33,774 nt of DNA from contig WGEZ01000101.1 in NCBI GenBank assembly GCA_015492515.1, positions 1 to 33,774 on the forward strand. Direction: 5' to 3'. Made by a program: the position numbers and the translations under genes. The DNA comes from Nitrospirota bacterium (GTDB lineage: Bacteria > Nitrospirota > Thermodesulfovibrionia > Thermodesulfovibrionales > JdFR-85). Below are positions 1 to 33,774 of this stretch, piece by piece (position 1 is the stretch's first letter; each line of letters begins with the position of its first letter). The notes below the pieces were generated by a model. It did no database searches. It had not been told where the DNA came from and saw only the letters and a program-made list of their open reading frames with translations.

Positions 1-513
1 CCTGAGCACCGAGACGATCCCTCCCTCGAGCACCGTAACGCTCTCCACCACATCCATGATCTCGTATCCAAAGGCGCCCGCATTGCCGAAGAGCGCCCCG
101 CCTAGGGAGCCGGGGATCCCTGCAAGCCCCTCCACCCCGATGAGCCCCTCTTCCCTGCAGAACGTCACAAGCCTCTGCAGGGGGAGGCCGGGCCGGGCGT
201 CGAGCACCAGCTCATCACCGCTGTCCTCCACCACCTCCATCCCCTTCAGGGCGCTGAGGGCGATGACCGCCTCATCGATCCCCTCGTCCGCTATCAGGAG
301 GTTGGTCCCGCCTCCGATCACCATGTAGTCCCTTCCGCTTTCAGCAAGGGACTCTATCAGCGCCTTGAGGCTCGGTGGATCGGCAGGGATGAAGAGCTCC
401 TCCGCCCGGCCTCCTATCTTCAACGAGGTATACTCACTTAGCATCACGCCGGAGAGGATCGTACCGTCGAACCCCTCACCGATCGTTCCGGTCTTGAGCC
501 TTTCCTTCATCAT
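1..513 (-). CDS. murB: UDP-N-acetylenolpyruvoylglucosamine reductase MurB (partial, C-terminus beyond left edge)
   Basis: This is the N-terminal part, about 171 residues, of the FAD- and NADPH-dependent reductase that turns UDP-GlcNAc-enolpyruvate into UDP-MurNAc in the cytoplasm. Translation of the minus strand shows the FAD-binding signatures IGGGTNLLI and GIPGSLGGALFGNAGAFG, with SLKIGG near the N-terminus, all typical of MurB. Two adjacent ATG codons (513 and 510) are possible starts. The first overlaps the murC stop as ATGA and is preceded by a GGAGG-like site, so coupling with murC is likely. The reading frame is open to base 1, where the gene leaves the window. The family assignment is firm. 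The C-terminal substrate-binding domain cannot be seen, so MurB type I or II cannot be decided. Confidence 0.93.
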   Translation of the reverse strand, partial: MMKERLKTGTIGEGFDGTILSGVMLSEYTSLKIGGRAEELFIPADPPSLKALIESLAESGRDYMVIGGGTNLLIADEGIDEAVIALSALKGMEVVEDSGDELVLDARPGLPLQRLVTFCREEGLIGVEGLAGIPGSLGGALFGNAGAFGYEIMDVVESVTVLEGGIVSVLR

Positions 514-1886
514 CTCCCCCTTCCTCCCCGGGAGTTCAGGATATCTTCGGCCACCTTCCATACGTCCCCGGCACCGAGGGTGAGGAGTATATCACCCTCA
601 CGGAGCTCTTCCTCTATCTCCGCCGTCATCTCCGCCCTGTCCCTGATGAACCTGACGTCCTTCACCTCCGAGCGCAACCCCCTGTAGAGCGACTCGGAGC
701 TCACACCTTCGATCGGCTCTTCGCCTGCCGGGTAGATCTCCATGAGGAAAAGGACGTCCACGTCCTTGAAGGAGCGGATGAACTCATCGTAGAGGTCCCT
801 CGTCCTTGTGTATCTGTGGGGCTGGAAGGTGACGATGAGCCTCCCTTTTATCGCCTCCCTCACGGCCCTGATGGTGGCGCCGATCTCCGTGGGGTGATGA
901 CCGTAATCGTCGTAGATCCTTGCACCGCCGACCTCCCCCTTGAACTCGAACCTCCTCTGGATGCCCGAGAAGGAGGCAAGGGCCTCCCTCGTCACCTCCG
1001 TGTCGATCCTCAGCTCCGAGGCTATACAGATGGCGCCGAGGGCGTTCAGTACGTTATGTCTCCCTATGAGGGGTATCCTGAACTCGCCGAGCTCGGAGTC
1101 GCCCTCCCTCACCCTGAACCTCATGCCCAGGCCCTCTGGTCTGATCTGATAGGCCCTCACGTCCGCCTCGGCGGAGGAGCCGTAGGTTATGTATTTCCTG
1201 TGGAGGCTGGCGGTGAGCCTCCTGAGATGGTCGTCCTCGATGCAGAGCACCGAGACCCCGTAGAACGGGACCTTGTCGAGAAACTCCCTGAAGGCCTCGC
1301 AGAGGGCGTCCATCTCCTTGAAGTACTCCATGTGTTCCCGGTCGATATTCGTTGCCAGGGCCATGGTGGGGGAGAGCTTCAGGAACGAACCATCGCTCTC
1401 ATCCGCCTCTGCCACCAGGAAGTCCCCCCTTCCGAGGATCGCATTCGATCCCGTGGCCTTCAGGCGTCCTCCGATGACCACCGTGGGGTCCAGCCCAGCC
1501 CTTGTGAGGATCGTGGATATGAGGGATGTGGTGGTCGTCTTTCCGTGTGAGCCGGCCACCAGGATGCTGTACTTCAGCCGTCCCAGCTCTGCGAGCATCT
1601 CGGCCCTCGGTATCACCGGGATCGACCTCGCGCGCGCCTCCTGCACCTCTATGTTTTCGTCGCCGACGGCGGAGGAGGTGACCACGACGTGGGCGCCGTC
1701 GACGTTCTCCGGCCGGTGTCCGGTGAATATCCTGATCCCCATATCCTCCAGCCTCACGGTGTTGGCGGACCTCTTTATGTCGGAGCCGGTCACCTCATAG
1801 CCGAGGTTGTGAAGGACCTCGGCTATACCGCTCATGCCGATCCCCCCGATGCCCACGAGATGTATGACCCTGTACCGCTCAAACAC
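510..1886 (-). CDS. murC: UDP-N-acetylmuramate--L-alanine ligase MurC
   Basis: MurC adds L-alanine to UDP-MurNAc using ATP, the first amino-acid step of the peptidoglycan stem peptide. The 458-residue length is normal for the family. The N-terminal Rossmann part carries HLVGIGGIGMSG (residues 9-20). The ATP-binding loop GSHGKTTTT is at about 112-120, and the Mur-ligase C-terminal region has DDYGHHPTEI. The start ATG lies 8 bases inside the end of murG, and the stop overlaps the murB start. It therefore sits in the tightly packed murG-murC-murB part of the dcw cluster. I see nothing abnormal in the catalytic motifs. Confidence 0.97.
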   Translation of the reverse strand: MFERYRVIHLVGIGGIGMSGIAEVLHNLGYEVTGSDIKRSANTVRLEDMGIRIFTGHRPENVDGAHVVVTSSAVGDENIEVQEARARSIPVIPRAEMLAELGRLKYSILVAGSHGKTTTTSLISTILTRAGLDPTVVIGGRLKATGSNAILGRGDFLVAEADESDGSFLKLSPTMALATNIDREHMEYFKEMDALCEAFREFLDKVPFYGVSVLCIEDDHLRRLTASLHRKYITYGSSAEADVRAYQIRPEGLGMRFRVREGDSELGEFRIPLIGRHNVLNALGAICIASELRIDTEVTREALASFSGIQRRFEFKGEVGGARIYDDYGHHPTEIGATIRAVREAIKGRLIVTFQPHRYTRTRDLYDEFIRSFKDVDVLFLMEIYPAGEEPIEGVSSESLYRGLRSEVKDVRFIRDRAEMTAEIEEELREGDILLTLGAGDVWKVAEDILNSRGGRGR

Positions 1887-3072
1887 TCCTCTTCACCTCC
1901 GGGCCTCCTCTCTTCCCCATCCCCTTCCTCCATCCGTGATCAGTGGGAAGGCCGTCGGAGACCCCGATCCCCGTGTTCTTTATTGAAGCGAGACTGAGGG
2001 CGATATCCGCGACCTTCCTGACGGCCTCCGGCCTTCCGAGGCTGATGGCCTTCGACCTCAGGCCGTCTCTCAGCTCCAGACTGCCGTAGAGCCTCCTTAT
2101 CTCGCCGGCGAGCCGCCTTCCGTTAAGCTCGGCGCTGCGGATCATCACCACGGCGCCGTAGCGTTCAAGCCTCCGGGCGTTGACCTCCTGGTGCCTTGCC
2201 GTTGCGTGTGGGAAGGGGATGACGATGGCGGGGCGGCCGGTTATACATATCTCGGAGAGGGTGCTCGCGCCCGCCCTCGAGACGACGACGTCAGCGACTG
2301 CGTAGGCCTCGGGCATCTGGTATATGTACGGGGTCACGGTGCCGCTGTATCCGTAGCTCCTGTAGGCGGCCCTCACGAACTCGAAGTCCTTCTCACCGGT
2401 CTGGTGGAGGAACTGTATCTTATCCTTCAGGTCAAGGAGGTGTTCCAGGGCGTCGACCACGGCCTTGTTTACCGCCCGTGCACCGGAACTTCCGCCGAAG
2501 ACGAAGACGGTGAAGAGCTCATCCCTGAGGGAGAAGACCCTGAGGCCGGAGGCCCTGCTGCCGGACCGTATCTTACCCCTGACGGGGTTCCCCGTGAGGT
2601 GGACCTTCTCCCTGGGGAAGAAGGCCATGCTCTCCTGGTAGGTTATACATACGGACTTCACGATGTGTCCGAGGACCCTGTTGGTCATCCCCGGGACGGA
2701 GTTCTGCTCGAGGATCATGGTGGGTATCGAGAGCAGCCGGGCGCACAGGAGGGGGGCCAGCGAGGCATAGCCGCCGGAGCCGACCACTATGTCGGGCCTG
2801 ATGTCGCGCAGGTAGCCGAGGCTCACCTTCATGGCCTGGAGGAGCCTGAAGAGGGAGCGCGCCTTCCTCAACAACGAGACACCGACAAAGCCCTCCGCAG
2901 GGATGAACCTTATCGTATATCCCTCCTTAGGAACGATCCTGGCCTCGATACCCCTCTCGGTACCGATGAAGACCACCTCTGTCCCGGGGTCCCTCGTCTG
3001 GAGCTCCTCGGCGAGGGCGAGCCCCGGGTAGAGGTGTCCGCCTGTTCCGCCGCCTGCGATGACGACCCTCAT
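1879..3072 (-). CDS. murG: Undecaprenyl-PP-MurNAc-pentapeptide GlcNAc transferase MurG
   Basis: MurG is the peripheral inner-membrane glycosyltransferase (GT28) that converts lipid I to lipid II. The N-terminus has the glycine-rich loop GGGTGGH (residues 7-13) followed by LYPGLALAEEL. The acceptor-side motif EQNSVPGMTNR and the donor-binding region (SRAGASTLSEI, PFPHATARHQEVNA) are present. At 397 residues it is somewhat longer than the usual 355-370. The excess is a polar, glycine- and lysine-rich C-terminal tail that overlaps the murC start. The ATG overlaps the ftsW stop by 4 bases (ATGA), so the two are probably translated in a coupled way. That fits the order in which FtsW and MurG handle lipid-linked precursors. 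Confidence 0.97.
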   Translation of the reverse strand: MRVVIAGGGTGGHLYPGLALAEELQTRDPGTEVVFIGTERGIEARIVPKEGYTIRFIPAEGFVGVSLLRKARSLFRLLQAMKVSLGYLRDIRPDIVVGSGGYASLAPLLCARLLSIPTMILEQNSVPGMTNRVLGHIVKSVCITYQESMAFFPREKVHLTGNPVRGKIRSGSRASGLRVFSLRDELFTVFVFGGSSGARAVNKAVVDALEHLLDLKDKIQFLHQTGEKDFEFVRAAYRSYGYSGTVTPYIYQMPEAYAVADVVVSRAGASTLSEICITGRPAIVIPFPHATARHQEVNARRLERYGAVVMIRSAELNGRRLAGEIRRLYGSLELRDGLRSKAISLGRPEAVRKVADIALSLASIKNTGIGVSDGLPTDHGWRKGMGKRGGPEVKRSV

Positions 3073-4298
3073 CGCACCGCCCTCCTCAGTCCTCTGGCCT
3101 TGAGCCTCGCCCGTCTGTACAGGAGGGCCTCCCGTGTGGGGAGGCCGCCCTGCTCCGGATCACCCCTTGAGATCCTGAGCAGTGTGCCTACGGCCATGAA
3201 GTTCACCAGCAAGGAGGAGCCTCCATAACTGATGAAGGGTAGGGGAAGCCCCTTCGGTGGTATCAGGCCTGTGACGACCGTTATGTTCATCAATGACTGC
3301 AGGGTTATCATCACCGTCAGTCCGAAGGCCAGGTAGTAGGAGAAGGGGCTTCTGGCCCTCCCTGCGATCCTCACCCCCCTGGCGAAGAGGGCTCCGAAGA
3401 GCAGCAGGACCACGGCTGCGCCGATGAAGCCGAGCTCCTCGCCGATGAGGGAGAAGATGAAGTCCGTGTTGACCTCGGGCAGGAAGCTCAGCTTCTGTTT
3501 GCCCTCACCTATGCCGACCCCCTTGAGTCCACCGCTGCCGAGGGCGATGAAGGACTGCACAAGCTGGAAGCCGCTGCCGTAGGGGTCGCTCCAGGGGTCG
3601 AGGAACGACAGCAGCCTCTCCCTCCTGTAGGGTTCCATCAGTAGCTTTATCACCACTGGAGCGAGCCCGGCCACCGTGTAAAGGATGTACCGGATCGGGG
3701 TGCCTGAGACGAAGAGCATGGAGAAGGTCAGGAGTCCGAGGATGAAGGCCCCTCCGAAGTTGGGCTGCAGGACCAGGGCGCCCTGAAGGACGAAGACGAT
3801 GAGCACGGGCTTTATGTATGAGCGGAAGCTCTCCCTGTTGTACTCCGGAGAGGAGAGATACCTTGCAAGGAAGAGGACCATTGCGAACTTCACAAGCTCA
3901 CTGGGCTGAAACGTGGTGGGCCAGAGGTTCAGCCACCGCCTTGCACCGTTCAGCTTCACACCGAGCCCTGGTATGAACACACAGAGCAGCAGTACAGAGG
4001 AGACGGCGAGGAGCGGGTATGCGTATCTGCCCAGCGTTACGGTCTTCACCCGGTAGGAGGCCGCCATGGCCACAAGGGCGATGAGCAGCGCCAGGGCGTG
4101 CTTTTTCAGGTAGTGGAACTGGAAGTCCGGCTCCTTCAGCAGGGGGTTGTCGGACTCCGCGATGGGCAGAAGCGCGGTAGAGCTGTAGACCATCACCACC
4201 CCGATGAAGGAGAGGGCCAGAACGATGGACAGGAGCAACCTGTCCGGCCTCCTCCCGATCCCGTCTTTGATCGTCTCTGCCCTGTCGACGTTCGTCAT
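3069..4298 (-). CDS. ftsW: Peptidoglycan polymerase FtsW (SEDS family)
   Basis: FtsW is a multi-spanning SEDS glycosyltransferase that polymerises lipid II at the division septum with the FtsI transpeptidase. Many hydrophobic segments are visible. The SEDS signatures FLPEVNTDFIFSLIGEELG and PPKGLPLPFISYGGSS are intact. An upstream in-frame ATG at 4397 exists, but the reading there lies inside murD. I chose ATG 4298 because it forms an ATGA overlap with the murD stop and gives the expected short cytoplasmic N-terminus (409 residues). RodA is a paralogue with the same motifs. The position between murD and murG in a dcw cluster decides for FtsW. Confidence 0.95.
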   Translation of the reverse strand: MTNVDRAETIKDGIGRRPDRLLLSIVLALSFIGVVMVYSSTALLPIAESDNPLLKEPDFQFHYLKKHALALLIALVAMAASYRVKTVTLGRYAYPLLAVSSVLLLCVFIPGLGVKLNGARRWLNLWPTTFQPSELVKFAMVLFLARYLSSPEYNRESFRSYIKPVLIVFVLQGALVLQPNFGGAFILGLLTFSMLFVSGTPIRYILYTVAGLAPVVIKLLMEPYRRERLLSFLDPWSDPYGSGFQLVQSFIALGSGGLKGVGIGEGKQKLSFLPEVNTDFIFSLIGEELGFIGAAVVLLLFGALFARGVRIAGRARSPFSYYLAFGLTVMITLQSLMNITVVTGLIPPKGLPLPFISYGGSSLLVNFMAVGTLLRISRGDPEQGGLPTREALLYRRARLKARGLRRAVR

Positions 4299-5749
4299 CG
4301 TCCCCTCATCCGGAGGGTCCTTCTCAGCTCCTCCACGGCCTCCTTGAAGGCCCTTCCCCTGTGCTCGAAGTCCTCGAACATATCGAAGCTTGCGCACCCC
4401 GGCGAGAGGAGCACCACATCCCCTGCTTCCGCCAGGGAGTACGCCTTGCCGACCGCCTCTGTCATATCATCCGCCGTCTCTGTGGCCGCTATCGTGCCGA
4501 GCTCGCCGAGGATCTTCTCCTTCGCCTCCCCCATCACCACGAGCCCCTTCGCCCTTCTCCGGAGGGGGTCCCTGAGCAGGGAGAAGTCACCCCCCTTGTC
4601 CATGCCGCCGAGGATGAGTATGATCCCGCCTCCGAAGCCCTCGATCGACCTCAGGACCGAACCGACGTTCGTGCCCTTGGAGTCGTTGTAGAAGCTCACC
4701 CCCTGTAGTTCATCGACGAGTTCCATCCTGTGCTCGAGCCCGTCGAACTCCATCAGCACGGCCCTTATCACCGCCGGGTCCACCCCGCAGAGGTATGCGT
4801 TGAGCGAGGCCGCCAGGGCGTTCTCCAGGTTGTGGAGGCCCCTTATCCTCACCTCATCGGCCCGGACGACCCGCCTCTCCGAACCGTCCGTGTCGAGACA
4901 GAGCCAGCCTCCGTCCAGATAGGCCCCCCTGATCCTCTCGGCCCTTGAGAAATAGAAGAGCTCCGACGGTGCCCTTGCACCGAGATCGCCGGAGTAGGGA
5001 TCGTCCAGATTGAGTATGAGGCGGTCCTCAGGCCCCTGGTTCCGGAATATCCCCGCCTTTGCCTCGACGTATGACCCCATATCCCCGTGTCTGTCGAGGT
5101 GGTCGGGTGAGATGTTCAGTATGGAGGCCTGGGAAGGCCTGAACCTCTGTATGCTTTCAAGCTGGAAGGACGAGACCTCGACAACGACATAGTCCAGCTC
5201 ACCGATGGTGCCGGCTGTGGAGTGGTTCAGGACCTCCTCCGTGATCGGGGTTCCGATGTTTCCGGCCACGACCGCGTTGTATCCGGCCCTCCTCAGCATC
5301 AGCCCCGTGAGGGTCACGGTGGTCGATTTCCCGTTCGTGCCCGTCACGGCTATCCAGGGGACCCTGTAGGGTTCCGCCACCCTGTAGGCGAGCTCCATCT
5401 CGCCGATCACCTCTATGCCCCTCTCCCTGGCGGAGCGGAGGAGGGGCTGCTCCACCGGCACCCCGGGACTCACCACCACGATATCGGTCCGGTCAAGGAG
5501 GGTCGCGGGGTGGCCTCCGGCCTCGATCCTTACACCCTCGGGAACCGATCCCAGGAGCGGCGAAAGAGACCGTCGGTCCTTCCTCTCCGTTATCGTCACC
5601 TCGGCGTCAAGGTAACGGAGCAACCTCGCAGCGGCGAGGCCGCTCCTTCCGAGGCCCATGACGAGGACCCTCCTGTCTTTGAAGGCAGATCGAGTATCGA
5701 CCGCCGATGGATCTTCCGTCCTGCATCTTCCGCTCTGCAATCTATCCAT
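4295..5749 (-). CDS. murD: UDP-N-acetylmuramoyl-L-alanine--D-glutamate ligase MurD
   Basis: MurD adds D-glutamate to UDP-MurNAc-L-Ala. The 484-residue product has the N-terminal UDP-binding motif GLGRSGLAAARLL, the ATP loop TGTNGKSTT (residues 136-144) and the central NISPDHLDRHGDM. The C-terminal ligase motifs YNDSKGTN, LILGGMDKG and LLSPGCASFDMF are all present. The chosen ATG overlaps the mraY stop by one base (TAATG). This gives about 25 residues before the first beta strand, slightly more than in E. coli, so a start a few codons downstream cannot be excluded. The stop overlaps the ftsW start. Confidence 0.96.
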   Translation of the reverse strand: MDRLQSGRCRTEDPSAVDTRSAFKDRRVLVMGLGRSGLAAARLLRYLDAEVTITERKDRRSLSPLLGSVPEGVRIEAGGHPATLLDRTDIVVVSPGVPVEQPLLRSARERGIEVIGEMELAYRVAEPYRVPWIAVTGTNGKSTTVTLTGLMLRRAGYNAVVAGNIGTPITEEVLNHSTAGTIGELDYVVVEVSSFQLESIQRFRPSQASILNISPDHLDRHGDMGSYVEAKAGIFRNQGPEDRLILNLDDPYSGDLGARAPSELFYFSRAERIRGAYLDGGWLCLDTDGSERRVVRADEVRIRGLHNLENALAASLNAYLCGVDPAVIRAVLMEFDGLEHRMELVDELQGVSFYNDSKGTNVGSVLRSIEGFGGGIILILGGMDKGGDFSLLRDPLRRRAKGLVVMGEAKEKILGELGTIAATETADDMTEAVGKAYSLAEAGDVVLLSPGCASFDMFEDFEHRGRAFKEAVEELRRTLRMRGR

Positions 5750-6831
5750 TACCTCAGCTTCAGTGTCGAGAGGCTCAGCAGGGCCAGCAGTATGCCCACT
5801 ATCCAGAACCTCACGACCGTCTTCGGTTCGGGCCAACCCTTCTCTTCGAAATGGTGATGGATCGGCGCCATGGAGAAGACCCTCCTGCCCGTGAGCTTGA
5901 AGGAGAGGACCTGGAGGATCACCGAGATCGTCTCCATCACGAATATCCCCCCCACCAGGGCGAGCACTATCTCGTGTTTTGTTATCACCGCGAGGGTGCC
6001 GAGGGCGCCGCCAAGCCCCAGGGAACCCACATCTCCCATGAATATATCCGCCGGGTAGGCGTTGTACCAGAGAAAGCCGAGGGCTGCGCCGAAGATGGCG
6101 CCGCAGTAGACCGTGAGCTCGCCCGTGCCCGGCAGATACAGGACCTGGAGGTACTGTGCCAGTCTCGCATGTCCGCTGAGGTACACGAGGGCTCCGTTTG
6201 CAAGCACGGCGATGGCCACAAGCCCGATGGCCAGGCCGTCTATGCCGTCTGTCAGGTTTACGGCGTTTGAGGCTCCGACGATGACGAAGACCGAGAAGGG
6301 GAGGTAGAAGAAGCCCAGGTCGATGAGCCACTTCTTGAAGAAGGGCACGCTCAGCTTCGTGCTGTAGGGGTCGAGGGGGTTGTGGTAGAGGAAGAGGCTT
6401 ATGCCCGTTGCAACAACGATCTGGAGGGCGAACTTGTAACAGGCCCTCATCCCCTTGTGGTTCCGCCTCACGATCTTGAGGTAGTCGTCGGCGAGCCCTA
6501 TCAGGCCGAAGCCGGCCGTCGCGGTGATCAGCACCCATACGTAGGGGTTGCCGAGGTCCATCCAGAGCAGGGCGGTGATCAGGATGCTGGCAAGGATCAG
6601 CACACCGCCCATGGTGGGTGTGCCGGCCTTCGAGATGTGCGTTTTCGGTCCGTCATCCCTGATCTGCTGCGTCAGGCTGAACCTCCGGAGCCTCTCTATC
6701 ACGAAGGGTGCCAGCAGGAACGTGAGCGCCGAGGCGGTGATGACCGCAAGGGCGGTCCTGAAGGTGATGTACCTGAATACATTGAAGGGGAAGAAGTATT
6801 CATGAAGTCTGTATAGCAGTGTATAGAGCAT
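5749..6831 (-). CDS. mraY: Phospho-N-acetylmuramoyl-pentapeptide transferase MraY
   Basis: MraY is the integral membrane enzyme that moves phospho-MurNAc-pentapeptide onto undecaprenyl phosphate to make lipid I. It has the normal length of 360 residues. Family signatures are clear: DDGPKTHISKAGTPTMGG near residue 65, NAVNLTDGIDGLAIG in the middle, GDVGSLGLGGALG, and the histidine-rich PIHHHFEEKGW near the C-terminus. Ten or so hydrophobic helices are evident. The start codon shares one base with the murE-murF stop (TGATG), and the stop shares one base with the murD start. Confidence 0.97.
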   Translation of the reverse strand: MLYTLLYRLHEYFFPFNVFRYITFRTALAVITASALTFLLAPFVIERLRRFSLTQQIRDDGPKTHISKAGTPTMGGVLILASILITALLWMDLGNPYVWVLITATAGFGLIGLADDYLKIVRRNHKGMRACYKFALQIVVATGISLFLYHNPLDPYSTKLSVPFFKKWLIDLGFFYLPFSVFVIVGASNAVNLTDGIDGLAIGLVAIAVLANGALVYLSGHARLAQYLQVLYLPGTGELTVYCGAIFGAALGFLWYNAYPADIFMGDVGSLGLGGALGTLAVITKHEIVLALVGGIFVMETISVILQVLSFKLTGRRVFSMAPIHHHFEEKGWPEPKTVVRFWIVGILLALLSLSTLKLR

Positions 6832-9671
6832 CAGCCCTCCAGCAGCCTCTCCAGCCTCATGCCCCTGGAGCCCTTTATCAACACCGTGTCTTCGCTCTTC
6901 ACGATCTTAAGCAGTATCCTCCTCGCTTCCTCGGGATCCTTGACGTGGAGGGAGATCCTCCTGCCGTTGTCTCCCATGAACTCCTCGGCTGCATAGGACA
7001 TCAGCTCACCGATCCCGATCAGGACATCCACAGGGAGCGTGGCGAGCCACCTGCCCAGCTTCCTGTGGGCCTCCTCTCCATAGGAGCCGAGCTCGAGCAT
7101 GTCGCCGAGGACGGCCACGGCGCGCCCCCTCTTCAGCCTCACCAGCTCCTTCACCGCCTCCTCCATGGAGGCCGGGTTGGCGTTGTACAGGTCGCTCAGC
7201 ACCGTCGCCCCCTTCAGCTCCCGCAGCTCGAGCCTCATCGGGATGCCCCGGAAGCCCTCGAGGGAAGCCCTCACGACCTCGATGGGGACCTCGAAGAGGC
7301 GGCTTACCGAGATCGCTGCAAGGGCGTTGTAGACGTTGAACAGCCCGAGGACCCGGAGCCTTATCTCCGTCTCTGGTCCGTCCTTCACCAGGACCCTGAA
7401 CCTGATCCCGCCCTCTTCATGGACGATCCGGTCCGCCCTGACGTCCAGACCCTCGCCGCGGCCGAAGGTGATCACCCTCCGACCCTCCGAGGGCTCGATG
7501 CCGATGTTCGGATCGTCGCCGTTGACGACCAGGGTGCCCACGAAGTCGACGAGCTCCAGCTTCGTGCTCCGGACCGTCTCCAGGGAGCCGAACCCCTCAA
7601 GGTGGGCAGGTCCTATGTTCGTTATGACCCCGATATCAGGCAGGGCGATCTCAGCAAGCTCCCTTATGTCACCGGGCCTGCTGGCCCCCATCTCCAGGAC
7701 GGCGATCTCATGGTCGTCGAGCTCGGAGAGACAGAGGGGCAGCCCTATGTGGTTGTTGAGGTTCCCCCTGCTGCTCAGGACCCTGTACGAGCTGGACAGG
7801 ATTGTGTATATCATCTCCTTCGTGGTCGTCTTTCCGTTCGTACCCGTCACGCCCACGACCCTGGCCTGTCTGTTCAGACGCCTGTTGCGGGCTATCCCCT
7901 GGAGGGCCTTCAGGGTGTTGTTGACGTGGATGATGCTCCTTCCCCTTGTGGGTATCAGGGGCGGGTAGTTCACGATAGCGCCGGAGCCCCTCCTGATCGC
8001 CTCGTCCACGAAGTCATGTCCGTCGAACCTCTTCCCCTTCAGGGCGATGAAGAGCTCGCCCGCCCTGATCGTCCTCGAATCGATGGAGATGCCGCTGAAG
8101 AGGTCCGGGCCCTTCAGCAGGAGCCTTCCCGATGTGGCCTCCAGCACCTCCGTCAACGTATACCCCGCCGCCCTCCGGCGGGGCGGATCGGACGGCCGGA
8201 GGGCCCTGATGGCGCCTTTCAGGGCCTCCCTGTCGCTGAAGGGGTGTCTGACCCCCCTTATCTCCTGGTAGTCCTCATGCCCCTTCCCGGCAACCAGGAC
8301 CACATCGCCCCTACCGGCCATGGAGACCGCCCTCTGGATGGCGCGCATCCTGTCGGGCTCGACGGTATAGTTGTCCCCCTTTATGCCGGAGGTTATATCC
8401 TTGATGATGGCCTCCGGGTCCTCGGTCCTGGGGTTGTCCGAGGTGACGACGACGAGATCGCTCAGCTCTGCGGCTGCAGAGCCCATCTGGGGGCGTTTCC
8501 CCCTGTCCCTGTCGCCGCCGCAGCCGAAGACCGTTATGATCCGTCCTTCCGTGATCCTCCTCAGGGTCTCTAACACCTTCCTCAGGGCATCGGGCGTGTG
8601 GGCGTAGTCGACGACGGCGAGGAAGTCCTGACCGGCCTTCACGGGCTCCATCCTCCCCTCAACCCCCCTGAACCGCCTCACCCCTTCGGCTATCCTGCGC
8701 CACTGCAGCCCCAGTGCCACGGAAGCTCCGATGGCCGCCAGTATGTTGTAGACGTTCGTGATGCCGATGAGGGATGAGGCGATGTTGGCCATCACGGCCG
8801 TGGCCCCTTCGGGCCTGTACATCACCGTGAAGTTGAGGCCCTGAACCGTCTCGTTGATCCCTATGGCCCTCAACTCTGCATCCTCACCGAGCCCGTAGGT
8901 GATCATCCGCAGTCCTCTCTTGCCGCCGGAGCCCTTCATCTCGTCGATCAACCTCCTGCCGTAGGGGTCGTCTGAGTTCACCACCGAGGCGGCCCTGGTG
9001 AGCTCGGAGAAGAGCCTCCTCTTCGCCCTGTAGTAGGACTCCATGTCGCCGTGGAAGTCGAGGTGGTCCCTCGTGAGGTTGGTGAAGACCGAGACCTGGA
9101 ACTCGGTGCAGTCGACCCTCCTCATTGAGAGGGCATGGGAGGAGACCTCCGTGACGGCGTGGCTCATGCCTGCATCGCGGATCTCCCCCAGCATCCTCTG
9201 GAACTCTATCGCTTCGGGTGTGGTGAAGAGCCCCTTCTCGACCTCCCCGCCGAGGATGTAACCGGTGGTGCCGATCAGACCTGCCTTTATGCCGCTGCAC
9301 TCCAGGATGCTCCGCACCAGGTGGGCGGTGGTGGTCTTGCCGTTGGTGCCTGTTACGCCCACGACCTTCAGTCTGCCCGAGGGATGGCCGTGGAACCTGT
9401 CGGCGATGGCGGCCATGGCTCGGTGTATGTCGCTGACCTGGAGGCAGGGGACACCCAGATCCCTCCGGGGTGCCCTCTCGGAGATAACGGCCCTTGCACC
9501 CCTGCTCACCGCATCCACGGTGTAGTCGTTTCCGTTGTGACGGCCTCCCTGGATAGCGAAGAAGAGGTCTCCCTCCCTCACCCTCCTCGAGTCGGAGGCG
9601 AGGCCCTTTATCTCGCAGACCGGGTCTCCGACGGTGAGGCCCAGACCCTCTATCAGTTCCTCGAGCTTCAT
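6831..9671 (-). CDS. murE-murF: Fused MurE-MurF: meso-DAP-adding and D-Ala-D-Ala-adding Mur ligases
   Basis: One uninterrupted 946-residue frame contains two complete Mur ligases. The first half (about 1-490) is MurE. It has the N-terminal ASDSRRVREGDLF, the ATP loop GVTGTNGKTTT (105-115), TNLTRDHLDFHGDM, and the DNPR motif at 412-415 that in the family marks meso-diaminopimelate as the added amino acid. The second half (about 500-946) is MurF, with SIDSRTIRAGELFIALKG, a second ATP loop TGTNGKTT (609-616) and GNLNNHIGLPL. A short arginine/proline-rich linker joins them. I chose ATG 9671, preceded by GGAGAGAG. A TTG at 9692 would add seven residues but has a poorer ribosome site. Fusion of these consecutive steps is known in several bacteria. 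Confidence 0.95.
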   Translation of the reverse strand: MKLEELIEGLGLTVGDPVCEIKGLASDSRRVREGDLFFAIQGGRHNGNDYTVDAVSRGARAVISERAPRRDLGVPCLQVSDIHRAMAAIADRFHGHPSGRLKVVGVTGTNGKTTTAHLVRSILECSGIKAGLIGTTGYILGGEVEKGLFTTPEAIEFQRMLGEIRDAGMSHAVTEVSSHALSMRRVDCTEFQVSVFTNLTRDHLDFHGDMESYYRAKRRLFSELTRAASVVNSDDPYGRRLIDEMKGSGGKRGLRMITYGLGEDAELRAIGINETVQGLNFTVMYRPEGATAVMANIASSLIGITNVYNILAAIGASVALGLQWRRIAEGVRRFRGVEGRMEPVKAGQDFLAVVDYAHTPDALRKVLETLRRITEGRIITVFGCGGDRDRGKRPQMGSAAAELSDLVVVTSDNPRTEDPEAIIKDITSGIKGDNYTVEPDRMRAIQRAVSMAGRGDVVLVAGKGHEDYQEIRGVRHPFSDREALKGAIRALRPSDPPRRRAAGYTLTEVLEATSGRLLLKGPDLFSGISIDSRTIRAGELFIALKGKRFDGHDFVDEAIRRGSGAIVNYPPLIPTRGRSIIHVNNTLKALQGIARNRRLNRQARVVGVTGTNGKTTTKEMIYTILSSSYRVLSSRGNLNNHIGLPLCLSELDDHEIAVLEMGASRPGDIRELAEIALPDIGVITNIGPAHLEGFGSLETVRSTKLELVDFVGTLVVNGDDPNIGIEPSEGRRVITFGRGEGLDVRADRIVHEEGGIRFRVLVKDGPETEIRLRVLGLFNVYNALAAISVSRLFEVPIEVVRASLEGFRGIPMRLELRELKGATVLSDLYNANPASMEEAVKELVRLKRGRAVAVLGDMLELGSYGEEAHRKLGRWLATLPVDVLIGIGELMSYAAEEFMGDNGRRISLHVKDPEEARRILLKIVKSEDTVLIKGSRGMRLERLLEG

Positions 9672-9706
9672 GCTCTCTCCGTTGCTCTCCAAGCCCCGGC
9701 AGGGAC

Positions 9707-11437
9707 TCAGAAGTCCCGGCTCCTCGGGGGCCTTTCAGCGCCCCTTCCGGCCACGAGTATGTTGTTCATCCAGGTGTCGTCCCTGGGGATGAACCAGTAG
9801 GAGAGGGCCTTCTCGGCGATGGCCTTGAAGACCGGGGCTGCGACTTCTCCTCCGTAATAACCCCCCTTCGGTTTCCATAGAACTACTATAATAACAAAAA
9901 AAGGGTCGTCGGCGGGGACGAACCCGACGAAGGAGCTGACGAAGTCCTCATGGGAATACCTGCCGGTGACGGGGTCGACCATCTGGGAGGTCCCCGTCTT
10001 GCCGGCGACCCTGTTGCCGTCGATGGCGGCCAGCGGAGCCGTGCCGTCCTCCTCGGTGACGGAGACGAGGGTCTCACGGAGAAGCTCCGCCGTCCTTTCA
10101 GAGATGATCCTCTCCCTCTCGGGGATGCCCTTCTTCCAGAGCACCCTCCCCTCGGGGGAGATGATCCTGGAGACCACGTGGGGTCTCACAAGGTAGCCGC
10201 CGTTGGCGACCGCGGAGTAGGCCCTCAGCACCTGCACGGAGGTGGCCATCACCTCATGCCCTATCGCAGCCGCTCCGATGGTGGTGCCCGACCACTCTTC
10301 AGGGGGCTTCACGAGCCCTGCCGCCTCACCCGTGAGGTCGATGCCCGTCTTCTCTCCGAAGCCGAACCTCCTCATGTAGGTGTAGAACCTCTCCGGCCCG
10401 AGCATCAGGGCCAGCTTGACGGCGCCGACGTTCGAGGACTTCTGGACGACCTCCTTCAGGGTGAGTACCTCGTGCCTTTTTGGATCCCTTATCTTTATGC
10501 CTCCCACCTCTATCCTGCCCTCGGAGCAGTCGAACCTGGTGTTGAGTGTGGCCAGACCGTCCTCGAGGACCCCGGCGGCCGCGACTATCTTGAAGGTCGA
10601 CCCGGGCTCGTAGAGGTCGGTGACGGCCCTGTTCCTCCGGAAGGCCGGACTGTAGCTGCCGGGTCTGTTCGGGTCGAAGGTCGGTCTGTTCGTGAGGGCG
10701 AGTATCTCCCCGGTGTAGGGGTCCATCATCACGGCGGTGGCTGCCGAAGGCCTCCACTGCCGGACGGCCTTCTCCAGCTCCGATTCGACGATGTACTGCA
10801 GACCTTCGTCGATGGTGAGCACGATGCTGTCGCCCCGCTCTTCGTAGTCACCGCCCCTGTAGAGGATCCTGCCCCTGGCGTCCCTCGTCAAGTACACCCT
10901 GCCGCCGTCTGCCGAGAGGAACTCCTCGTACCTCATCTCCACACCCTCGAGGCCGCGGTTGTCTATGTCCACGAACCCGAGGACGTGAGAGGCGAGATAA
11001 CCCTTCGGATAGAACCTCTCGGAGTCCGGGAGGAGCCCGATGCCCTTCAGGTTCAGTTTCAGCACCGACGCCGCCTCCTCGGGCGAGACCTTCCTGGCGA
11101 GCCAGACGAATCGTCTCTCCTCCTTCAGCTTCCTCATGATGGCGGTCCTGCTGGCCTTGATGGCGCTGCCGAGGGTGGCGGCCACCTTCTCCGGTGAGTC
11201 CACCATGGAGGGGTCGCCGTACAGGGAGGGGCGTTCGAGGTTGAGGGCGAGCTCCTTCCCCCTCCTGTCGTAGATGTTGCCCCTTCTGACCAGTATCTGC
11301 TGGTTCTTGGTATGCTGCAGCGTGGCGAGCCTCAACAGCTTCTGGTGGTCAAGGAGCATGAGGTCGGCGAGGCGGACGAAGACGATCACGAACCCCGTGG
11401 TGATCACCACGACTACGATAAGCGGTCGAATCCTCAT
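9707..11437 (-). CDS. ftsI: Division-specific transpeptidase FtsI (class B penicillin-binding protein 3)
   Basis: FtsI cross-links septal peptidoglycan in the periplasm as partner of FtsW. The 576-residue product starts with a short basic stretch and one membrane helix (about residues 5-25). An N-terminal pedestal domain (RRGNIYDRRGKELA) and the transpeptidase domain follow. All three catalytic motifs are present: Ser280-Thr-Phe-Lys283, Ser334-Ser-Asn336 and Lys480-Thr-Gly482. There is no PASTA domain. ATG 11437 is preceded by a GGGGGGAG site at suitable distance. The gene is 38 bases downstream of ftsL and 35 bases upstream of murE-murF. Bases 9876-9902 inside it are strikingly AT-rich compared with the surroundings. 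Confidence 0.96.
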   Translation of the reverse strand: MRIRPLIVVVVITTGFVIVFVRLADLMLLDHQKLLRLATLQHTKNQQILVRRGNIYDRRGKELALNLERPSLYGDPSMVDSPEKVAATLGSAIKASRTAIMRKLKEERRFVWLARKVSPEEAASVLKLNLKGIGLLPDSERFYPKGYLASHVLGFVDIDNRGLEGVEMRYEEFLSADGGRVYLTRDARGRILYRGGDYEERGDSIVLTIDEGLQYIVESELEKAVRQWRPSAATAVMMDPYTGEILALTNRPTFDPNRPGSYSPAFRRNRAVTDLYEPGSTFKIVAAAGVLEDGLATLNTRFDCSEGRIEVGGIKIRDPKRHEVLTLKEVVQKSSNVGAVKLALMLGPERFYTYMRRFGFGEKTGIDLTGEAAGLVKPPEEWSGTTIGAAAIGHEVMATSVQVLRAYSAVANGGYLVRPHVVSRIISPEGRVLWKKGIPERERIISERTAELLRETLVSVTEEDGTAPLAAIDGNRVAGKTGTSQMVDPVTGRYSHEDFVSSFVGFVPADDPFFVIIVVLWKPKGGYYGGEVAAPVFKAIAEKALSYWFIPRDDTWMNNILVAGRGAERPPRSRDF

Positions 11438-11475
11438 CCTCCAACTCCCCCCTTTATCTCTTCGATCAGGTGAAT

Positions 11476-11820
11476 CTACTTTTCAAATCTGTCCCTTCCT
11501 TCTAAGCCGGTCGTACGCGGCATCGGCGGAGAACCGGATTTGACAAAGAAGACCCTTCTCCTGTCGGGATAGACGAACCCCATCTTGCTGACCGCGATAC
11601 GTTCGATCTTCTTCATCGAGGCCATGCTGGCCTTTCGGGCGATCAGCTCCCTCTGCTCCTTTATCAGCTCTGCCCTCAGGATCTGCAGGTGTCCCAGCTC
11701 GTACTCGAGGGCGACGAAGCTGCTCCTCAGCCAGATGATGGAGAAGACCAGTGCGACGGGTATGACGAAGAGGACGGGTTTCAACACCCTGGACAGGCCT
11801 CTCCTCCTTCTGCTGATCAT
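11476..11820 (-). CDS. ftsL: Cell division protein FtsL
   Basis: This is a 114-residue bitopic membrane protein between rsmH and ftsI, the standard ftsL position. It has a basic cytoplasmic N-terminus (ISRRRRGLSR), one hydrophobic segment (about 14-32) and then a heptad-like region rich in Leu, Glu and Lys up to about residue 80, as expected for the FtsL/FtsB coiled coil. In the family it joins FtsB and FtsQ to activate FtsWI at the septum. The sequence itself is poorly conserved, so the call rests on size, topology and position. The ATG overlaps the rsmH stop by four bases. Confidence 0.85.
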   Translation of the reverse strand: MISRRRRGLSRVLKPVLFVIPVALVFSIIWLRSSFVALEYELGHLQILRAELIKEQRELIARKASMASMKKIERIAVSKMGFVYPDRRRVFFVKSGSPPMPRTTGLEGRDRFEK

Positions 11821-12689
11821 ACCTTCTCCGCTCCCCTCAACTTGGCGCTCCTTGAGGAGGGGTTCCTCCTCAGCTCCTCTCTGCCCGGTACGACGGGTTT
11901 CTTGTTGAGCCTCCTGAGACGTCCCTGCTTCTCGGCTTCGATGAAGTACCTCTTCACTATCCTGTCCTCGAGGGAGTGATAGCTTATCACGCAGAGACGG
12001 CCTCCTATCTTCAGTATCCCCGTGGCGTTCCTCAGCCCTGCCGAGAGCTCCTCGAGTTCGTTGTTCACGGCGATCCTCAGGGCCTGGAAGGTCCTGGTCG
12101 CCGGGTGGATCCTCCCCCTCCTCCTGCAGACCCTCTCCAGGAGGGACGAAAGCTGCAGACAGGTCTCGATCCTCGCCTTCCTCCTCTCCGTCACGATGGC
12201 CCTTGCGATCCTGGCGGCCTTCCTCTCCTCACCGTACTCTCTGAGTATCCTCTCGATCTCCCTCTCGCTCCAGGTGTTCACGATATCCCCTGCCGTGAGG
12301 GGGAGGCTCCGGTCCATCCTCATATCGAGGGGTGCCCTCGAGTAGAGGCTGAACCCCCTCTCCTCGTCCTTTATCTGGATCATCGAGATGCCCAGATCCA
12401 TGATCACCCCCTCGACATCGCGGTAACCGAGGGACCGTACCTTCTCGGCCATCTCGGAGAAGCGCCCCTGCTGGAAGATGACGCGCCGGTCCTCTATCTG
12501 CCTCCGTGCCCTCTTCAGGGCCTCCTCGTCCCTGTCCATGGCGATCACCACACCCCCTTCATCGAGCCTCTTGAGGAGCTCCCTCGTGTGGCCCCCTCCG
12601 CCGAGCGTGGCGTCCACGTAACGACCGTCACTGACGGGATCGAGCATCTCCATCACCTCTGTGGTGAGTACAGGCGTATGCACCGTCAT
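11817..12689 (-). CDS. rsmH: 16S rRNA (cytosine-1402 N4) methyltransferase RsmH (MraW)
   Basis: RsmH is the SAM-dependent enzyme that methylates N4 of C1402 in 16S rRNA, near the ribosomal P site. It is normally the second gene of dcw clusters, as here. The 290-residue product begins HTPVLTTEVMEML and carries the SAM-binding loop DATLGGGGHTRELL and the C-terminal signature SYHSLEDRIVKRYF. The start ATG is 13 bases after the mraZ stop. The stop overlaps the ftsL start (ATGA). It is slightly shorter than E. coli RsmH (313), but all recognisable motifs are present. Confidence 0.96.
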   Translation of the reverse strand: MTVHTPVLTTEVMEMLDPVSDGRYVDATLGGGGHTRELLKRLDEGGVVIAMDRDEEALKRARRQIEDRRVIFQQGRFSEMAEKVRSLGYRDVEGVIMDLGISMIQIKDEERGFSLYSRAPLDMRMDRSLPLTAGDIVNTWSEREIERILREYGEERKAARIARAIVTERRKARIETCLQLSSLLERVCRRRGRIHPATRTFQALRIAVNNELEELSAGLRNATGILKIGGRLCVISYHSLEDRIVKRYFIEAEKQGRLRRLNKKPVVPGREELRRNPSSRSAKLRGAEKV

Positions 12690-12702
12690 TCATCACCGTC
12701 TT

Positions 12703-13161
12703 CTAAATCCCGTATGATGCGAGCTCAGCCTTGAAGGCCTTGCTGTCCACCTTTGTGGGATCAACGACCTCATCCCATCTCTCCCTCTTCCAGATCTCTA
12801 TCTTGTCTATCAGACCGACGATCACCACCTCCCCCTCCCCGTCTATACCGGCGTCCACCCTGTGGGGGGCGGGGATCAGGATTCTACCGTGACCGTCCAG
12901 CCCGCACTCCTGTGCAGAGGCGATCACCCGCCTCCTGATGAATGCGGCGGCATCGCTGATCGTGGGGAGGGCCCTCACCTTCTCCTCGAACCTCAGCCAC
13001 TCCTCAAGGGGATAGAGGTGGAGGCAGGGGTCGAAGGGCGCCGTGGTGATGTAGAACCTTGTGCTGTAGCTCTCCTCGATGACCGCCCTCAACTCCTTGG
13101 GGATCACCACCCTCCCCTTGTCGTCGACCCTGTTGTAGTGCTTGCCACTGAAACCGGGCAC
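12703..13161 (-). CDS. mraZ: Transcriptional regulator MraZ
   Basis: MraZ is the AbrB-like DNA-binding regulator at the head of dcw clusters. It binds repeats in its own promoter. Two SpoVT/AbrB half-domains are visible, centred on DDKGRVVIPKELR and LDGHGRILIPAPHR. I prefer the GTG at 13161, which gives the usual family N-terminus (PGFSGKHYNRVDDKGR) and 152 residues. The more distal GTG at 13173 lies inside the third MraZ box and would add four residues of no known role. A GGGG stretch just upstream of 13161 may serve as a weak ribosome site. It is the first gene of the dcw transcript and 135 bases from gspN. Confidence 0.94.
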   Translation of the reverse strand: MPGFSGKHYNRVDDKGRVVIPKELRAVIEESYSTRFYITTAPFDPCLHLYPLEEWLRFEEKVRALPTISDAAAFIRRRVIASAQECGLDGHGRILIPAPHRVDAGIDGEGEVVIVGLIDKIEIWKRERWDEVVDPTKVDSKAFKAELASYGI

Positions 13162-13168
13162 AGCGCAC

Positions 13169-13193
13169 CCCACTTTTTACCACAATTTACCAC
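13169..13193 (-). promoter_or_regulatory. MraZ operator: three GTGGK direct repeats
   Basis: Three direct repeats, GTGGT, GTGGT and GTGGG, stand five bases apart (starts at 13193, 13183 and 13173 on the minus strand), with A/T-rich spacers. This is the arrangement described for MraZ binding sites (GTGG-type repeats with 5-nt spacing) in other bacteria. They follow the -10 element directly, so bound MraZ would cover the transcription start and repress its own cluster. Confidence 0.8.
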
Positions 13194-13195
13194 AT

Positions 13196-13224
13196 ACTTT
13201 ACAGAAAAAAGTCTCACTTGTCAA
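13196..13224 (-). promoter_or_regulatory. Sigma70-type promoter of mraZ/dcw cluster
   Basis: On the minus strand TTGACA (13224-13219) is separated by 17 bases from TAAAGT (13201-13196). The -35 is a perfect consensus match and the -10 has four of six consensus bases at the optimal spacing. Transcription would start a few bases downstream, inside the MraZ boxes, about 30 bases before the mraZ GTG. This is the only convincing promoter found for the long dcw gene run. Confidence 0.8.
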
Positions 13225-13226
13225 GC

Positions 13227-13238
13227 AAAAAGTGGGGT
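13227..13238 (+). repeat. Inverted fourth MraZ-like box upstream of the -35 element
   Basis: The 12 bases AAAAAGTGGGGT on the plus strand recur exactly on the minus strand at 13178-13167, which contains the third MraZ box. The two copies form an inverted repeat enclosing the whole promoter. Whether MraZ binds this outer copy is inference. Confidence 0.6.
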
Positions 13239-13296
13239 TTCACCTCAGCTTCCTGTATGTTGCGGTTATGATGGATGGCAAACACAATATATTGCG

Positions 13297-14082
13297 TTAA
13301 AGGATCTCCTTCATCCTCCCCTTCAGTGGGATGACGTAGTATCCGGGGGTCTTCCTGTAGGGCTGGAGCACCTTCAGTATCCCCTCGGGGAATCCAGGTT
13401 CGGGCATGATCTCGAGTGTGCCCTCGAAGTATCCCCCCGAGAGCCTGCCCTTCAGCCTGCTGTAGGCCAGCTCCCCCTCGAGGCTCAATGCATCGATCCG
13501 GACCTCCTCGCCCTTCAGGGTGAGGGAGCCCTTCAGCCTCTCGAAGAGCCTCAGCGGTACATAGAGGGTGTCGGTGATCAGGTTTTCGGCGACCAGGTCG
13601 TCGATCTCCAGATAGACCCTCCCGTTGCCGTCGCGGACCTCTCCGTTCATCGTGAGAACCCCCCCGGCCTTGATGGGGAGGGTCTTCACCGCACCGAGGC
13701 CCTCGATCCTTGCCGAGCGGACCTCGAACGAGCTGGAAAGGCCCTCCCTGCTGAGGAGGACCCGGCCGGTGAGCCGCCCATCCGAGAGCTCCCCATCGAA
13801 GGAGAGGTCCCCTTTCAGCAGGAGGAGGCTTACGGGATCGAGCCTTGCGTTGAGGTCGTTTATGATCAGGACCTCGTAGCCCCTCCTCTTCACCCTCACC
13901 TCCTTCACCCTCAGGCCGAGGAGGGGGGTCTTGCCGAGACCGACGAGCTCGACACTGAACCCGGCGTCGCTGAAGAGCCTTTCCGCCGTCTCAACGAGCC
14001 AGCCGTCGGGTATCCCCACGTACCAGACGCCTATGATTAGGCAGAAGACGACGACCAGAAGGATTATGATCCTCTTGACCAT
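13297..14082 (-). CDS. gspN: Type II secretion system protein GspN (AsmA-like)
   Basis: This 261-residue protein has one N-terminal membrane helix (about 4-22) followed by a largely beta-strand periplasmic region. The pattern of short strands (LIINDLNARLDPVSLLL, LSFDGELSDGRLTGRV) is that of the GspN/AsmA-like proteins found at the end of type II secretion operons, especially in delta-proteobacteria-like lineages. GspN is an accessory inner-membrane component of uncertain mechanism. It follows gspM by 10 bases and is the last gene before the mraZ promoter. The call rests on topology, strand pattern and the gspK-L-M context. A general AsmA-family role is the alternative. Confidence 0.8.
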   Translation of the reverse strand: MVKRIIILLVVVFCLIIGVWYVGIPDGWLVETAERLFSDAGFSVELVGLGKTPLLGLRVKEVRVKRRGYEVLIINDLNARLDPVSLLLLKGDLSFDGELSDGRLTGRVLLSREGLSSSFEVRSARIEGLGAVKTLPIKAGGVLTMNGEVRDGNGRVYLEIDDLVAENLITDTLYVPLRLFERLKGSLTLKGEEVRIDALSLEGELAYSRLKGRLSGGYFEGTLEIMPEPGFPEGILKVLQPYRKTPGYYVIPLKGRMKEIL

Positions 14083-14092
14083 TATCTCGACC

Positions 14093-14617
14093 TCACCTGA
14101 TCGGACGCCTGTCCCTCGCCTTGAGCACGGCCACCTCGAAGGTGACGTTCAGCCTCTCGGGTCGGGAGAAGTCCTTCTTCATCGTCAAAGACCTCAGGAT
14201 GAATCCCTCCTGTCCCCTCTCGACGGCGTAGAGGAGGTTTACGGCCTCGTTCAAGGTGAGCCGCTCCATCTTCACCTCCGCGCCCTCGACCAGGTACTTG
14301 CCGGCCTCCTTCTGGACGGTCGGTCTGATGCTGGAGAGCCTCTCCTTGAGGTGTAGTCCGTCGAGGACCTCTTCCAGGACGACGGAGACCTCCTCTTCTT
14401 TCAGGAAGACCCTCTTCCTGTAGGCCTCCATCTCCGAATCGGCCTCCTCGTACCCCTTCATAAGCTCCTGCATCTCCGAGAGCTGCCGCCTCAGGTGGGA
14501 GGCCCTCCGCTCCTCGCCCGTCACCTTGACGTACAGGGCCAGGGCGAGCAGGAGGGGCAGCAGGACGATCGCCGGAGTCCTCGGATCCATCTTGAGCTTC
14601 CTCACTCCTCGTCTCAT
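14093..14617 (-). CDS. gspM: Type II secretion system protein GspM
   Basis: This 174-residue bitopic protein has a basic N-terminus, one membrane helix (about 15-33), a charged coiled-coil segment (about 38-70) and a compact C-terminal periplasmic domain. That is the GspM/PilO-like architecture. In the secretion platform GspM pairs with GspL and links the ATPase GspE to the pseudopilus. ATG 14617 overlaps the gspL stop as ATGA. A second in-frame ATG nine codons later is possible. Sequence conservation in this family is low, so context carries much of the weight. Confidence 0.8.
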   Translation of the reverse strand: MRRGVRKLKMDPRTPAIVLLPLLLALALYVKVTGEERRASHLRRQLSEMQELMKGYEEADSEMEAYRKRVFLKEEEVSVVLEEVLDGLHLKERLSSIRPTVQKEAGKYLVEGAEVKMERLTLNEAVNLLYAVERGQEGFILRSLTMKKDFSRPERLNVTFEVAVLKARDRRPIR

Positions 14618-15651
14618 CTTTCGGGCCCTTCCGCCGTTATCGAGAAGGCGAGCCTTCCGCTGACGGTCTTCCTGGACTCTGCAAGCTCCACGCCCCTGAA
14701 CCCCTTCTTGAGGGAGCTGATCAGGGACTGGACGTCCTTGAGGCTCCCCGCCTCTCCCTTCAGCAGTACGAGTCCGGGGTTGACGGTCAGCTCCTCGAGC
14801 ACCACCCCGTCGACCCACCTCTCGCTGAAGAGGGAGAGCATGTCCAGGGCCCTGACACCCCTGATCCCTTCGAGCTCCTCCCGCAGTTGTTTGATATTCG
14901 CCCTCAGCTGGTAGAGGGGGTCCACGACCCTTGTCCCCTCGCCGAAGGCGTCCCTGTAGAGGGCCTGCATGGAGGCGGCCGTAGTGGCCGCCTCCTTCCT
15001 GTAGCCGAGCCACTGAAGGAGGAGCCCCAGGGAGACCAGCAGGAGTGCAAGGGCTGTGAGCCGGGAGAGCCTCCTGAGCAGCCTCTCCTTCTCCTGGGAA
15101 TGCCTGGTGAAGGAGAGGTCGTCCTGACGGAGGTTTATCGTGGGCCCTTCCAGTTCTTCCAGGACCAGCGCCCTGATCTCCTCTTCGGAGAGCTTCACAC
15201 CTCCGGTCAGCGCCTCTGTGCTGAACTCCTTCCTCACCCTGGCGAGCTCCAGGGAGGTCACCACCTCCGGGTCGATCCCTCTTGCCCTGAGGGGCTCCAT
15301 GATACCCCTCAGCCTCTCCTTCTTCATGTAGGGGACGAGTACCACGAAGGAGTTCTCTTCTTCGGAGATGACGAGGGGGTCGAAGACTATCTCATCGACG
15401 CTCACCACGAGCCCCTGGAGTTCATAGGGTATCGTCTCCCTCAGCTTCTCCCTGCTGGAGAAGGGCATCCTGAGGAGGCGGAAGTCGAGGTGGCGGAGGG
15501 GGAGGCTCAGGTAGAATGAATCGAAGGCGGATGTCTGCAGGTGGTCGGCGCCGTCCAGGCCCTCCTCCCCCTCGATGCTGAACCCGCCGCTCCGCTCCTT
15601 TATTCTGAGGAGCCTGAGGGAGTCTTCCTCGAGCAACAGAAATCCGGTCAT
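14614..15651 (-). CDS. gspL: Type II secretion system protein GspL
   Basis: This 345-residue protein has a cytoplasmic actin-like domain of the PilM type in the N-terminal half (SLPLRHLDFRLLRMPF, IPYELQGLVVSVDEIVFDP). A single membrane helix follows at about 195-212 (LTALALLLVSLGLLLQWLG). The C-terminal periplasmic part is a coiled coil plus a ferredoxin-like domain, as in PilN. This is the standard GspL plan. GspL recruits the ATPase GspE and binds GspM. The ATG directly follows the gspK stop (TGAATG), and the stop overlaps gspM. Confidence 0.88.
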   Translation of the reverse strand: MTGFLLLEEDSLRLLRIKERSGGFSIEGEEGLDGADHLQTSAFDSFYLSLPLRHLDFRLLRMPFSSREKLRETIPYELQGLVVSVDEIVFDPLVISEEENSFVVLVPYMKKERLRGIMEPLRARGIDPEVVTSLELARVRKEFSTEALTGGVKLSEEEIRALVLEELEGPTINLRQDDLSFTRHSQEKERLLRRLSRLTALALLLVSLGLLLQWLGYRKEAATTAASMQALYRDAFGEGTRVVDPLYQLRANIKQLREELEGIRGVRALDMLSLFSERWVDGVVLEELTVNPGLVLLKGEAGSLKDVQSLISSLKKGFRGVELAESRKTVSGRLAFSITAEGPER

Positions 15652-16560
15652 TCAGTAATCCCTGTAATAGAGCACCTTCGACGTCGTCATATCGATAACC
15701 GCCTCGGCCGTCCGGGTTATCCCCCTGACGGAGGCCGTCGCCCTGATCCTGTAGAAGCCGCTCTTCGTGACGTACATCCCGGAGACCTCGGCCACTATAT
15801 CGCTGAACCCGGGTACCCTGGCCAGATCACCGGGTCTTTCAAAGGGTGCCCTCTCCCTGTAGGTGATCACGTTCCCGGCGACGGTCTCGTCTATCCTGTC
15901 GGAGAGGGCCATTATGAGTGTTTCATCAGCGGTGTTGATGTTGATCCTGCCGCCGCTGTCACCGAAGACGGTTACGTAGGGCTCGATGGCCCTGAAGGTC
16001 TCCTCGTCGACGCCCTTAACGTACCTCAATTCGGCCGTAGTATACATCGGTGCGTTCTTGGCCCCCGCCTCCGACCCGGCCCTCCTGGGCTCGCTGTCGG
16101 GATCGATCCAGTCCGCAATATAGTATACCAGGTTTTCGTCCCTGCCATTAAGCCTGAGCAGCCTCTGGAGGGTCCGCAGCGCCCGCACGTTGTCGTTCCC
16201 GTTGGCGTAGATGATGCTGTTTATGTTGAACCTGCTCTGTTCGTCGATTATCTCGACGGTCAGGGCGTCATCCGTATCCAGGAGCGGCACGGGGATCAAC
16301 ACCCGTTCGGGATAGGTGTACCCCCTGGAGCCGATCGCCTCCTTCAGCAGCCCCTGCGCGACCTCGATGCCTGAGTCTGCGAGCTGAGAGAGCCTCCTGC
16401 CCTCTGACCAGTTGTAGAGGCTGGATGTCGTGGTATAGACGTCGTAGGAGAACTCGACGACCACGGCGACAAGGAGGGCGAGGACCAGGAGCACCAGGAC
16501 CAGGACCACCCCCCTTCTGTCGGACAACAGAGCCGTTCTGAATCGCCTCTTACCGCTCAC
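15652..16560 (-). CDS. gspK: Type II secretion minor pseudopilin GspK
   Basis: GspK caps the tip of the pseudopilus. The 302-residue product starts with a basic leader ending RRG (about residues 15-17) and a hydrophobic helix VVLVLVLLVLALLVAVVV. The prepilin peptidase site would be after Gly17. The fifth mature residue is not Glu, which is the known exception for GspK among pseudopilins. The large domain with ADWIDPDSEPRRAGSE, NAPMYTTAELRYVKG and GRININTADETL matches the inserted helix-hairpin-helix-like region of GspK. No gspG-J genes are nearby. It lies 29 bases after the endonuclease Q-like gene. Confidence 0.93.
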   Translation of the reverse strand: MSGKRRFRTALLSDRRGVVLVLVLLVLALLVAVVVEFSYDVYTTTSSLYNWSEGRRLSQLADSGIEVAQGLLKEAIGSRGYTYPERVLIPVPLLDTDDALTVEIIDEQSRFNINSIIYANGNDNVRALRTLQRLLRLNGRDENLVYYIADWIDPDSEPRRAGSEAGAKNAPMYTTAELRYVKGVDEETFRAIEPYVTVFGDSGGRININTADETLIMALSDRIDETVAGNVITYRERAPFERPGDLARVPGFSDIVAEVSGMYVTKSGFYRIRATASVRGITRTAEAVIDMTTSKVLYYRDY

Positions 16561-16589
16561 CGTGCATAACGGGGACCTTCGGTCCGCTC

Positions 16590-17900
16590 TCAGAAAAGCG
16601 TCGCCTGACCCTTGATCTCCGCCCTTTCCACGCTCCCGAATATGCTGATCTTGCCGTACTCACCGTCGAACCCGGGCCTTATACTGACCCTCCCCTCCCT
16701 TATCCTCCTCACCCCCTCGGCGACGACCTCGCCAGCGGACCTCTCGATCTCATCCAGGGGGGCGTCCATGAGCACGGTGAACTCCGGACCCAGATCCCTG
16801 ACCGCCTTGAGGTAGAGCTGCTGCACCTTCTTTGTGCCCACCCCGGCCTTCAGGGCCTCGGAGATGATCTCCTGCAGGGGGACCATCGAGCGGAAGGGCC
16901 GTGCCTGGGGCGGTCTGAAGTCTCCGTCTCTGTCGGCAAGCCTCGCCACCCTGTGCATCACCCCGACGGTGACTGGTCTGCCGCAGACGGGGCAGCGGTA
17001 GTCGTGCTTCTCCGTCTCATCCGGTGACATGCATACGTTGCAGGGCCTGTGTCCGTCAAAGTGGTACTTCCCCTCCTCGGGGAAGAACTCTATGGTGCCT
17101 GCAAGACCGCGCCCGGTCTTTATCGCCTCCGCGATCCCCCTGTACGAGAGGTCGGTCTCGAATATGTTCGCCTCCCTGCCGATCTTTGCAGGGGAGTGGG
17201 CGTCGGAGTTGGATATCAGCCTGATTCCGTCCAGTGCCGAGAGCCTCCAGTTCATGGGCGGGTCGGAGCTGAGCCCCGTCTCGATGGCATAGACATGGGG
17301 GGTGAGGTCCTCGAAGCACTCCTCGAGGCTGTCGAACCCTGAGGAGGCGCCGAAGACGGAGAAGTGGGGGGTCCAGGCATGGGCGGGGATCAGGAGGGCC
17401 TCCTCCGAGACCTCGAGGGTGATCCTGAGAAGCCCCTTTGCATCGAGGCCGAGAATGGGCCTGCCGTCGGCGGTGAGGTTGCCGGTCCTGGAAAGCCTGC
17501 TGTTCAGCAGCGCTGCATCCTCCAGTCCGGGCATGATCACTATGAGGTGCACCTTCCTGAGGCGTCCGCCCTTGCTGTAGATGCAGCTGATCTCCGCCGT
17601 GGGTATGAAGTACACGTCGGTCATGCATGAAGGCGGGACTTCCCTCAGGTCCATCGTCCTCAGGCTGTAGAGCCCCTCCGGGGTCGGTTCCAGCTTCTCC
17701 CTCAGCTCTTCGAACCATCCGGGATGGGTGAAGTCTCCCGTACCCATCACCCTGATCCCCTTCAACCGGGCCCAGTAGGCGAGGTTCTCGAGGGTCATCT
17801 CCTTGCTCGTCGCCCGCGAGTGTCTGGAATGGATGTGAAGGTCCGCGATAAACCTTGAACGTCCGCCCCCGGGCGGACAGGCCCTCTCAGAACCTCTCAT
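16590..17900 (-). CDS. Endonuclease Q-like PHP-domain nuclease
   Basis: The 436-residue protein has an N-terminal PHP metallo-domain, with metal ligands DLHIH (Asp20, His22, His24) and later SNSDAH. A four-cysteine zinc site follows (Cys287, Cys290, Cys303, Cys306), then a helical C-terminal part containing AGVGTKKVQQLY. This plan matches the endonuclease Q family, which in archaea and some bacteria cuts DNA 5' of deaminated bases such as uracil and hypoxanthine. The gene begins 14 bases inside the end of the nitroreductase gene, and no better downstream start exists. The last five residues are QATLF, resembling a sliding-clamp-binding peptide. Family membership is judged from motifs and domain order. 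The substrate is inferred from the family. Confidence 0.85.
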   Translation of the reverse strand: MRGSERACPPGGGRSRFIADLHIHSRHSRATSKEMTLENLAYWARLKGIRVMGTGDFTHPGWFEELREKLEPTPEGLYSLRTMDLREVPPSCMTDVYFIPTAEISCIYSKGGRLRKVHLIVIMPGLEDAALLNSRLSRTGNLTADGRPILGLDAKGLLRITLEVSEEALLIPAHAWTPHFSVFGASSGFDSLEECFEDLTPHVYAIETGLSSDPPMNWRLSALDGIRLISNSDAHSPAKIGREANIFETDLSYRGIAEAIKTGRGLAGTIEFFPEEGKYHFDGHRPCNVCMSPDETEKHDYRCPVCGRPVTVGVMHRVARLADRDGDFRPPQARPFRSMVPLQEIISEALKAGVGTKKVQQLYLKAVRDLGPEFTVLMDAPLDEIERSAGEVVAEGVRRIREGRVSIRPGFDGEYGKISIFGSVERAEIKGQATLF

Positions 17901-18402
17901 GGTGTATCTTCCTCTGGTCGTACTCTCCGTCGCTGTGCTCCGGGAGCTCGGTGCTCGGATACCCGATGGGCATCATGCAGAGGACACGGAAGTTGTCGGG
18001 GACCCCCAGCAGCTCCTTCACATAGGCCTCTGCATTGCCGTGGATGCCGACGGTATCGGCGATCTGGACGAAGCAGCTCCCGAGCCCCTGGTTCACGGCC
18101 TCGAGGTGGATGTGTTCCGCACATATGGAGGCGTCCTCTTTGAACCTCGTCCCCTTCGCGGTATCATAACAGACCACGATGATGACGGGAGCCTCCTTCA
18201 CGAAGGCGGCATATGGCGTGGCTTCCGAGAGGGCGTTCGCCGTCACCCGGTCCTTCACCACCACGAACTCCCACGCCCTGCTGCCATGGGAGCTTGGAGA
18301 GAACATGGCGGCCTTCAGGATCTCCTTCACCTTCTCACTCTCCACCTCCTTCGTCCTACGATAGGACCTTATGCTCCTTCGCTTCCTGATGGCCTGTATC
18401 AT
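17887..18402 (-). CDS. Nitroreductase-family FMN oxidoreductase
   Basis: This 171-residue protein is the usual size for a compact nitroreductase. The N-terminus IRKRRSIRSYRRTKEV has the Arg-x-Ser/Arg pattern that contacts FMN phosphate. FSPSSHGSRAWEFVVVKD is the family's second FMN-binding stretch, and MPIGYPS near the C-terminus is also characteristic. Such enzymes use NAD(P)H to reduce nitro compounds, quinones or flavins. The true substrate cannot be read from sequence. ATG 18402 is preceded by AAGGAGG at the right distance. An upstream in-frame ATG at 18444 lacks one. The stop lies inside the start of the next gene. Confidence 0.9.
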   Translation of the reverse strand: MIQAIRKRRSIRSYRRTKEVESEKVKEILKAAMFSPSSHGSRAWEFVVVKDRVTANALSEATPYAAFVKEAPVIIVVCYDTAKGTRFKEDASICAEHIHLEAVNQGLGSCFVQIADTVGIHGNAEAYVKELLGVPDNFRVLCMMPIGYPSTELPEHSDGEYDQRKIHHERF

Positions 18403-18463
18403 GAAGCCCTCCTTTCCTTGAGAGACTCTGTGCGAGAAGCGCAAACGGCCTCCTCCTTCATCA

Positions 18464-18997
18464 TCAGGCCGCTCCGGAGAGACCGCCTACAAGGGCGAAG
18501 AGGAGTGCAAGCACCACGATCTGGATTACCCAGCCTATGGCGCAGACCCCCACGGCCCTCAGGGTGCTCCTGTAGTCAAGGGCCTGCCTCACGGCTATCA
18601 CCATCGCTACGAGCATCCATATCGAGGCCACGAAGAAGACAGGGCCCGTCAGCCCCGGGATGATGCCCAGCACCCTTATCAGACCGGGTGAGCTGGAGAA
18701 CCCGATGGCGCGGAGCAGCTCGTTGGGGGTGGCCCTCGTCTGGGGCTCCGGCAGGACCCTGGTGCCGATGAAGTAGGTGAGGTAGGCCCATATCAACCAT
18801 CCCGCAATGGCCGAAACGGTGCCGATCAGTATCCCGGCGAGCCCTCCTCTGACAACGGTCCCTATACCAGCGGCCAGACTGGAGAGGACGACGACCCCCA
18901 GGGCCTGGGTCGTTGCCCCTGTGTCCGCCTCGACCTCCTCATAGAGGTGGACGTCCAGCCGGGCGGCGCGGATGATCCGATTCATGAAGCTGTTCAT
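18464..18997 (-). CDS. Yip1-family integral membrane protein
   Basis: This 177-residue protein begins with a short amphipathic segment (NSFMNRIIRAARLDVHLYEEVEAD) and then has about five hydrophobic helices. The order and the polar loop TYFIGTRVLPEPQTRATPNELLRAIGFSSSPGLIRVLG are typical of bacterial Yip1-domain proteins. Their function is unknown. The start is preceded by AAAGGAGGG. It is the first gene of the minus-strand run and is divergent from the winged-helix gene. An AT-rich patch at about 19035-19055 might hold its promoter, but I see no good -35/-10 pair. Confidence 0.75.
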   Translation of the reverse strand: MNSFMNRIIRAARLDVHLYEEVEADTGATTQALGVVVLSSLAAGIGTVVRGGLAGILIGTVSAIAGWLIWAYLTYFIGTRVLPEPQTRATPNELLRAIGFSSSPGLIRVLGIIPGLTGPVFFVASIWMLVAMVIAVRQALDYRSTLRAVGVCAIGWVIQIVVLALLFALVGGLSGAA

Positions 18998-19181
18998 CTC
19001 CGTTGCCCTCCTTTTATGGAATTCACGAAAGCCTTTAATATAATATCCATTCAGGGAGCTAAAATCCAGTGCCGCGGAGCGGGGGTGCGCGCACCTTCCA
19101 GGACCCCGACGGAGATCCGGTGAATCCCGGCGAGATGGTTACGTTGCCTTTATGAGCTCCCCGGGTCCACGGTCACGGCGC

Positions 19182-19211
19182 TTGACAAAGGCTGCCATGA
19201 CATGATTCAAT
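19182..19211 (+). promoter_or_regulatory. Promoter of winged-helix/rmuC operon
   Basis: A perfect TTGACA (19182-19187) is followed after 18 bases by TTCAAT (19206-19211), which matches four of six -10 bases. The -10 lies inside the 16-bp palindrome. Transcription would start near 19218, just ahead of the ribosome site GGAAG at 19222. Confidence 0.6.
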
Positions 19212-19218
19212 TGAATCA
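19203..19218 (+). promoter_or_regulatory. Perfect 16-bp palindrome, likely operator
   Basis: TGATTCAATTGAATCA is its own reverse complement over all 16 bases. It overlaps the -10 element and probable transcription start of an operon whose first gene encodes a winged-helix protein. This is the position expected of an autorepressor site. Binding by that protein is inference. Confidence 0.6.
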
Positions 19219-19231
19219 GTTGGAAGACGTA

Positions 19232-19474
19232 ATGTCCTGTCCGTGCTGGATCAGAAGAAGACCTCAGATAGACGCATACCCGGAAAGACACCCTCAGAAG
19301 GTCCTCACCGCCAGGGATCTCTCGGAGGCGTTGGATATCGAGGCCAATACGAGCGGCACGAGGCTGCTGAACCTCCACAAGAAACGGCTATGGGTCCGGA
19401 GCGTCAAGCAACAGCGGGGGTCCGGCTTTATGAGCGTCACTGATCAATGCCACGGGGGAGTGGAGGGGAGATGA
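19232..19474 (+). CDS. Small winged-helix DNA-binding protein, probable autoregulator
   Basis: This 80-residue product has a helix-turn-helix core, VLTARDLSEALDIEA followed by a recognition-helix-like TSGTRLLNLHKKRL. The wing-like segment WVRSVKQQRGSGFMSVTD follows. The N-terminus has a CPC pair of cysteines. I chose ATG 19232, preceded by GGAAG at five bases. An in-frame ATG at 19202 lies within the promoter and is unlikely to be translated. The stop overlaps the ATG of the next gene (ATGA), a coupling signal that supports both frames being real. The exact family is not recognised. The promoter palindrome suggests it controls its own operon. Confidence 0.65.
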   Translation: MSCPCWIRRRPQIDAYPERHPQKVLTARDLSEALDIEANTSGTRLLNLHKKRLWVRSVKQQRGSGFMSVTDQCHGGVEGR

Positions 19475-19740
19475 TCGTCAGGAACGAGGACGTAAGGGAG
19501 GTGAGGGTCGAGACGCCCGAGGGGCACAGACACCTGAGGACGACCCTGGTCTTCCAGGACGGTGAGGAGCTGGTGCTGCAGGAGGCCACTGTGGCGAACA
19601 TCGTCCGCGCCTTCATCACCGTCAAGACCCATCCCGCCGTTGGGCATATCACGTTGAAGGGCCGAAGACTCACTGAAAGGAAGGAGGGCTATGCGGAATG
19701 GCAGCTCCTGGAGGACGGGGACCGACCTCCCCGTGACTGA
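19471..19740 (+). CDS. Conserved-looking 89-residue protein of unknown function
   Basis: I do not recognise this protein. It is small, soluble and apparently beta-rich. It begins IVRNEDVREVRVETPEG, then LRTTLVFQDGEELVLQEATVANIVRAF, and ends with a basic stretch (HITLKGRRLTERKEGYAEW). It has no signal peptide and no cysteine. The start ATG follows a strong GGAGGGGAG and overlaps the stop of the winged-helix gene. rmuC follows after 24 bases. Codon use matches its neighbours. The operon position suggests a role linked to the winged-helix protein or to RmuC, but no function can be assigned. Confidence 0.75.
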   Translation: MIVRNEDVREVRVETPEGHRHLRTTLVFQDGEELVLQEATVANIVRAFITVKTHPAVGHITLKGRRLTERKEGYAEWQLLEDGDRPPRD

Positions 19741-19764
19741 GATGGACATCGAGGAGGGTTTTCC

Positions 19765-21060
19765 ATGTCGGATATAACATACCTGATAGCCGGGTTTTCA
19801 GCGGGGCTCCTGGCGGGAGGCCTGGCCGTATGGTTCGCCCTGAGGGGTTCAGCGAGGGTGCTGGCCGGACAGATGGAGCAGAAGGACCGGGAGCTCGATC
19901 TCCTGCGGAAGGAGATCGAGGGTGAGAGGAGGTCCAGGGTCGAGGCGGAGACCAGGCTCGACGAGTTCCAGAAGCAGAGGGCCTTCATCGAGGAGGAGCT
20001 CAGGAGCAGATTCGCCGAGCTCTCGCTGGAGGCCCTTTCCAAAAACACCGATGAGTTCTTGAAACGGACGGAACAGCTGATGAGACTCGCTGAGGAGAAG
20101 CTGAAGTCCCAGACCATGGAGGGCAAGAAGGAGCTCGAGAGCAAGAAGGAGCTGATCGACCAGAGTCTGGATACGATCGGAAAGACCCTCTCCGATGTGC
20201 AGAGGAGGATCGAGGAGCTGGGGAAGCGCAGCGGAGAGAAGTTCTCCGAGGTGGCCACCCTCATCAGGAAACACGAGGAGATAACGTCGAAACTGAAGGA
20301 TACGACAGACCACCTGAGGCACGCCCTCGCAAGTTCGAAGAAGAGGGGGGAGTGGGGCGAGCGGATGGCGGAGGACATCATCAGGCTCGCCGGGATGATA
20401 GAGGGGGTGAACTACATAAAGCAGAAGGTGATGGAGAGCGCCTCGGGCAGGCCTGACTACACCTTCCTTCTGCCGAACAACCTGAAGATAAACATGGACG
20501 TCAAGTTCCCGCTCGACAACTACCTCCACTACCTGAATGCCGACTCTGAACACGACAGGAGGCGCTTCAGGGACGAACTCCTGAGGAACGCAAGGGGGAT
20601 GATCAAAGAGGTCTCGACCCGTGAGTACATCAACCCCGCCGACAACACGGTCGATTACGTCATCGTCTTCATTCCGAACGAGCAGGTGTACGGATTCATA
20701 AACGAGGCCGACCCCAAGATCATCGACGAGGCCTTAAGGCAGAAGGTGATCCTCTGTTCGCCCTTCACCCTCTACGCGGTGCTCGCCGTGATACGCCAGG
20801 CGGTGGAGAACTTCAACCTCGAGAGGACCGCCTCGGAGATACTGAGGCTCCTCGGTGAGTTCTACAAGCAGTGGAACGCGTACAAGAAGAGGTTCGCAGC
20901 CATGGGTGAGAAGATAGACGCCGCAAGGAAGGAGTACGATGCACTCGTCACCACGAGGAGCAACATGCTCGAGAGGCCCCTGAAGAAGATAGAGGACCTG
21001 AGGAGGCAGAAGGCCATCACCTTCGACGAAGAGGTGAGGCTCGATGAAGGTCTCCTCTGA
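19765..21060 (+). CDS. rmuC: RmuC-family protein (putative nuclease limiting DNA recombination)
   Basis: RmuC in E. coli limits inversions at short repeats and has a restriction-endonuclease-like fold. The precise reaction is not established. The 431-residue product has an N-terminal membrane helix (about 5-26), a long charged coiled coil (about 35-185) and the conserved core (about 190-370). The core carries KRGEWGERMAEDIIRLAGM, SGRPDYTFLLPN and INMDVKFPLDNY, the family signature. A second helical stretch ends the protein. The ATG follows GAGGAGG at suitable spacing. It is the last gene of the small plus-strand operon. Confidence 0.93.
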   Translation: MSDITYLIAGFSAGLLAGGLAVWFALRGSARVLAGQMEQKDRELDLLRKEIEGERRSRVEAETRLDEFQKQRAFIEEELRSRFAELSLEALSKNTDEFLKRTEQLMRLAEEKLKSQTMEGKKELESKKELIDQSLDTIGKTLSDVQRRIEELGKRSGEKFSEVATLIRKHEEITSKLKDTTDHLRHALASSKKRGEWGERMAEDIIRLAGMIEGVNYIKQKVMESASGRPDYTFLLPNNLKINMDVKFPLDNYLHYLNADSEHDRRRFRDELLRNARGMIKEVSTREYINPADNTVDYVIVFIPNEQVYGFINEADPKIIDEALRQKVILCSPFTLYAVLAVIRQAVENFNLERTASEILRLLGEFYKQWNAYKKRFAAMGEKIDAARKEYDALVTTRSNMLERPLKKIEDLRRQKAITFDEEVRLDEGLL

Positions 21061-21082
21061 CGCCCTCCCCGAGGCCCGTTCC

Positions 21083-21104
21083 CCCTCTGGCGCAAAGCAG
21101 AGGG
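21083..21104 (+). terminator. Possible terminator hairpin after rmuC
   Basis: CCCTCTG (21083-21089) can pair with CAGAGGG (21098-21104) around an 8-base loop, 22 bases after the rmuC stop. No T-run follows, so it would not be a standard intrinsic terminator. It could act with Rho or simply stabilise the 3' end. Confidence 0.3.
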
Positions 21105-21313
21105 TGCGGCGGCTTGCCCATGCAGCGTCCTCAGGATGGACCCACCATGTGATTCAGGGAGAGGTGGGCGTTTGACGGTGTCAATTCGATGACACACACG
21201 CTCCCTCCTCCAGGGCCGTTGATTGTCACCCACCCTGCCTTATTACGGCAGCCCGCGACCCGCTGCCGGTGCGTATTGATGCCCCCGGGAGGTCCCGCCG
21301 CTGTGTCCGGTGC

Positions 21314-21343
21314 TTCATACGCCTGCTGGATATGGTATATAAT
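21314..21343 (+). promoter_or_regulatory. Probable promoter of the chemotaxis operon
   Basis: TTCATA (21314-21319), 18 bases, then a perfect TATAAT (21338-21343). The start point would be about 21350, some 35 bases before the cheY start. The -35 matches only four of six positions, so an activator is possible. Confidence 0.5.
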
Positions 21344-21365
21344 TTGCTTATAAATCATGGTATAT
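21332..21365 (+). repeat. Two direct ATGGTATAT repeats at the che promoter
   Basis: The 9-mer ATGGTATAT occurs at 21332-21340 and again at 21357-21365, with starts 25 bases apart. One copy overlaps the -10 element and one follows the probable transcription start. They may be a regulator site or chance in an AT-rich patch. Confidence 0.4.
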
Positions 21366-21383
21366 CCTTTTCAGGAGGAAGCC

Positions 21384-21755
21384 TTGAGGAACGTGCTCGT
21401 CGTGGAGGACTCCGACTCCACCAGGCGTATGATCAGGGCTGTTGTCGAAGACCTCGGGGAGGAGTTCCAGGTCTACGAGGCCGGCAACGGCTTCGAGGCC
21501 CTGAAGCTGCTGCCCACCGAGGAGTTCAGCCTGATAATAACGGATATAAACATGCCGGACATAAACGGCCTGGAACTGATAGGCTTCGTCAAGAGGACGC
21601 CCCGGTACAGCGCGATCCCGGTGATCATAGTGAGCACGGAGAAGACCGAGGAGGACAAGAGGAGAGGGCTGGCCCTCGGCGCGGAGACCTACATAACCAA
21701 GCCCTTCACACCGGAGGATCTGGAGGGTGCCGTGAGGAAGGTCTTGAGGCTATGA
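21384..21755 (+). CDS. cheY: CheY-like single-domain response regulator (first copy)
   Basis: This 123-residue receiver domain has all receiver residues: the acidic pair Glu8-Asp9, phosphoacceptor Asp54 (LIITDINMP), Thr85 and Lys106 (ITKPF). There is no output domain. It should be phosphorylated by CheA, encoded next to it, and signal to a motility motor. I chose the TTG at 21384, which follows a perfect AGGAGG by five bases and gives the standard N-terminus RNVLVVEDSDS. An in-frame ATG at 21357 lies in the promoter region with no ribosome site. The stop overlaps cheA (ATGA). Confidence 0.93.
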   Translation: MRNVLVVEDSDSTRRMIRAVVEDLGEEFQVYEAGNGFEALKLLPTEEFSLIITDINMPDINGLELIGFVKRTPRYSAIPVIIVSTEKTEEDKRRGLALGAETYITKPFTPEDLEGAVRKVLRL

Positions 21756-23695
21756 GTCCTTCGAGGAAGGAGTTTGTTTCAGAGGCGGAGGACCTGCTTG
21801 CTGAGGCGGGGGAACACCTCCTCCGGATACAGGAGACGGGAGGGTCCGAACCGGAGGCCCTCAACGGCCTCTTCAGGTCGATCCATACCCTGAAGGGCCT
21901 GTCCGGTCTCTTCGGGCTGGAGGGGCTGCGGGAGCTGAGCCACGGCCTCGAGAGCCTCCTTGATGACCTGAGGCTCGGCAGGCTCGACGTGACAGCCGAG
22001 ACCGTCCGGTTCCTCTTCAGGAACCTCGACGTACTGAAGACGCTGGTCAGGGATGCGGAGCGGGGCGGGGAGATCGACGTAACCCCCCATATCAGGGAAC
22101 TGGAGGCCTTCCGGGAGGGAGGCGTGCGGGGAGGTGCCGGCGATCCGCTCGTCGGTGTCGTGGACGAGGCGACCCTGAGTGTGCTCACCGAGTATGAGGA
22201 GCACCGGCTCAGGGAGAACATCAGACAGAAGAGGGGGGTCTTCAGCCTGGACGTGGTCTTCCCCTTCGCTGAGTTCGAGAGGGCCCTTTCGGAGCTGAGG
22301 GAGAAGATCAAGGGGGTGGCCGAACTGATCTCCACACTCCCCACATCCGACAACGTCCCGGAGGACTGCATCGGCTTCAGGCTGCTCTTCGCCTCGGCGG
22401 AGGACCCTCATTCTCTGAAGGAGGGCCTCGGGATCGAGCCGAAGACGGTCGTTGCACCAGGGTCTGCGGTCTCCGGGGAGGAGGGCCAGCCCTCACTGAA
22501 GAGCCTCTCCACGACGTTGAGGGTGGATATAGAGAAGCTGGACATGATACTGGACACCATCGGTGAGCTCGCCATGACGAAGGGCGCCCTGAAGAGGATA
22601 GAGACCGAGCTGGCCGAGGCCTACGGCCACTCCCATCTGATCTTCGACATCCACAGGGTGAACCAGATCCTCGGCAGGAGGCTCTCGAAGCTCCAGGATC
22701 AGATAATGGAGATCCGGATGATCCCCATCGGACAGATATTCTCGCGCCTCTCGCTGATCGTGAGGAGATACTCACGGGAGATCGGGAAGCCCGTCGAGCT
22801 GAGGGTCTTCGGTGAGGAGACGGAGATCGACAAGTTCATCGCCGAGGAGATCATCGACCCCCTGATGCATATCGTCAGGAACGCCCTGGACCACGGGATA
22901 GAGGGCCCTGAGGAGAGGAAGGCCGCTGGCAAGCCGGAGAAGGGGAGGGTGGTGCTGAGGGCCTTCCAGAGGGGTAATCACGTGGTGGTCGAGGTCGAGG
23001 ACGACGGCAGGGGGATCGACAGGGAGCGGATACGGACAAAGGCGGTGGCGGAAGGGATCATCCCCCGGGGGACGGAGATGGAAGACACGGGTCTCCTGGG
23101 CCTGATATTCCGACCCGGCTTCAGCACAAAGGATTCGGTCAGCGAGATATCGGGGCGGGGGGTCGGGATGGATGTGGTGAGGGAGCGGATCTCCTCCCTC
23201 GGCGGGTTTGTGGATGTGAGCACGGAGGAGGGCCGCTACACCCGCTTCTCCGTCACCATCCCCATCACCCTCGCCATCATAAAGTCCCTCCTGGTGAGGG
23301 TGGGCAACAGTGATTTCGCCCTCCCGATGTCGACGATCTCCGAGACCCTGCTCATCGACGGTGAAGCGCTCCAGAGCATCGAGGGCAGAAGGGTGTATAA
23401 TTTAAGGGGAGAGCTGTTGCCGGTGGTCTCCATTGCCGAATTCTTCCGGATCCCCGGAGGACCGGGCGGCTACATCGTGGTTTCCGGACATGAGGGAAGG
23501 AGGATCGGCCTCGTCGTTGATGAGCTCCTGGGCGGACAGGAGATAGTCATTAAGTCCCTCGGAGGGTACCTCGAAGGGCTGAGGGGGTTTGCAGGTGCAG
23601 CAGAGGTGGGCAGACACGAGGTGGTGCTCGTAATCGATGTGGAGGCCCTTGTGGAGGAGACCCTCCTGGGGCATAGAGGCCTGGCTCGGGTGTGA
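21752..23695 (+). CDS. cheA: Chemotaxis histidine kinase CheA
   Basis: CheA autophosphorylates under receptor control and passes phosphate to CheY and CheB. The 647-residue product has an N-terminal HPt domain with phosphorylated His45 in SIHTLKGLSGLFG. A variable linker/P2-like region follows. Next come the dimerisation domain (LSTTLRVDIEKLDMILDTIGELAM), the kinase domain with N-box HIVRNALDHGIE, G1 box VEDDGRGID and G2 box SGRGVGMDVV, and a C-terminal CheW-like domain (SLLVRVGNSDFALPM onwards). ATG 21752 overlaps the cheY stop. The long open frame upstream of it is out of register with any sensible start. All catalytic boxes are intact. Confidence 0.97.
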   Translation: MSPSRKEFVSEAEDLLAEAGEHLLRIQETGGSEPEALNGLFRSIHTLKGLSGLFGLEGLRELSHGLESLLDDLRLGRLDVTAETVRFLFRNLDVLKTLVRDAERGGEIDVTPHIRELEAFREGGVRGGAGDPLVGVVDEATLSVLTEYEEHRLRENIRQKRGVFSLDVVFPFAEFERALSELREKIKGVAELISTLPTSDNVPEDCIGFRLLFASAEDPHSLKEGLGIEPKTVVAPGSAVSGEEGQPSLKSLSTTLRVDIEKLDMILDTIGELAMTKGALKRIETELAEAYGHSHLIFDIHRVNQILGRRLSKLQDQIMEIRMIPIGQIFSRLSLIVRRYSREIGKPVELRVFGEETEIDKFIAEEIIDPLMHIVRNALDHGIEGPEERKAAGKPEKGRVVLRAFQRGNHVVVEVEDDGRGIDRERIRTKAVAEGIIPRGTEMEDTGLLGLIFRPGFSTKDSVSEISGRGVGMDVVRERISSLGGFVDVSTEEGRYTRFSVTIPITLAIIKSLLVRVGNSDFALPMSTISETLLIDGEALQSIEGRRVYNLRGELLPVVSIAEFFRIPGGPGGYIVVSGHEGRRIGLVVDELLGGQEIVIKSLGGYLEGLRGFAGAAEVGRHEVVLVIDVEALVEETLLGHRGLARV

Positions 23696-23699
23696 GACC

Positions 23700-24254
23700 A
23701 TGGATGGAGGACCCGCCAGAGAGGAAGCTGCAGGGGGAAGGCCTGAGGAAGGCGCTCCGGAGGAGATGATCGAGATCCTCTCTTTCCGGCTCGGAAGTGA
23801 GATGTACGCCTTCCCGATGGAGGGGATACAGGAGATCGTCCGCCTCTACGCCGTGACAGCGGTGCCGGGGACACCCCCGTATCTCAGGGGCATCACCTCG
23901 CTCCGGGGCAGGATGATCCCTGTTCTGGACCTGAAGGCACGGCTGAACGTGACGTCCGAGGGAGAGAGGGCCGCTGGGGGACGGGACAAGGGCAAGACGA
24001 TCGTCGTGAGGGGGCCGAGGGGGCCCATCGGGGTGATGGTCGACCTCGTCACCGGTGTCAAGCGGCTCCCTGAGTCGGCACTGATGGCCCCGCCGCCGCA
24101 TATGGGTGGAGATGAGGCGAGGTTCCTCAGCGGTGTCGTTGTTGAAGACGGGAGGTTCATAAGCCTCCTCAGGATGGATACGGTCCTGGAGCTCGAGGGA
24201 CCTTCCACCGCGGAGGACGGCCTGGAGAGGAGGCGGGAAGATGGGAAGGCTTGA
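23700..24254 (+). CDS. cheW: Chemotaxis coupling protein CheW
   Basis: CheW bridges chemoreceptors and CheA. The 184-residue protein has an SH3-like CheW fold: [22 protein letters not shown], then [23 protein letters not shown], then [21 protein letters not shown] 23700 is four bases after the cheA stop but has a weak ribosome site. An alternative start at 23766, directly after GGAGGAG, would remove a glycine/glutamate-rich 22-residue leader and leave the core domain intact. The end overlaps the next gene by 14 bases. Confidence 0.93.
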
Positions 24255-27093
24255 GAGAAGGGTCCTCGGTGTCTTCGTCGCGGTCATAGTCCTGAGCGTG
24301 ATCTTTGCCGTGGGCCTGGTGAGCTATCTCCAGAAGAAGAGCATATACGAGACGGCCACGGAGAGGATGACCGTGACCGCAGAGGTGGTGAGCAGGACCA
24401 TAGAGGCGGCGATGCTTGAAGGCGAGGCCGGGGCGGTAAGGGCTGTGGTCGACGCCCTCGGTACGATCGAGGGCCTCGGAGAGGTCGTTGTTGCAGACAG
24501 CGAAGGCCTCTCCACCTTCGACGGTTCGGGTGCCGTTGTGGAGAGGGAGGTCCTGGAGAGGCTCAGGAGCCGGGCATCCCCCTACGTCCGGATCAGCGGC
24601 GGTGTGATGACCGTCTACAGCCCCCTTCAGAACAGGGCCGCCTGCAGGAGGTGTCATGATCAGGGCGGTGACTACCTGGGGGTTGTGAAGGTCTCGATGA
24701 ACCTGGACAGGGAGGAGGGCCGGATGGGGGGTCTCATCACCTTCGACGTCGGCGCCTCCCTCTTCGCCGTCCTGGCGCTCTCCCTCATTGTGAGCATGCT
24801 CCTGCGGAGGATGGTGATCCGTCCTGTGGAGAAGATGGAGAGCGCGGCGAGGAGGGTCGCTGAGGGTGATCTCACCTTCAGCGCCGATTTCCGCTCCGAC
24901 GATGAGATCGGACAGACCTTCACCGCGCTCCAGAGGGCCTTCCAGTCCTTATCCAGGGTCCTGCAGAGGGTGAGGGATGTCACAAAGCGGATCTCCCGGG
25001 TCTCCTCAGAGGTGGAGGCTGATTCCAGGGAGGTCGTGGAGGGCACGAAGCGCGAGGCTGAGGCGGTCGAGGATATCTCAAGCTCCATCGAGCAGTTGAG
25101 CACAGCGGTCACCGAGGTGGCGGAGAGTACGGCCGATCTGGCGAGGTCGTCGGAGCGGTCCGCGTCCTCTGTGGAGAGGATGGCTGTCAGGATCTCTCAG
25201 ATCGCCCAGAACAGCAACGACCTCCTTGGCGCCTTCGACTCCACATCGTCATCCATCGAGGAGCTCTCCTCCTCGGTGAAGGAGGTGGCGCGGAGCACGG
25301 ACGAACTCTCCAGGGCTGCCGACGACACCCTATCGGCGGTCGAGGAGATCACGGCCTCTATAAGAGAGGTGGAGGGAAACACCAGGGAGTCCGCCAGGCT
25401 GACGGAGCGGGTCGTCCAGGAGGCCTCCTCCTACGGGATGGGGTCGATAGAGAAGACCCTGTCCGGCATGGAGAGGATCAAGGATTCGGTGCAGAAGACG
25501 GCGGAGTACATCGAGAGGCTCGGAGGGAGGTCCGAGGAGATCGGCAAGATCCTGACCGTGATCGACGAGGTCACGGACCAGACGACCCTCCTGGCACTCA
25601 ATGCAGCCATACTGGCGGCACAGGCGGGCGAGCACGGCAGGGGTTTCTCCGTCGTCGCCGACGAGATTAAGGACCTTGCCGAGAGGACGTCCTTCTCCAC
25701 CCAGGAGATAGCCACCCTCATCCAGACGGTGCAGCAGGAGGTGAGGGATGCGGCCTCGGCGATGAAGCGCGGTCTCGAGGCGGTCAACGAGGGTATGGGG
25801 CTTGCATCAGAGGCGGCTGATGCACTGAGGAAGATCGTGGAGAGTGCACGTGCCTCCTCGGAGATGTCCTCCGCGATCGAGAACGCTACCTCGGAGCAGG
25901 CGGCCTCGGCCAGGTTCGTGAAGGAATCGATGGAGAAGGTCCGCGACATGTCCAGCCAGATCGCAAGGGCCACCTCAGAGCAGTCCAGGGGGATGGCCCT
26001 CATAATGGAGGCCACGGAGAAGGTGAGGAACATCGCCATGGAGGTGAAGACCGCGACGGCGGAGCTCTCCACCCAGAGCGAACAGATAAGGAAGAACACC
26101 GAGGTGGTATCCGATAAGAGCCAGCTCATATCAAGCGCCATCAACGAGCAGAAGAGCGGTGCCGAGCAGATAAAGAGATCGGTGAGGGCGATAACCGACC
26201 TCCCCGTCAAGAACAGGAACCTCGCCTTCAAGGTGAACAACGCCATCAGGGCCCTCGTCAAGGATGCGGAACTGGTAGTGGCCGAGATGGAGGGGTTCAG
26301 ACTCCATGCCTCGGCAGCCGACGAGAGGGTCCTCAGGCTCGGTGTGGTCCCTCTGCAGTCGCCGGCGGAGATGCACAGGAGGTTCGGCCCCTTCGTGGAC
26401 TACCTCGGCAGGAAGCTCGGCAGGCACGTGGAGCTGAAGGTGGGGCTCGATTTCCGTAGCGCCATAGAGGACATAGGCAAGGGCGTGACGCAGTTCTGTT
26501 ACATGACCCCTTCCACGTTCATAATCGCGAACAACGACTACGGCGTCAGGGTCCTCGTGCAGGCCGTCAGGGACGGCAGGCCCTTCCATCATTCCGTCAT
26601 CATCGCAAGGGCCGACAGCCCCATATCCGGCATCGAGGACATCAGGGGGCGGTCCTTCGCCTTCGGTGACCCTGGATCGACCTCGTCCCACATAGTGCCG
26701 AGGCATATGCTCCTTGAGGCGGGCATAACCCTCGACGACCTCCTCTACTACAACTACCTCGGCCACCACGACGACGTGGCGAAGGCGGTCCTCTCCGGAC
26801 AGTACGATGCCGGTGCGGTGATGGAGTCAGCGGCGGAGAGGTTCAGGGAGGAGGGTCTGAAGTTCGTGAAGATCTCCGAGGCCATACCGGAGTTCAACGT
26901 CTGCGTCTCGAAGGACCTGCCTGACGAGGATGTGGAGGCCCTGAGGGCCGCGCTGCTGTCGCTGAAGGATACGGACCCGGAGGGTGCAGCGGTGCTGAGG
27001 GCGATCGATGAGCACTACAGGGGGTTTGTGGATGCCAGCTACGAGGACTATCTGTGGATAAAGGAGATCATGTCAAGGCTGGGCATGCTTTGA
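24241..27093 (+). CDS. Chemoreceptor with haem-c-type sensor and C-terminal PhnD-like domain
   Basis: The 950-residue methyl-accepting protein has a membrane helix (9-30), then a periplasmic domain of about 130 residues containing the haem-c motif Cys135-Arg-Arg-Cys138-His139. A second helix (about 166-188) and a HAMP domain (about 187-240) follow. The long cytoplasmic signalling coil has its hairpin tip near 446-465. After the coil, residues about 696-950 form a PhnD-like (phosphonate-type) substrate-binding domain: [53 protein letters not shown]. No membrane helix precedes that domain, so it should lie in the cytoplasm, an unusual place for this fold. The tip has Leu458 and Gln461 where E. 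coli receptors have Glu and Arg. The start overlaps cheW. Confidence 0.92.
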
Positions 27094-27104
27094 GATCGAG
27101 AGGG

Positions 27105-28832
27105 ATGGTGTCCCTCTGGAAGACGAAGAGGCTCTCCAGGCGGTTCATCCTGAGGGTGCTCGCGATCCTTCTCCCGGGCCAGGGCCTGCTCTGGTTCTGG
27201 TTCTTTTCGATCCACCGGGACCTCATCGGTAAGGCCCCGGGGACGATCCTCGCCACCCTCTCGCTCCAGGCGGCGGTCCTGGCGGTCTTTCTCATCCTGA
27301 TCCACCGCTTCTTCAGCAGCAGCATCACCGCAAGGATAGAGGAGCTCAGCAGCGGCATCGAGAGGGTCACCGCCGGTGATCTTACAGAGAGGGTAGAAGG
27401 CACAGGGGACGACGAGATCGGTTCGATGGCGAGGGGGCTCGGCTTCCTCACGGACCGTCTCTCCTCCACGGTGAAGAAGCTTAGGTTGATCTCCGGCAAC
27501 GTCGCGGCGGCGATAAGCCAGCTGCACCTGATATTCAAGGACGTTGCGGAAGGCATGTGGAGGCAGCAGTCCTCATCAGAGGAGGTGCTCAACGCGGTCA
27601 GGAAGGTCTCCGGATCACAGTCCAGGATCATCGAGCATACCGAGAGGCTCCTCTCCCTCTCGGGAGACAACCTCTCGGCCCTCCTCCAATTGAAGTCCAC
27701 CTCCGAGGAGATAGCGGCCGGTACGGAGAGGCTGAAGGTCGACTTCGACAGCTCCTGCTCGGCCGTATCAGGGCTGATGCACTCGGCACGGGAGGTGGCC
27801 TCAAGGGCGGCGGAGGCGTCGTCGGCCCTCCAGGATGCCTCCTCATCGGTGGAGGAGGTGAACGCCTCGGTGAAGGAGGTGGAACGCAACGCCGCCGAGT
27901 CCGCCAGGCTCAGCCAGGAGACGACGGAGGTGATATCGGAGAAGGGGATGATCTCCGTCGTCGATGCGGTGAACGTCATGGAGAGGATCGAGGCCGCCGT
28001 AAGGTCCCTCACCGAGGTGATCAGGAGGCTCGACCAGAGGTCCCAGGACATCGGAAAGATCACCTCCGTCATCAGGGAGATAACGGAGCAGACGGGGTTG
28101 CTCAGCCTCAACGCCCAGATACTCGCGGTCCAGGCCGGAGAGTACGGAAAGGGGTTCTCCGTCGTCGCCGACGAGATGAGCGCCCTCTCGGAGAAGACCG
28201 CCGCCTCCGCCCGTGAGATCGCGGGCATCGTCTCCACCATCAAGAAGGAGATCGAGGGCGCCGTGGAGAGGACGGAGGAGACTGTCAGGATGGTCGAGGA
28301 GGGGAACGGCATCGTGCTGAAGGCAGGTGAGGCCCTGAGGGAGATACTGGTGGCCTCCAGGAGGTCGTCCGAGACGGCGGCAGGCATAGAGAGGGCCGTC
28401 ACCGAGCAGAGGAGCGGCCTCGGACTCATCCTGGATTCGATCGAGAGGATAAAGCAGATGGCCTTCGACGTCAACACCGCGGCAGAGGGTCAGGAGAGGA
28501 GCACTGCCTACCTCCTGGAGAAGATGGATTCCATGAAGGACTCCCTGGAGCTGACCAGGAAGGCCACGGACGAACAGGTGGAGAACGCCCGCTTCATCAC
28601 GGACAACATCGAGCTGGCCAACGAGATGACGGCGGAGATCACGAGGGCCTCATCGGAACAGCAGGCGTTGAACGGAGAGGTCGTGGCGGCGCTGGAGGAG
28701 ATCATCAAGACGAGCAAGGACTCCGCAGAGGGGCTTAAGGAGGTCTCGCTCCTCATCTCCTCCCTCCGCGACGAGGTGGAGTCGCTCAAGCAGGGGATGG
28801 GGATCTTCAACACAGGAGACAGAAGGGGTTAA
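27105..28832 (+). CDS. Chemoreceptor without a periplasmic sensor domain
   Basis: This 575-residue methyl-accepting protein has two hydrophobic helices (about 14-36 and 48-70) separated by only a dozen residues, so almost nothing projects outside. A HAMP domain follows (about 71-122), then a long cytoplasmic coil with the signalling tip near 326-360 (LLSLNAQILAVQAGE). It may sense membrane state or energy, or act with the preceding receptor. Both are inferences. Like that receptor, it has Leu340 and Gln343 at the usual Glu and Arg positions of the tip. ATG 27105 is preceded by GAGAGGG. An in-frame TTG at 27090, touching the previous stop codon, is the alternative start. Confidence 0.88.
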   Translation: MVSLWKTKRLSRRFILRVLAILLPGQGLLWFWFFSIHRDLIGKAPGTILATLSLQAAVLAVFLILIHRFFSSSITARIEELSSGIERVTAGDLTERVEGTGDDEIGSMARGLGFLTDRLSSTVKKLRLISGNVAAAISQLHLIFKDVAEGMWRQQSSSEEVLNAVRKVSGSQSRIIEHTERLLSLSGDNLSALLQLKSTSEEIAAGTERLKVDFDSSCSAVSGLMHSAREVASRAAEASSALQDASSSVEEVNASVKEVERNAAESARLSQETTEVISEKGMISVVDAVNVMERIEAAVRSLTEVIRRLDQRSQDIGKITSVIREITEQTGLLSLNAQILAVQAGEYGKGFSVVADEMSALSEKTAASAREIAGIVSTIKKEIEGAVERTEETVRMVEEGNGIVLKAGEALREILVASRRSSETAAGIERAVTEQRSGLGLILDSIERIKQMAFDVNTAAEGQERSTAYLLEKMDSMKDSLELTRKATDEQVENARFITDNIELANEMTAEITRASSEQQALNGEVVAALEEIIKTSKDSAEGLKEVSLLISSLRDEVESLKQGMGIFNTGDRRG

Positions 28833-28891
28833 GCCGGTTGCCGGGAGGGCACAGCTCAGACGTCCCGGGACGCCGGCATCAGACGGAGGTG

Positions 28892-30850
28892 ATGGTGAAG
28901 GCCGGAGAGACGGAAGAGAGGATGGCGAGGCTCCTTTCACTGGAGGGGGGGCCGGAGGACCTGGGGTTCGTCCTGGACTCCCTCAGGAACGGGAGCTGGC
29001 GCATCAGGAAGGCCGCCCTCGACGTCCTGTTCCAGCGGTACAGCCCGGAGCAGTACGTCGAGGAGCTGATAGGGCTTCTGTACATCGAGGACAACGCCGG
29101 GGCACGGAACACCGCCATGGAGGCCCTCGTGAGGCTGGGAAGGCGGGCCGTGGATCACCTCGCCGCTGCCTACAGGACGGAGAACCGTGACGTCAGGAAG
29201 TTCATCGTGGACATCCTGGGCATGATCGGCGGCAGAGGGGTCCTGCCCGTCCTGCTTCAGGCGATCAAGGACGAGGACGACAACGTGAGGGCCTCGGCGG
29301 TGGAACACCTCGGGAGGCTCAGGGACCCCTCAGTCGTCGACGCCCTGCTGGAGATAGTCGACTCGGGTGAGTTCTGGACCGCCTATCCAGCTCTGGAGGC
29401 CCTCGGCCGGATCGGTGACAGGCGGGCCGTTCCACACCTCCTGAGGGCCCTTGAGAGAAGGCGCCTAACAGAGCCCGCGCTGAAGGCGCTCTCAGGATTC
29501 GCCGTCCCGGACGCCCTGGACGAGATCATCCCCCTGCTGCGAGACAGGCGGCGTTCCGTCCAGGAGGAGGCCTTGAGGACGATAGAGGGCCTCTACCAGA
29601 ACGGGGTCTCCGGCGAGCTCATATCACTGAAGCTGAGGGGACTGATCGGTGATGAGGTCTCCGATCTGCTCCTCAGGCACGCCGACCACAGGGATAAAGA
29701 TACCAGGGCTGCAGCGATGGTCCTCCTCTGCCTCATCGGTGATCACCGTGCGATGGCACCCCTGCTCGACCTTTCCGAAGACGACGGGTTCAGGGAGAGG
29801 GTGAAGCGTTCGCTCCTCTTCATCGGCGGGAGGGAGCCCGAGAGCCTCATAGCCGTTGCGAAGACGGGATCAACGTTGAAGAGGAGGCTGATGGCCGAGG
29901 TCTTCTCCGAGCTCGGGACACCAAGGCTCTTCGGGATACTCCTGGAGCTCCTCAGAGACGACGACGGCCACGTGATAGCCCACGCCGCCCGCGGACTCGG
30001 CCGGATCGGTGACAGGCGGGCTGTGGACGAGCTCCTTCCCCTCCTGGGCCATCCATACCCTGACGTCCAGGAGGCCGCTGTCTCAGCCCTCACGGAACTG
30101 GGCCGCTTCGTTCCTGTCCATGAACTGATCGAGGCCCTCGGTGCCGGTGACCCCCGCCTCAGGAGGAACGCAGCCCGGATACTCGGCAACATCCGGGCCG
30201 GAGAGGCCCTGGAAGCCCTCGCCCTTGCGGCGAAGGACGAGTCGGAGGAGGTGAGGAAGGCGGCCCTCCGGGCGGTGGCAAAGATGGGGACCGGGGCCGC
30301 GGTGAGGTGTCTCCGTGCGGCCCTCGCAGATGAGTCGCCGCGGATACGCGCCGTGGCCACCGAGAGCCTGGCGCTCCTCTCGGGCAGGGAGGCCCTCGGG
30401 TTGGTGGTGCTCATGGCCGGGGACCCCGACGACGGTGTCAGGGCCAGGGCGGCGCATTGTCTCTCAAGGTTCGATGATGCGGCCTCGCTGGAGGCGCTGA
30501 TCAGGCTGCTGAAGGACCGGAACGGCCTCGTCGTGGCGAAGGCGATCGAGTCCCTGGCCGCCTTCAGCCACAGGGTGGAGGCCCGGGACGCCGTGGCCGG
30601 GATGCTCGGCTCCGACGACAGGGAGATCCAGCGGACCGCCGTCATGGCCCTTGCATCCTTCAGGGGTACGGAAGGGCTGATCGAGCCCTTCCTCTCCGAC
30701 CGCGACTGGGCCACGAGGCTCGCCGCCGCCCGGGCCCTGGCAAGGAGAGGGTCCAGCAGGTCCAGGGCGAGCCTCGAGGATCGGTACCGCATCGAGGAAG
30801 ACCCGACGGTCAGGAAGGTGATCGAGGGGGCGTTGGGTGTCTCACGCTGA
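28892..30850 (+). CDS. HEAT/PBS-lyase-repeat protein in the chemotaxis operon
   Basis: This 652-residue soluble protein is built almost wholly of HEAT-type helical repeats of about 31 residues. More than a dozen units are visible, for example GDRRAVPHLLRAL and GDRRAVDELLPLLGHPYPDVQEA. It has no signal peptide, membrane helix or catalytic motif, so it is probably a binding scaffold. HEAT-repeat genes occur in some delta-proteobacterial chemotaxis clusters, and the position between the receptors and cheR suggests a partner among Che proteins. ATG 28892 has GGAGG just upstream. GTG 28895 is equally possible, and an upstream TTG at 28838 has no ribosome site. cheR begins at about its end. Confidence 0.88.
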   Translation: MVKAGETEERMARLLSLEGGPEDLGFVLDSLRNGSWRIRKAALDVLFQRYSPEQYVEELIGLLYIEDNAGARNTAMEALVRLGRRAVDHLAAAYRTENRDVRKFIVDILGMIGGRGVLPVLLQAIKDEDDNVRASAVEHLGRLRDPSVVDALLEIVDSGEFWTAYPALEALGRIGDRRAVPHLLRALERRRLTEPALKALSGFAVPDALDEIIPLLRDRRRSVQEEALRTIEGLYQNGVSGELISLKLRGLIGDEVSDLLLRHADHRDKDTRAAAMVLLCLIGDHRAMAPLLDLSEDDGFRERVKRSLLFIGGREPESLIAVAKTGSTLKRRLMAEVFSELGTPRLFGILLELLRDDDGHVIAHAARGLGRIGDRRAVDELLPLLGHPYPDVQEAAVSALTELGRFVPVHELIEALGAGDPRLRRNAARILGNIRAGEALEALALAAKDESEEVRKAALRAVAKMGTGAAVRCLRAALADESPRIRAVATESLALLSGREALGLVVLMAGDPDDGVRARAAHCLSRFDDAASLEALIRLLKDRNGLVVAKAIESLAAFSHRVEARDAVAGMLGSDDREIQRTAVMALASFRGTEGLIEPFLSDRDWATRLAAARALARRGSSRSRASLEDRYRIEEDPTVRKVIEGALGVSR

Positions 30851-30860
30851 AGGACGCACC

Positions 30861-31712
30861 GTGCTGACCGAGGAGACCTTCAGGCTTCTCAGGGAGCTTG
30901 TCAGGGATCACTCGGGGATCCTCCTTGACGATGACTCCAGGTCGATCGTGGAGAGACGCCTTTCGGGGAGGCTCAGGGTCCACAACCTGGACAACTTCAG
31001 GGACTACTACAGGTACCTCCTCTACGACGGGAAGAGGGACGAAGAGCTCTCGGCCGTCATGGACCTGCTGACGGTGAACGAGACCTACTTCTTCAGGGAG
31101 AAGAGGCAGCTTCAGGCCTTCCGGGAGGAGATACTGCCTGAGCTGAGAGAGAAGCGGAGGGATGTCAGGAGGATGAGGGTCTGGTCGGCGGGCTGCTCCA
31201 CCGGCGAGGAGGCCTATACGATAGCCATGTTGATCTCCGAGAGCGGGCTCTTCGAGGGATGGGACATCGAGGTCCTGGGCAGCGACATAAACAGGAGGGT
31301 CCTGCAGACGGCGAGGAGGGGTGTGTACAGGCGGAACTCCTTCAGGGCCACGAGCGACTATCACCTCCAGAAGTACTTCGAGCCCGTCCCCGAGGGCTGC
31401 TACCGAGTGAAGGACGACGTCAGGAGGCTCGTCACCTTCTGTTACATCAACCTCCTCGATCCCGGGAGATCGGGGTTCCTCGGCAGGATGGACGTGATCT
31501 TCTGCAGGAACGTACTGATATACTTCGACATCCCGTCCAGGAGGAAGGTGGTCCAGGGTCTCTACGATGCATTGAACGACGGCGGTTACCTCCTCCTGGG
31601 GCATGCCGAGTCTTTGATGAACATAACGACGGCCTTCACCCTGAGGCATCTGAAGCATGACCTCGTGTACCAGAGGCCGGAGGCCGGGGTGGCTTTATGT
31701 CAGAGAGGATAA
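30861..31712 (+). CDS. cheR: Chemotaxis protein methyltransferase CheR
   Basis: CheR uses S-adenosylmethionine to methylate glutamates on receptor signalling coils during adaptation. The 283-residue protein has the N-terminal helical domain and NETYFFRE. It then has the SAM-binding loop VWSAGCSTGEEAYTIAM, IFCRNVLIYF and the C-terminal GHAESL, all standard. I prefer GTG 30861, six bases after AAGGA and giving the normal start LTEETFRLLREL. A GTG at 30837 inside the HEAT gene would add eight residues. The end overlaps cheB by 16 bases, so the two adaptation enzymes are probably made together. Confidence 0.95.
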   Translation: MLTEETFRLLRELVRDHSGILLDDDSRSIVERRLSGRLRVHNLDNFRDYYRYLLYDGKRDEELSAVMDLLTVNETYFFREKRQLQAFREEILPELREKRRDVRRMRVWSAGCSTGEEAYTIAMLISESGLFEGWDIEVLGSDINRRVLQTARRGVYRRNSFRATSDYHLQKYFEPVPEGCYRVKDDVRRLVTFCYINLLDPGRSGFLGRMDVIFCRNVLIYFDIPSRRKVVQGLYDALNDGGYLLLGHAESLMNITTAFTLRHLKHDLVYQRPEAGVALCQRG

Positions 31713-32755
31713 GGGTCCTTGTCGTCGATGACTCAGCCTACAGCAGGCAGACCATCAAGGAGCTGCTCAGGGACGAACCGGGGATCGATGTCGAGGAGGT
31801 CGCGGTGGACGGTGCGGATGCCATTAGGAAGGTGCGTCGCTGCCGGCCCGACGTCATCACCCTCGACCTCCAGATGCCCGGGATGGACGGCTTCACCTTC
31901 CTCAGGTGGTTGATGCAGGAGATGCCCACCCCGGTGATAATGGTCAGCTCCCGTTCCGACAACGAGACCGTCTTCAGGGCCCTGGCGCTTGGGGCCGTGG
32001 ACTTCGTGGCGAAACCGGCAAGGAGGCTGGGGCTCGAGGGTGTCAGGAAGGACCTGATCGCCAAGATAAAGGGCATAGACACCAGATCGGTCGAGAGGCT
32101 CAACAGAAACCTCAGGATGATGGCCGAGGGAAGACGGCTCACGAGGGCGGCACGCTGCAGGAGGCCCTCCGATGGGGTCGTCGCCATCGGCGCCTCGACG
32201 GGAGGCCCCCAGGCGCTCCAGTTCATACTCGGCAGGATGCCCCCCGACTTCCCTGCGCCGATCGTCGTCAGCCAGCATATGCCCGAGGGCTTCACAGGCC
32301 CGCTCGCCGAGAGGTTGAACACCCTCTCACCCCTGAAGGTCAAAGAGGCCGAGGACGGTGAGGCCCTCCTGTCCGGAAAGGTCCTGATATCACCGGGAGG
32401 ACACCATCTCCTCCTGGAGAAGAGGGGGAAGGTGGTCTGCACGAGGCTGAGGAAGGCGGCGGACAATGACATATACACGCCCTCCGTGGACCTGATGATG
32501 TCCTCTGTGGCCCGGCTCTTCAGGGACAACGGCGTGGGGGTCGTGCTGACCGGCATGGGGAGGGACGGAGCCACGGGCATGCTCGAGATCCAGAGGGCGG
32601 GAGGCCACACCATAGCCGAGTCAGAGGAGACCGCCGTCGTCTTCGGCATGCCCAGGGAGGCGATCAGCAGGGGTGCGGCAAGGAAGGTCCTGCCCCTCGG
32701 CGAGATCCCGGAGGAGCTCTTAAGGGCCGTGAGGGGCGTCAGCCGTGGCGGGTGA
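31697..32755 (+). CDS. cheB: Chemotaxis protein-glutamate methylesterase CheB
   Basis: CheB removes receptor methyl groups and can deamidate glutamines; it is activated by phosphorylation from CheA. The 352-residue protein has a receiver domain with acidic Asp11-Asp12 and phosphoacceptor Asp57 (VITLDLQMPGMDG). A linker and the methylesterase domain follow, with the catalytic triad Ser167 (IGASTGGP), His194 (SQHMPEG) and Asp290 (TGMGRDG). Everything needed for activity is present. It is the last gene of the tightly packed block. A 131-base gap separates it from the second cheY. Confidence 0.96.
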   Translation: MSERIRVLVVDDSAYSRQTIKELLRDEPGIDVEEVAVDGADAIRKVRRCRPDVITLDLQMPGMDGFTFLRWLMQEMPTPVIMVSSRSDNETVFRALALGAVDFVAKPARRLGLEGVRKDLIAKIKGIDTRSVERLNRNLRMMAEGRRLTRAARCRRPSDGVVAIGASTGGPQALQFILGRMPPDFPAPIVVSQHMPEGFTGPLAERLNTLSPLKVKEAEDGEALLSGKVLISPGGHHLLLEKRGKVVCTRLRKAADNDIYTPSVDLMMSSVARLFRDNGVGVVLTGMGRDGATGMLEIQRAGGHTIAESEETAVVFGMPREAISRGAARKVLPLGEIPEELLRAVRGVSRGG

Positions 32756-32844
32756 ACCAGGTTGTCCCGGTGCCGGAAGGCGGGGATTCACTAAAGAAAG
32801 GGCCGGAATCGGCCGAAGAATGAAGAACAGAAGGGTATCAACCG

Positions 32845-32873
32845 GGGCTTCCCGGGATCGATCACGGAAGCCC
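32845..32873 (+). promoter_or_regulatory. Hairpin directly upstream of second cheY ribosome site
   Basis: GGGCTTCC (32845-32852) pairs perfectly with GGAAGCCC (32866-32873) around a 13-base loop. It ends just before the GAGGAGG ribosome site. It could be a translation-control element, a processing point or a weak terminator of the cheB transcript. No T-run follows. Confidence 0.4.
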
Positions 32874-32886
32874 GTGAGGAGGTCCT

Positions 32887-33261
32887 ATGCCTAACATCCT
32901 TGTCGTTGAGGATTCACCGACGATGAGACAGCTCATCAGCTTCGCCATGCGCAGGATCCCTGACTCGAAGGTGATCGAGGCCCTCGACGGTGTGGATGCG
33001 CTCAGGAAGCTCTCCACGGAGAAGATCGACATCATCCTTGCCGACCTGAACATGCCCGTGATGGACGGGCTGAAGCTGGTCAGCCACGTGAGGAACAACC
33101 AGGCCTACAGTGATATACCGGTCATCATGATAACCACCGAAGGGGCCGAGGAGGACAGACGGAGGGCCATCGCCGCCGGTGCAGACGCCTACCTCTCCAA
33201 GCCCATCCAGACGCAGGAGCTGATCAGGCTGGTCACGGAACAGCTCGACAGGAGCAGATGA
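32887..33261 (+). CDS. cheY: CheY-like single-domain response regulator (second copy)
   Basis: This 124-residue receiver domain has Glu8-Asp9, phosphoacceptor Asp53 (IILADLNMPVMDG), Thr84 and Lys105 (LSKPI), so it should be phosphorylatable. It starts PNILVVEDSPTMRQLI, close to classical CheY, and has no output domain. The ATG follows a strong GAGGAGG. It differs clearly from the first cheY of the operon. One may drive the motor and the other serve as phosphate sink, but which is which cannot be told from sequence. It ends four bases from the convergent ahcY. Confidence 0.93.
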   Translation: MPNILVVEDSPTMRQLISFAMRRIPDSKVIEALDGVDALRKLSTEKIDIILADLNMPVMDGLKLVSHVRNNQAYSDIPVIMITTEGAEEDRRRAIAAGADAYLSKPIQTQELIRLVTEQLDRSR

Positions 33262-33265
33262 GGGC

Positions 33266-33774
33266 CTACGTGCCCATCTCCCAGCTGTGGAGGTAACGCC
33301 TCTGTTCCGGGGTGAGCCTGTCTATCTTGATCCCCATCGCCTTCAGCTTCAGACGGGCGATCCTCCTGTCTATCTCCGGAGGGACGCTGTAGACACGGTT
33401 GTCCAGCCTCCCGCGGTTTCTTACTATGTACTGGCAGCAGAGGGCCTGGTTTGCGAAGCTCATGTCCATCACCGCGGAGGGGTGTCCCTCGGCTGCAGCG
33501 AGGTTTATCAGCCTCCCCTCGCCGAGCAGATAGATCCGTCTGCCGCTCTTCAGGGTGAACTCCTGGACGAACTCCCTCACCTTCCGTGAGGCCTTTGAAA
33601 GGGACTTCAAGCCCTCGATATCGATCTCGACGTTGAAGTGTCCCGAGTTGCAGACGATGGCGCCGTCCTTCATTACCCTGAAGCAGTCCTTCGAGATCAC
33701 GTTTATGTCGCCTGTGACGGTTACGAAGATGTCCCCGATCCTTGAGGCCTCCCGTACGGGCATCACCTCGTAGC
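33266..33774 (-). CDS. ahcY: Adenosylhomocysteinase (partial, N-terminus beyond right edge)
   Basis: This is the C-terminal 169 or so residues of the NAD-dependent enzyme that splits S-adenosylhomocysteine into homocysteine and adenosine. Visible family motifs are [52 protein letters not shown] and [10 protein letters not shown]. The protein ends [16 protein letters not shown]. It lacks the KPxHYRY-type tail of the common bacterial and eukaryotic enzyme, and this ending resembles archaeal and Thermotoga-type enzymes. The frame is open to base 33774, so the start lies outside. It is convergent with the second cheY. Confidence 0.93.

Follow-up and report, generated by a model that had tools for sequence, protein, structure and literature searches.

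A Nitrospirota chemoreceptor with a predicted haem-c sensor outside the cell and a predicted flytrap binding domain inside it

The window, by which we mean the whole stretch of DNA analysed here (33,774 nucleotides of contig WGEZ01000101.1 in the Nitrospirota assembly GCA_015492515.1), holds a chemotaxis operon in which the gene for a large chemoreceptor sits between CheW and CheR/CheB (Table 1). The operon is a conserved one, and in relatives its order is well kept: CheY, CheA, CheW, the receptor, usually a second receptor, CheW, a HEAT-repeat protein, CheR, CheB and CheY. The HEAT-repeat protein between the receptors and CheR is a conserved member of the che operon across Nitrospirota. Most relatives also carry a second CheW, placed after the second receptor and before the HEAT gene; in the window these two flanking genes stand 6 bases apart (28832-28838), which leaves no room for another gene, and the second CheW therefore seems to have been lost from this operon. 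Elsewhere in the window, on the minus strand at 6831-9692, a dcw-type cell-wall cluster includes a 953-aa ORF with two complete Mur-ligase domain sets, a probable MurE-MurF fusion.

Table 1. Genes of the che operon and features of the fused receptor, with positions in the window and the evidence for each.
Feature	Position	Strand	Evidence or remark
CheA histidine kinase	21269..23695	+	Hpt, H-kinase_dim, HATPase_c, CheW domains
CheW coupling protein	23637..24254	+	PF01584 E=1.1e-32; 14-base overlap with receptor start
Chemoreceptor gene, 950 aa, ATG start	24241..27093	+	ORF, Pfam, NCBIfam, matching architecture in relatives
Membrane segment 1, residues 8-26	24262..24318	+	hydropathy 3.02
Periplasmic haem-c sensor (predicted), residues 31-162, sCache_heme / PF21563	24331..24726	+	PF21563 30.4 bits, cut-off 27
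M58, probable sixth haem ligand	24412..24414	+	alignment; aligned with GSU0935 Met60
CRRCH haem-c attachment motif, residues 135-139	24643..24657	+	CxxCH in 55/62 receptors, 31 XX pairs
Membrane segment 2, residues 170-188	24748..24804	+	hydropathy 2.48
HAMP domain, residues 187-238	24799..24954	+	PF00672, 39.3 bits
MCP signalling domain, residues 418-570, hairpin tip near 463	25492..25950	+	PF00015, E=1.3e-43
Flexible linker from coil to binding domain, residues 685-697	26293..26331	+	full-length model; L186 ortholog ends here
PhnD/PtxB-type binding domain, residues 700-937	26338..27051	+	PF12974 E=1.9e-67; model pLDDT 95; Foldseek
STS motif of oxyanion site, residues 813-815 (PtxB S124-T125-S126)	26677..26685	+	alignment with PtxB
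H843, oxyanion-site histidine (PtxB H155)	26767..26769	+	58/62 receptors
F885, position of PtxB capping tyrosine Y203	26893..26895	+	F in 58/62
Second chemoreceptor, HAMP + MCP, without binding domain	27105..28832	+	PF00672, PF00015; start by inspection
HEAT-repeat protein, 670 aa	28838..30850	+	PF13646, eight repeats, E=4.5e-85
CheR methyltransferase	30837..31712	+	PF01739 E=8.1e-60
CheB methylesterase	31697..32755	+	PF01339 E=8.6e-65
CheY-like response regulator	32887..33261	+	PF00072 E=1.9e-28

From its N-terminus, the 950-aa receptor consists of a membrane segment, a haem-c sCache sensor, a second membrane segment, a HAMP domain, an MCP coil and a C-terminal PF12974 domain. Residue 463 or thereabouts, which we take from homology to known MCPs to be the hairpin tip of the coil, lies in a stretch with 81% identity across the family. 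Could the joining of a binding domain to an MCP be an artefact of assembly or annotation? The source is a draft assembly of 148 contigs, which gives the suspicion some ground, but the ~950-aa architecture recurs at near-constant length in dozens of independent Nitrospirota genomes across the phylum. Because of this recurrence the fusion can be taken as real, and we rule out an artefact, to which we attach a negligible probability.

Profile matches indicate that the N-terminal sensor is best described as a haem-c Cache domain of the sCache_heme kind (DUF3365/Tll0287, GSU0582/0935 type). PF21563, the profile of the class 40H MCP sensor, matches residues 31-165 alone and above its cut-off, and it also matches all 40 of the relatives' sensors that were aligned; PF11845 gives a weak match in 13 of these 40 and none in the window's own sensor. 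The profile of the sensor family finds GSU0582 (3b47; E=4.8e-14) and GSU0935 (3b42; E=1.2e-11) with their CxxCH motifs aligned, while a single-sequence comparison of the window's sensor with these Geobacter sensors shows a distant likeness (E=0.0016). The CRRCH motif that an earlier note on this DNA had picked out in the sensor part is indeed there, and it is no chance motif, because 55 of 62 distinct receptors have CxxCH, using 31 XX pairs between them; selection thus seems to act on the residues that attach the haem and not on the spacer. M58 is a methionine in every one of the 40 aligned haem sensors and in 54 of the 62 receptors. In GSU0935 the haem ligation is His144-Met60, with Met60 ligating one of the two haems in the crystal structure (PMC8396549). 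Sensing of NO and of redox state has been reported for sensors of the sCache_heme or GSU0582/0935 type (PMC12889525, PMC8396549), and a 2026 preprint that reclassifies the family as sCache_heme describes NO-sensor properties in a signalling-associated member (PMC12889525). Four loci for cytochrome c assembly (PF01578) are present in the window's genome, which also encodes flagellar FliG. Judged by its motif, the sensor would be covalently loaded with haem, and the signal that it senses may be a gas or redox state.

The two membrane segments that flank the sensor are the only ones in the protein. Hydropathy reveals no hydrophobic segment after residue 188, and none between the coil and the binding domain. 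This topology is uniform in all 62 receptors compared, each having one membrane segment within residues 1-60, one within 100-320 and none later, and a membrane helix ahead of the C-terminal domain was ruled out by hydropathy for the window's receptor and these 62 alike. Since the MCP domain is necessarily cytoplasmic and the protein has just these two membrane segments, the C-terminal domain is predicted to lie on the cytoplasmic side. The earlier note had proposed both the lack of a helix after the coil and the cytoplasmic position of the domain, and the topology check, with segments at 8-26 and 170-188 alone, agrees on both counts.

That note had also taken the C-terminal 250 residues for a solute-binding domain of the phosphonate/phosphate type, an assignment that a domain search and a structure model confirm, the former placing the domain in the PhnD family and the latter giving it a flytrap fold. 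The PF12974 (Phosphonate-bd) match scores 227.6 bits against a cut-off of 27 and spans profile positions 1-242 of 242, and NCBIfam TIGR01098 (phosphate/phosphite/phosphonate binding protein) scores 143 bits against a cut-off of 112; the TtrS profile gives a weak match to the receptor. In an AlphaFold2 model made with no templates, residues 689-950 reach a mean pLDDT of 95, and the best PDB matches of this model in Foldseek, PtxB (5o37, E=1.2e-28) and ArrX (6x8w, TM 0.85), together with that pLDDT support a type II flytrap fold for the predicted structure. The distant fold matches include Thi5, a cytoplasmic HMP-phosphate synthase that is itself a flytrap-fold enzyme, so the domain might conceivably be enzymatic too. 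This is very improbable: the Thi5 match (E=3.4e-13, TM 0.64) is far weaker than those to PtxB or ArrX, the family assignment is PF12974, and the NMT1/THI5 profile matches weakly. We also considered and rejected an ordinary periplasmic solute-binding protein, as the domain follows the cytoplasmic coil with no membrane segment between and is predicted not to be exported, and its gene has che genes for neighbours. Among those neighbours, no partner ABC transporter was found beside the receptor gene.

The pocket residues published for PtxB (PMC5700983) served as the reference for mapping the binding site. Within the STS motif, S813 is conserved in all 62 receptors, T814 in 48 and S815 in 50, some paralogues having altered STS or pocket motifs. 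D16, Y49, Y94 and Y203 of Pseudomonas stutzeri PtxB correspond to L705, F738, H783 and F885, replacements that are themselves largely conserved, and because of these changes specificity cannot be read from the sequence. With F885 where PtxB proteins have the capping tyrosine (Y203/Y208) and L705 where they have the aspartate that partners it (D16/D22), the domain was not placed among the phosphite-specific PtxB proteins. Eight pocket positions have a mean conservation of 0.85 versus 0.666 for the whole domain, a value reached by 181 of 20,000 random sets. We read the pocket as an oxyanion or phosphoryl site that appears to have been retained with changed specificity; the likeliest candidate ligand would then be an oxyanion or phosphoryl compound, bound by the domain in the cytoplasm. 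As to the small anion that the earlier note placed inside the cell, the oxyanion-binding residues are kept but those for phosphite specificity are replaced, and a small anion is what we infer. An attempt to name the ligand from gene neighbours was dropped. The nearest stand-alone relative (L123) lies in an arsenate-reductase-like operon, where it adjoins a kinase, a regulator and an ArrA-type reductase, and the ligand is left unnamed because the tree ties the fusions firmly to no one stand-alone group.

Might the domain instead be a degenerate leftover of the fusion with no present function? It is dispensable in two relatives (L186 and L187), and the altered pocket motifs in several paralogues fit such decay. 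Its near-constant length does not, and neither does the identity of relatives to the window's receptor, which across the phylum averages 56% in the binding domain versus 28% in the haem sensor and 49-51% in the coil; the internal module is therefore under stronger constraint than the haem sensor, and a functionless remnant is improbable.

The domain occurs in an ORF of at least 800 aa in 36 genomes out of a set made up of 61 relatives' genomes and the window's own. Among the best 80 matches listed, those with at least 42% identity come, save for one MAG, from MAGs labelled Nitrospirota, Nitrospirae or Thermodesulfovibrio(nales), and they are chemoreceptors wherever the full frame is present; those with 40% identity or less are stand-alone binding proteins from many phyla. 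Outside Nitrospirota, a search at E<=1e-25 through about 400 sampled genomes from each of two phyla, those of a Gallionella MAG (G183) and of a Deltaproteobacteria-labelled MAG (G182), did not find the fusion. At this threshold the longest domain-bearing frame in the two sampled phyla had at most 640 aa, and the six longest frames checked had one binding domain or two but lacked an MCP domain. Phyla beyond these two were covered solely by the scan that gave the best 80 matches. The architecture, which had been called uncommon, does look so across bacteria, but in much of Nitrospirota it is standard and belongs to a conserved che operon.

In a tree of the binding domain the fusions are loosely grouped (SH-aLRT 85-88), and one set of proteobacterial stand-alone proteins falls among them; the AU test does not reject that the fused domains arose once (p=0.42). 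The stand-alone group found among the fused domains (L125, L129, L131, L138, L139, L141, L143, L147, L152) has the STS loop deleted and therefore probably binds something else. The window's own genome also encodes, on contig C45 (L078, 1095-9477), a protein in which PF12974 occurs twice in tandem and which has a likely signal sequence. Next to it come genes for a histidine kinase, a sigma-54 regulator, an Fe-S protein and a molybdopterin oxidoreductase, in that order, and the locus resembles the ArrX-style systems that sense a respiratory substrate. A further tandem PF12974 protein is accompanied by a kinase and a regulator (L079).

Natural variants take the receptor apart. In one relative (L186) the receptor encoded in the same operon has 699 aa, retains the haem motif and breaks off inside the linker, and no binding domain lies nearby; in another (L187) the receptor has neither haem motif nor binding domain. 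Three others (L059, L117, L076) keep the binding domain at the same operon position, in receptors whose two membrane segments are adjacent and which lack a periplasmic sensor, and two (L069; L114, 12922-15819) pair it with a different Cache domain. Since receptors thus occur with haem only, with the binding domain only, with another Cache domain or with neither input, the inputs are separable modules. The window's own genome has a further example on contig C138 (L075, 5890-7797), a sensorless 635-aa TM-TM-HAMP-MCP receptor with a C-terminal PF12974 domain. Its gene is surrounded by glycosyltransferase-like genes with no che genes among them, and in its pocket the PtxB tyrosines are better kept than in the window's receptor. 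The sensorless receptors, this one included, suggest that the cytoplasmic domain is an input in its own right.

The operon can nevertheless do without the binding domain, as in L186 and L187, and this counts against a receptor with two inputs. The main rival to that reading holds that the domain no longer binds a small ligand and instead docks other proteins or organises the array, with CheW, CheR/CheB or the HEAT protein as possible partners, so that haem would be the sole input. Fused receptor and HEAT protein largely co-occur, a HEAT homologue (E<=1e-40) being present in only 2 of 17 relatives that lack the fused receptor, and many of the domain's most conserved positions are structural (G, P, F, L). 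However, HEAT protein, CheR, CheB and CheW all persist in L186 and L187 when the domain is absent, the L075 domain lies away from any che genes, the pocket residues are conserved above the domain average, and a docking role would leave the sensorless receptors with no evident input. Docking therefore seems to us unlikely.

We think it likely that the protein is a dual-input chemoreceptor, with the haem-c sensor outside and the flytrap binding domain inside, and a single receptor would then probably weigh an external and an internal chemical signal together. On the outside, the Cache domain with its presumed covalent haem c (axial His139 and a probable labile M58) would sense NO, a similar small ligand or the redox state, and would signal through the second membrane segment and HAMP to the long MCP coiled coil. 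The coil may return to about its membrane-proximal end: the N-terminal arm (239-463) and the stretch that follows (464-688) have 225 residues each, or about 32 heptads, a matter of arithmetic and not of modelled structure, and with arms of equal length the C-terminal one should reach about the HAMP end (238), where the binding domain starts. There a short linker would carry the PhnD/PtxB-type Venus-flytrap in the cytoplasm, where it would bind a solute in the STS-H pocket, an oxyanion or phosphoryl compound being the likeliest. Whether the flytrap is open or closed would bias the C-terminal side of the coil; closing could, for instance, alter helix packing near HAMP. In the full-length model the helix stops at 684 and linker residues 688-695 have a pLDDT below 50, and as that model is weak (pTM 0.40) the placing of the domain against the coil is tentative. 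Coupling of domain closure to the coil is something we infer. Both inputs would set the activity of CheA encoded in the receptor's own operon, with adaptation through CheR and CheB. It is an evenly balanced question whether these receptors form a phylum-wide class in which a flytrap, moved inside as a metabolite sensor, is coupled on one coil to an external haem-c gas or redox sensor, letting taxis weigh the electron-acceptor or NO status outside against the cell's own store of oxyanions or phosphoryl compounds.

The common view is that most chemoreceptors monitor a single compartment. If the dual-input reading is right, swimming could depend on comparing the external with the internal state. 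The natural variants, which have either module, both or neither in the same operon, make the contribution of each input directly testable, and a periplasmic binding-protein domain on the other side of the membrane might serve as a ready-made biosensor module for the cytoplasm.

Haem-c chemoreceptors (PMC8396549, PMC12889525), cytoplasmic C-terminal sensors of MCPs (PMC6715182) and PhnD-like proteins with a signalling role are already known. A description of their combination, or of a cytoplasmic PF12974 flytrap on a chemoreceptor, was not found in the open-licence papers searched; automatic domain-architecture listings may contain it. The exported proteins PtxB, PhnD and ArrX (PF12974) have fold, family and STS-H oxyanion residues in common with the window's receptor. 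In the receptor, however, the domain is predicted to lie at the C-terminal end inside the cell, and other residues stand in place of the cap that confers phosphite specificity. A PF12974-type domain likewise serves signalling, and not transport, in TtrS-type kinases and ArrX-type sensory proteins. In those systems the binding domain works on the periplasmic side; here, by contrast, it is predicted to be cytoplasmic and the output is an MCP. GSU0582 and GSU0935 of Geobacter sulfurreducens share with the receptor a periplasmic haem-c sensor with aligned CxxCH and Met60, two membrane segments, HAMP and MCP, but their cytoplasmic part is described as HAMP and MCP only, with no C-terminal binding domain (PMC8396549). 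Helicobacter pylori TlpD is, like this receptor, an MCP whose cytoplasmic C-terminus bears a sensory module; in TlpD that module is a small zinc-binding CZB domain on a fully cytosolic receptor, whereas here it would be a 240-residue flytrap joined to a second, extracytoplasmic sensor (PMC6715182).
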